This document shows positions 1 through 64,000 of a stretch of 64,000 bases of DNA, in pieces. How positions within the stretch are numbered: position 1 is the stretch's first letter; each line of letters starts with the position of its first letter. Both the position numbers and the translations under genes were made by a program. The notes under the pieces are model-generated. The model made no database searches and had not been told where the DNA came from. It worked only from the letters and a program-made list of their open reading frames with translations. Origin of the DNA: Phycomyces blakesleeanus NRRL 1555(-) (taxonomy: Eukaryota > Mucoromycota > Mucoromycetes > Mucorales > Phycomycetaceae); contig NW_017265171.1 of assembly GCF_001638985.1 (NCBI RefSeq), forward strand, positions 124,001 through 188,000. The letters run 5' to 3'.

Positions 1-1923
1 TAGAATAATTTTATGGGATGACAGCATGAAGTATATTTACTAACCTTGGCTAATCCGGGTGGCCATTCTGAAGAGAATGCATCAGAATAAAATAAAATGC
101 GAGGGTCTATGACAATAAAAACAATTACTACTTTTTAGCTGTATATATAGTATTTTAAAGAGATTCTCTTACCAGAAAAACCGAGGGATATAAAAGTGCA
201 AGGGAGACAGAGCAAGTGTGTGCTTGTCTACGGCAGTGGAATAAATTAATTCTTTTGTTGTTTGTAAAGAAGTATTTTATTTTGCTAAAAAAAATGTATC
301 CGTCTTACCAGAAACACGCGTCAATATAATAAAAGTTGGAAAGAGAGAGAAAAGAGAGAATACAAGAGAAAATGAAATAAAAGCGAAAACAAAAGTAAAA
401 ACAGAGAGAAAAAAAAAAGAATAAAAAAGACAAAAGGACAAATAGTAATCTTACACGGACTTCATTTCCAGGATGGGGCCCTACCTAATTTATTGTGGCT
501 ACTTGTCCAGGCCAAATGTCTTTTCTCCAATCCTTCAGAGCAAAACGAAGTGTCCTGAAATTCTTAATTCATTTAAAAATTTAAAGCCTTCTTTTCTATT
601 GTATACTCATCTCATAAAAACTATTAGTCACTTGTATTGAAAAAAAAATTACTTTTCTTGAAGACAGCAAAAATACTACTCTGCTCATTGTAGATTAGCA
701 ATTAAAAATTATGATGTTATTAAGTACCTTTTAGGAATCACTTCAATATGAATCCTATCAATAAAAATATTTGTTTTTCTCAATGGAAAGAAGCATTTCT
801 GTCCAAGAACATTTCTCTTTAACAGTTAAAGGTTACAATATCGTGGCAATAGTAATTGCAAAGATGCAGAAGTTTGTAGCTGCAACTGGAAAGAGTAAAC
901 CAACTCGAGTGTACTTGAAATGTGCCATAAGGGAAGGGCACAACATTTCCTGTTAGGATATCACGTCTTGAAGTAGCACGTTAGATAATTATTTTATTAT
1001 TCTCTATATATCAGTTAATTCATTAAAGGTAGTATGAAACTTCAAGTATAGCATTACATATTTAAGAGGATAATTTTACACTTATCCAAAGCTATTGTCC
1101 TGCCTTGTATTAAAGTATCTTTATTATGATAAGAATGAATCCTTAGGGACCAGATATAACTATTTGATGCCGAACAGCAACTTAAAATTTGAGGTCCAGT
1201 AAAATCAAAACATTCTTTGCCACCAGAAAATGGTGTTTCCTAATATTAGCAACTGAGATACATTACTTTATTTTCACTAGTTATTCTCTAACTTTTAATA
1301 AAATTATTTTTAGAATATTGAAAGAAGTGGTTCTTTAACATTACAGTGAGGGGATAAATACATAGAATGGCATATACAACCTTAATTATTAGACTTCTTG
1401 GCTTTTTTTTTCACAGATTCTTTGATATATTTGGTGAGATTATTTTTATAATTTTGTGTGAAAGTAAGATTCAAATGTGTAAATGATTTATTTAAAGTTG
1501 ACGAATAATTCATGAAGATACAGTAGGGTCAGTTTTATATTCTCTTTGTCTAAAGTTGGACTCTTAATAATCTAAGAAGAAATTCAATTTGTTTCAACCT
1601 GAAGTTAAAATACTTTGTCTTTACAAGTTTGAAATGGAAAGAGCTGAAAAAGGATGCCTGAATTCCGAAGGGATAGACGTGACTGTCATGGGAACAATGC
1701 ATGGCATAATGAGAGGGGGTGGGAAGAAGAGAATAGGATTAAACGGTTGCACACTTTACACACACACACACACACACACACATACATTGATATATATATA
1801 AATCACACACACACACATCAAAGTACAAATAAATCAACTATTATTTTTCTCTGCTTCTTTCTTTTCTTTTCCTTTACTCTTTCTTATTAATAATTACACA
1901 CCAGAATAATACTTTTAATAAGA
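1..1923. other. left-edge intergenic DNA with exon-like scraps
   Basis: No gene can be assembled here. On the minus strand, roughly 40-110 and 480-575, there are short open stretches with protein-like composition. One ends in a donor-like GTTAGT near 48 and reads SDAFSSEWPPGLAK in one frame. Two similar GTAAGA donor-like sites lie near 165-175 and 303-310. These could be 3' exons of a minus-strand gene running off the left edge, or relics. The rest is AT-rich. A (CA)n microsatellite lies at about 1758-1782, just upstream of the C9orf72-like gene. Confidence 0.3.
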
Positions 1924-4009
1924 ATGTCGCCAGCTTCGAGTGACTCATCGCCCACATTCAATCCAACTCTTCAACGTTCACGCATGACAAAATCAAAAGC
2001 AACTTCCTCAACTACTGCAATCCAACCACTAGAGATCACAACAACTGCTGTAGTGATGAGTGATGCCATGCGTAAGAATACAGATACATGTCCTGCAGAT
2101 CTTCTACCTTTACCAGGTACCGAAGAATGTACAAAAAAAGACGAGGGCGATCGTCATAGAGAAGGGTACGGCTGGAAACAGCCTGTGCATCACCACACAC
2201 ATCATCACTCCATAAAGTCACCCAATACTCACACTGGAGAACGTCTCAAGACAAGAAGCCATCCTATCGTCAACCTCCCAACCTCTCCAAATATATCCCC
2301 TTTAAATTGTAGTAGAGTTGTCACACCTCTTACAAGTAATACCGAACCTGTGTTCAGTGTACTTCCTCCGCCTGCACTAAAAACAACTTCTGATGCCATG
2401 ACAGCACTTCAGGATGCAGCCAAAGGTTAGAAATATAGTTATGCAAAAAAAAAACATAGACACACAACAGCAACCACAGCAACAATATTTGGGGGGTTTT
2501 TTTTGTTTTGTTTTGTTTTTCTGTTTTCACTCAATTACCAAGGTTTGTTTTAGCTACGAAAAAGAAAAAGATTACCATTCCGTTTACGAACACATCCAAT
2601 AGTCTGGCCGAGCTATTTGAATCTTCATTTTTCTCAGCTGTCTTGTTGGTCCAATGGTCCAATGTGGTCGGGCCCAAAACCGAAAAGGTTTGGTCAGCCG
2701 AGGAAATGGACGAAAGACTAGAAAAGACGATCGGACGGCAGATATTAAATGGAGAGATGGGCAGAAACTTGAATCAAGATGAAGTCGAGGCTAAGTGGGT
2801 TGTTCTTCATCGACAGGCCATTGTCTGTACTGGGTTTTTGTACAATGATCAAATAGTTGGATCATTGTGTGGGCTTGTTTTGGTGGTTCCGACAAGATAT
2901 CTACGTAACTTCTCCCAATATTTTGGTGTATTACAAGAGCGGGTGCCTATTGAACTTGTAAAACCGCTAGTTCAGTTAAGAAAGGCTTATAAACGACACC
3001 CTGGAATGGTAGGCAGACATATGCTTAAATATTATAATACCAAATAGATTTTAGCTCACCAACACATCATACCGGTAGACTTGGGCAACAGCATTAGACT
3101 ATTTCACATGGCGTCGGCTGATTCCATTTGTACGGTCTATTATGAACCTTGAATCAGTTTCTTTACCGACAGAATGCATAAAGGTAAATTTTTAGTAAAA
3201 ATGACAACTTGGTAAATAAGTTATGCTTAAATACATAGTATGGTATAGATTAGCCACACAATACTTAATAACGAGTCTCGTCAAATGCTCGATTCCCCAT
3301 TTATTGCAAAGTAAATAAAGGTATTTATATATTGGATGGTAATTAACTAACACATGATATTTTATTAGAGTCATTACTTCACATCTGCAAACAGGCGGAT
3401 CAACAGTGCTGATAGGAAACACTCTGACTACAATGAACATGGTAAATAATAGGCCAATATGCATTAATATAATGACATGAATTTACTGATAATCATATCA
3501 ATTCATGATATTATATATACCCACGTACATCAGGTCATAAATACTCTTGCTCTATTCTTGTCATCCGAGGAAAGAAGCCGATCAAGTCATGCTCGTAAAA
3601 ACCATCCTTATATGGCAGATCTGTATCTTCAAGGTCTATTGATAGAGGTACTCATTTTTAAATATATATATATACATCTTTAAACTCTTAATCCACCAGA
3701 ACAAAAACAAAGAAAATGGAAGAAAGAAATAGATCTTGTATCTGAAACTATAACTTCAAAGGACATGGAAGATACCAATACAAAATTAGAAACCAAAGTC
3801 CTTCAATCATCCCTGCCAACCACTCTCGTAGACATGACCCGCCTAGTTGTAAAGCAGACTCCAATGTTTCCCTCGTACAATCAACATCAGAATCAATACT
3901 TGGCTTATATAAACTCCAAGCTTGATGAGGAATTATGTATATTTGCTTCCGGCCAAACCCGCTCAAGTGCTCCCAGTGCAGATTCAGGTTGGAAGTAAGG
4001 TCTATATAA

Positions 4010-4045
<36 letters not shown>

Positions 4046-4573
4046 CAATAAGTTGTAAAGATAACGATAACAAAAAAAAACAAAGATCTATCGGCGCTTA
4101 ACTTTTTGTATTCCTTTGTCATCTTATAGGCGACACAATATATTTAATCGTACAGAAGCAATAGCACCTTTAGTGCAGACATTGCTTGACGAGACACGGA
4201 AGGTACCTACTCGAATGCGAGAGGCATATATCCAACAATGGCGCCACCTGCTTATTCGGAAAGCATTAGCGCTTATAAAATGGGTAGAAGAAGAAGCGTA
4301 AGTATATATATATGACAGATATTCTGTAAAAAGGCGTGTGTATATTGAATTACTTATTTTGATTATTTATATTCTTAAAGGCGTTGTTTTCCTTTGGCCC
4401 AGTCAAATTCTGGTGGATCAAGCGATGCACCGGTGACTAAGGATATTGTAACTCATTTAATGGATGCTTTAGAATTAAACAACTGGACGGATTTCTCTAT
4501 CATATTAACGCAAGCCGAGAAATTGAAGAAAGGAATGGTCATGTTCTTGAGTACTTATTCAAAACGACTCTAG
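1924..4573 (+). CDS. C9orf72: C9orf72 homologue (longin/DENN-type protein)
   Basis: Modelled exons are 1924-2425, 2554-3008, 3079-3183, 3249-3310, 3369-3441, 3534-3647, ~3723-3994, 4130-4297 and 4381-4573. They give about 647 residues, against 481 in human C9orf72. Residues 1-167 are a Ser/Thr/Pro-rich extension absent from the human protein. Residue ~193 onward is colinear with C9orf72: FFSAVLLVQWSNVVGPK matches the longin start, followed by QILNGEMGRN, LIPFVRSIMNLESVSLPTE, ITSHLQTGGSTVLIG, NTLALFLSSEERSRSS, LYLQGLLIE, LPTTLVDM and RKALALIKWVEEEA. In animals C9orf72 pairs with SMCR8 and WDR41 to control Rab/Arf GTPases and autophagy; that role here is inference. The colinearity over nine exons makes a chance match unlikely. 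The weakest point is the acceptor of exon 7 (3699, 3712 or 3722). The start is the first ATG of the long open exon 1. Confidence 0.88.
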
Positions 4574-4995
4574 CTACTTTTACAAGTCTCTTTTTATATA
4601 TATATAAATATATATGTACATACTTTTCTCTCATATATCTATATATTCATGGTCTATTCTTTAAAGAAACCAATTGGTAAAGAGGGAACTTTGAAATGAT
4701 TCTTTTTTCTTTTCTACTTTGATTTTGGTCTAGGTTGTCTTTCATAATCCTTCAACATTAAAAACTAATAATACTTTTGAACCCTTTTTTTTGTCAAAGA
4801 GAAAATATATATTGTCTTACTTGGTTTAATATTAATAAGATCTATTAGATAATCATAGATATACATATATGGAAATACATACATATTAAAAAGAGAGAGA
4901 GAGAGGGTGGAAAATCTGGACAAAGATAACAGCAGAAAAAAAAAGATGGCCGATTGATATAATATGTGCCTGAATAAGTAAAAACCTTAGATAAC
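4574..4995. other. convergent 3' intergenic spacer
   Basis: An AT-rich spacer between the convergent 3' ends of the C9orf72-like gene and VTC4. It has several AATAAA-like and TATATA stretches but no open reading frame with protein-like content. Confidence 0.6.
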
Positions 4996-7257
4996 TTATG
5001 GTGTAACCTGTGTAGGTGTGACAGAAGCAGCCAAGAGAGGTGCTCTGAGGTAAAAGTTTACTCCAAGTGCAGTAATCATCAAGACACAAAGAACTACAGG
5101 CCCGTAGATGTCATCATATCTCAGGCTGGTATTTCCTGTTCTCATCTGCCATGCTCTTAACTGGAATCTAACAAGAGCATATCTAAAGAAATAAACAAAA
5201 ATAAAGCCATCGAAAATTAAAATTTTCATTTTCATTTTCATTTTCATTTTCATTTTCATTTACAATGCCAGCCATAGTGTTACTTACATAGACATAAAAG
5301 AAGAGATAATGATAAAGAAAGCTCCGATGATACGAGAGACCGAATCTCCGTAGTTTAAGAGATTGAGCGACACTGTGAGAAGCAAGGCACAGAACTGCAA
5401 CCATGAAATGAATGTGCGCTCGTTTGCAAAGAATGCTTTTGGGTCAATCTTCTTCAGAGGTGCGCGTCGTTGAACAGCAATAGGTAAGATCCCTACAGGT
5501 TGGCCGCTCTTGTCTCGACTCGAAGTTTGTTTCTTGTCAAAGTTTGGTAGACTGCCGCTCCAGAATCTTGTAAACGCATCCCGTTTATCCTTTGGTGCCT
5601 CGGATAGGTTATAGAATGCATGCTCAGGTTGATCATTTGTTAATTGAATGGAAACATGAGGTGCTGATCTGGACACTGTAAGCGGAAGAACTTGTTGATA
5701 ATTGACGTCCACTATAGAGCGCCGGTGACGACCATTAAAGAGTGGCTTGAAGCTCATAGAACGCGATAGCCCAACGTCGGCAACAGGTGTTTTGCGAATA
5801 TCGATATTGAGTTCGCTCAGCCACCATGGCACTACAGGTACTCTGTCCTTGAATAGTTGTGATGCACCGTGGAGATATTTAGAGAAACGAGGGACTTCGT
5901 GTACAAGATGACTAGTGACCAGCTCAGTTAGCCAAGCAGGGGTTTCCTGTCCAAGATGACTTTGAATCTTTGTCTCAAGAATAGCATATGGGAATCTAAG
6001 AATGTCAGAATCTTTCACATTGCGAAAGGGATATTGGATGCCAACATCACCACGTCTCCACATATCTCCTTCAGGCTGCTGTCTCCGGACTCCATCCAAA
6101 CCATCTTCCCGTACAAATGTCATGTTATTATCCAGACTAACTCGAACTCTCTGATCACCTGGAAGCTGAAAAGCAGTTCGGTTATAGAATACCCGACACA
6201 TTGGTTGTAGTTGACGGTTCCGTAAAGAATCCTGGACTCCCTTTGCCACAAAGTGATTTTCTTCAATTTTGGCTTCATCCATCTTTCCCTTTAAGCGCAA
6301 GTCCGAAGCATATGTGTCGGCTGTGTAACTTCCTGTCATATACGCATCGATGTATTTCTCATCAAGTCTGAATCGATCCTTAACAGAATGGCCATTAAGC
6401 CAGGGCGCATGGTGTGTTTTGCGCTCCACATACACACTATTATTGTCTTTATCTGTGCTATCTCCATACCAGCGAAATCGGATAGCCTCAGCGCCCTCGA
6501 TCCGTTCCAGTCGTTCAGAATACAAATCAAATGATGCGTTGTCAAAATATACACTCGAGATGGCCGCATCTCCGTCTTCGTAGGTCTTTTTTTGATTGAA
6601 TACATGTACAGGAAGATGCATCATAATAATTGACTTGACTTCTGTAATATAATCCGGATGGATCCAGTACTTTGCCGTCTCGCGCTCAAAGGCTGTTTGA
6701 TCTCCTCCTTGACTATAAGCATTTGTGGCCCGAGGCTGGCCTCGAAGACGACAGAGATCGTGGATATTAGATATTCGAACAATAAGGGCATCAAATCTTT
6801 GCTGGTCAAGTGGCCAAGTCTCGAGCATTTGGCCGTAGAATCTGGAACGAAGATCCAATTTGGTCCAACGATCATGTTTCTTTACAATCTTTTCGAATCC
6901 AGTATAATTGAGCTGATGGAATTTTGATAAATCATTGACGGCAAATAAGATCTCTGCTAACTCGTCAGCCGCAAGTTCATAGGACTGGGTATTGATCTTT
7001 TCAGACTTCATTAGTTCCTGGATCGTGCATTCACTTTGTTCTATACGTTTTTGGATGCCCTCCAATTTTTCATTAACAAAGTTAAAAACTTTGATGAGCT
7101 CGCGCTGGAGAAATTCTACAAATTCACGTTCATCACGTTCACGCCATCCTTGCTCGAGTTGACGGCGTTTGAGTTCAACTTTTAGTTCATTGTATTGCAA
7201 GTAAGAATAGCGCCATGGTTCATGGATTTTTGCTGCGAGTTCTACACCAAATTTCAT
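4996..7257 (-). CDS. VTC4: Vacuolar transporter chaperone 4 (polyphosphate polymerase)
   Basis: Two exons, 7257-5288 and 5182-4996, give about 718 residues, close to yeast Vtc4 (721). The order is typical: an SPX domain (residues 1-~160, starting MKFGVELAAKIHEPWRY), a central polyphosphate-polymerase tunnel domain (~195-500), and a C-terminal DUF202 membrane region. Tunnel residues are visible: Arg260 and Arg262 in RFRWYG, Glu278/Lys280 in VERK, Arg370/Arg372 in RVRVS, and Glu428/Lys430 in ETK. The enzyme makes inorganic polyphosphate from ATP while moving it into the vacuole or acidocalcisome, and SPX senses inositol pyrophosphate. The second exon carries the last membrane segments (RFQLRAWQMRTGN onward). 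The single intron contains a TTTTCA hexamer array. Key residues are intact, so the protein is probably active. Confidence 0.95.
5222..5262. repeat. TTTTCA hexamer microsatellite in VTC4 intron
   Basis: About seven tandem TTTTCA units on the plus strand, lying wholly within the single VTC4 intron (5183-5287). Confidence 0.9.
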
Positions 7258-8576
7258 CGGTCGTTATTTGGTAATATATGAAGTTTTTCTTCTTTTAAAA
7301 GAAATGTAGTATATGTCTGTGTCGTCTTGTCAAACTTGTTGCCGTTACTGCTTTTTTTATATATATAAAAAAGAAAGCAAAATAAAATAAATAAAGAGGC
7401 AGAGAGAAGGCTCTGATTGTAAGAGTACGTCAGTGAGATCCCTGTGGTATGTATGCAGTCTGTGAATTTGACAGAATATCAATAAATTATATTTATTTAA
7501 TTCTTTAGTAATGGATAAGAGGAGAAGATACTTACATTTCAAAGGTATTATATCGATACAAGGTAAGAAATAGAAGCAAGTATTCTTCTTCTTCTTTGTT
7601 GTCTTTTTTTTTGTTTTCTCTTGGGTTACTTATATCGTTGGTAATATTACTTTTTTTTTTCTGTTAAGGCGGTTGATATAACACAAAAGAAGAAGAGTAA
7701 AGAGATGATAAGAGATATCGAATTGAAAGAACTTGCATATACGCATTTTCAAAATATAATAGCGAAGAACTAACTCACCAAATGTTTCCAATAGAACCAA
7801 ACTTCCGAGGATTAAATTTTACAAGTGTGAATATATATATATATATCTATGTACGTGTGTATGTATTTGGTCTTTCCATTCTCTCTGATCTAACTGGTTC
7901 AACTACTGTTGTTACTATTGTGATTAATATTATTATTCTACGTAAAAGTTAGAGGTCACTTGGCGTTATAGACATCGCAAATAGACAAAATAATATGCTT
8001 ATGGTGATCTTAATAGATAATGTTGCTGTTTGTTCTGCAAGTAAACAATAGTCTTGTTATTTTTAACTAATACTTATATCTATAGTTACGTTTTGTATTG
8101 TATTGTAGTAGGCCAAGTTCATATCATAAACATAAAGTAGTATACATTATGTATATATAAGGCTATAAACAAGATAATATAATATAATATAGCCCTAGGT
8201 AAAACACTTGGTCCTGAATAGAATGTGTTAAACTACGAATAACACCCGATTTTCCGAACCTCTCGTTAATCCACTTACACTCTCTATTTTAAAAACAATA
8301 GTTACTCTTATAGAAATAAAAGCGTTTCTTTGTAACCCAAGTGAAAATCATAAATATCCTTCTGTTGTGCTCAACATACGCAAAGCATCCAGTACTTTAC
8401 GTTGTATTATTTTATATAAATAAACGCACACGCGTATATAAAAGAACGGCAATGGAGAATGAACTAAAGGAAAATAATAATAATAATAATAATAATAATA
8501 GTAGTAGTAAGAAGTGGTAAAAAATAGGATTTCTCCCGACAAAAGGTGTTAGGAGAAAGGGGGGAGGAGGGGGGGA
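7258..8576. other. VTC4 upstream region / spacer
   Basis: AT-rich spacer of 1.3 kb holding the VTC4 promoter (minus strand) and the 3' flank of the next minus-strand gene. There are short (TA)n tracts near 7831 and a (TAA)n microsatellite at about 8474-8500. No protein-like open frame was seen. Confidence 0.55.
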
Positions 8577-11500
8577 TTAATGGCAACGAAATGACTCCAT
8601 AACTTGATCCAGTTGTTCCTCAATCGACACCTCCTCTGTGTTGGTTCGTTTTGAAGCCATGATTTGAACCAGGTTATTCAATGTCATCTCCGGAGCATAG
8701 TAGATATCAGTAGTCGAATTGTCTTGTCTAGCAATTGTGGATACGTGTTCAGCATGTGAATCCTGTTTATAAGGTTGAGAAACTGGGTATCTTTGATTTG
8801 TAATCGTTCTATCAACCGACGCTGCCCGCCTCCGTGAGGATCTTCGAGGGAGAGGTGGTGGCAATGAAGACGACGACGACGACGTAGACGCAGATCCATG
8901 ATATGTAGAATGAACTGGTTCAGGCTCTGATGGACTATCGATAGGCTGTAATCCCATCAACGCCAGTACACGTTCCTCGACTTCTTCCTCTGTTTCTTCG
9001 TCTTCTTCCTCGACATATTCATAACTTTCTCCTTTTCCTGCTTCCATAGGATTCTTCGGCGCATAAAAACTCTTGCGATTGCCATGCTTTTGAACAATAC
9101 CCCAAACAACTGATCCGTCACTCATTTCACGCAATTCAAGGCCCTCAAGTGGAGGTTTGGATACATTAGCAGTAGGAGCGTCACTTGCAGCACCAGTAGC
9201 AGTAGCAGCACCAGTAGCAGTAGCAGATGGTTTAGATACATATCTTTTTGTAGACGGCTGACGTGTAATAACGGTGGCTTGACCATACTCGCCCTCACTT
9301 ATATCACTCCCAGCCATAGAAATGGGTTTCGACTGAGATGCCCCTGGAAGGTTCAGTTTGGGAAGTGGTGGGACAGGTGAGTCTCTAAGGATCTTCATAA
9401 AATTTGCCGAATCGGGTGGAACATAGATGATCGTCCGTCGGATTACTTTTGCTCTTTCTGAACTAGTTTCTTTTCCATCTCGGTCTTGCTTCATATTCAC
9501 AATCTTGGTGATTTTACGTGATACTGTCGCTTTTGACAGTAGATTCGACAAAAGCCGGGACCCCTTGGGTTCATGCAGGGGAGCTTTCTTCTCTGGTCCA
9601 AGTCCAAGTCCAAGATTTCCTTGCTTATACTCATCCAACACAGGCGCCCCATGTTTTGTAGCAACACTATGCTGAACGACAGCCATAGCAGCGCGTGACA
9701 TTGTGCTTTTGTCCCCAGGCTTTAAAAGTCTGCCATCATTACCGTGCATATTTTCTTCCTTTGTATCTCCCAAAGGACTACTGTGTCGATCAGCGCGGCG
9801 TAGGTTACCCGTGCTTCCCCAACTTCTCATCAATCCACGAATAGATGTTGTGGATTGAGATCTGCTACGAGTAGCCTGTCTTAAACTTCCAAACAAACCA
9901 AGTGAACGAGTTGGTTTGGGTTCCTTCGGAAGAGTTTCTGAAGCTGGTTCTTGACTACCTTGCTTTAGAGGTGAAGATATTGACATCGTTACAGATACTT
10001 GAGGAGGCGGCGCATTCATGTCAAGAAGCTCGCGGAAGCGCGTATTTCCAGATACACCTTTGCTATTGAGTAGTCGACGCAAACGAGGTATTTTTTGATC
10101 TTGGGTATGGTCTGCGAGCAGGGCGTTTTGGGAAGCTTGGTAAATATGGTCAGATACTTCTAGTTTTTCATCCATTGTAGATGTACCCAAGAGAGGGGAA
10201 GTATTGCACATTTCAGTCGGTGGAGGAGTGCTCTTATATTCAGGATTCTCCTTTGGAATTATGAGGTGAACCTGCGTAAGAGATGTAGGGGGTTGTGATT
10301 TATCTGGAGAAGTCACTATACAAAGATTAAAAGGATTAGTCTACAAAATAAAGCGTAAAACAACAAAGAAGAACATTCATTTTCCTTAGCCTAAACTAAC
10401 CTGGGGTCTCATGCATATCCTCGTCTTTCACTGTGGCCTCCTCTTTGCCCTTAATTTTTTCATTATCATCAATTATCTCAAGCTCTTCATTATCAGCAGA
10501 CTCTTCGATAACCTCGAGTGTATGGCTTTCATTATTGAACTCTCTGATAAGTTCAATTTCCTCCATATAATCAGATTCGTCAGTACCATCGTATTCCTCA
10601 TAGGCGTTAATGTCATCCATAATCATCATTTTCTCAGTGGCAGGTTTTCGTGGAATAATATTTAACTCTTCTGGTTCTTCCACATCTTCTACTTCTTCTG
10701 GTTCGTCTAAGCTGTCTTTAGGGCCTGTAGGCACAATTATTTCTTCTTTATTTATTATTGCCGGCTCTTTGGAACCCGATTTAATGTTCTCAAGTTCTTC
10801 CTCAAATTCGAGTTTTTTATTGTCTTTCAGCTCAACACTATTCATATTATTTCTTTCGGTCTTTGGGACTTCTGTAGGCACAGGGGACACCTTCTTTAGA
10901 CGTATTTTTTGTTGGGCCATAAGCTTGATAAATTCCATTTCGTCTTCTTCGGTCATAACAATATGACTCTGGCGTGGTTGCATAACTGAGAGTCGGTTTT
11001 CGTTGAGTTGTTGAGCAAAAGCAGATAGATCAAAGCGGCTCATAACCCTTGTGACACGTTCTATTCTCTGTTCCTCGTCTACCATCTCCTCTTCTGTTAA
11101 GGGTCCAAAATGTTCAAAGAAGAAATCACTTGATATCATCTCTGCGGGATCCATTTTGATTTCAGGAATCATTGGTGCGGCGGGTAGAATAGGAGGGCCT
11201 TCCATGTACGGATCCTCGGCAAGCATAGACTGTAATTAACAAGGATGTAGAGTTTGTTTGTTGTTTTTTTTTTTTGAAAAATAATAATAATAATAAATGA
11301 ATAAATGATATTCTTGACGGATTAAAGAGTCTATATATTTATGCTAACTTATGTATAAGCACATACCTCAACCCGAACCTTGGGCTTTCTAGGCTTTCTG
11401 GAAGCCATAGGTGTTCTTCGAAGACTATCGCTACGAGGTGGGACATGACCGTATGTCTTGTTTGATAATAATAATGATATTTAATATAGAGGCAAGGAAA

Positions 11501-11737
11501 AACAATAATAGTAAAGTGATTTTAAAGTCGTACAGCTTTATTGCATATACATAAATTCACATTACTTACAACATCTCTAGGTATATATAAAGGATCTATG
11601 TCATCAGAAGTCCAGAATGTGGTGTCTAGTCCGAGATGAGTATTTTGATGAACATGTTGCAAGTCGTCATGTGCCGATGCTGGCTCTATTTCTGTAGCAT
11701 TTTTTGTATGACTCGGAATTAAACGATCTTTAAGCAT
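8577..11737 (-). CDS. Large, mostly disordered protein of unknown function
   Basis: Four exons (11737-11570, 11456-11367, 11229-10401, 10315-8577) join in consistent phases to give about 941 residues. I do not recognise the family. The best ordered-looking parts are residues ~85-190 (EDPYMEGPPILP, SDFFFEHFGPLTEEEM, MSRFDLSAFAQQLNENRLS) and a short block near the end (MSDGSVVWGIVQKHGNRKSFYA). The middle has an acidic Glu/Asp-rich stretch, then a Ser/Pro/Lys-rich region with SRSRSQSTTS. The C-terminal third has EEEDEETEEEVEE and poly-Ser with PPPLPRR, a proline motif that could bind an SH3 domain. No membrane segment or catalytic motif is visible. The composition suggests a scaffold or polarity/signalling adaptor, but that is a guess. 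Confidence 0.7.
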
Positions 11738-11932
11738 GATGCTTTATAGATCGATCAAGAACAGTCAATTGGAATATAGTTCAAGGTAATGAATAAATAA
11801 AGAAATAATAATAATAAAAAAATGGGAAGAGAGAGAAAGTAGAATTCAATGAAAAAGAAAGGAAAGTTTGACGCGAGCAAGTTGCTTATATGGGACATCT
11901 GGTTTAATGTCATCGTTACACCAAATTAGCGC

Positions 11933-14900
11933 TCAATAATGTCTCTTTGCACCCACAAAGACAAGAGTGGGCTGTTGTTCGACTGTAGTTTGTCGTACTT
12001 GCTGATCTAGAGCATTGTCTAATGTAACCACTACGCCAACAGCAAGCAACTCGACCGGAACCTCTTTTTCTGTGCCTTGCTGCTTTGCTATCACCTTTAG
12101 ACGAGGGAGTCTGACCTTTCCTGCTACGAGAGGATAACACGTGTATTGATACGAGGCCCGCGACAGTGGCAAAACACGACCTTTTAACTGCTTATAGCCC
12201 GAGAACACAAACGCATCGCTCAACTCTATCGATGCCGTGTACTCAGCAAGGTTAATTGTGGGGTTGTGAATCGTGTAGGTTAGCGTGAACGGCTCTCCCA
12301 TATAAAGCTCGGAAGGAATATCTATATAGATTTTTGGTTAGAAAGATATAAAAATAAAAGCCCTCTATTATTGTAAATATTAATTGATTTGTATTTACCA
12401 GCAATCACCACAAGGCTAAGTTGCTGGAATTCAAGAGCTGGAGCTTTGAGCACTGTCTTGGAATAAGCGCCCTCTTGACCATGCCTGTGAATATCCAGAA
12501 ATATTAGAAATAAGAATATGTGCATATATATATATATATATGTCATTTCATTGTAATAATTTAATTATTACAATTCAATGATCTTCACGTTGTCATAATT
12601 TCTAACCTCTTCCATTGTACCACGATATTCCCGACAGGCACAGAAGGCATAGCTTCTGTCAGATCCATGGTTGACAATCTAAAAAGATAGTTTGCATTGT
12701 ATACATGGCTAGTTTTCCACACTATAATGTTTGTCAGTCCACAGATTGCTTTAATGTCCTATATTAATCTTGCCTTGGTTTTTGAAATTGTCCATTTTAG
12801 ATAAAAGCTTGAGAAAAGTGTAAGGATGTTCAAACGCCTAAATAATATAATTTAATACATGTTATCAATCACACATACAAACGAATTACCTCTTGTTCTA
12901 GTCTAACGCTCTCGATATCTAAATTCCATGTAGAGCAGCACTGAATTGCAGCAACCATGAGCCATTTTTCTGTTCTCTTCAGGTCAAATGGCACCGTCTT
13001 TCCTTGGTCCTCTCCTTGGGCACACAACTCGAATGTAGTCTCAAATGGACTGACAAATGGAATTGTAACTGATTCACTTTTTTCGACCTTTGGAACATGT
13101 GCCTTGCCACTGGCACTTGATAACACATATTCTGCCTGTCACAGATGGCACGTTAATTGAAATGAACACTGTCACATTCCAATTATATGCTCGTACCTTC
13201 AAGTTTACCAACCGTGGGCCTACACTACCGGTTCCGTGAATATAAACAACAGTCGACACTGACTGTCCAGGCTCAATAACCCCAATCACAAATGTACGAG
13301 CAGATTCTAAAGATTTATCGCCTGCTTCTTTAAACCAAGCATAATCCCCGGCTAATTATTATGATTATATTAAATTTAATTAGTTGTATGCAATATATTT
13401 CTGGCTTATCAAGTAAAGACTAACTAATTTATTTACCTTGTCCCTCCGCATTTTTAATCTCCATGCACAGTGTCACATCAATGCGCTCTGTTTCTTCACT
13501 AGTCACTGTCACACACATCTCAAAATCTTCGTCCAATAATGCAGGCGAAAATTGATGGATGGACAATTGAATCCGAGGCGGCCTTTGTGTAATCCTGATT
13601 CACGATTTTTTAATAAAGTTACATACCAGCTATAATACTTACTTTATAGCACTAAGCTCACCACGACCACTGATGAATCTGAATTTTGGACGACCACTGG
13701 GATCTGTAACAGCATAATAAAAGATATACATAAATTACCTGATGATATTAACCAATAATATGTATGTATACCTCCTGAAGGTTCAAGCCATTTTCTTCGA
13801 GTCACTGTCTGATCATCCGATAATTTATCAAAGGAATAGCTCAAGGCAACATTCCATTGAGGTGAGATTAGATCGAGACAGACACCAACAATCTAAAAAT
13901 ATATACATGATAAGTTGGTACTCAAGTACTATTCTACATTTTACTATAACTTCTTCAAGTTTTACCTTTATACCATCACAGTCTTTGGATATAATTTGCC
14001 CTTGGAATACGCGAGTTTGGTGTTCAGTCACTCTTAGATCAACTTTCTTGGTAAACCAATCCACATAATCCCCAGTTGTTGCCTTGGTCATGTCTTTGCT
14101 AAAATCAATAAGATCTAATTTCTTCATTTCCTCATCTAAGCCTGCATCCTCGAGATAACAGTTGTATTGTGGTTCACTGAACAAGACACGCATAGCATTG
14201 AATCTGAAAGGTAGGACTGGTGAATTTTTATCTGTCGAAAGACTGATTTGGTAAAGCTCGGGGGTATCTACAAAACTCGTTTGATTAAGGAACTGAACAG
14301 AGCATTTTAAGAATGAATTGATTTGGTCCATGGCAATGGTAAGTGGTGCGTGTTTGATAGTATTCGATGCTTCATTGTGATATAAGACATCAAAAAGCTC
14401 TCTTTGGATATCAGCGCGCTTCTGTTTAGCCATCGGAAGTTCTTCTGCCATTAGTTCTATCAGACACTCGACTGCGCGTTCCCAAGAACCGAGTTCCTTT
14501 GCACAGCGCAGTGACCATCTCAGAATAGAAGTAAGAACCATATGCCAGTTCTCTTTGCGATATGTTTTTCCAATCCGTTCAAAGAACTTGAGTGCCATCT
14601 CAAATTTTCCTGTCTCATAATAAGTTCCGGCAATTTCGGCAGCGAGATAAAGCGTCATACGACCATTGCGATATTTTTTAAATTGCTCGTAACTCTTGGT
14701 GAGTAACTCAATTGTCAGACTCGAATGATCCACCTGGCGTTCTTTACTCAATAGAACCTCCAGTTGGCTGGGTGCCACAGATTCCTTATTTGCTGCTGCT
14801 GCTTTTGCTGCCTCGGACCGTTCGATATCCAAAAATCGTCTTCGTCGTTCCGCACAACACATTGCTGCCAAGTGGTAATAAAAGCCTGGGTGCTGAATAA

Positions 14901-16924
14901 TCGCACCCGGATTACAGCCAACAACCTGGGAATTAGAGCTCAGATTATTATTTGATCCACCTAAAAGTGGACTTCCGGGTACATTAGCGGTTCCATTGTT
15001 TGTCAAGTAAGCAGTTGGAAGAGGAATCTTAAATCCTGCTTGAATAGCAGAATCAATTACATCCGCAAAGATTCGATACCTTATAATTAAGCTAGGTTAA
15101 TTATTTTCTTTTTTTTTATGTGCAAATCTTAATTGCTTACTGCTTAGAGAGCCATTCCCAGTATTCGAACGACTGTTCCCCCATACCCCATGCACTGGAA
15201 TACGTTTGGAACAAATGGAGATGACCATTCAATTGTGAAAAAGCAGCAGTGTGATCGTTTAAAAATAAGTGGAATCTACATATCTGCGTAAAATTCAATT
15301 ACACACAGCTTTAATAGATCAAGCAGTAAAATGCTTTATTTTATTTCCTTTTCATTATTATTATTATTATTACCTTAATATTGATACAATCTGCCAATGC
15401 ACGGGCTTCAGTCCAACGCTTCCCGCGTGCAGGAAGACTTACCAAGCCTTGTGTGACGGATGAGGTTGGAGCAAGAACATCCCCCAACAATCCATAAGCT
15501 ACAACACATGTCCTTCATACATTTTCACTCATAAGCTATATGTACTTTTCATTTCTTTTCCTTACTTCCTTATTCAAAGCTAGAAAATTACTTACTTTAA
15601 AGCTGCTTCAATGTCTTGTTTAAGCTCTTGGAAAAAAGCAATCTTCAAATCATAGCGTAATTGCCATCCTTGAGAAGACAATGGTTGAGGCTCATTAGAT
15701 GTTAAGTCTGCCATAGAAGGACGAGCAGAAGAAGCAGGTGAGGGCAGTTTAGATTTCTTCTTGCGTAACTTCTTAATGACATTGCTGTAGTACTGAAGAG
15801 CAGATTCATAAAGACATCGATAAAGGCTAAATATATCTGTTGTTTTCAGTGACCACATTGAACTACCAATGGTTCTCTATTCATTTTACCATACGCTCCA
15901 TCTCTTGATTACTTACGTGTTTACAAACTCCTGTAAATCATGATGACTACCAGGTGCAACAGTGAAGAAAGAATTTTTTGCATCCAAACCAGATTGCTTC
16001 CTGATTAAATTCAAACGTTCTTCCACACTCGGATCTTCTGTTTAAACAATAGAGAGTTTACTTCTCTATCTTTTTTTTAAAAGTATTTATTGCTCTTACC
16101 AGTATGGCGGTTTTTGAGAAGGATTACAGCGGAAAACTTGATACCCTTATCTTGAAAGTACTTTCTGCATACATACGAGTGTATTTATATGCACACACTC
16201 TTTTGTTTATCCACAGGATAATAGTATCATTACCTCTTATCATTGATTTCCTGGGCAAGTGCAACATCATTTTCGCGCTCTGTAGGATCCATCATTACAT
16301 GTGCCCCAAGTGGCCCTGTTTCTCTAACGGGCTTGGACCCCTGGCCAGGCTCACTTGACCAGTCCCACAACTCGTAAAATCCAACTATTACACTCGGTGT
16401 TTCGAGGTACTTCGTTATCCACAAAGGACTCATAATTCCATCTGGGTAAAGTGGTGACTGGGGTGTAAGGGGTGACAGTGGAGAGTGTACAGAAGACGAC
16501 GGTGTAGGCAAAGTATAATCCTTTTTATTGACCACAAAGCGTAAATATAAGTACAAAGGAAATAAATAATCTATACCTTGCTGATCGAAAGAACTCTAAA
16601 TGGAGGAATTCCTTGGGCTCCATTCGCAGAATTCTGATGAAGATATCGAGTAGCTTCGTAGAGTGTGAAGTCGTGTTTGTTGTGGAGAAGGGAATGGAGC
16701 GTGCTAGCTAGGCTGGATCGTAAGTTCAATGCATTATTTCCCGGGGTTTGTCGGCCTGATGATGGTCGAGTTTGGGGAGAGCTTGAAATAACGGCGACTG
16801 ACTCTTCAGAGTCTTTTTGGGTTGGTATTTTTTCATTCTCTGTAGAGGTCTGATCAGCCGATAGGCCATAAACAGCCAGTACAGGTACTGGATGAAGCAG
16901 ATATTCAGCTGGGTATGTGTTCAT
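11933..16924 (-). CDS. TRAPPC11: TRAPP complex subunit 11 (foie gras + gryzun)
   Basis: Seventeen exons can be joined with consistent phases: 16924-16577, 16520-16234, 16164-16100, 16037-15917, 15826-15596, 15512-15374, 15283-15141, 15079-13966, 13892-13772, 13703-13643, 13594-13437, 13351-13197, 13135-12890, 12837-12774, 12721-12607, 12484-12399 and 12321-11933. The product is about 1280 residues (human 1133). It aligns along its length with TRAPPC11: the N-terminal strand PAEYLLHPVPVLAVYGL, then VIVGFYELWDW, LKIAFFQELKQDIEAALK, HPGFYYHLAAMCCAERR (foie gras, from ~508), and the C-terminal gryzun part SDAFVFSGYKQLKGRVLP and YPLVAGKVRLP. TRAPPC11 belongs to TRAPP III, a Rab1 exchange factor in ER-Golgi traffic and autophagy. 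Intron 14 (12773-12722) appears to be GC-AG. The gene shares a 227-bp divergent promoter with PDCD5. Confidence 0.92.
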
Positions 16925-17151
16925 TACACGGTTATAATGAGATGATTTTCTTGTTTATAAAGGTCAAGAAACAAGGGCGTCAATGGAATTATGTTGTGCA
17001 ATGAAGCAATTTGAGCAAAGCACTTACTGACAAGTCGAGCCAGCGCTGTTTTAATTATCAGCGAGTGTTGAATCTTGGTGACATCAAGCTCAAAATATGA
17101 AACCGAAAAAAAAAATGCACAGTTCAAACTTGCATCTTTATATTTTAGACA
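16925..17151. promoter_or_regulatory. bidirectional promoter TRAPPC11 / PDCD5
   Basis: The 227 bp between the divergent start codons must hold both core promoters. A pyrimidine-rich run on the minus strand and A-rich run at 17104-17115 lie near the PDCD5 start. No clear TATA box was seen. Confidence 0.6.
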
Positions 17152-17935
17152 ATGGAAGACGACGAACTTCAGGCTATCAGAGCAAGACGCATGGCTGAAT
17201 TGCAAGCTGGTGGATCATCGGCTCCACAGGTAATATACTACCAGATGATCGCATTCGGCATTTTACTCTAATCTTATTTTTTTTGACGCGTTCAGAGCGG
17301 ATTTGGTGGAGGCGCTTCTATTCCTAGTGCTGCTGGTGGTGGTGCTTCAAAGGAAGATGAAGCCAAGAAGGGGTTAGTTGGATCGTTTAATAAAAAAGAT
17401 AAATGGTAGACTAGACAAAGCTGATTGTAAATTTTCAACAGTCAAATGGAAGAGATGCGTCGCACCATGGTAAGCAAAAAAGAAAAAGATTCGTTCAAGG
17501 ATTCAATATTAACATCTATAAAGCTTTTCCAAATTCTGGATAATAGTGCTCGTGAACGCCGTAAGTCATGATAGACACAAGCAAAGGAGATATAATATAA
17601 GCTTCGTTATGCCAATTTTATTCTGCTATATTATTTGCTATAGTGGCACGCATTCAGATGGTGAAGGCTGACAAAGCTCGTGCTGTCGAAGATCTTTTGA
17701 TCCGCATGGCTCAGTCTAACCAGCTTAGAAATAAAGTTACCGAACAGCAATTGATTGACCTTCTTGGCCAAATCAACCAGCAAGAACCCAGTCCTTCCAA
17801 GACTCGCATTGTGGTAAGTCTTTCTATCCAAAAGTGTGTTTGTTTGTTTGTTTGTTTTTATATTGATTGATGGGTATACTGTAGTACAACCGCCGACGAT
17901 TCGATGATGATTCGGATGAAGAATATGACCTGTAA
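17152..17935 (+). CDS. PDCD5: PDCD5/TFAR19-family protein
   Basis: Six exons (17152-17229, 17296-17372, 17442-17469, 17524-17560, 17644-17813, 17885-17935) give 146 residues; human PDCD5 has 125. The N-terminal helix MEDDELQAIRARRMAELQA, the core ILDNSARERLARIQMVKADK, KARAVEDLLIRMAQ and QLIDLLGQI, and the acidic end NRRRFDDDSDEEYDL are diagnostic. A Gly/Ala/Ser-rich linker (about residues 20-45) replaces the basic linker of the human protein and accounts for the extra length. In animals PDCD5 binds the TRiC/CCT chaperonin and has a nuclear role in cell death; archaeal relatives are DNA-binding-like. Its job in fungi is not well defined. Two exons are very short (28 and 37 nt). Confidence 0.95.
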
Positions 17936-18223
17936 TGTTTGAAAATAATAATAATAATAATAAAGAATGACAAAGAGAATTATAGGTCTGTTTAAGTTAT
18001 ATAATTTTATCCATTTGGATAATTGAATAATGGCAGAAGAAGACCATGGTTTGAAATTAGTGTAGTTATACATAATAAATAAGTCTTTGAGAATATTAGA
18101 ACACAGTGAAACCTTTATAAAGTATATAAGAGTCGATGTTCTCATTAGCTGTACTTCTCGTTTTTCTTTTCACACATACAACAGCGAGGATTTTTATTCA
18201 AAAATTGAAATGACAAGAGCGCA

Positions 18224-18757
18224 CTAATAACCATTCAGGACACGAGACTTCACATTTTCTGCCACTGATTTGTTTGCTGAAACGAGGCTTGCTGACATCA
18301 AGTTGGCTAAAGACATTAATTTTTCGTTGAGGAAATGGTTTTCCAAGATATCTACAGCGTTTTCACCGTGGTATAGTTCAACGATTTGTTGCAGTATGGA
18401 TTTCACTTGCCCATCTTGGCACTTGGTCAATAAAGTATTCACGAAAGTTTTTGGCAACGTTGGATGGGTGTTAGATTGGACAGTTTCCGCAATGCTGAGA
18501 AAAAGTTTCGAGGCTATTTTTGCTGCTGATTCGTGTCCTGTGTCAGGTGCTTCGTATAAGGTGAAAATGCTATATGGTTGTGACCACATGCCATTTGCAA
18601 AGATACTTGGTGCGCGACAAAAGAGGTATGTTGAAGGGTATTGGAACTTTGATCTTAATTGTCGAGGTTGGTATCGCAGATCAAACCGATCAACCTTGTT
18701 TGCATTTCGATTTCTTGCTGAGGTATACGAATAATATTTGAAAGGGAACAATAGGTA
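18224..18757 (-). CDS. Orphan protein or relic, start unresolved
   Basis: An open frame ending at 18224 with protein-like composition, for example SAAKIASKLFLSIAETVQS, FVNTLLTKCQDGQVK and ILQQIVELYHGENAVDILE. I do not recognise it. There is no ATG at the upstream end of the frame; the first in-frame ATG is in NGMWSQP. An acceptor-like CTCTCACAG sits at 18758-18766 (minus strand), so an upstream exon is possible. That acceptor lies inside a sequence that recurs near 28.46 and 28.56 kb, suggesting the frame begins in or beside a mobile element. It may be the 3' part of the zinc-finger gene just upstream on the same strand, or an independent relic. Confidence 0.35.
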   Translation of the reverse strand, partial: YLLFPFKYYSYTSARNRNANKVDRFDLRYQPRQLRSKFQYPSTYLFCRAPSIFANGMWSQPYSIFTLYEAPDTGHESAAKIASKLFLSIAETVQSNTHPTLPKTFVNTLLTKCQDGQVKSILQQIVELYHGENAVDILENHFLNEKLMSLANLMSASLVSANKSVAENVKSRVLNGY

Positions 18758-18842
18758 CTGTGAGAGTGTTGTTTATTTAAGAAAGAAGATCATAGCTGTT
18801 TATATAGACATTTGGCTCCCTAATTTAATATCTCCGCCGGTT
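18748..18842. repeat. dispersed repeat, copy A
   Basis: Begins with TACTGTGAGAGTGTT on the plus strand and continues through TGTTTATAT to TAATATCTCCGCC. Related copies start at about 28461 and 28556. Read on the minus strand it contains a TATA-like TATATAAACA followed by CACTCTCACAGTA, resembling a promoter or element end. Confidence 0.5.
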
Positions 18843-19085
18843 AATGGTTGGTTATCACTGAAGCAGTGTGAAGTGTACGAGTGCCTGGTGTCTGTTATGT
18901 TCCTGAGATGTGACCCTGACAGGTTCATTAGCAATTGCAGTATCCGTTCTGGATTGTGTAGTTTGTATTTCACTCAATTGTGGTGTGTATACCACATTGA
19001 CAAGTACGGCCTCGTTGTTTTTGTTCATAATAATCGCACCGGCAAGCAATGGGGCGCAGGCAAATAGTAGTTGAGGTAAAAACGT

Positions 19086-19967
19086 TCAGTCGTCGTTCAA
19101 TAATTGACAGGAGTTGATATCCAACTGCTTGTAGCATCGTTTGGATAGTTTTTGGGCGTAAGGCCCGTAATTTTGGATCGACATGAGATTTGCTTCGATA
19201 TTCGTTGTTGAATTTGCATTTGTTGATATAAGACTGTTATCCCATACACGTTCCTTGCCAGCTGTGACATGTTTGACGCAAAAACGGTGGTCCTGACTCT
19301 TGGCGATCAAAGGCATAAGATTGTCGCAGTGGGTTAGAGCAATTTCTTCCACTTGATTGTCGCCCAGTAATGCAAATGGTTGTAATTTCAAACTATCTGC
19401 AATCCACAGGGCTTTGTTTCTCTCACAGGTATAACCGCCTGATTGTCTTAGGGCACGTAAAATTGATTCATCAATGCTTCTTTGAGGGCTGTCAACAGAT
19501 TCAGAAAACAGTGATAAGTTCTGTGGCCTTCATTTCGATGGTGGCAGTGGTCGTGTCCTCAATTTCACTTTCTTCATCACCAGATGAATTAGCTGTGTTT
19601 GATACAATAATGGTTAGCAGAAAAGACTCGATATTTATATTCGTTCTTACCAGAAGAATCGCAGCATTTCCCAGCGTGTCGATAAAAATAAGTGCGAGTG
19701 CTTGAACAGGTAACCCATGTCTTCTTGCAAAAGGAGCATTCAAATCGGTTTGTAATCTCATTGCGTTCCAAACGAAGGATGGTTGGTTGTTATGAATCTG
19801 GGAGAAAAATTTCGCACATGTTAACGAACAAAACACAAAATATAAAAAAAGAACAAACCTTCGCTTTCCATGTATTTCACTGAAATAAAAGGTGTATAAT
19901 AATTCTTTTCATGACGTTTTAGTGACCCGTCAACCGATATATTACACTTGTTACAAGTTGTTTTCAT
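19086..19967 (-). pseudogene. Zinc-finger protein with interrupted frames (possible transposon-derived gene)
   Basis: An ATG at 19967 starts a short exon with a C2H2-like finger (TCNKCNISVDGSLKRHEK). Next, after a possible intron, is a second finger-like motif in FECSFCKKTW with YFYRHAGKC (C-x2-C...H-x3-C). A GTAAGA...CAG intron then joins to an acidic stretch (SSGDEESEIEDT). The frame after this is broken by a TGA. The downstream open frame (SESVDSPQRSIDESILRAL, then KALWIADSLKLQPFALLGD) is in another phase and runs to a stop at 19086. I could not close all joins with good splice sites, so frameshifts are likely. The two fingers suggest a BED/C2H2 protein of transposase ancestry, but I do not recognise a family. 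The separate open frame at 18855-19049 may belong to it. Confidence 0.4.
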
Positions 19968-20532
19968 GCCTGATGTTGTCAGGGTAAGTATCTAAACAAA
20001 AAATAAGAAAAAAAACAGCTTGGGAAGAAACGCAAGCCAAAAAAAAGGGGTACGATCTGTATTGAGAAAAGAGTTCTTCCAAAAAAATTGAGAAAGTCCG
20101 AATTTTTTTTGAAAAGGTCCGAAAATTAAGTAAAAATACGGTAGTGTCAAATATCCCAGAAACTTGATTCACCCTGGCCTTATTTTTTTTATAGGTGTCA
20201 AGTTGTCATATTTTTATCTACTAGTTTTATTCCAAGTAAAAGGACCGATGAATATTTTGATAAAGCTGTAAGTATCCAAGCATCCAATAAATTCACTTGA
20301 ATCAATATAGCTGATAAAAGAAACCCCCATGACTCATCGATTATTTTAAGATATTACATCGAAAGCCCAGTATCAATATATCGATTTAACAAGTTTATGT
20401 AAACAATAAGTATGAAAATACATTGAATACTTTATAACAATACAACTTGCAATACATCCTTTCAACTTTAAAGTATTTTCATTCCTTCTCGTCAATATGT
20501 GTAATTGAATATAGCGTTCCATTCATTATCGA

Positions 20533-21489
20533 TCAAGATCGCCGATTGTAGCTACTCTTTGAACGATGGCTTCTAGAGGGTGAACGAGAGGGTGAACGAG
20601 AATGTCGATATCTGTCCCGGCGGTTTTGTGACAATTTGCGTGGAGATGTACTACGGCCATGATTACGAGAACGATGTTTTTCGGGAGATCTTGAACGAGA
20701 ATAACGACGAGAACGGCGGTTCTCTGGGGAGCGTGAACGGGAATGGTAACGTCGACGTGGAGAGCTATACCCATGGCTGCGACTATGACTTGGGCTACGG
20801 CTACGGCTACGGCTACGGCTACTATGACGGTGACGATTATGGGAAGAGCGACTTCTACGAGTGTCATCCGATAAATCTTTTATCTTATAAGCATCATCTT
20901 CTCTTTTTGGTGATATTTTCGTTGTTTCTTTATCTGAAGGTTTGTCTTCTAATATATCATTCCAAGCATCCCATCGACCATCATCGTCGCCATCATCTTC
21001 CTCTTCCTCTTCTTCAGATATGCTTTTCTTTGAGGATATTTGCTTTGGTTTTGCTGCCTCTGATGCTTTTTTCGTTCTTCGACGTCCAAATTCATCCCAT
21101 TCGTCTTCTTCCTCTCGAGAGCGATATTCGACTACACGATCACGTTCCATAAACCCTCCTCCAGCACCCTCCCGTCTAGACAGGCCATTCTCTGCCCCTG
21201 GTTTCGCTGTTGAGCATTGATTACACTCTTCACGTCGTGACCAGTTGATATTTCCACACCTTTTATGTATATATGGAGTATTAAATCAATACAAAATCAA
21301 GAATATGATGGTGGTGATTACTTACAGTGGGCATTTCCAATCATTCTCAGAGAATAGGCCCTAATCATGTCCATCAGTGTCATCATACTAGACTGCCTTT
21401 GGCTCTATGTCTGTTTCTGTCTTCTTTGCCTTGTACTTCGTAGCACCTGATTTACCGATATTGTTTTCATATCCTTCACGACGTGCCAT
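20533..21489 (-). CDS. ZRANB2: ZRANB2-like RanBP2 zinc-finger SR protein
   Basis: Modelled exons 21489-21430, 21360-21326 and 21259-20533 give about 273 residues. A RanBP2-type zinc finger lies near residues 21-45: GLFSENDWKCPL continuing into CGNINWSRREECNQC, with the C-x2-C-x10-C-x2-C spacing. After it come GAGGGFMERDRVVEY and DEFGRRR, both as in ZRANB2, then an acidic block and a C-terminal RS domain rich in SRSRSRS and SPRRRYHSRS. ZRANB2 binds single-stranded GGU RNA and influences splicing in the nucleus. Human ZRANB2 has two fingers; only the second is present here. The first intron needs either a GC donor (21429) or an unusually short 33-nt GT intron, so residues ~20-31 are uncertain. 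The very Gly/Tyr-rich plus-strand frame here is a shadow of the RS repeats. Confidence 0.85.
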
Positions 21490-22343
21490 TTTTGGAGTTA
21501 TAGATAGTATATTATCTCAAATTGGCTTACTGATCACGTCAAAGAAAAAAAAACAAATTAGAGGGAACAAAGAGATGGTTAAAGGGGATGTGCAAGCCTG
21601 TTTAGGATTTTATTTATTTATTTTTCTACCACGATTTGCGTCTTTTCAAATAGAATCTGCGTCACAGAAAAAGAAGATTTATGTTCCAAAAGGAAAACGG
21701 ATTTTGAGGATGAAAAAAAAAAAGTTAAATAAAACAGGCTTGTGCAAGAAAACAAGCTTGTATATATCCCAATACGATGTACATTGCTAAATAAAATTCA
21801 AGTTTCCATAGAGAATTAGATAGATAAGGAGTCATATGCCTAAATTATTCAAGGTGTCTTATAGGTAATAATGTATAATGAACAAAGCAGAATTTATTAG
21901 ACATTCTTTCATCTTTTTCTTAAAAAAAAACTCATTCATTTTATCTAAGCTTTTGTCGACCTGAACCGCCCGAAAGACAAAGCATTACTGAATCTTAAAG
22001 CTATTTGGTGCGGCTTAATATCAAATAAAATGTATACTAGTCTGAATCTGACAGCAATATATATTTTTACTACGCATATTATTTTTTTGTAATAGTAAAA
22101 ATGATATTCCAGTCAATAAGACCACAATTATTAACTTTAAATATACAGAAACATATCTCTGTCTACACCTTTTCTATTTCAGTGCTCTTTTGGAATAAAT
22201 AAATATTATTTTCTGTGCTATATATATATATGTATATGTATATGTATATGTATATAAGATAGCTCCCCGATAATAAGAGATATTGAGAATAATAAAAAAG
22301 AAAGTATGTGCGTGTAATGGGAAATAGAAAATAAGGTAGTCGA
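21490..22343. other. spacer between ZRANB2 and PDX1
   Basis: AT-rich upstream region of ZRANB2 and 3' flank of PDX1, with a TATATG-type microsatellite at about 22220-22257. No convincing gene was seen. The 127-codon plus-strand frame at 21407-21790 has low-complexity Lys-rich content and overlaps the ZRANB2 5' end. Confidence 0.5.
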
Positions 22344-24235
22344 TTATTGTACAAGTTCGGTAGGATGTCTAACGTAATACTCCACACGGTCCAAGAAGGC
22401 TGCTGCCTTAATATCGTTCAAAATCTTACCAGGCTTATCACCCTGGAGCTTGAATTCAACGGTGTAGGTGTACTTTGAAGGTTGTTCCGCAAAGTTAATT
22501 CTGGATCCTCCAGTAACCAACTTAACATCGCGAGCCTTGGTGGTAGATGATTCTCCACCCAAATATCCAATCAGATCCAACATATCATTATCAGGCGACT
22601 TCTTTGTTTGTCCAAGATCAGCACGCTTGCTAGGGCTTACGTGGAGTACATAAGGCTTAGAGGGTTCCTCACTATCTGAGATGAAGTCGTATACAGTAGG
22701 GGCAAGGTGATGGATTCTAAAAGAAAAAATCATTGGTCAATTTGAATTGAGATTTTCTTTTAACTTTTATCCATTCGCATACTTACTTGAATTCTCCACC
22801 TTTGTAAGACTCTTGGAAAACAGAAGGGCTGGTCTGATGGACAACGCTTGTAGACTTAGCGGGGGTCTTTTTGCTTACATCCTGCAATGCACGGGAAGCG
22901 GCCATGGAGACAAAGTCATTGACACTCACACTTGTGTTGTGTTGGTCTATCACATATGTACTTTAGTCTTTTATTCTCCAGAGTATCTTTTATTCTCTTT
23001 ATTATCCTATCCTTACCATTCAATGTACGGCGTAAGGACAACAAGTCATCTACGATTACCTGTTTGGCAATGAAGTTTGGCAACACGATCTTTTCTTCCT
23101 TAACAACCTTTGTCTCTGCGGGCTATTTCATAGGATTCAAGCACATCATAAAAATAAATAAGTAATGCCAACTAAACCAATGAATCCTAATTTAAAACCC
23201 GGATTTCTACTTTACCTTTGCGAATACAATCTGATCTCTGGGGGGAGCAGCAGAGTTGTTGAATTTTGGTGCAGGTCTAAAGGCAATCTGTCCAATATGA
23301 GCCAATACGTCGCCCTTCAAAATACGTCCACCAGGTCCAGTTGCCTTGATAGCCGATACATCCGTAATGTGATGTTTCAAGACAAGGCTCAAAACAGCAG
23401 GTGATAATGGTTTCTTCAACTGCTTAGTATCAATAGCACCATGATCAATGGATTTCGTGGGTGCTTCGGGTTGTTTGGTCTGGGTTGGTGGTGGGACAGG
23501 AGCGGCTTCCTCTGCTACAAAACAAAATCGTCTAGTACGTTAATTACTTGTCTTCAAAAAAAATCATAGCGCTTATTTTGTATCCTCAAAAAGTCAAGGA
23601 TTTACAGTATAAGAACATACCCTTGGCCGGTGCATCTTCTGACTCGGGGATCTGGACGTTAGAGATATCATCGCTTTCTTCAGCCAAAAGACCGATAAGA
23701 GTGTTTACTGGAGCCTTTTGCCCTTCCTTCAACTAATGAACATGCAAATACAGATAGTTATGAAATTGAGCATAAATACACTACTTAGCCCTATAGATAC
23801 TAACAATAATCTTGGCTAATACACCATCGTCCTGTGCCTCGACATCAATTTGAGCTTTGTCAGTCTCAAGTTCGATCAAAACTTCACCAGCAGTAAAGCT
23901 CTCTCCTGTAAAATGATGTTAATATATTATTAATCTCGTAATATAAGTTATATATGTATATATATTCAGGTAAGTGTCTATACAAAGACTGTTCGCTTTA
24001 TTACCTTCTTTCTTCATCCACTTGTGAATAACACCTTCGGTCATGGTGGGGCTCATTGCAGGGAGGTTAAAACGTGTGATAGCTCCACGCACAGCCGAAG
24101 TGTGCATTCCTGCTATAGTAATATAGTGAGTTGGAGGCTCTTTTTTCCGAGAAATAGTAAAGAAATAAACGCGACGGTACCAAAAGACTGTGTGGCCTTG
24201 GTGCGGGCAGTAAGGCGTGTAGTGATTCGATGCAT
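22344..24235 (-). CDS. PDX1: Pyruvate dehydrogenase E3-binding protein (protein X)
   Basis: Eight exons (24235-24181, 24112-24005, 23905-23805, 23732-23621, 23514-23216, 23122-23017, 22946-22787, 22716-22344) give 437 residues; yeast Pdx1 has 410. Residues 1-~28 ([20 protein letters not shown]) are basic and hydroxylated, a good mitochondrial targeting signal. A lipoyl domain follows, with [20 protein letters not shown] and the lipoylated Lys71 in ETDKAQ. After an Ala/Pro linker comes a peripheral-subunit-binding domain (~163-200: [27 protein letters not shown]). The C-terminal part lacks the HxxxDG acetyltransferase centre of E2. This marks it as the structural E3-binding protein that anchors dihydrolipoamide dehydrogenase in the matrix pyruvate dehydrogenase complex. 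An odd end is a conserved-looking C-terminal block ([19 protein letters not shown]) of unknown role. Confidence 0.9.
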
Positions 24236-25397
24236 TGAGTCAAAAGAGGTTGATGGAATTGGAGGGAGGGGAGGGAAGGGAGAAAAAAAAAATAAATAGA
24301 CTCGCGGGATTAACAGCGAAAAACACGGGAAGAGTAGTGATCCAAAATCTGCCCCAACCATGTGACGGTGATTGTACAGAATGAAAGGAGCTTCCTAGTG
24401 GTGACCGATAGAGACAAAGTCTATTAATTATAAATGCATTAGACTTACAGAAAGAATAATAAAGCTATTACTTCTTTTAATATTTCTAGGGTACTTTAAT
24501 GCTTTTAGGTATACCAGTAACAAGACTGAGATTATTAAATTACTCTAGTTGTATAGTGCTATAAAAGCATATTGAGTGTCTATCTAGATAGCAAAATAAG
24601 AACATATCAGCTACTAAGTCATAATTTATGAGATATGTTTATATGTAGCTTACTCTATAAACTAACATCGGGTAAGGTTTATGTCAATCTATTTTCATGA
24701 GGTATTCGATCCAAGTAAATAATAATAATACCTGCTTATATATATATATAACCTGATTCATAGGCTTTAAAGTGTCACTTAAACCGATACAATGGATAAT
24801 TAATTTCAATCAGTAAAATCCTTATATACGGTTAAAAATGAAATGAAACGAGCACAGACCTTCATCAAGGGTCATATAACATTTCAGTTCCCGGAAAATT
24901 AAGAAAACGATTTGCTCAACGTATTCATCTTATTTTTTTCTTTATATCACTAGATATCTTCTTTACTATGCTAAAGGACATTATTCTAATAAAAAAACAT
25001 CATTTAAACCCATGTTTACGCACTCTAATCATCGTTATATCCTCTCAAAACTTTACTGCTGTTCCCCTGTTATTTTTATTGTTGTTGAAAATGTAGTCTT
25101 TTATTTCACACACTCACACAGGACTATCGCAGGTTTTACAAGCCACTCTAGGTTTTTAGCAAAAGGTATACATGTGTATGTATAATACGCAAACTTTACT
25201 CGTGTCTACTATATAATGCCAGCATCCTTATTTTATACTGAGAATGTGAAATACTAGAATAAAAAGCATGGTAGTAAATGCTAGAAGTCCTAAGCCGATA
25301 ACACTTGGGTTTGGTTAATATTGAGTAAAAGGTTTCATAAAAGATTACTGATATGTTCTGTAAAGACAATGTGCTGGTTATGTATACATATGTAGAT
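24236..25397. other. intergenic spacer
   Basis: AT-rich 1.16-kb spacer holding the PDX1 promoter and the 3' flank of the HSPA12-like gene. No open frame of note, only short (TA)n and (AAT)n tracts near 24721-24752. Confidence 0.5.
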
Positions 25398-27391
25398 TCA
25401 ACCAATGAGTTTCTCAAGTTCATGAGATACAAAATCTGAAGTATGAATAATTTTTTTGTCCTTGATTAAAATCTCAATCATGATCTCAGTCCTTCCAAAG
25501 TACATGTTTGTTGTAAAGTATACTTTCTCCCCTTGCTCAACACCGGGAAAAATAGGGGCCTCACCAGAAGACCTGACTGCCTTGCGAACACCTACATCAG
25601 TGGTATATCTTGGAGAACTTCCATCGAAATCATAAACAAACAAGTCTAAATAAACTTGTTAGATTCCAACAGTGAAAAGGTTTCTAAAAGCCGTACCCAG
25701 CCCAATGACACTAGGATAGAATATGAAGTAGGTTTTCGAAACACATTTGTTTATAGGCATGACTTCTCCCTTTCTGGCAAATATACTAAAGCAATCTTTA
25801 CAGCGTGGGACACCATCATGGTCTACATATCTTTTTTCGTGTGGGTCTTTGAAAGGATCGAATATAGAATCGACACAGATCCCATATGTACGCCGTAATA
25901 TTCTGTGCGTGATCTTGTTGGGGTCCACTCCAGATATGACTGCACCACGAACAACAGCTAATTCACCACGACTTGGTATATATATCGATCCAACTTTGGT
26001 TTTAAACGTGTCTTTTACACATTTTTCCAGATACCTCGATTGACCAAATCCACCGACAAGAAATATAGCATCAATGTGTGCTTGAGATTGATCTATCTGA
26101 TCAGATATCAAGTCCAAAACCTGTTTTACAACTGGCTTAAACACATCCTCACGGAGCTCATCAACTGTGACTTGAATCCTCCCATCAACTATCCCGATAT
26201 CCGATAGCATAATCTCTGTTGGGTTTAATGAGATTGGCAGAATAAAGAACTCATCATCTTCGTTATCGAATTGAGGCTATAATAATAATGCTCAGTTCCA
26301 TTAAGTTACGCGTCTCCGTTGTGTTTGTCGAATAGGCCATACCTTTGTTGAACTAACAAAATGCTCGAGCAAGTTATCTATAACATCTTTGCTGCTGTCA
26401 GCATAATTGCCAAATCGTTTCTTCATTAGGTCTCGCATATTTTTGTCCAAGAAAGTCGACCCACATGTACTTCCTGAGCCTTTTGTAACTTCACGAAGAA
26501 ATTTTGGGCCCGAAGAAGCATCGATTTCGAATACAATCAAATCTACAGTGCCACCGCCAGCATCACAGATCATAAAACGTTGCCCATGGGTAAGATTGAA
26601 TTGACCCAGTTTCTTTTCGCAATATAAGGACGCTGCTTCTGGCTCGCTAGTAAGTATCAGTCGGTCTGGATGATCTCTACGGTTAATAATTCCGGCAAGG
26701 ATAGCCGCCTCTCTCATGATAGCTTTGGCTTCATCATCCCATATGGCTGGAACCGTGAGACAATATCTGAATTTTGAGGCATCATATACTGCACCGAGTT
26801 TACTTTCAAAATAAGTATGTATATATAACTTGAATTCACGAAGATAGTCAGAGATTACTATTAAACATAAGAATTAGAACAAACGCTCTTTCTTTCTTTC
26901 TTTTTCAAAAAAAAAGATATTATAGGATTAACCTTCAATAACAGTCAAGCCATTTGGAAGTGTGCTATGCTTCTGACTATGATCTAAAAGTAACTTGAAA
27001 TTGTCGATCAAAACAGCTGTGCAATTTGGACGCTTTGCTCTCCAAATAGCATCATTCCCCCATGCAAGGACCCTTTTGCTGTTTTGTTCATAAAGTAACA
27101 CTGTAGGAACCTTGGGATAAATGTAGCCGCCTCGATTTGGCCTATAGCATGATATGTATATTTTTCTTTATTTTGATGAGAATATGACTATATACCAGTC
27201 AGTTATGTCAAATATCTCGTCAGTACTGTCTTTGGTGTATACACAAGAGCATCCCGAAAATGTGGTCCCAAAATCTAGTAATAATTAAATTTGAGTACAT
27301 GCGTGTAAGTGAAGTGGGGTTTTTTTTTTTTACCTATTCCAGCTATGTACGAATAGTTATCAAAGTCTTCATCCAGAACTGTGGCTGTCAT
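25398..27391 (-). CDS. HSPA12-like Hsp70-family ATPase
   Basis: Six exons (27391-27334, 27274-27196, 27141-26933, 26857-26343, 26276-25697, 25645-25398) give about 562 residues. Actin-fold ATPase motifs are present: phosphate-1 DFGTTFSGCS near residue 20, phosphate-2 MICDAGGGTVDLIVFEI, and the adenosine motif IFLVGGFGQSRYL. LTVPAIWDDEAKAIMREAA and SEPEAASLYCEK are typical of the HSPA12A/B branch and not of canonical Hsp70. A normal Hsp70 substrate-binding domain is missing; instead the C-terminus has the short beta-rich tail (VEQGEKVYFTTNMYFGRTE) seen in this branch. Such proteins are expanded in basidiomycetes and early-diverging fungi. Clients and role are unknown. All joins are in phase and the active-site motifs are intact. 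Confidence 0.88.
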
Positions 27392-29390
27392 CACAAAAGA
27401 AATATTAAGAGAAGATATGAGAAGATGAACTGAATTTTTCAAGACAACTTTTTCTTAAATATATGTCAGAAATAAATATGACTAATCCACCATAGTTTTC
27501 TTTTAATAAAAAAAAATATTGTTTATCTCTCGAATTAAAACAAGTTATTAAGAAATACTAATACAGTATAGCACGGTAAGATTCTTCGGGTGTTTTGATA
27601 TTTTATCATAAAAACAGGTTATTTATATTTTGAGTGTACATTAATAAATAAATGGAGCTATTATGATTTATTATAACATCTTTAGCAGTGAGTTAATTTT
27701 TAATTTATCTAAAGTTAAACATAGCCACTTTAGCTAAAGAAAAGGTCATTTTACCCAGTAGTTCAATTTATCTTTTTTTTAAAAAAAAAAATATATACTA
27801 GCTCTCTACATTATATATAAGACAAGAAAAAAGTTAAATTAATATAGTTATTTTTTATTTTTTAAAAAAATAAATAAAAAAAAAAAAAAAACAGATATAC
27901 TCACACATAAAGTGCAATATTATATGTGAAATCCAATTATTTAATTTTCACTTGCCGACATTTTTTTTGCTACTTTTGCTACTTTATTTGTAGCATATAA
28001 AAAATAGACAGTTTAGTAATATTTTTTTCTAAAGTAAGATTCTAATTACGAAGTCATAAAATTTTGTTTTTTTAATTATACGACATTAGGAGAAACAAAA
28101 TATTGAAACACCGCCGCAATTTTTTTTGTGGAGGGATTTTTCTAGCCTCACAAAATTGCTACGCTCCTATGTGTTTTTGAGCACTAAAAATTCTTAAAAC
28201 AGCTGAGTTCCAAAAATGCCCTGCAATCTACGAAAAAGACTGGGAATTTGAAATTTAAATTAATTATTTTATTTTATTTTATTTTGTTTTTGCTTTTTTT
28301 TTACAACTTTTCAATTATTCTTTGCTTTCTTATTATTATATGATAACAAGTAATTGATCCTCTTATTTTAGTTATATTTTTTTTTAATTATTACACTACA
28401 TTGTAATTAAGATATTTGTGATTGATTTTGAGCTGGTATCTCAATATTAAAAAAAATAGATACTGTGAGAGTGTATTTTATTAAAAAAAATTAAAATAAT
28501 ATTCAAGGTGCTCAGAACTGGATTTGGTTTAGTACCTTAATCTCAGAAAGAGTATATACTGTGAGTGTTATTTATTAAAGAGATAGAATAATATTGTTTA
28601 TATCAATCGATAAAGTCTTTCTTTTTCTTACTATTCAATTTGCCTCTCTTAATATTTGTACCTCCGCTATTCCACGTCTGCCGCAAAAAATCTACCCACA
28701 CACACACACAAAATCTACCCAGGTACGCAAATCTACGCAGGCACACATAAATTCCCTCGGACACACATCTTTTTTTGTGATGAATTCATAGACCTATATA
28801 AATAATAAATTAATAAATCATTAGCATACTTTTTGGAAGTAGAGCTCCCCGCCTCCCCTCAAGTTTTATGTGACTCTTCCCTATAAGAAGTTTAGTTCCT
28901 ATATATTACAGTTAATGTGTAAAAATGAGTTTAGCAGTTTATTGAATGGATAGTAGGCTTTAAGTGATGTGGTTATAAAACGGTAAGAAGATTTGCAAAA
29001 AATTTAAATGCAGAGTAAGTTACGTGCTTATTTTACAATTTTTTAAAAATATAGATAGATAGATATAAATTGAACTGTTGGGATACCACATTTAACTATA
29101 ATTTTAAATTTGAGATAGAAAGAAAGATAAAATGGATTGCTGGGAATGCTCTTAACTTTGCAAATCTTGGATTATATAGTAGGAAAAGTATTCTAGAAGG
29201 AAAGAAGAGAGTCAGGTAAATGGACTACAAAAGTATTGAACAGCATTAGATTTTTTGGCTGCTTGTTATATTAGAAACGAAATCTACGCGGACGGCCACT
29301 CGGCATTTTTTTTCGCTTTCTGGAACGGTAAAGAAAAAAATAACAGTTGGTAGACGAAAACAGCATCAGATTACAAGGGGCAGATTGAGA
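27392..29390. other. very AT-rich gene-free region with repeat fragments
   Basis: Upstream of the HSPA12-like gene. It holds a T8/A11 palindrome at about 27773-27791, a poly-A/T rich tract at 27840-27895, and repeat copies B and C (about 28457 and 28552). There is a short GC-richer scrap at 28105-28230 (ACACCGCCGC, GCTACGCTCC). No intact gene was seen. Confidence 0.5.
28457..28675. repeat. dispersed repeat, copies B and C
   Basis: ATACTGTGAGAGTGTATTTTATT (copy B starts ~28459) and TATACTGTGAGTGTTATTTATT (copy C starts ~28553) match the start of the repeat at 18751. Copy C also shares the downstream TTGTTTATAT and a CTTAATATTTGTACCTCCG block comparable to TTTAATATCTCCG in copy A. Copies B and C are direct repeats about 95 bp apart. 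Confidence 0.5.
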
Positions 29391-29399
29391 ATAAACGAT

Positions 29400-29810
29400 C
29401 AGAAAAAATCGTAAAACGCTTTACTTACAATAGCCTCAAGTATCACAAGAATGTCTCCACCAATGTGGAGACAGTCATGAAGAATTATGGCCAGTATTAT
29501 CCCCCTCCCCTTTGCCGTTCGACAACAATACCAAGCCCTCAGCAACCATTGATACATATGGGAATGGAAGCTTTTGATCGAGTATGAGAGGAAAAACATC
29601 CGGACCAGTTCAATTCATTTTGAAGACCTTACAAAAAACACTCTTCTCCTGATAACATCATCATTTACATGGTAGACGAGTACTTAGCAAGTCAGGTTTG
29701 TAATAGCTATGAGGAACGAAATGTTGAGAATACAATTACCAAAGGATCAAAGCGAATAGTACACTTGGTATTACAGTGTCAAACCAACACTTTTAATATT
29801 GTATAACCAA
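29400..29810 (+). pseudogene. probable relic of a Fanzor/TnpB-like transposon protein
   Basis: In one plus-strand frame, VKRFTYNSLKYHKNVSTNVE and NYGQYYPPPL run to a stop at about 29590. After a further frame break, MVDEYLASQVCNSYEERNVEN (29671 on) and HLVLQCQTNTFNI follow, to a stop near 29805. The spacing VDEYxxSQxC...C...LxC resembles the C-terminal zinc-ribbon part of Fanzor (eukaryotic TnpB) proteins known from Mucoromycota. One expected Cys is Tyr, and the reading frame is broken at least twice. No N-terminal part or RuvC motif was found upstream. This is a recollected motif resemblance only. Confidence 0.35.
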
Positions 29811-29911
29811 TCATATACTTAATTAAACTACCGACAGCATTGAAAATTAAAACATCCAAAACTAGTGAAACCCTGAATACATTTTTTTTTTAAAAAAAAA
29901 AATGGCTATTG

Positions 29912-30710
29912 CTAGTTTGTATTATTAGGCTCAGTTTTATAGCCAAAAACTGCACCTGAAATAGCTCCTCCAGCAGACCCTATTGCGGCCGCAATGGGTA
30001 TTATAGGTGCAGTCAGCCCAAGTGCACCTAACGACTGCATAGCAGCGAGAAGACTTCCTGCTGGTACGGCACCACCAAAAGATGCCATCCATGCTGCGGC
30101 TGGAGTGCCGGCCAAGATTCCTCCAGGCCAGAATCCTAAAAGTAACGGTGGTGCGGCAACTGCAAGAGGAACCACAATTCCGCCAGCTATAGCACCTGCA
30201 GCTCCAATCGCGACGCTATTGGGTACATGATCCAAGACACCCTTGACAGTGTTTTGCATGCCTTCTGTATTTTTTACGTTTTCGATAACAGTCTTTGCAA
30301 CACTTGACATTTGCTCATTACTAGGTAGATTACTGTAAGCGAAATTTGCTGATGACGAAATGCATTCCAGAGCATGCTTTGAATGTCCAGAGATAGTCGC
30401 AAGACTTGGTGCATTTTCAGACAAGGCCGCAATTTTTGGCTTTGAGTAATTGATTACGTTGATTGACTGTTGGTGAATCGTTGCGGCATCAGGTAACTGC
30501 TTGACAAGGTGATCGATTGATGACATTGCTTGATTGGCAACCTGATTGACCTAATCATAGATATATATATATATATATACTTTGTTAAAAACATTTCTCA
30601 ATTGAGGCATCATTCCACTTGAGACGTACTTGCTCTCCTGATATTTGGATAGGTGCCATATTCTTTGAGACACTCTCTGTAACATAGCTAAGCATCTGGT
30701 TAAAAGACAT
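29912..30710 (-). CDS. IFI6/IFI27 (ISG12)-like membrane protein
   Basis: Two exons, 30710-30630 and 30550-29912, give 239 residues. Residues 1-~130 are helical and Ser/Ala/Asn-rich (MSFNQMLSYVTESVSKN, VNQVANQAMSS). From ~135 there is a continuous hydrophobic Gly/Ala-rich domain: SVAIGAAGAIAGGIVV, FWPGGILAGTPAAAWMASFG, GAVPAGSLLAAMQSLGALG and IGSAGGAISGAVFGY. This matches the order and signature (GI.AGT.AA..M, GG.VPAGS..A.LQS.GA.G) of the Ifi-6-16 family, which in vertebrates localises to mitochondria or nuclear membrane and is interferon induced. Fungi have no interferon, so the function here is unknown; membrane association is likely. A T10/A11 palindrome lies 11-30 bp past the stop. Confidence 0.82.
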
Positions 30711-33700
30711 TTTATATATGTCTTTTTTTTTCTGATAGGCGAGTTTCGACGACTCTCAAAGCTTGACTTTTTGATATAGTGATGCTTTAATAATTATAAA
30801 ATGATTTACTGAAATCAATTAATGTTATAGACAAAGAAAGAATAAATTGTAGTCACAATTAATGGTATAAGCCTTTTAATCACATGTAATGAACTTATAT
30901 GTGTAAAAACTCTCCTACTGTGTGTGTGTGTGTTTATAAGGAATTTGTGATGATTTGCGTTGCCTATAGTAGATTCTTAGATAGCAGGAATAAAAGGATT
31001 GACGTGGTATTTGAAGTATAGATCAATGGATATCAGGCAAGATTAACAGCATATATTTTGGCTCTACAAATGTTTTATTTTGTATTTATATATCTAAAGA
31101 TCTGATCATTGCCTTGTATAAACACACTGTCTATCAAATATTTGTGCTGTTTAAACTTGCTTTCTGGAAACCACTAACCACACAAAGGCACCTCCTTCTA
31201 CACTAAGCTCCATCGAATATAAATGTAAATTATATTTATCTTACTCATCACTCTTATACAGCCAAAACAACAACCTTGCGCTCTATTTTTCTTTTGTCAT
31301 AACAAACAGATATTCACTTTTTCCATTTACCCTACCTAAAATCAAACCCCAAACAAACAAATGCACATAACCATACACACATTTTGTCAATTGAAAAAAA
31401 AGGGACAAATTAGCCTATTCCATTTTCTACCTTGTACCCGAAAGAAAGACAAAAAAAAGGGAGCCCTCCTTTTTCAAGCTCCTGTCTCTTTTGGTACAAA
31501 TCTCCCCGTCCTCGCCGTCAAACATATCTACCTTTAACTCAAGAAATGTGTACAATTCGGTCAAAAGGCTTTCAAACAACCTAATCGAGCTGCCTACAAA
31601 TCATCTTCATTTTCTTCATTTCTCTTTTTCTTGATAATGGATATCTAGCTCTGATGATATTTCTCATCTGTCTACTTTCTATTCGTCTCTCTCATCTGTA
31701 ATTCCAAACAGTGTGTATCTCATTTTTGGACTGGGTCACAAGACCACCCTCGATGAAACCTTATAAGCCCTTTAATGATCTTGGGTCTGCTCTCCTTGAA
31801 AGTATTCTATATACGCACATACACATACATACTCAATACATTTAAACTAAATTATACATACATATATATATATATATATAAATACTGTGATTTAAGTAAG
31901 AAAGAAAAGAATTACAAAAGGTTCCCTTGCTGTCAACAAGTTATTTATTTATTTATTTTGGAAATCTAATTGAAACTATTTAAAAGAGGTTAGGTGCAAA
32001 GATTCACTGACCATATGTCCCGTTCTTCTAGACTCCCCCTCCCCCACTCCTGTTGTACACGGAAACGACATGGATTATTTCCATGCGAATTTCCCATGTG
32101 TCAAAATAATGCTCCTCATTTGCAACAAGTATACGAATACTTCCTTTGACCAACTTTCTCATCTTTCTGTGTATTCCTTATAGTTTATCACAAGAAGAAA
32201 AACAAAAATCAATTCTCTTTACAGCCACTCTTGGTTCTTTAATTTTTCAAGCTCTCAATTGTCACTACAATCATTAATTAATTAATTAATTAATTAATGT
32301 CATGTAATGTAATGTAAGGTAATGTCTTTTTGCTATTCTACATTCTTCACGTCTTATTTGTGAGAAAAGACTCACTTTGAGCAGTTTGACATTCCTTCCA
32401 TTTGTGTATAAAAATATAGAAAGAAATATAAAAAAAAATATTCATAAAAACAAATCTTAAATCTGATTATATTTTTCCTCTGGTCTTTCCTCTACCCCTT
32501 CTTTTTTCATCTTACCTTGCAGAACTGCTACATTATGCAATTAAAGACGCTGCTACTGGCAACGCAGGTGCTTTTAATCAAACCGAATCGCTGATCTGTC
32601 CATATTTGGTGGGACAGTCGCTAGTCTTTGTACTATCTATACAATCCGTATCATTTATTCAGAATCCACTCCTTGATCATTCTCATCTCCTCTGGGTAAC
32701 CTCCTCTTACCTCTTACAATTTTTTTGAGTTATTTGCTTTAGAATTATATATATATGTATGTATGTATATATGTATTCAAGGCCTCCCTCTAGATAACTC
32801 TCCTAACTATAAGCTAAATTATTTTATGGACTCTAAAAATACTGCAACGAAAAGGCTTTTATTTTTTTATTTATTTTTTTTAAAAAAAAAAGAGAGAATG
32901 TCGTAAGTATATCTATAGTGTACACACATTGAGGTTTCAAGGTTTGTTGATAAGAAACTCTAAAAGTGTACTAACAGTCGCAGCGCACACATGACAAAAT
33001 ATAAAATCAATTATGAGGGTACTCGGTCGTTAACGTTCGTAACTTTTTTTTTCGTCAACGCAATATTATTGGACAGAATTTCTTTAGAACTTTTTTTTTA
33101 AAAAAAAATAATAATTGTACGTCTAATATGTACAAATTTCGAATGGTACATAAGCTTAAATTGAGTATCCCCAATGTAAAGCTTTTTGTGTGTGCGTATC
33201 TTGAATTAACAATGAGTTAGCATATAAAATATCGACTATTTTACTCTTTTCTTTATCTGGGTGTATTTAAATGTACATAGTCAATTTAAATAAGTGCCAA
33301 GTAACGTACTACAGAACTTGCAATTTGTAAGGAGTATTGTTGTTATACCATAAAAAAACACGATTTGTCACTCTCTCTCTCTCTCTCTATGTATGTATCT
33401 ACCTATCTATCTATCTATCGTTCTATTCGAATATCCTGTCAAAAGATTTGAGATAAATATGGGTCTATTTATTTGTTTCTTTTAGGAATTATTCTTGTCA
33501 CAATTGAATTCTGTTATAATTCTGCGTATTTGATAATCCAAGTGTAATTCATACTATATACTAGTCCAAGAGTCATTACAAGATTTTCTTTCTTTAGGCC
33601 TTTAATGCTTTCTTTTTTATAACAAAGAAAGAAAAAAGAAGAGGAAGATATATATTTTTATACTTGGATAGTATAATTGTTTTCTATTAGAACATTTGGC

Positions 33701-35290
33701 ATTAATCAATTAACAAGAAGAAGAATAGAAAGAGAGAGAGAGAAAGAAAGAAAGAAAGAAAACAATTTATATGGGTAATTATTGCTTGATGTCAAATTCA
33801 CATGGAAAAATAAAAATAAAATCAAGGCAGATATATAATTGTTTTATAATTTTCGTTTTTTTGTTGTGTGTGTGTATGTTTGGATAACAGACACATGTCT
33901 TTTGGTTTTCCTCTGTACTCTCTTTGGATCTATGGTTATGAGAGAGTATTATACAGAAGCACAATTGTTATTATTGTATAATGCATTGGAATCTAAGCTC
34001 AAGTTTGGTTTCCAATTGGACTTTGTAGACCTGGATATTATGTACATAAATAAATATACAGCTTATGGCACTATGATACTTATCAAAGGGAGGAACTGTA
34101 GTCTATTCAAAGTTAATCTTGTTAAACGCCTTTAAAGTTTCTCTCTTTCTTTCTTTTTTTTTTGTATAATAAAATAAATTAAAATAAAGGCCATAGATTG
34201 ACACCATATAACGGCAGATGTACCAGTACTTTGGTGATAATTGACAGGAGAAGATATTATATTCTGCAGTAACAAACTTTTCTTAAAGAATAAGACAGAA
34301 TAGTCTATAGTTTGCTTTTTATTTTACTTGGTTATTATTATTATTTTATATATATATATAAATATTAAAGACATTTATATACTGGGAAAATGAATATTAT
34401 GGTTAGAGAATTCTGGTAAAGTGAGTTAAGAATAGGAGTAAGTTGTTTCTATTTTGCTGTTGTAATGGCTGTTTAAGCATGAAAATAAGTAAAATAAAGT
34501 GAGATTAAGCCAAGAAGATTTTGAAATATTTTACAGAAAATAACAATAGAAACTTAATGTAAGGTAAGGTAATTTTAATGTTATGTAATGCAATGTAATG
34601 TAATGTAATGTATGCCGTAAACTACAGTAGATTGATTACAAACCGTGTATATGTATTTGGTGGTCTTTCAAAGTTTATAATAGCAAATTATAGATGATAT
34701 TAGGTGCAATAGCAATAAGCAATACAAATTTCATGTATGTTTTTTTTTTACTTTAAAATATATATATTAAATATCTCATGTTCTAACATTGCCTTGTAAG
34801 CTACACTTACGCTCACAGCTACAAAGGTAAACTTGGTCTTTCTTTCGATTCCTTTTTTTTTGGTTATTATTTTGGGTAAAGGTATAGGAGAATGAGAGTA
34901 TAAATGATACCCTTTTCTATGAATTATTGTATGATTGTGTGGTTGTGTGGGTGCATTGGGTACCTGGAATAAATTCCCAAATTCAATTAATGATTGTGTG
35001 TATTCTTTTGCACCTGTGAATTCCAGATAAGAATCTCACATCGTGCCAAAAAGAAAGAAAAAAGAATGTTTTCTTTCTTTTTTAGATATAGGAGGTACTT
35101 AAAGAAGATGGAGGAAAATAAAGAGAATGGTATACAGGCAAGAACGGTTTTTGTGTATTTGAAGTTGCATTTGCATTTGCATTTGCATTTTAGTAAAAGT
35201 ATGAAATAAGAAATGATATACAGAACATTGATTGAAAATATATATTAAACAAACAAGTAGAAATGATAATTCGATCGATGTTGATTTGGC
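30711..35290. other. 4.6-kb gene-poor region
   Basis: Upstream of the IFI-like gene. The plus strand is pyrimidine-rich from ~31190 to 32730. There are exon-like scraps: an open frame 32018-32170 (MSRSSRLPLPHSCCTRKRHG...), and one without ATG at 32518-32727 (ELLHYAIKDAATGNAG...) preceded by an acceptor-like CTTGCAG. A later open frame at about 33930-34135 has no family signature. Simple repeats: (ATTA)n at 32273, TAATG pentamers at 32300-32320 and 34570-34612, (CT)n at 33369, GCATTT at 35166-35190. T/A palindromes lie near 32872 and 33091. No confident gene. Confidence 0.35.
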
Positions 35291-35728
35291 TTAGGTGTTT
35301 GTTTGTTTAATGTGTATACTAGTGGGAGAAGGGGAGTGTAATAGGAATAAGGACAAGGATAATGATAATGGTGTTGGTGATGGTGACAGCTGCAGTGTTT
35401 TTGTGACAGTTGTTGTTATTGAACTGACAGTAAATTGCTGTAGTGCTGCATTGACTTGATCGAGACCTGGATCTTGGCTGTGTCCATCGATGGCCATTGT
35501 GATGATATTGTCTTCATATCTGTTGGCTTCGTTTTTTGACTTGTTGAGCAAGAGGGTGACAGATGTTGTGAGAAAGATGCCGAGTATCAAGGCAATACAG
35601 ACAAGGTAGATCCAAACCGGTAGATCGAATAGCTTGCAAGGTTTTTTGACAGAGATGTTTTTCTCTAGTGCTGAATCTGACTGTTGGTGTTGGTGTTGCT
35701 GTAGTTGCAATTCTGGTAAATGGCTCAT
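35291..35728 (-). CDS. Small single-pass membrane protein, unknown function
   Basis: A single open frame from the ATG at 35728 gives 145 residues. An N-terminal Gln/His-rich segment (LQLQQHQHQQSD) is followed by VKKPCKLFDLP and one clear hydrophobic segment, WIYLVCIALILGIFLTTSVT (about residues 40-62). Downstream are NKSKNEANRYEDN and a Ser/Pro/Thr-rich tail. The basic KK before and Asn/Lys-Glu after the helix do not settle orientation. The frame extends upstream to 35941, but that part is low-complexity and contains its own hydrophobic run, so 35728 is the preferred start. No homologue recognised; it could be lineage-specific, and a chance frame cannot be fully excluded. Confidence 0.5.
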   Translation of the reverse strand: MSHLPELQLQQHQHQQSDSALEKNISVKKPCKLFDLPVWIYLVCIALILGIFLTTSVTLLLNKSKNEANRYEDNIITMAIDGHSQDPGLDQVNAALQQFTVSSITTTVTKTLQLSPSPTPLSLSLSLFLLHSPSPTSIHIKQTNT

Positions 35729-36344
35729 GATAGATAATAAATAGCTAATAGAAGTAGTAGGAGTAGTAGGAGTAATAGTAGTGGTAATATGAATATTAAT
35801 GGTAATCAAGGCCTTGGAATCTGTGCATAAAATAAGGAAAGCAAAACGAAATAAAATAAAGGCGAAAAGAAGGAAACAATATACATCTGTAATATACTTA
35901 TACTTATACAAATCTATATATAAACAGGAACAGACTGTCATAAACTAGGTTTTCTTTTTCTTTTTATTGATCAACTGGATATTGGGCGTCTAAAAGGAAC
36001 CCTTTTTTTTCTTTTTATTCTTCTTCTTCCTTTCTTCCTCTCTACTACTCTACTTCTTTACCTTTTTCTTCTTTTGGTTTAATCTTGCTAGATATTCGGT
36101 CCACAATAATGCTATCTAATTCCAAAGCCAGTTTTACACATTTGTAAGTATTGAATGATCAGAATTTATTTGAGGAATATGTGTACATTTTCCTAGAGCT
36201 TGGCAAAAGCAAAGAAAAAAAATAACAGAAAATGTAGATAGCTAAATACTAATCAACAAATAAATAACCTCCTGTGTTTCCTTGAATTCCACAAGGGAAC
36301 TTTATGTTAAGACTATAAAGAGAAAATATTAATGGACACTCTAT

Positions 36345-36385
<41 letters not shown>

Positions 36386-37163
36386 TTATTATTATTATTA
36401 ATAATAATAATATTAATATGCTAATTGACTGGGGTTTCAGAATGATTAGGTTTTCTTTGAAATTGAAGAGAAAGAGATAAGAAAGAAAGGGGGAGGTTAA
36501 AGGGTCGAGTTTAATATATATATATAAATATACATACATACATGCATATTATGAAAAAAAAAAAGAAAATGAATGAATGAATGAAAAACCCATCATTTTA
36601 CCCCTTCCCCTCTCACTCTCGCTCTCTCGCTCTCTCTCTCTCCTTTATATATATATATAGTCTCTTTAAATGCACAGGTGCATATATATATACATAAATT
36701 ACAATACATAATAAATAGCCATTTATTACTATTAGTATGAATATTTTCATTGTCTATAAAGAATCGGCATACTTTTATATTGAATATATTGATTTTTATT
36801 ATAAAGAGGTAAATAGATAAGATAAGATAAAATATAGATATAGATATAGATATATATATATATATTAATAGAGAGAGAAAGAGAGAGATTGTGAGTGAGT
36901 GAGTGAGGAAAGTATGAACAAATAGATTTAAGAAAATAATAAAAATAAATAAAGAATTAATGTACACTAACTGACTAAGGCTGATTTGAGTTGATAATGA
37001 TAGAAAGAATAGAATATATATATAAAAAAATATTATCTTTATAATAATTGAAATAATTATCCTTTCATTATCGTTGCAATTCTTGCTTGTTTGTTTGTTT
37101 TTTGGTTATCCATTCTACAGGTTATCCATTGTCAATCAGCCTATTTCATTATTAGTTATCAAA
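35729..37163. other. microsatellite-rich spacer
   Basis: No gene seen. It contains a (CTA)n/(TTA)n triplet array at about 36341-36400, (CT)n at 36604-36642, (TA)n tracts near 36510 and 36855, and GAGT repeats at 36890-36905. Confidence 0.55.
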
Positions 37164-38413
37164 TCATTCGCGGTCATGGAGTGGTAGGCGAGTGTATCCT
37201 GCGTCACCGAGTTCAAGACCTTCGATTTTCTCGATTTCACCGTTATCTTCACTAGATGGTGGTAGGCCCATTGACCGGCGAATGGCTTTCTGGATTGCTT
37301 TACCCCAGAGAACGGGTACAAGTGAAATAATGGACACCCCGAGTAATTTAAGGACAAGGGAGACAGAAAGGATATCCGAGGTCGAGGTCAGGTCTCCCAG
37401 AACATCACCTGCTTGTGCGCACACAAAGTTGTATGGCATCGAACCCAAAAAGGTAGACCAAAAGAATGGCAGGGCTGGAACGCCAAGAAGCGGAGATGCC
37501 ATGTTGATGAACCTATTATAAAAAATATAAAAAATATACAAAGTTATAAAAATAAAGAAGATGGTTGGTTACAATTTTGTGGTCTGTACACAACATAGTA
37601 CAACAAAGTACAATACGCTATAGCTACGACCACAGCACAGCACAGCACAGCACAGCAAGGCACATCTTATCTTGTTGCTATATTAACATCTAATACATAC
37701 ATATATATATATGTAGATATATGTATATGCATGTATTGAAAATAAAATGATATAAAAACTTACCAATAAGGTGAAAAGGGAAACAGTCTGATGAACAGCA
37801 ACCACCAAAAGAGACCTGCCTTGGTCTTGTTGGTCTTCATCTGGCGTGTCATGGAGTCTGCACGCTTAGAAACCCAGCCGATGTGCATAAAAGGCTTTCC
37901 GACCAAGAGAGCAAGTGCATATGCAAGTGTAGCACCACCTGCTGTCAAGAGACTAGTCCAGACAGTAGCAATTCCGATGCCATACAGATAACTGGCCAAT
38001 AGATTCAAGAGGACGGAACCCGGTACTGAAAAGGCCTGCTGCCAGAGATAGAGAACCGAAAAACATCCGGCGACCGAAAGAGAGTCCTGCCAGGATGAAG
38101 ACGCAAGCTTCTCTAGCTGTGTTGCGGTTGTCTGGGCATCCTCTAGTGTTCTTGGCAGAGTGATACCCAAGACCTGGTTGGCGAGGGTTGCGGTGAATCC
38201 AAGAGAGATCAGTGCAATGGCAACAAATAGGCCCAGTCTTGGTAACAGGTCCCTCCAGGTTGGTGTTTGCGGGGTTTGGTCTGAATGGTAGATGCATTCA
38301 TCATTGTCATCATTAGCCTTGTATTCAAGAGGTGGGAAATCAAGCGAGTCTTCACAAGCGTTTCTTGTTGACATTTTATTATTGTTGTTGTTATTATTCA
38401 TACCAAGTGCCAT
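37164..38413 (-). CDS. TMEM41/VTT-domain membrane protein
   Basis: Two exons, 38413-37764 and 37512-37164, give 332 residues. The N-terminal ~55 residues are cytosolic and Asn/Asp-rich (MALGMNNNNNNNKMS). Then come a first membrane helix (RLGLFVAIALISLGFTATL) and the VTT core: FSVPGSVLLNLLASYLYGIG, GGATLAYALALLVGKPF, LFIRLFPFSPYWFINMAS and SMPYNFVCAQAGDVLGDL. The LFP.SP.W.IN and PYNF..AQ.G motifs are those of the TMEM41A/B branch. TMEM41B is an ER scramblase needed for autophagosome formation and lipid mobilisation; this protein probably has a similar role. The intron falls within the codon for the Trp in SPYW. Start ATG is followed by a second ATG after the Asn run (MSTRNACEDS), which could also be used. 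Confidence 0.88.
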
Positions 38414-39182
38414 ATTTTTTTTTATGTATTATATACGTATGTATTTATATCAAGAAAATAAATTTTTGTATATCTGTGTGTGTATGTGTCTGTATGTGTC
38501 TATGTGTATGCGTGTGTGTGCGTGTGTGTGCGTTGTATGCTGTATGGTGTATTATGTATGCTGTATGCTGTATGCTGTATGCTGTATGCTGTATGCTGTA
38601 TGCTGTATGCTGTAGTGTAATGTAGTATAGTGTAATGTAGTATAGTTTTTTTTTAAAAAAAAAAAGAAAATGATAAATAATATATATAATATATAATATG
38701 TGTGTGTTTAGAGAGAGAAAGAGAGAAAGAGAGAGAAAAAGAGAAAGAAGAGATATATAGATATAATATATGTAATATAAAAAAAAAAGAAAAATATTTT
38801 TTTTCTTTTTATTTCCTTTTTTGGATTGGGTGGTAAAACAGCAGAAAATAAAATAAAAAGGAAATAAGGAAGATTTATATATGTATAATACAAACACCCA
38901 CATACAAAAAAAAAATACTATAATGATATTATTATTATTTTAATTGGATAATGAGAATGGTAAACAAACAACACAATTCTATTCAATATAATGCTTGGTA
39001 TAGTATTATAAAATTGTATATATATATTCAGCTTGCTTGTTTGGCTATTTGACTTTGAGTCTAATAATCTAACTGACTGTACTGACTGTATTGACTGTCT
39101 ATATATAAATTATATCTATTTTATTATTATTTAGTATTTATTATTTTGACTCTTCTTTTTCTCTCTTTTATTTAAGTCAAGA
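38414..39182. other. promoter region between TMEM41-like and ZNHIT2-like genes
   Basis: Divergent 769-bp promoter region. It holds a TGTATGC heptamer array (38555-38613), a (GT)n tract, a T9/A11 palindrome at 38646-38665, and poly-purine GAGA tracts at 38710-38750. Confidence 0.6.
38555..38613. repeat. TGTATGC heptamer tandem array
   Basis: About eight near-perfect TGTATGC units, about 145-200 bp upstream of the TMEM41-like start codon. TGTAATG/AGTATAG variants follow at once. Confidence 0.9.
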
Positions 39183-39294
39183 ATGCCTATACTTAACATT
39201 CTTAATGACAAGGACGATGAAACTACAATTACCGAATCAAGGCCACCATGTCAAATGTACGACTAATGCTGCTGATGATCAAGATATTTTATAT

Positions 39295-39329
<35 letters not shown>

Positions 39330-40761
39330 GTTTTTCTCTCTCTACATTAATTAATCGATTAATTAATTAAAGAAAATAAATAAATAAGCATATGGTATAT
39401 AGATATAGTAATATTAATATTAATATTAGTACTTAATGGTCAATAAATATTATCATTTTCTTCTTACAATTAATAATCAATCTGCTATACATATATCTCT
39501 TGCTGTTCAATCACATATATATATATATATATTATACTATGTTTGCTTGTGTATACATAGATGCCAAAAACAATTTTCACAGTACGTGTGTCCACGCTGC
39601 AATCTAAAATACTGCTCACTTGGATGCTACAAGGATCTTGGACATGCCGATTGTACGGAATCCTTTTATCGTGACAGCGTCACTGCAGAGATCCAATCTC
39701 GAAATGACACTGAGCAGTCGAAACAAAAGATGCTCCAATTACTACAAAGATTCGAAGAAGAAAACAAGAATAGTCTTGACGGCGAGGATGAAGACGATGA
39801 AGATGAAGATGAAGATAAAGACGATCTTGCTCAGCGACTGGGTGATCTCAATATTGAGACAGCAGACGCTGGTCAGCTGTGGAACAAACTGTCGAGCCAA
39901 GAAAGAGACGATTTCGAAATGATGCTAAAACAACTCGAAAATGAAGACACCGCATGGAGCAGTCTTGAATTGAGGCCCTATGAACCCTGGTGGGAGATCA
40001 ATCAATCACTCGTCCAAGAGATCGGTCAGGACAACGTCGCCCAAGAGAACACTAGTACTAAAAGTAAGCAGTCCGGTGCACCAGAAGTACCAAAGGTACC
40101 AAGCTATAGCCGTCTGATCGGTTCGGACAAAGCTCCAAATCCGGCAGTCATGTGGACAATGCTACACACAGGAATGACTTACTGTTATCTGATGCGTCAC
40201 TGCATGGGGGACCTAAATGATGGAAATGTGCTGGACACCCTGGACACATTGGAACACCTGTCCAGATCTGTCTTGTTTTCGACTGATCCTCCTCCATTTA
40301 GCCGTGAGATGGATGTCGTGGTTGATTTGGTCGAACAGATCCTGTCCCTTGATTCGAGAGACAGCAAGAAGAACAAAAAAGATCCCAAGAGACGATCTCA
40401 ATTGATGGTCCTGTGTCTCAGTGATGGTCTGAGATTGTTGGAAGCAAATCACATGGTCCGCGCTCTCGGTGGTCTCTGGCAATTTCTCAAGGATCTTTCG
40501 TCGATCAAAAGCATGGATAAGATCCAGAAAAGAAGGGTTGCATTAGCAGTCCGGAAGGTTTACTTTCACATTGCAGCTACTGACTACATAATCACTCGGG
40601 ATTCCCAGTCTGGGCGAATCACACTGCTCAAACAGGCTCTCCTGACAGCCCAGGAGAAGATCAGATCTGACGATCGAGCATTTGAAAGAGAATATAGCGC
40701 AGCAATTGCAGCAAGGCAACACAGCACAGCCACAAAACAAGTCAAGATTATTGAACTATAA
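39183..40761 (+). CDS. ZNHIT2: HIT-type zinc-finger protein, ZNHIT2-like
   Basis: Exons 39183-39256 and 39561-40761 give 424 residues. The intron (304 nt, long for this region) splits the HIT finger and carries a (TAA)n array. The finger spans residues 23-56: Cys23/Cys26, Cys35/Cys38, Cys43/Cys47, His53/Cys56 (PPCQICQKQF, YVCPRCNLKYCSLGC, HADC), the full zf-HIT set. An acidic block follows (DGEDEDDEDEDEDKDD), then a helical domain with LWNKLSSQERDDFEMML and RPYEPWWE, as in ZNHIT2. ZNHIT2 links RUVBL1/2 (R2TP) to assembly of U5 snRNP and other complexes. The first exon is short (24 codons), and its ATG gives the sequence needed for the first Cys pair. Confidence 0.9.
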
Positions 40762-41604
40762 GTCTCGCTCTAATAATAAAGCCAATTCTTCTCTTATTTG
40801 AATGAATGAATAAATAAATAATTAGATAATTAGATATATACTTGATTATTTGTAATCGACAAGCCAACTGTGAATGTGAAAATGTAGTCCAGAAGGGGGT
40901 GAATAGTTTAGGCAATACAAACTAGTACCAATATTTCTGTCAAAAATATAACATAATTAAACTTTGACTTAGTGAATGCATATGGGCGTATGAGTATACG
41001 AGGGTGTTAACATCACAAAAGCACAAAGCTCATTAACAAGCACTCACTAACAAGTGGATATTTACTGGCAATATGTGAATCCCACTATTGCTCCCGTCAA
41101 TATGTTTTAATTATTGTTCTGTTAGCTCATATGTACCTCTTGAGAACCTTGATACTGATCTTGATCTTGATCTAAGCTTTTTTCACATTTATAAACCTAA
41201 TGACAGACTATTCGTTTTGATTATTAATCAAAGATACACGATACTGTTACAGTACCCCTTATTGCCTTTAGATTTTCTATTGTCCAATGATATTATGGCA
41301 TCAGAAGAATAGTTGTAATGGTTTGCCTGTGATAATAAGATTAGCTATTGCTTTTCTCTTGGAATAAGAAAATAAGGGTAAATAGTTTAGGCAACGTCTC
41401 AATTTACGGTCGTACATAGTCAACCCCGGATTTCTAGAGTATGTGTCATTTTATACTAAAATAAATAAATAAAAAAAAGTAAAATCAAGTATAGGTATAT
41501 AAACGCACTCGTATTCACGTCTACTTTAACGTATTGCTTACTATTATCGACATCCTTGTTCTTGTCCGTACGGTTGTTTCAAGAAATTAAAAAGTAAACG
41601 AAGA
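40762..41604. other. spacer with a short direct repeat
   Basis: No gene seen. GGGTGAATAGTTTAGGCAA at about 40898 recurs as GGGTAAATAGTTTAGGCAA at about 41377, so a ~480-bp segment is flanked by near-identical 19-mers. Confidence 0.5.
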
Positions 41605-42939
41605 ATGTTTTATCTCGTTCCGACCTCGCAGCACATTATTCCTGTCAGTCCTCGGACTCCTGGATATGACACCCAACGCCTGGCCGTAGACAAACATGTC
41701 TTTGATAGTCTGAAACCCACCAGATGCAGATTTGCTTTCCTGTGGTCTCACTCAAATGGATTCCACAAGGAATCACTCCATGTTCAGATGAAGGCTCATC
41801 TTGACAAACTACGCCAAGATTCTTCTTATGATGATGTTGAGATTCACTATGTTTCTTGGGATGCTCGTAATCACGGTGAATCTGCTCGTCTGAACGAGAA
41901 CACTTTTTCTAATCGTTGTAAGTTTAACACCAGAGAGATATAAAAGAGAAGTTTTGAAAAGCCTGAAATGATAGTTGTAGTAATGAATTATTTCTTTATA
42001 TATATTTCAAATCCACTAATTATTACAATATAATTTAATTTCTTTTTTTTTTTTTTGCTGGCTGGTTTATCAAGATACTTGGATGGATAATGCGATGGAC
42101 ACTTTACAAGTGATTGAAGAAATGGGCCTCAATACTGATTACCAATCTTTTATTGGTATTGGCCATAGTTTTGGTGCAACTTCAATGCAAGTACCAACAG
42201 TAGATAAATCCGTTTCAAATCACTAGAATTGCTAACAATAATAATACTATTGTAGGATTTTGGCAGAATTCCTTTATCCAAAGTCCTTTGATGGTTTATG
42301 TGTAATTGAACCTGTGATGACGATCGGTGTCGTTGATGCGGATGCTTGGAACCAGGCACCCGTTCTGGGTTCTCTCAAACGAAGAGATACCTGGAGTTCT
42401 CGGTAAAGTAAAAAAGAAAAGATATGGCTTTTATATAAATACACTGTTACTTAATATATAATTATAAAAATCTTGTAGTGAGGAAGCTCTTGAGACCTTG
42501 AAAAAGAGAAAGTTTTGGAAACTGTTTCACCCAGACGTGTTGAATTCATATGTGGTAAATATCCCCACCACTACCACCACCAGATCAAATAAACCTTTTT
42601 TCTTTCTTTTTAATCTCTGTCTATCTTTGTTGCTATATCGCTTTTGTTTTCGTATTGGTTAAGCAATATGGCATGTACGATACCAAGGAAGGAACCATCA
42701 AGCTAAAGTGTCCAAGAGAACAAGAATATGCAAGTTGATTTTCTTTCTTTATTTCTTTCTTATAATATAAATCAACATTCTAAAGTGTACAAATTTATTT
42801 ATTTATTTTTGGTTTCAATAGCACGTGTTTCAGTGCAGTTACTATGATTGCGCAACTGCCTACGCCTCACTTCGCGCCCTCTCAATCCCTGTGCACTTTT
42901 TGTACGCCCTTCAATCAAACTTGTGAGTTTTGTCCAGTG

Positions 42940-42978
<39 letters not shown>

Positions 42979-43335
42979 TATTATTATCACTAGTACTATT
43001 GCTGGTAATTGCTATTGTATTATCAGGTGTTGTTGCACGTTCAAGTCCACTGATACGTATAGGTACATATTATACTCTATTTTCTTGTTCTTATAGCGTA
43101 TTACCAGAAGATGCAAGATCAGTCACTGGACAATCCACCATGGTAACATTGAAATTCGTCAAAGGTACTCATATGGCACCCAATGAAGACCCGGAAGATA
43201 TTGGTAAGTATCTATCTATAATCTATAATCTATATAATGCTCATCTTTTCTTTCTTTGTGATAGCTATTGAAGCAAAAGCCTTTACTGACAAGGTACATG
43301 GATATCGTTCCAGAATCATCAAAGCCAACCTTTGA
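41605..43335 (+). CDS. alpha/beta hydrolase with catalase-like KANL C-terminus (probably peroxisomal)
   Basis: Eight exons (41605-41917, 42075-42186, 42256-42402, 42479-42554, 42664-42729, 42822-42922, 43097-43203, 43265-43335) give 330 residues. The fold is clear: an oxyanion-type loop (FLWSHSNGFHKE), SWDARNHGES, nucleophile Ser136 in GIGHSFG, and catalytic His297 in GTHMAP. The acid is probably Asp277 or a nearby residue. Closest remembered relatives are fungal hydrolases of the Lpx1/toxin-biosynthesis-protein type, many of which are peroxisomal. The last four residues are KANL, the same as the functional PTS1 of human catalase. Introns 2 (42187) and 5 (42730) need GC donors; both read GCAAGT, the classic GC-donor sequence, and only these keep the frame through GHSFGATSMILAEF. 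Substrate unknown. Confidence 0.88.
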
Positions 43336-43925
43336 TAGACAGATCTTCTCATAATATAACAATTTTTTTAAAAAAAAAAAGAATAACAGTATACTGCATA
43401 CGTGTGTGCGTGAGCATGAGCATGAGCATGAGCATGAGCATGAGCATGAGAATTAATGTGCGTATGTGCGTATACAAACACATACAAATATACATATATA
43501 CATCTGCACAAATATGTGTATTGGTTTGATTCGTTTCTTTTTAATGTAGAGATGGGGGATGAAATGTGTGTGTGTGTGTGTGTGTGTGTGCTGTGTATGA
43601 ATGAAATTGATTGATTGAATATGTATGTATGTATGTATGTATGTATATATGTATGTATATATGTATGTATATATATAAGAATATTTATATACATGTGTAT
43701 AAAGGCCTTCCCTTCTTTCCTTCCTACTTTGCTTGCGTGCTTGTGTGCTTGTTTGTTTTGGGGGATGTGTTCTTCTTGTATAAAGAATGAAATGAAAAGG
43801 AAATATATAATAATAATAAAAAAGAGGGAAAGAAAAAAAAAGTATATATATGAAAGGGGGGAAATAATGATATTTGTAGTTGTAGTAATGGTGGTAGTAG
43901 TGATAGTGATAGTGGTAATGTTGTC
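43336..43925. other. microsatellite-rich spacer
   Basis: Starts with a T7/A11 palindrome at 43363-43380, then a TGAGCA hexamer array (43410-43450), (GT)n at 43565-43590 and (GTAT)n at 43618-43650. No gene seen. Confidence 0.6.
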
Positions 43926-45478
43926 TTAGTAACGGGGAATATGTCTATCAGCCAAACGACGAAATTGAGGAGGACGTGGGACATAATGAAGGTTACGGTT
44001 CTATAATAACATAGTGTGTATAATTAATTAGTCAAACTTGTAAACAGCGTGAGATTGTGATCCATTTCTTTTTTATATATATATATTATATACTTATTTT
44101 AAAGAGAATATATAGAAACAAGAGAGATAATTACCATGTACGATGAGGGAATAGATGGGTGGTAATGATAATGATTATGGCTCTGGCTCTGGCTCTGGCT
44201 CTGGCTCTGATTCTGGTGGGACGATGGGTGGCGAAGGGGCACGGACGAGGGCCGGACAAGTCGGTGCTGGCGCTGTTGGTGATGATTATTGTTGTGATTG
44301 TGATTGTGATTATTATGATGGGTATTGTAGTGGTTGTTATGGTGGTTGCTGTGGTGGTGGTGATGATGATTGTTGTTGTTGTGGTGGTAATGATGGTCTT
44401 CAGTCCAAGACGGGGCCCGGACGTGGGGGGTATACCGAGATGCCGGACGCAACCCTCTTGTTGACTGGCCGGCGGTGCTTGTGGCACTACTGGCAGTCGT
44501 AGCAGAAGTAATACCAATAGTAGGAGTATGAGGAGTATGCGTATGAGTAGGGTGTGTATGGGTATGAATAGTGTCAGTGGTAGCAGTACTAGCAATGGTA
44601 GCGGCAGTATGAATAGTAGTACTGCTTCTGCTGGTTCGGCTGGTTCGGCTGCTCCTGCTGCTTCTGCTACTTCGGCTGCTTCTGCTGCTTCTGCTGCTTC
44701 GACTGCTGCTGCGTGATCGGGACCTTTGTAGAGTAGATTCTCGGCCAAAAGTTGAGAATGCACAAGATCCGACCACTGGGGTACTTGGTGGAGTAGTGGG
44801 TAGGCTTTCAACAAGGGGATAATTTGCACAGCTGGTATTGATGTTTGATTGTGCTGCTTGTGCTGCTTGCGCTGCCGCTGCCGCTGCCACTGCTGCGGAG
44901 ATGGTTGTGCTGGTGATCAGAGTTACTTCTTTTTGTTCCTGTACTTCCAAACGAGGTTGGAGCAGGTCTTTCATTGCCTGGAATAGCCGATGTTTCTCCT
45001 GTCTCAGTGCTTCCAGGCGGCGCTGGACATTGTCGGTGTCGATAGGAGGAGGAGGTGTCGCGACAGGTGAGATGGGGAGAAGACCTGGGGTGGCTAGAGG
45101 AGAGGGAGAGGGCTTGCTTTCGAACTGGCAGTCGACGGGGGGTGATGGGAGACCGTTGTCGAGATGGTGAAAGGGGATGACCAGATTTGGGAGACGGTCG
45201 CCATGATGGCGTTCACTGTAAATGTTGATGTTGCCATACTTGTTGCTGTTGTCTGCTGAGATGGGAATGGCAGCGAGAGTGGCAGTTGCGGCGGCAGTGA
45301 GAGTCAAATTGGCAGTGGCAGTGGTGGCAGGGATGAGAGTGGACTGGAGACGTAGACTGTTGTCTTGGCGCTGTTTCTGAAGCTGGAGTACAATCGAGCG
45401 TCGGATAGCGGGAAGGTTGGAAGGAGGGTTAAAGGCGTGAATCTGAGTGGTGTTGGCAGGAGTGGAAGTAGCGATCAT
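43926..45478 (-). CDS. Low-complexity protein with conserved-looking ends, unknown function
   Basis: Two exons, 45478-44135 and 44000-43926, give 472 residues. A probable short coiled coil lies near residues 150-175 (NVQRRLEALRQEKHRLFQAM). Much of the rest is repetitive: poly-Ala, a Ser-Ser-Arg repeat (RSSRSSRSSRSS), a long His/Asn stretch, and QSQSQSQS. The second exon adds RNLHYVPRPPQFRRLADR, which does not look repetitive and is probably conserved. The repeats come from triplet and hexamer expansion (for example GGCTCT on the plus strand at 44179-44208), and all frames across them stay open. The arrangement suggests a nuclear or cytoplasmic regulatory protein. I do not recognise a family. 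Confidence 0.6.
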
Positions 45479-47745
45479 TTGATGTTGAATTATTGTTGTT
45501 ATATATAAGGTGTCTTTGTAAAGGAAAAAGTAATAACGAATAAAAATAAAAAAAGGATAAAGAATAAAGAAGAGGAAGAAGAAGAAGAATAAAGGCTTGG
45601 AAGAAGAAAATAAGGGCTATCTATAGAGAATTTTTTATATATAAAAAAAAAGAAAAGAAAAGAAAAGAAAAGAAAAGTAGGCAGGCAGGCAGGCAGGCAA
45701 GCAAGCAAACATTTTGGGCTTTCTTTTTTCCTACTTGTACTCATATTTCTCTCTCCAATTTTGTCTGCATGTGTGCCTATTTGTCTGCCTATTTGTCTGC
45801 TTGTGTCTATCTATCCATCTATCTATCTAGTTTGGTCTGGTATGGTCTGGTCTGGTCTGGTCTGTTCTGGTCTGGTCTATTATGTCTGCTTGTCTGTGTC
45901 TGTCTGTCTGTCTGTGTCTGTTTGTGTGTCTACCCAGTCGGTACACTTTGAAGCTCCTGGTGTAGACTTTTCTCACCAGCCCCGCCCTTCGCTTTGTGTA
46001 ACGTCATCACGGTTTAAAAAAGAATAAGGTTACACGTAACCAAAGCCCACTTTTCTTTTCTTTTTTCTTTTATTATTCTTTATTTCCAAGAATATATATA
46101 TATAATATAATATAAATAATATAAAGTAAAAAATAATGTAGTGACTGCTTTTTATTTATTTCGTTAATTTATAATAGAGAATATACATATGTATATATAT
46201 AAATTAAAATTACTATTATAATTTTTATTTTTATTTTTATTTTTTTATTTAAATAGGTATGAATGTATATATATTATATATTAATATATATGTACATTTT
46301 ATTTTATTTTATTTTATTTTATAATTATTCTTTTTTTTGTGTCCATAGACCGCGAAACTTGTCACCCTGTCCTCTTATTTTTACCTTTAAAAATAAAATA
46401 AGCGAAATTGATGGCAAATATTATTAAGTCTATCAGTTCAATCTTGTCTCGTCTCAGGAAATGCTGTACTGATTGAAAGCAGTATGCATGCAAATTCGAG
46501 TCTTAAGTTTTATGTAAAGATTTCAAAAAGAGAGCAGGAGTAACAGCGATTTTTATAGCCATTACAGAAAAAAAAAAAAAAATTGGAAAAAAATTATCTT
46601 TATTATAATTTATTTATATTATACTTCTTATATACATATTCTAATATAAAATAACTGTGCGTTACTTTAATAATATTGTTGCGTCATCAAAATATTATAA
46701 ATTTATTTATTTTTTAAAAATATTTTTAATTTCAGACTTTTGATGATTTTTATATATATGTAAAAAATACATTTTCTAGACCAATTAAATTTATTTATTT
46801 TTTTTTTATTTTTGAAACAAATGTACTTTGTATATATATATATAATAATTAGATATTCTAAAATCTTTACAAAATTTTAACAAATGAAGTTGAATCTAAT
46901 GAAAAAGTCAATATCTAAAAATCTAAAAAAAAAAAATCTCAACTCGTAATATGTATGTAGTAGAGAATCAATAGATCCAAGTTGCTATGGTTTCCAGTTA
47001 ATTAGTCTAGTCTATTATTTGAAAGATAGAAATAAATAAAAACAAAATAAAATGAATGGTTTGAAACATTACCTTGATATAACAAAGATTATAACATGCT
47101 GCATTTGGCCTGGTTAAGCCAAAGAATACACACATAAAATTCAGAGAAAGATATTTTTTTTTGTGAGATGAATCAACCTTTGCCTACTAGAGACGCCAAA
47201 CATAATACAAATAATAATGTTTGGTAGAAAAAGGAAACAGCACAACATTTGTATTTTGTATTATGCAGTATGTACATTACATTGAAAATAAGTAAATTTC
47301 CATTCTAATTTTGATGTCCTTTATTTGTTGTTGTTGTTGTTGTTGTTGTTGATGATAATCTAACTGTAGACTATTTGGTGTGTATATGATATTGAGATAA
47401 GAAAGACAATAAAATAGGTAATCTATTCATGTCAATATTCTCACATATATCTCTTTTATGTTTCAAAAATGAATTCATTTGTATGCAGAGCGTGTAAGAA
47501 ATTATTATTGTTTTGATTTATATGAATAATCTATACATATACATAAAGATGTACATATACATATAGACATGTGTAAAAATGCAAGTGTGACTATACATAC
47601 AAAGTATTATATACAACTGATCTATCTATCTGTCTGATTGTATGCTATTCTTTTCATTCTCTTTGGCTGGGTGAGTGAAAATTAATAGAGAGATAGTGTA
47701 AGGACAGTAAACAAGTAAATAAGATTATATTTTTTTGGTTTAGTG
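45479..47745. other. 2.3-kb AT-rich spacer
   Basis: Upstream of the low-complexity protein gene. Holds AAAAG repeats at 45650-45676, (GCAG)n at 45680, TCTG repeats at 45775-45925 and TTTTA pentamers at 46295-46320. From 46,030 to 47,160 it is almost pure A+T. A (TTG)n triplet array lies at about 47326-47350. No gene seen. Confidence 0.5.
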
Positions 47746-48752
47746 TTAGTTTAGTGTTAGTTTAGTGTTCGTTTGGTTCAATCCGTTGTTTTCGGTCGGC
47801 ATTCTCCCAAAATTCGCAAGATCACGATAGGGCTGCTTTGGTGGTGGACAAGGACCTTGTAGGACAAGAAGGAGAAATTTCCGCAGGAGGCGTTTGGGCT
47901 TCTTTTTCTTCTTATTTTTGTTCTTACTCTTTGCTTTATTAGGATTTGAGGTTGATGATGAGGTTGATGATGGTGAGTTTGAGGTTTGGATATGTCGTGG
48001 TGTTGCCGTTGATGTTGGTGTTGATGTTGATGGTTTTAATTTTAGTTTTGATTTTGATTTTGATTGTGGTGATGCTGCTGTTGATGCTGATGCTGATGCT
48101 GATGCTGATGCTGATGCTGATGCTGATGCTGATGCTGATGCTGATGCTGATGCTGATGATACTCCTGCTGCTGCTATTACTGCTGCTGGTGGTGCTGTTG
48201 ATAATGATGATGATGATGGCTTTACGGCTGCAAAGCGAGACGGGGATTCAACCGGAAGGTCTGGTACGACAACACTGTAGGGTTTAAGCCATGGGTGGAA
48301 CACAACCAAGTCTAGTGAGGCCCGAGTGGCATCGGGTGCCAGCATGCGCCGCAGTAGATCTTTTACGTCTACACAATCAAGGGAATATTATTTTATTTCA
48401 TATAAATCTGTTGTTAATAAATAAAGTCAAACCAAAAAATAAAAAAAAGGTAAATGAAGAGGAAGAGGTTGCCTATATATATACAGATATATATGCATAT
48501 TGTTTACCTTGAGATAAATGGGTTGGTATACTAAAGTCCCCTTGAAGCATCTTCTTGAATAATTTACGATCGGTTGTGGCTGTAAATGGATATTTACCCA
48601 CGAGCATTCGGTAAAGGGAGATGCCGAGCACCCAAACATCCGCCAGTCCGTTTCGATAGGTGGCACCCAAGGATGCTTCGGGAGGGATGTACTGTGGGTT
48701 CCTTTTTGTTTTTTGGTTTTTATATTATCAACCTGTCAGAATACAAACCATA

Positions 48753-48795
<43 letters not shown>

Positions 48796-50057
48796 TTGAA
48801 AGGAGGGAATATCTTACCCACAAAACACATGAAAATCCGCCTTTTGGCCGTTGATATAGTGGAATAGCCGGATGTGGTTCACATCGTCCTTGGAATTGAA
48901 TATGATTTCTATTTCGGTTGGAGGCTGATGGTTGGTTTCGTGGTATTCGTAGGCTGCCTGGATCATCTTGACAAACTTGCGTTTGCATTGGTCTTCGTTG
49001 TTTACAGACGACGGATTAAATTGGGGTTCGCATTTCTGCTGAGTTGGCCATTGGACAGGTGGACTGTATGACGAACTCGAGAGTGAGGAGGCTGATGAGA
49101 TTGACAATGGAATATTGTGGTGAGGTGGGGGTTGGGGTGGAGAAAGGGGTGAAACTGACTGAATTGACTGAATTGACTGAATTAGCTGAATTGGCGGTTG
49201 TGGGGATAAGGACCGAGGTGAAGATGAAGGTGAAGGTGATAGAGGAGAGGAAGTTTGGGAGTCCAAAGGTGGTGAAGCTTGTAAGATTTTTGTGAGTTGG
49301 TTATCTATTGTTTCGCTGTGAAGTGGAAGTGGTGGTGGTAATGATATTGATGATGATTCTATTGATGTACTCATGAATTCTTCGTCTGCTTCTAGGATGG
49401 GATATAATCTGCGGATAACGTATGTATTGGTTGGTGTTTGCTGAAAAGAAGTTGAATTTGAGGACGAGGTTGAGGATAAAGATAAAGATATCTATTGTGT
49501 GATATTATTATTAATATTATTATTATTTTCTTGTGTGTGAAAGGTAGGACAAAGAAATACACATTTATACAAGTAGAAATAAATAAAAAATAAGGGGAGG
49601 TAATAGATCGGTTTTAATGAATTACAACTATAAAATATATATAAAAGGACAATTGTGACAGGGGGGGGGGGGGGTAAGCAGAAAGAAGAAAAAGAAGAAA
49701 AAAAGGTTCAATAAAGATATATGGTAATTGTAGTATGTACATCAGGCTCAATATGTTTATTTTTTGTATTCAAAATAATAACAAATAAATTAATAAATCA
49801 GTCCTTACTGGGTCAAATGTGTGATATTGAATATCATTTGAAAAGAATCCTTTTGAAAGACGTCTATTGGTATTTGTGGTGGTATTTGGGGTGGTATTTG
49901 GGGTGGCAAGTTTTGGAAGCGGGGGCTGGTTAGGCGATAGAGTTCTCCAATCATGTTGATTTGGATTGTTGGGTTTGGTATGAACATTTTTTGAAAATCG
50001 CTTCCACCATGATGGTTTCGTTGTGAATACATGGGGAACCAGGGCAGGTACTTTCAT
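47746..50057 (-). CDS. Kinase-like protein with C-lobe only (Tribbles/CAMK-like pseudokinase)
   Basis: Modelled exons 50057-49809, 49440 (or 49491)-48818, 48701-48508 and 48368-47746 give about 562-579 residues. Residues ~1-230 are Ser/Pro/Gln-rich and show no glycine loop or catalytic Lys. A kinase C-lobe then begins: helix KFVKMIQAAYEYHETNH, activation-segment end FCGNPQYIPPEA, LADVWVLGISLYRMLVGKYPF, KLFKKMLQGDFSIP, DVKDLLRRMLAPDATRASL and HPWLKPY. The catalytic HRD and DFG motifs are absent between them, where TEIEIIF and a short loop occur. It therefore cannot be a normal kinase. C-lobe wording is nearest to Tribbles and CAMK-group kinases. The tail has a long (Ser-Ala)n run and a Lys/Arg-rich block. 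The splice at 48818/48701 is supported by phase and by the CGNPQYIPPE join. Confidence 0.7.
48083..48158. repeat. GATGCT hexamer array in coding sequence
   Basis: Roughly a dozen GATGCT units on the plus strand; on the minus strand they encode the Ser-Ala repeat of the kinase-like protein. Confidence 0.9.
49661..49674. repeat. G14 homopolymer
   Basis: A run of 14 G on the plus strand inside the first intron of the kinase-like gene, where it is transcribed as C14. A second G10 run lies near 58160. Confidence 0.9.
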
Positions 50058-50162
50058 CAGACCATTCGTATCCAAGCGAACAAATGAAATGAAAAGGATT
50101 GTAAGATTAAGAAGGAGAGAAAGGAAAAAAAAGGGTATTGAAAGAAACAAAAAGAGAAATAA

Positions 50163-50206
<44 letters not shown>

Positions 50207-51754
50207 AAGGCGGAAGAAGGGGAAGTGAAATAAAGGTTGTCTGTACATCTTAACAATGACAGAAGATCGCTCAATTCTCACTAGGCAATAGACGCTAGGA
50301 CATTGTGCACTGGACACAAATATATGTGGCGAATTGATCCCCCTCCCCTTATCAGACGAGCAAAACAATCTACTGCTTACTGTTTACTGTTTAATATTTA
50401 ATCTTTAATATTTACTGCTCAATGTTTATTAATTATGACAAGTACTAATGCTACTGCTACTGCTACTGCTAATTCTTAGTGCTAATTCTTAGTGCTAATT
50501 CTTAGTGCTAATGCTAGTACTAATATTAACGTCAATGTTAAATGTTTGATACAATTTTTAATTTTTGTACATATATATTACTTCTTCTGCTTTGAAAGTT
50601 GTACAATCCTAGGAATATTTAGATGAGTTTACCGAGAATCAAGATTAAGTAAATTTATTTATTTTTTTTTAAAAAAAACAGTGAATGTGTCTGTCAACCA
50701 AATCTCTCCTTTATTATTATTTTTATTTCTGTCTTATTTAATTATTTTTAATTGCTCTTTTTCTTGTCTGCCTTGTCCTACCTTGACATCAAAATGGCCT
50801 GATTTCTGTGTGTTTTTTATTGATTTATTTATACATTATCATCATCAAATACACCATCAGAGAAATAAGAATAACCTTAATATTTGCTACATTACAAGAC
50901 CTTGATTCACATTTATATATTATTTATATTGTATTAACACAAATCAGCGATCTTGTAATAAATATATATATAAATGAGAACAAGGAACCTTTTTGTTCAA
51001 GGGATCAAATCAATAGTAGTAAAAAAAAAAGTATACCAAATAAAGAGATGATGATAATAATGTATCTATGTATGTGAATGTCTGAATACTGTGCTGATTA
51101 CTATTATTAACAATAACAATAACCACAATTTACACTTTACAATCACAGTCATAATAATCATTCCTTCTTTAACTTTACAAAATAATAATAATAATAATAA
51201 TAATTAGCTTTTGTGCATAGATTATACATATAAAAATTATAAATAAATTGTAAAATATATCTTTATTTTGAATTAATTATAGATTCAAAATCTATATTTG
51301 ATTTTTGATTTTATATTTGTACTTCTTTATCAAAATATATATATATATATATATATATAATAACAAAAGTGGTAAATGAGAAAGAAGAAAGAATAAAGAA
51401 GAAAGAGAAAATGACATGGGGTAAGCCACTCTATGATGACGCAACTTATCTAATGTGACGGATATTGAATAAAAACATTTTGGCAAAGTGTTGGCCACCC
51501 TCACATCCAAGCAACCCTAAACAAAAACAACGCTCTTGCAACTCCTCACTCTCTTACTTTTAACAACAAAAACAAAAAAAAAGGTACCTTGTTTACTCTT
51601 ATTTCTATTTGGCCTTTATACACCTAAAGAAGTATATAAATAAATATACATATTTGTTTGCTTGTAATGTCAAGTATCAATTGTCATGTTATTTATTTTA
51701 AAAATAACATTACAAAATATTAAAATCGTATGCATTTCTACATAACAGACTAAA
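50058..51754. other. divergent promoter region, kinase-like gene / QCR8
   Basis: AT-rich. Contains (TAAA)n at 50163-50207, GCTACT/GCTAATTCTTA short repeats at 50445-50515, a T10/A8 palindrome at about 50661, (AAT)n at 51180-51205 and (TA)n at 51335-51358. No gene seen. Confidence 0.5.
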
Positions 51755-52247
51755 ATGGGCGGACACGGATACATTGGAACGTGAGTAATGCATACGAATT
51801 CACATGTTAAACAAGAAGCATCAGTACTAAACAATAACAAAATCACATGTATTTGTTCATTTGAATGCATATTTTATTTTATTTTAAAATTATATATTTG
51901 TAGTTGGGGAAACATGGGTGGACCCACTCAGCGTGTATGTATCTTATCATTATACTTGTATTCTCAAGTCAAAATAATAATACTATATCTCATATTGAAT
52001 CATTTATTAATACCTTTTTTTTTTAATTATTTAGGGTGTTGTCACCTACATCTTGTCTCCCTTTGAGCAGAAGCCCTTTGCTGGTGCCGCTTACAATGCT
52101 GTCTTCAACACCAGCCGTCGTGTCGCTTCCCAGATTCCCTACGTCGGCACTGCCTTTGCTCTCGGCTACTACATCTACACCAGCATGAACGCCAAGCACG
52201 CCTATCTCACCTCCAAGGCTGGCCATGCTGAGCACGGTGACCATTAA
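51755..52247 (+). CDS. QCR8: Cytochrome b-c1 complex subunit 8
   Basis: Three exons (51755-51780, 51904-51934, 52035-52247) give 89 residues; yeast QCR8 has 94. The pattern is diagnostic: MGGHGYIGTWGNMGGPTQRG, then SPFEQKPFAGAAYNAVFNT, RRVASQIPYVG, a single membrane helix (about residues 50-70) and a short Lys/His-rich intermembrane tail. It is an accessory subunit of respiratory complex III that contacts cytochrome b near the ubiquinone site. The third exon is much richer in C-ending codons than its surroundings, as expected for a highly expressed gene. The two small 5' exons are supported by phase and by the conserved W-G-x-M-G-G-P core. Confidence 0.95.
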
Positions 52248-52313
52248 AGGATTCTTTTTATTATATTATTATCCTTAAAGAATAACAGCATAATCACATC
52301 TGCTTTAACAACC

Positions 52314-52352
<39 letters not shown>

Positions 52353-53038
52353 AAATACAACAACGACACCAATGACGACGACGAAAAGAGGAAATAATAT
52401 TAATAATATTAATATTATTATCATCATTTGTTCGAATAAATATATATATATATATATAATATTTAACCTTTTGTTGTTTGCGTAAATTTAGTAAAAGAAA
52501 AGAGGGTATTTTTTATATATGTGAAATGCAAAACTTGTCAACACCAATTTCTTGTATGATGACAAAAACGGAATAGTCCAGAATGTATATTATACATACA
52601 TACATCTATAAGAATAAACTGAGGGATGGGATGGAGAGGAACATTTCTAGTTACTTATATATATCTATTCTTTAAACTACATTTTTAAAGTTAAAGGAGT
52701 AGAAGCTTAATCTTTGCATGAATAACAGAAGCAAGATAATTACATGTATGCATGTAAACTGTCATCATACTTTATGGACTACTCCTAATCAAGGGCGCAA
52801 CTTCTTTCTATCTAGTCCTAGTTTTGCTTGACAATTTAAAAAAAGAAACTGCAAAGAAAACATAGTAATATATGACCAGAGATATATATTTATACACTTA
52901 AAAAAAAATCTTGTTTGAATACCCAATGTGCTAAACCATCTTTCGAATAACTTGATAAAAATATAATCGGGAGAATTGGAACTAAAATATATATAAAAGT
53001 ACAGAGCAGTGTTTGCCTAGTATACATTCCAAGAACAG

Positions 53039-53387
53039 TTGGTGTGGACAGACTAAAAGTTCAAAAAAAACGAAAGGTAAAAACAACTTTATCCAGAACT
53101 TAGTCAATCAGACTAATTTATGACTGTCCGCACCTTTTTTTTTAAAAAAAAAAAGTTCAAAATACATATTAGATACATATTAGATAAAATTGTGCTTATA
53201 ATCCCGTCTCTGTCGTTAAGTGAGAACCTTTCATTGCAAGTTTTTCCAGACCTCTCATTATACAGCACATCTTATCCATATAAAATGCTTCTCTTCTCAA
53301 GCCTAGTGGCAATTGAAGAAGGCTGACTAATTAGAGTTGTTTAAAAATTTTGCCCTTTTTTTTGAACTTTTAGTCTGTCCACACCAA
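53039..53387. mobile_element. MITE-like element with 32-bp terminal inverted repeats
   Basis: The left end starts TTGGTGTGGACAGACTAAAA and continues to an A8 run (53039-53070). The right end (53356-53387) is its exact reverse complement. The element is 349 bp, has no coding capacity, and an internal GACTGTCCGCACC at about 53122-53134 resembles a further, diverged terminus. The target duplication is unclear (AGTT flanks both sides with one extra base). Size and perfect TIRs suggest a young non-autonomous DNA transposon. Confidence 0.75.
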
Positions 53388-55472
53388 GTTTATATATATT
53401 CAACTATATATCCAAATCAGCTAAGCAAAATGTGCGTGCGTTTTTTCTAAGAGTAAAAGAGTAAAAATAAAGTATTTTAATCAATATTTGAGCAACCAAT
53501 GTCAGACAATTTTAAATGGTAGGTCATAATACTCCTCACCAGGTTGCTTAGATGTATAGAGATACTTTACTTTGCTAATTGATATATATATATATATATA
53601 TAGCTGATTTTCTGTACTTAATTTGTCCATTTTAATCAAAATGATCCTTTATTTATCTTTTGTCAAGCAATTTTTCATTCCAAAAAAAATAATTCAACAA
53701 TCTCCAAAGCAAAAATAAATAAATATATATATATATATATTCTAATGTGAATTATTCCGTGGTCTTGGGCACTTGGACGCTTAGGAAACTCAATGAGATC
53801 TGTGGCAAAGAAAATAAGAGAAAGAAAGAAACAGACGTATGACTAATAAAACTAGCAAAGCAAAGGGAGGCTAAAAATTATAATAAAAATAAAAATAAAA
53901 ATAAAAGGAACAACAATAAAGGGTATTCAAACGTATTCTGCGTAGAGTACTTTTTTGAGTACCCTTAAAACATCAAAAAAAAAAAAAGTCGAGTCTTTTT
54001 TTATTTTTATTTTCAGGTTAATAACAGCCAATGATACTCTTAATTTAAACCACGCTAATTTAAAGTCAATCACCTAAAACTGATGAAACCCCTTGATCTG
54101 TAAATTTTAATTCGGTATAGATTTTTCTCAGCCAATGATTATCCCATTTTAATTCCCGCCGCTTACATTCTTGATTTGAAGAGATCATGAAATCCCCAAA
54201 GATTAAATTATTTATTTATTTATTTTTTTAAAAAAAAAGAAACAGATAGACATATACACACAGTAAAGACACTTATTTACTTGCCACTACAAAGACAAAG
54301 AAGAAATAATGAAAATAAAATAAACAAAGAATAAAAAAAAAATCTGGTTGTACAAAAATGAATTAATAAAGACAGATAGCTCTGCTCTTTTTTAAAATAA
54401 AAATTAAAATTAAAAACTAAAGTATTAACAGGATTGTAATTCTCTATCGATACTAACTTTGCTGTATAAAATATATTCAAGTCTATATAACCAGATGCCG
54501 TGATTATAAGTGGTTCTAGGGACGGTTTAATAATCTCAAAATTATGAGAGAGAAAAAGTATATCCAAATAGATCAGACAATGAAAAGGTATGATAAAGTA
54601 AATAAATGGTGAAAAATGTGTGCCTCTAATGAAGGTAAGGTGGAGAAAAGAAAAGGAATTAATAATAATAATAATAATAATAACAATAATAATCAGAGGA
54701 TGTGTGTGCTGATAGATATAAAAATTGAAAGAATAAATAATGAATGAATGAATGAATGAATGATTAATAATCTCATCAGACCTTCTGAAGTACAACATCA
54801 AAAAGAATGCCAAGAACTAAGAACTTAGAAAAGGAAGAAGAGGCTGTCTTACTACTTCTTTTCGTTATTCCTTTATTTCTTTGTTTTTATCATAATCGAT
54901 ACATGGCGAACTAAAATGATCATAAAAACTTTAAAATAAGAAAAGCCCTTTACTCAACAGCTTTGAAGACTACTAGTTATCAGCAAAGCTAAACCAAAAT
55001 TCAGCTCTAATAAGATCCAAGCCAGCATTTACAAAAATAAGTCTTTGAAGATACTAGATGCAAGGATATCTGTACAAACAGCACTGTTGGGTTTTCTCAA
55101 GATGGTTTATGATTTCTAGAATAAAAACTATTTAATTTATAGAAGCCAAGGATCCACTATACTTTCTGTGGTTTCTAAAGTCCAAGGCTTGAGCGAGTTT
55201 ATTGGTATAGATATATATCTATTAGGTATGTAAATGTACTCCTAACAAAATTCTATTGTCCAGTTCTAGCAAAGCATAGGTAGATAAGAGAGAATACGAT
55301 GTATCTCTGTGTGCCAAAACAAACAAACTATAGTCACCAAACCCCATCAGCTCCTATACATCTTCAAATAAAAGAAAAACAAACACCCCCTATGTAAAGC
55401 AAAAATAATGATAATCCATGGCAAGACTAACTCGATATCACAACCTACATATTTTGATTGTTGCAATGCAAT

Positions 55473-55526
55473 GCCTTGCCTTGCCTTGCCTTGCCTTGCC
55501 TTGCCTTGCCTTGCCTTGCCTTGCCT
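55473..55526. repeat. TTGCC pentamer array
   Basis: About eleven perfect TTGCC/CCTTG units with no nearby gene. It is GC-richer than its surroundings. Confidence 0.9.
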
Positions 55527-56679
55527 ATCATTATAACAAAACAAAACAAAAAAAAAGGGGAGGAAAAGCTTTCCAAATATTTTATCTTAACAGTTTGATA
55601 AATGTTGGTCATAGGAATTTATATACTAGTAAGAAATAAATGGTGAATTCTGGATCAAATCCTGTAAATCTATTACACCCAGGACGTCAATCTAAAAGAT
55701 TACATAATACAACGTCCAGTAAACTTTCCGGAGTGTGTACCATGTAAAATACCACTCCTGAAAGGCCCTTAAATACCAAGCAGACAAATAAATAAATAAA
55801 TAAATAAATAAACAGAAATCCGTTTTATTTCCTTGGTTACAGAAGGTTTGAACAAAATCATTTGAATACCAATGAGTCTCTTCTTTCTTCTTTTATTGTC
55901 AAAAACTATATATCTATAGCTTGGGCTGTATTTATGGTTAAATTTTGCTATAACTTGATATCTTTGCCTATCATCTCATATCACCAATGTATATGCATAA
56001 ACTATTTGAATGAGTGCAAAAGAAAAAATCCGTGGGTAAGATTGCCAAGATGTAGTATAAGATTAAAACTCCTCTCTTCATCAAAGGAAAGGGGGATATT
56101 TAACCGAAGCGTGGAAAATGTACTAAATGTTAGTGTATTCCTTGGAGTACATCAAGATTAAATCATCATCTTTTTAAAAAGAATATATATATACACATAT
56201 TGACACACACAATTTTGAACACTTATGATTAGAGTTAATAGACTAGTTGGTTTGTCTGCTTAATCCAAAACCTATGACAATTGTGTACAATAGTGAAAGA
56301 ATAAAGGGTAAATGAATTTACCTTTTTGGTTTGAACCTAAGGAATTTTTTTTTAAAAAAACCCATAATTCTGTTTCTCTCTCTCTCTCTTACAACATTCC
56401 TATCCTTATTTCTTTGTTTCTTTATTTGCTCAGAATGTTAGAGTTGGAATTCTTCAAATATGGTAATTCTTTGGAGAAAGTTCCAAAATTACTCTCAAAT
56501 CAGGTATTATGAAACTCTCCTGCATTGTTTTAAAAAATAATAATATCGATATCGATTGCAATTGGAATTCTAGTTACAACACACACATAAGAAATTATAT
56601 ATATACAGAGAGAGAAAAAACCATTTGCTGGTTTGCAGGACATCTCAGAATATCATTACAATTATTATAAAATTATTAT

Positions 56680-56720
<41 letters not shown>

Positions 56721-58405
56721 GGAGAAATAATATATATTATGTGTCTGTAAATCTTAAAGATTGCAATAGGCTTGCAGACATTTGAATATTTATCAGGTGT
56801 GCTCGGCTACAAGCCTAGTGATATATACATACAAAAGCATGCTGTATATCATACAAGGACTGATAAAATAAAATAAAAAAAAAACTATCGTCATGATTGA
56901 ATTATTAGATCAATAGCTTTATGCCCATTATGGCTGTTACTGCCACAGATATGATTCTATCATTTGTTAATCGTAACCTGGCTTGCTTAGCCGTCTATTG
57001 TATTCTAATGCCCTCTTTTTCTTTATCGAGTCCAAGAATTGTTATTTGATTTTTGTTATTAAAAAGGCATTAAATATAGGATATAATGGTATGTAACCTT
57101 CTTATCTATTGTTACAGTGTTAATGTGTGTATTTAACAGAAGAGGGTTAATTTATAAGCAAAGCTGAATCTAGTACAAAATGGACTATTGGAATACCATA
57201 TCTATGCCATCAAAAATAGTAAAAATAAATAAATTTCCGGAGTTATTGATGGCTACTGAATAGGCTGATCTCCTATCCGCAATTATCAAAAAATTCAAAA
57301 AAAAAATTCCTTGCTTCCTTTTTGACTTTCTTTGATTTTTTTTTCTTGGCTCTTCTTCCTTTTAACTGTCGCTGTTGCTTATTTGTTTCTATCATTTCTT
57401 GATTTTCAGTTGCTTAGGGTTTCTTTTTCTAGACCCGCTATCTTTTGTATATGAATATGAATATGTATGAGTGAAATTTCCTGCTCAGACAAGGAAGAAG
57501 AAGTACATTTACATTTACATTTACATTTATATATATAAATATATATTAATAGAGTTATGTATGATGAATTTAATTCTTACACAAAATAATTTCTGTAATT
57601 TGTCTGTCCAAACAAGAAACTTTCTGTTGAAAGCATAATAAGGCTAATAATGACAGCCATAAAACATAAGCATAAGATTCTCTTTTTGGCATCATACTGT
57701 AGAGATCATGTATAATTCTCGATCCAAAAACGATTACAATCATCATAGTTATAGTGATCTCTTGCATGAACAATCAAAATAGAAAGAATAGTACAATCAA
57801 TACCTTCCCCCCCTTCTATTCTTTCACAAGCTATACAGGTTAGAAATCTATATAAATCATATATATATATTATATTATATTATATTATATTATATTAAAT
57901 CAAACATTATAGAAACAAAAATAAAAATAAAAAGATTGGTAGCCGGGAACAGATCCTTGGGCTAGAGTTATTTGTATATATTGCAATGGTTTTTCCGTCA
58001 TGGATCCAGGCTGTCTCTATTCAGCTCACGCCAATTCTGGAAGTCAGCCATGGTGTGTCAGGCTGTTTTTGGAACTGATCACAAAATGTAATAGGAAGAA
58101 TGAATGAATGAATGAATGAATGAAAGAAAACTAAAGAAAAAAAGAGCGAGAGAGAGAGAGGGGGGGGGGGTGAACGGTTTACGCGCCATCCAACGGAGAG
58201 AGAAAAGAAAGAAAAAAATTGAAACAAGGTATATATCAAAATAGACAGATAGACAGATAGGCTAGATAAATAAAAAAAAATGCTCACCAGAACATGTAGG
58301 AAAGGTCGGCTCCGACGCCACTTTGATCTGGACAAGAAGGGTTTTTTTTTGTAGGTGTCACAAGCGTACAGAATTGTCCCCTAATATGGTGAATTTCATG
58401 GTTTT

Positions 58406-58418
58406 TCCGCCCTTCGGA
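58406..58418. promoter_or_regulatory. TCCG-N5-CGGA palindrome upstream of the PDR transporter
   Basis: TCCGCCCTTCGGA about 390 bp upstream of the ABC transporter start. Inverted CCG/CGG triplets are typical Zn2Cys6 regulator targets, and the arms equal the halves of the yeast pleiotropic drug response element TCCGCGGA, here split by five bases. Its role is inference. Confidence 0.35.
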
Positions 58419-58807
58419 CAACAGAAGCGCATACTTAAAAACCACACCTAGAAATAAACACATATAAAGGACTTTATTATGGCGGAGAAGTAGTCAAAGC
58501 AGTGAGATCTCCGGGCGTTTTACCGAAATCGAGATCACAAACATGTAGGAGGATCCATTCGCCCGAGGAACATACAAATCCTATCCACATCCAAACAATT
58601 ATAAAAAAACAATAAAATATTTATTTTTTTTCTTAAGACTTAACATCAACCTCTTCTCTTCTTCTACTTCACTGTATTTTTAATATTATTTTTTTGTTTG
58701 TTTTTTTTGGGGGGCATTAAAATCAGTGTCGTACTTCTTTACTTTATTTTTTCATTGTATTATCTGGATCCCCATCCAAATCTTACACCAAACGAATCTT
58801 CTGCACC

Positions 58808-61800
58808 ATGGAAATGACATCTCTTCAGGATGTTCCTGTGGAGCAGATCCATCATGAAACCCATCACCAACACCGCAACAACAGCACACATTCGGAAGAA
58901 ACCACTGTCGAATACGAAACCGAAAAAGAGTATCACACCGAATTCCATTCATCTTCTGCCATTGGCGGTTATGGTGAACGAGACGGCAATGCTGTTAATA
59001 TCGAAGACGCAATGTCAAATTATGAAGAACTCCGTCGTGAACTGACTCAACAATCTCGCCGCAAGTCCGTGAGCGCTGCCGAATTGGGCGCATCTGACGA
59101 TTTCGATCTGACCAGCTTCCTCACCGAGCAACACGAACAAGGCGCAGCTGCCGGATTCCACCCCAAGCACATGGGTGTCGTCTGGAAGGACCTTGTCGTT
59201 CAGGGTCTTGGTGCAGACGCCAAGACTATCAGCACCAATTACACCTGGATCGCTTCTACCCTCCAGTTCTGGAAGTGGGGTCGCAAATCTGGCCACGATT
59301 TTACAATCCTCAAGGGTAACGACGGTTTCTGCAAGGACGGTGAGATGCTTCTCGTCCTCGGTCGTCCAGGCGCTGGCTGTACCACTCTTTTGCGCATCAT
59401 TGCCAACATGCGTGCTTCTTACACAAAGATCGAAGGCGAGGTTGCCTATGGTGGCATCGAAGCCACAGAATTCTCAAAGTACTTCCGCGGCGAGGTGTGC
59501 TATAACGAAGAAGAAGATCTCCATTACCCAACCCTGACTACCGGACAGACCCTACGCTTTGCTCTCAAGAACAAGACCCCAGGAAAGCGTCTGCCCAACG
59601 AATCCCGCAACGAGTTCATCAACAAGATTCTCTACATGCTTGGAAACATGCTCGGTCTCACAAAGCAAATGAACACCATGGTCGGCAACGCCTTTGTCCG
59701 TGGTCTGTCTGGTGGTGAGCGCAAGCGTCTATCAATTGCCGAACAGATGACAACCCGCAGTTCAATCAACTGCTGGGATTGTTCTACCCGTGGTCTCGAT
59801 GCCTCCTCTGCTCTTGATTATGTCCGTTCTCTGCGTATCATGACTGACATCACCCACAAGACTACCATTTCTACTCTCTACCAGGCCTCCGATAGTATAT
59901 TTAACCTCTTTGACAAGGTCATGGTTCTCGACGAAGGTCGCTGCATCTACTTTGGCCCAACCGAAACCGCAAAGAGCTTCTTCCAGGACATGGGTTTCCA
60001 CTGTCCTAGCCGCAAGTCTACCCCTGATTTCTTGACCGGTCTCTGTAACGCAAACGAGCGTGAGTTCCGTGCCGGATTCGAGGGCAAAACCCCCATCAAC
60101 TCTGTTCAGTTCGAAAAGGCCTACAAGGAATCTGATGTCTACCGCTCCATGATGCAAGAGCGCGATGAATACGAAGCCAAGATCAACCAGGATCGTCCCG
60201 CCGAGCAGTTCAGACAGGCTATGCTGGATGCTCACCAGAAGCATGCCTCCAAGCGCTCTCCTTTCACAGCAACCTACTACGCTCAAGTCAAATCTCTCAC
60301 CGTCCGCCAATTCCAGCTCATCATGGGCGACAAGGGTGCTCTGATATCTCGTTATGGTGGTGTTGTCATCAAGGGTCTCATCATGGCCTCTGTGTTCTAC
60401 ATGATGCCTACCGATGGTTCCGGTGCTTTCTCTCGTGGTGGTGCTTTCTTGTTTTCTTTGCTCTTCAATGCTCTTATTGCCCAGTCTGAACTGTCTGCTT
60501 TCATGCAAGGCCGTCGTGTACTCGAGAAGCACAAGGGTTTTGCTCTTTACCACCCCTCTGCTTTTTACATCTCTCAAGTCATTGTCGATATTCCTCTGGC
60601 CATTGTCCAGGTCTTGATCTTTGAATTATGTGTTTACTTTATGATGGGTCTTGTCCTTGATGCTGGAAAGGTAAATTTACAAATACTCATACAAATTTTT
60701 ATTTTGCAAAATCAACTAATTTATCATATAACTTTTTTTTTTCTATAAACACATTTTATTTAATATAGTTCTTTACTTTCTTTGTCATCTTGGTGGTTAC
60801 AAACATCTGTATGAACGGATTTTTCCGTTTCTGGGGTGCCGTGTCTCCTAATTTCTTCACTGCCTCCCAGCTGTCTAGTATCTTGCTCATCGCCTGTCTC
60901 GTGTATTGCGGTTACCAGATTCCTTACAAGCTCATGCACCCATGGCTTTTCTGGATCTACTGGATCAACCCTCTTGCCTATGGTTACAAGGCCTTGATTT
61001 CTAACGAGTTGACCGGTATGCAGTTCTCTTGCGAGGGTCCCAACTCGGTTCCCTATGGCCCTAGTTACACTGATCAGGCTTACAAGAGCTGTGTTCTTCC
61101 CGGTTCCAAGCCTGGTGCTTCCTCTGTTTTGGGTGATGATTATCTTTCTCTTTCGTATGGCTATGAAACCTGGCAACGATGGATCGACTTTGTCGCCGTC
61201 CTTTTGTTCTTCTTCTTCTTCACCATCCTCACCGCTTTGGCCATGGAGTATGTCGATCTCCAGAAGGAAGGTTCAATTACCAAGGTCTACAAGAAAGGCA
61301 GAGCTCCAAAGGAAATCAGCGAAGAAGAGCTCCTTAAGCAGACCAACACTATCAATGACAATGCTATGGAAGCCGTCTCGGATGGCACTACCTTTTCCTG
61401 GCACCACATGGATTACACCGTTCCTATCAAGGGTGGTGAACTCAAGCTTTTGAACAACATTGGCGGTATTGTCAAGCCCGGAAACCTCACTGCCCTTATG
61501 GGTTCATCTGGTGCAGGCAAGACTACTCTTCTTGATGTCCTTTCTATGCGCAAGACTATTGGCAAAATCGAAGGCCGTATCTACATGAATGGTGAGCCTC
61601 TCGACATCGACTTTGAACGTATCACTGGTTACTGCGAGCAGATGGATGTTCACAACCCTAATGCTACCGTCCGCGAGGCCCTCAAGTTCTCTGCCTATTT
61701 GCGCCAGGAGGCCAGTGTGCCCAAGGAGGAGAAGGATGCCTATGTCGAGCAGATTATCCAGTTGATGGAGATGGACAGAATTGCCGACGCTTTGGTTGGT

Positions 61801-63276
61801 GATCTCGAGACTGGTATTGGTATTTCGGTCGAAGAGCGCAAGCGCCTGACTATTGCTACTGAGTTGGTTGGCAAGCCCAAACTTCTTTTCCTTGATGAGC
61901 CTACTTCTGGTCTTGACGCCCAGAGTTCTTACAACATTGTCCGTTTCATCCGTAAGCTTGCTGATGCTGGCTGGCCCGTCTTGTGTACTATCCATCAGCC
62001 TTCTGCCACACTGTTTGAACACTTTGACCATCTTCTGTTGCTTGTCCGTGGAGGAAGAACTGCCTACTTTGGAGAGATCGGCAAGGATTCTCGTACTATG
62101 ATTGAATATTTCCAGAGCAACGGTGGACCCCAGTGCTCGCCCTCTGCAAACCCCGCTGAGTACATTCTGGAGTGTGTTGGTGCCGGTACTGCAGGAAAGG
62201 CCACTCGTGACTGGGCCGATGTCTGGGCTGGATCCAACGAGGCCAAGGCTTTGGAAGCCGAGCTTGAGAAGATTCATGGAAGCATCAATCCCAACCATTC
62301 TCGCAAGGCAACTACCTATTCTCTCTCGTTCTGGCAACAGTTCTGGTTTGTCTACAAGCGTATGAATGTGTCCTGGTGGCGTTCTCCTAATTACAACATG
62401 GGTCGGTTCTTCAATGTGTGCTTTATTGGTCTCATCTCTGGTTTCTCTTTCTGGAAGCTTGGAAACTCGCCTGCTGATATGCAGAACCGAATGTTCTCAG
62501 TCTTCACTACTCTCTTAATGAGTAATGCACTTATTATTCTCGCGCAGCCTCGCTTTATGCAGGAGCGCATGTGGTTCCGCCGTGAACATGCTGCAAAGTA
62601 TTATGGCTGGGCTCCATTTGCACTTTCTTGTATTTTTGTCGAAATTCCATATATCATTTTCCTGGCAACGATCTTCCTGTTCTGTTTCTACTGGACCGCC
62701 GGTCTTGCTACTGATTCTGACCGCATCGGATTCTTCTATGTTCACTTTATTGTGTTTTTGCTGTACTCTGTCTCGCTCGGTTTCACAATTGCTGCATTCT
62801 CAAACTCTCCTCCCATGGCTGCCGTCATTAACCCGTTCTTTACATCGATTCTTATTCTGTTTGCCGGTATTATGCAACCCCCTAGCCAGATGCCCTACTT
62901 TTGGAGATCTTGGATGTACTGGCTTGATCCGTACCACTATGTGATTGAGGGTCTTGTTGTCAACGCTCTGGACAGTGTACCTGTTGTCTGCGGTTCTGAC
63001 GACTTTATCAAGGTCAATGCCCCCCCTGGTCAGACCTGCGGTAGTTACTTTTCCGAATACTTTGCCTCTGGTGGACTTGGATACATTGGAAACCCGGGTG
63101 CAACCGATTCCTGTGACTATTGCCAGTACACTGTCGGCAATGACTTTTACGAGACTCGCATTGGCTGGTCGTTTGACAATAGATGGCGCGATTTTGGTAT
63201 CCTGTGTGCCTATTATATCTTTAACATCGTAGCCTTTATGTTCTTTGTCTTCTTGTTCCGCAAGGCCAAGCGATAA
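58808..63276 (+). CDS. Pleiotropic drug resistance (PDR/ABCG) full transporter
   Basis: Two exons, 58808-60670 and 60769-63276, give 1456 residues in the order NBD1-TMD1-NBD2-TMD2. NBD1: Walker A GRPGAGCTT from residue 185 with Cys in place of Lys, intact signature LSGGERKR at ~300, and a non-standard Walker B region (NCWDCSTRGLD). NBD2: canonical Walker A GSSGAGKTT from ~866, degenerate signature SVEERKRLT near 975, and Walker B LLFLDEPTSGLD. This asymmetry is normal for fungal PDR pumps: one composite site hydrolyses ATP. TMD features such as FWISPLAYG-type INPLAYGYKALISNE and the NPP-type YWLDPYHYVIEGL are present. It should sit in the plasma membrane and export hydrophobic drugs or lipids. 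Coding sequence is C/G-ending in codon choice, suggesting good expression. The N-terminus is Glu/His-rich. Confidence 0.95.
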
Positions 63277-63908
63277 ATAGATCTTATTATAATTATAATC
63301 ATTACTCTTACTCTTATTACTCTTATTACTCTTTAACTCTTATTTTCTGTTCTTTTCCCCTTATTTCTTGTTTAAAGCCGTTTATTAGATTTTACTATAC
63401 AATTACAACCTTCCCGAAAAAAAAACCCAGATAAAAATTCGGCATTAGTTTATTTCTTTTTTATTTTTATTATATTCATATCCTCGCATAGTCTTTCTTC
63501 TTTTATTATATTACATACTTTTGCACTTGTATTAAAAATAAATGTTAATAATAACAGCAACCAAATAATAAAGGTTTCTTTATCTCTTTATCTTGTTATT
63601 CTTATTATCAAAAATAAAACAGTAATTATAATATGATGAATTATAAAGAAGTAGTAATAGTAATAGTAAGAATGCCAAAGTAATTGGTATTGTTATTCTG
63701 GCTATGTATATGATTAAGATCTTTGCTGGCTGTTTTTATTATTATTGCTTTGAATTTGGAGTATTGGATAACAAATCAAATGAATCAAATAATGTTATTC
63801 TTTTTTTTTCTTTATTTTTATTTAAACAAAAAATACCCAATATCTTGGCCAAACAAAACACCAAAGTCTTGTAATGAAAAATATCCTAAAAAATTACTTA
63901 TTTCAGAT

Positions 63909-63958
<50 letters not shown>

Positions 63959-64000
63959 CAGACATTCGATTTACCATTGATACAAATTGTACCGAAAACA
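63277..64000. other. 3' flank of the ABC transporter
   Basis: AT-rich with TTACTC repeats just past the stop and a (TA)n tract at about 63917-63953. No gene seen before the window ends. Confidence 0.6.

What the first reader, a model, noticed from the sequence alone, without database searches (positions are those of the whole stretch)
1924..4573. A C9orf72 orthologue in a fungus
Nine exons join in phase to a protein colinear with human C9orf72 from its longin start to its C-terminal helices. C9orf72 is generally described as absent from the well-studied fungi (Ascomycota and Basidiomycota). An early-diverging fungus with a complete copy would be a useful simple system for the normal function of an ALS/FTD gene. 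The 167-residue N-terminal extension is also unlike the animal protein.
Basis: partly seen in the sequence, partly recalled or inferred. Interest (0 to 1): 0.88.

Follow-up and report, generated by a model that had tools for sequence, protein, structure and literature searches.

The report
Fungal C9orf72 with its SMCR8 partner
A mould of the Phycomyces kind carries an intact counterpart of the human ALS/dementia gene C9orf72 and also the gene of its main working partner SMCR8; such fungal copies of C9orf72 were already known, but the pair gives a simple organism in which to ask what these proteins originally do.

Summary
Nine exons at 1924-4573 (+) join in phase through eight GT-AG introns to 634 residues; my own first model needed one correction (intron 6 = 3648-3761). 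The protein matches Pfam C9orf72-like (1.8e-45) and, among solved structures, significantly only human C9orf72, colinear over residues 194-626 (8.9e-28). A low-confidence model of a Mucor relative shows the longin topology and aligns with human C9orf72 chains. The surprise is smaller than claimed: a 2012 paper reports C9ORF72 in Rhizopus, and 5 of 30 homologue records are already named C9orf72-like. New member of a known kind. Beyond that, the same genome encodes a separate SMCR8; 38 fungal relatives keep the catalytic arginine in 36 (two models lack the stretch). FLCN and FNIP genes are present too. WDR41 was not found, which is not proof of absence. The N-terminal extension carries motifs shared by many Mucorales and Umbelopsis homologues. 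Likely function, inferred: the non-catalytic half of a C9orf72-SMCR8 ARF-GAP. Interest moderate.

The parts
1924..2425 (+). Exon 1: fungal N-terminal extension (167 residues and the first base of the next codon)
   Evidence: Open from ATG at 1924; nearly the same start in Phycomyces nitens P0001
1993..2055 (+). Motif 1 in the extension, residues 24-44, SKATSSTTAIQPLEITTTAVV
   Evidence: Loose form L[EQ][IV]TT.A in 33 of 55 homologues; 0 times after the longin start in the 51 of 55 where that start was recognised; in 0 of 38 SMCR8 proteins
2188..2220 (+). His-rich stretch in the extension, residues 89-99
   Evidence: Similar stretch by a loose pattern in 30 of 55 homologues
2389..2424 (+). Motif 2 in the extension, residues 156-167, SDAMTALQDAAK
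   Evidence: Loose form S[ED]A..AL in 40 of 55 homologues; helix H120-133 in the Mucor model at low confidence
2554..3008 (+). Exon 2: most of the longin (uDENN) domain, with Trp202 (equivalent of human Trp33) and LNGEM
   Evidence: 95 of 149 aligned residues identical to Mucor
3079..3183 (+). Exon 3
3249..3310 (+). Exon 4
3369..3441 (+). Exon 5
3534..3647 (+). Exon 6
3648..3761 (+). Intron 6, corrected
   Evidence: Relatives covering the stretch lack the extra residues; score against human rises from 88 to 100.4 bits
3762..3994 (+). Exon 7
4130..4297 (+). Exon 8: helices of the C-terminal DENN part
   Evidence: helices by analogy with the Mucor model
4381..4573 (+). Exon 9: C-terminal helices and stop codon
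   Evidence: helices by analogy with the Mucor model

Best explanation
The gene is the Phycomyces orthologue of C9orf72. Shown by sequence: full-length homology to C9orf72, one detected locus in the genome, and presence in the same genome of an SMCR8 gene distinct from FLCN. Inferred: the two proteins form a heterodimer whose longin domains cradle an ARF GTPase; SMCR8 supplies the arginine finger, and C9orf72 supplies the other wall of the pocket, with the tryptophan equivalent to human Trp33; the pair switches ARF off on endosomal or vacuolar membranes. The fungal N-terminal extension is probably a mostly disordered regulatory or docking arm, and WDR41 may not be part of the fungal complex.
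Against: No binding, GAP or expression data. Human Asp34, mutated together with Trp33, is Ser in 49 of the 51 homologues that show the motif, so the ARF contact may differ. WDR41 not detected. The model is of a relative and of low overall confidence (mean pLDDT 58.2, pTM 0.42); its full-length fits to C9orf72 have high rmsd (11.5-17.5), and the top row is a lone archaeal longin domain. 12 of 32 fungal genera with C9orf72 were not in the SMCR8 list, perhaps because that search scored only 8000 candidates.
Confidence: 0.7

Rival explanations
1. It is a Rab exchange factor (GEF), as C9orf72 was first proposed to be, not part of a GAP.
Against: The closest solved complexes, C9orf72-SMCR8 and FLCN-FNIP, are described as GAPs (passages), and the partner with the arginine finger is present.
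Confidence: 0.12
2. C9orf72 is present but works mainly with FLCN or alone, and the fungal SMCR8 serves something else.
For: FLCN and FNIP genes are both present; 12 of 32 fungal C9orf72 genera had no SMCR8 row in the capped search.
Against: 20 of 24 genera with SMCR8 also had C9orf72, and FLCN has its usual partner FNIP in this genome.
Confidence: 0.1
3. It is a fungal FNIP/Lst4-type DENN protein wrongly called C9orf72.
Against: Sequence matches only C9orf72 in Pfam and at significant E-values in the PDB, and a separate FNIP_N match lies on contig C36.
Confidence: 0.02
4. It is a decayed, unexpressed copy.
For: No expression data here.
Against: All nine exons open, GT-AG splice sites and strong conservation with a Mucor relative.
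Confidence: 0.02

Closest known systems
Human C9orf72 (PDB 6lt0, 6v4u, 7mge, 7o2w; Pfam PF15019)
   Same: Colinear over human residues 25-462; Trp33 equivalent and LNGE kept
   Different: About 170 more residues before the longin domain, with fungal motifs (match starts at 194 against 25); Asp34 is Ser, Ile71 is Met; the match stops at human residue 462 of 481
C9ORF72 of Rhizopus and other Mucoromycota (Zhang 2012; records named C9orf72-like)
   Same: Same family and lineage; 30 homologues, 45 rows
   Different: This is one further species; I found nothing fundamentally different in it
Human SMCR8
   Same: P. nitens SMCR8 matches its longin and DENN parts; profile match; arginine finger kept in 36 of 38
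   Different: The 2 of 38 fungal proteins scanned fall below the PF11704 cut-off that the human protein passes; the precomputed domain of all 38 rows is PF27109
FLCN-FNIP (Lst7-Lst4), a RagC/D GAP
   Same: Longin-DENN heterodimer (recalled and passages); both genes have matches in this genome
   Different: Separate loci; FLCN and FNIP chains are not among the sequence matches of the C9orf72 and SMCR8 proteins in the PDB up to E 10

Membership tests
C9orf72 family | Pfam PF15019 above its curated cut-off | tested here: met
   155.9 bits against 27
C9orf72 family | Best solved relative is C9orf72, colinear over nearly the whole length | tested here: met
   Residues 194-626 to human 25-462, E 8.9e-28
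C9orf72 family | Longin domain followed by DENN | tested here: met
   Model of Mucor relative P0002: longin topology, most blocks at pLDDT 79-91; aligns with C9orf72 chains over 151-584. The DENN half is of lower confidence; the spliced window protein itself was not modelled
C9orf72 family | Single copy, as in most species | tested here: met
   One locus in the 53.5 Mb genome (six-frame search, best candidates only)
Human-type C9orf72-SMCR8-WDR41 complex | SMCR8 gene in the same genome | tested here: met
   C14:1034489-1034635 and neighbouring exons; full-length P. nitens relative
Human-type C9orf72-SMCR8-WDR41 complex | SMCR8 arginine finger | tested here: met
   ARG in FDI[NH]ARGY or FDVNARGY in 36 of 38; 2 of 38 models lack the stretch; own genome 'LFDIHARGYVHP'
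Human-type C9orf72-SMCR8-WDR41 complex | C9orf72 Trp33 and Asp34 at the ARF1 contact | tested here: inconclusive
   Trp kept (W.N..GP in 51 of 55, the other 4 without a match); the next residue is Ser in 49, Asn in 1, Asp in 1
Human-type C9orf72-SMCR8-WDR41 complex | WDR41 gene | tested here: inconclusive
   45 WD40-type matches; the best one, read back against the PDB, is closest to designed propellers, a WD-40 repeat protein and FBXW7, WDR41 not among the 60 of 525 shown
Human-type C9orf72-SMCR8-WDR41 complex | Physical complex and ARF GAP activity | not testable with these tools
   Needs biochemistry

The most novel reading that the evidence does not exclude
Mucoromycota run a two-part C9orf72-SMCR8 GAP without WDR41, and the fungal N-terminal arm, with its conserved STTAIQxLEITTTAVV and SEAxxALQDAA motifs, takes over the membrane or vacuole recruitment that WDR41 gives in animals. 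The SMCR8/FLCN split and the C9orf72-SMCR8 pairing would then predate the parting of fungi and animals, with WDR41 an addition or a fungal loss.
Probability: 0.2. Interest if true: 0.65.

Novelty: new member of a known kind. Interest (0 to 1): 0.45.

Why it matters
The normal job of C9orf72 is still argued over (Rab or ARF, GEF or GAP, lysosome or autophagy). A filamentous fungus that keeps both C9orf72 and SMCR8, but has no neurons and no WDR41 that I could detect, lets the core pair be deleted and studied alone. Levine 2013 placed the FLCN/SMCR8 duplication in an early animal or pre-animal ancestor (passage); an SMCR8 beside FLCN in a fungus points to the earlier of these, before the fungus-animal split.

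Tried and rejected
Intron 6 with exon 7 starting at 3723, or with donor 3634 and acceptor 3699: rejected, relatives covering the stretch lack the extra residues and the score rises with 3762.

Genome search with Folliculin PF11704 found only FLCN, which first suggested that SMCR8 was missing; a search with human SMCR8 itself found it. Of fungal SMCR8 proteins two were scanned: P0031 gave no PF11704 match up to E 1 and P0032 12.4 bits against 23.3. Folliculin_C PF16692 gave nothing anywhere, controls included, so it shows nothing.

WDR41: 45 matches, 8 loci aligned in detail, one stretch of one locus read back against the PDB. Absence is not shown.

SMCR8/FLCN tree: the FLCN-SMCR8 split has bootstrap 100, but the inner branch is at its length limit, only two FLCN and 7 of 38 fungal SMCR8 sequences are in it, cut to their first part, and it is unrooted: weak support only.

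Motifs: three Mucorales models with more than 160 residues before the longin start (P0025, P0030, P0081) lack motif 1, and P0081 lacks both, so the motifs are common, not universal.

Literature: ten searches of an open-access library. Judged by listed titles and starts of abstracts, none other than Zhang 2012 and Levine 2013 is about C9orf72 or SMCR8 in fungi; two searches were ranked by other terms and are uninformative. I read passages only of PMC3521125, PMC3570213, PMC8213707, PMC8336837 and PMC12803157. Most subscription papers are not in that library. One database record is already named smcr8 (Apophysomyces), so fungal SMCR8 is not unknown to databases.

A structure of SMCR8 and a plain Foldseek search of the C9orf72 model could not be run.

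Full report
What is there. On the + strand at 1924-4573 nine exons join in phase, through eight GT-AG introns, to a protein of 634 residues. The first exon gives 167 residues. My first version had exon 7 starting at 3723; a 17-row alignment (the window protein and 16 of the 30 proteins) showed that relatives whose models cover the stretch lack those 13 residues. With exon 7 at 3762 the match to human C9orf72 rises from 88 to 100.4 bits. Each exon aligns with the Mucor circinelloides protein P0003; the joined protein scores 626 bits against it, and the best of 20 shuffles 25.4.

Which organism. The window is contig C42:124001-188000 of a 53.5 Mb genome in 60 contigs.

How new. Two protein searches gave 55 different homologues (30; 45 rows, 20 of them the same). 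Both searches scored only the candidates sharing most words (7999 and 8000), so other fungal phyla are not excluded. In one search, 5 of 30 records already bear the name C9orf72-like. [quoted passage not shown] Hence: new member of a known kind.

The partner. A search with the Folliculin profile found one gene, which is FLCN: human folliculin at 2e-35. FNIP_N has two matches at a separate locus on C36. Human SMCR8 residues 1-263 found a third locus on C14 (E 1.6e-7, 45% identity over 49 residues; the match includes one TAG, at its first codon, where I take the intron to end). Its exons read 'YRDFVLISEFSELEGPLPL', 'THHLTLFDIHARGYVHPVALSYISRD' and 'HVIFSLMTGRPVVIIGH'; I did not splice the whole gene exactly. 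Rough joined pieces found 38 fungal proteins, one named smcr8 (8000 candidates scored). The P. nitens protein matches only human SMCR8 in the PDB up to E 10, in longin and DENN parts, and a profile of 16 of the 38 does so at 6.3e-50. The arginine of the finger is present in 36 of 38; the stretch is missing from 2 models. 20 of 24 SMCR8 genera are also in the C9orf72 list of 32; 12 C9orf72 genera had no SMCR8 row and 4 the reverse. A small tree puts human SMCR8 on the fungal SMCR8 side, away from FLCN, weak for the reasons given under Tried and rejected.

WDR41. The best match in the genome is a WD40 protein closest to designed propellers, a WD-40 repeat protein and FBXW7. No orthologue was seen; absence is not proven.

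The ARF contact. In human, C9orf72 W33G/D34K nearly abolishes ARF1 GAP activity and I71R lowers it (passages). Trp33 corresponds to Trp202 and is kept; Asp34 is Ser203; Ile71 is Met236. Over 55 homologues the motif reads WSN in 49, WDN in 1, WNN in 1, and no match in 4; after LNGE come M 31, V 10, I 7, L 3, no match 4. So the pocket wall looks kept but not identical.

The extension. Motif 1 (loose form L[EQ][IV]TT.A) is in 33 of 55 homologues and motif 2 (S[ED]A..AL) in 40 of 55; motif 1 occurs 0 times after the longin start in the 51 where that start was recognised, and in 0 of 38 SMCR8 proteins. The 22 without motif 1 include the Mortierella group, the two animals, fragments, models with short N-termini, and three Mucorales models with long N-termini (P0025, P0030, P0081). 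Mortierella-group proteins show fainter likenesses (LQLQVNTK, GRKALLALQSVAAEE), and the Endogone one TTTTTAVNPLEVITKTVV (by eye). I take the arm as a regulatory or docking segment; this is inference.

How it probably works. Shown: gene, family, fold class of a relative, partner gene, key residues. Inferred: heterodimer with SMCR8, ARF GAP action on endomembranes, recruitment without WDR41. A Rab-GEF role and pairing with FLCN stay possible.

Verdict. Real and correctly named; less surprising than claimed; the SMCR8 partner, the undetected WDR41 and the fungal motifs are the parts worth following.

Noticed in passing
window 5284-7263 (-), C-terminal piece near 4996-5180: Neighbouring gene, convergent with C9orf72: a vacuolar transporter chaperone (VTC domain 7e-74, SPX, DUF202), probably the polyphosphate polymerase.
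   Followed up: partly
window 13831-15096 (-): Foie-gras_1 domain (4.5e-29), as in the TRAPP subunit TRAPPC11 (recalled), another membrane-traffic protein.
   Followed up: no
window 58721-63273 (+): Two long open frames that together look like one PDR/CDR-type ABC transporter.
   Followed up: no
window 39430-40758 (+): HIT zinc finger protein (1.6e-6).
   Followed up: no
L010 (G000:C14:1030500-1038500), - strand: The own-genome SMCR8 gene has long glutamine and glutamate/serine runs, and open frames with likely TBC (Rab-GAP) and DP1/Yop1-like sequence lie just upstream on the same strand (read by eye).
   Followed up: no
P0031, P0032 (fungal SMCR8): Both fungal SMCR8 proteins scanned (2 of 38) score below the PF11704 cut-off while human SMCR8 passes it, and the genome search with that model missed the SMCR8 locus, so surveys with it could report SMCR8 absent from fungi.
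   Followed up: partly
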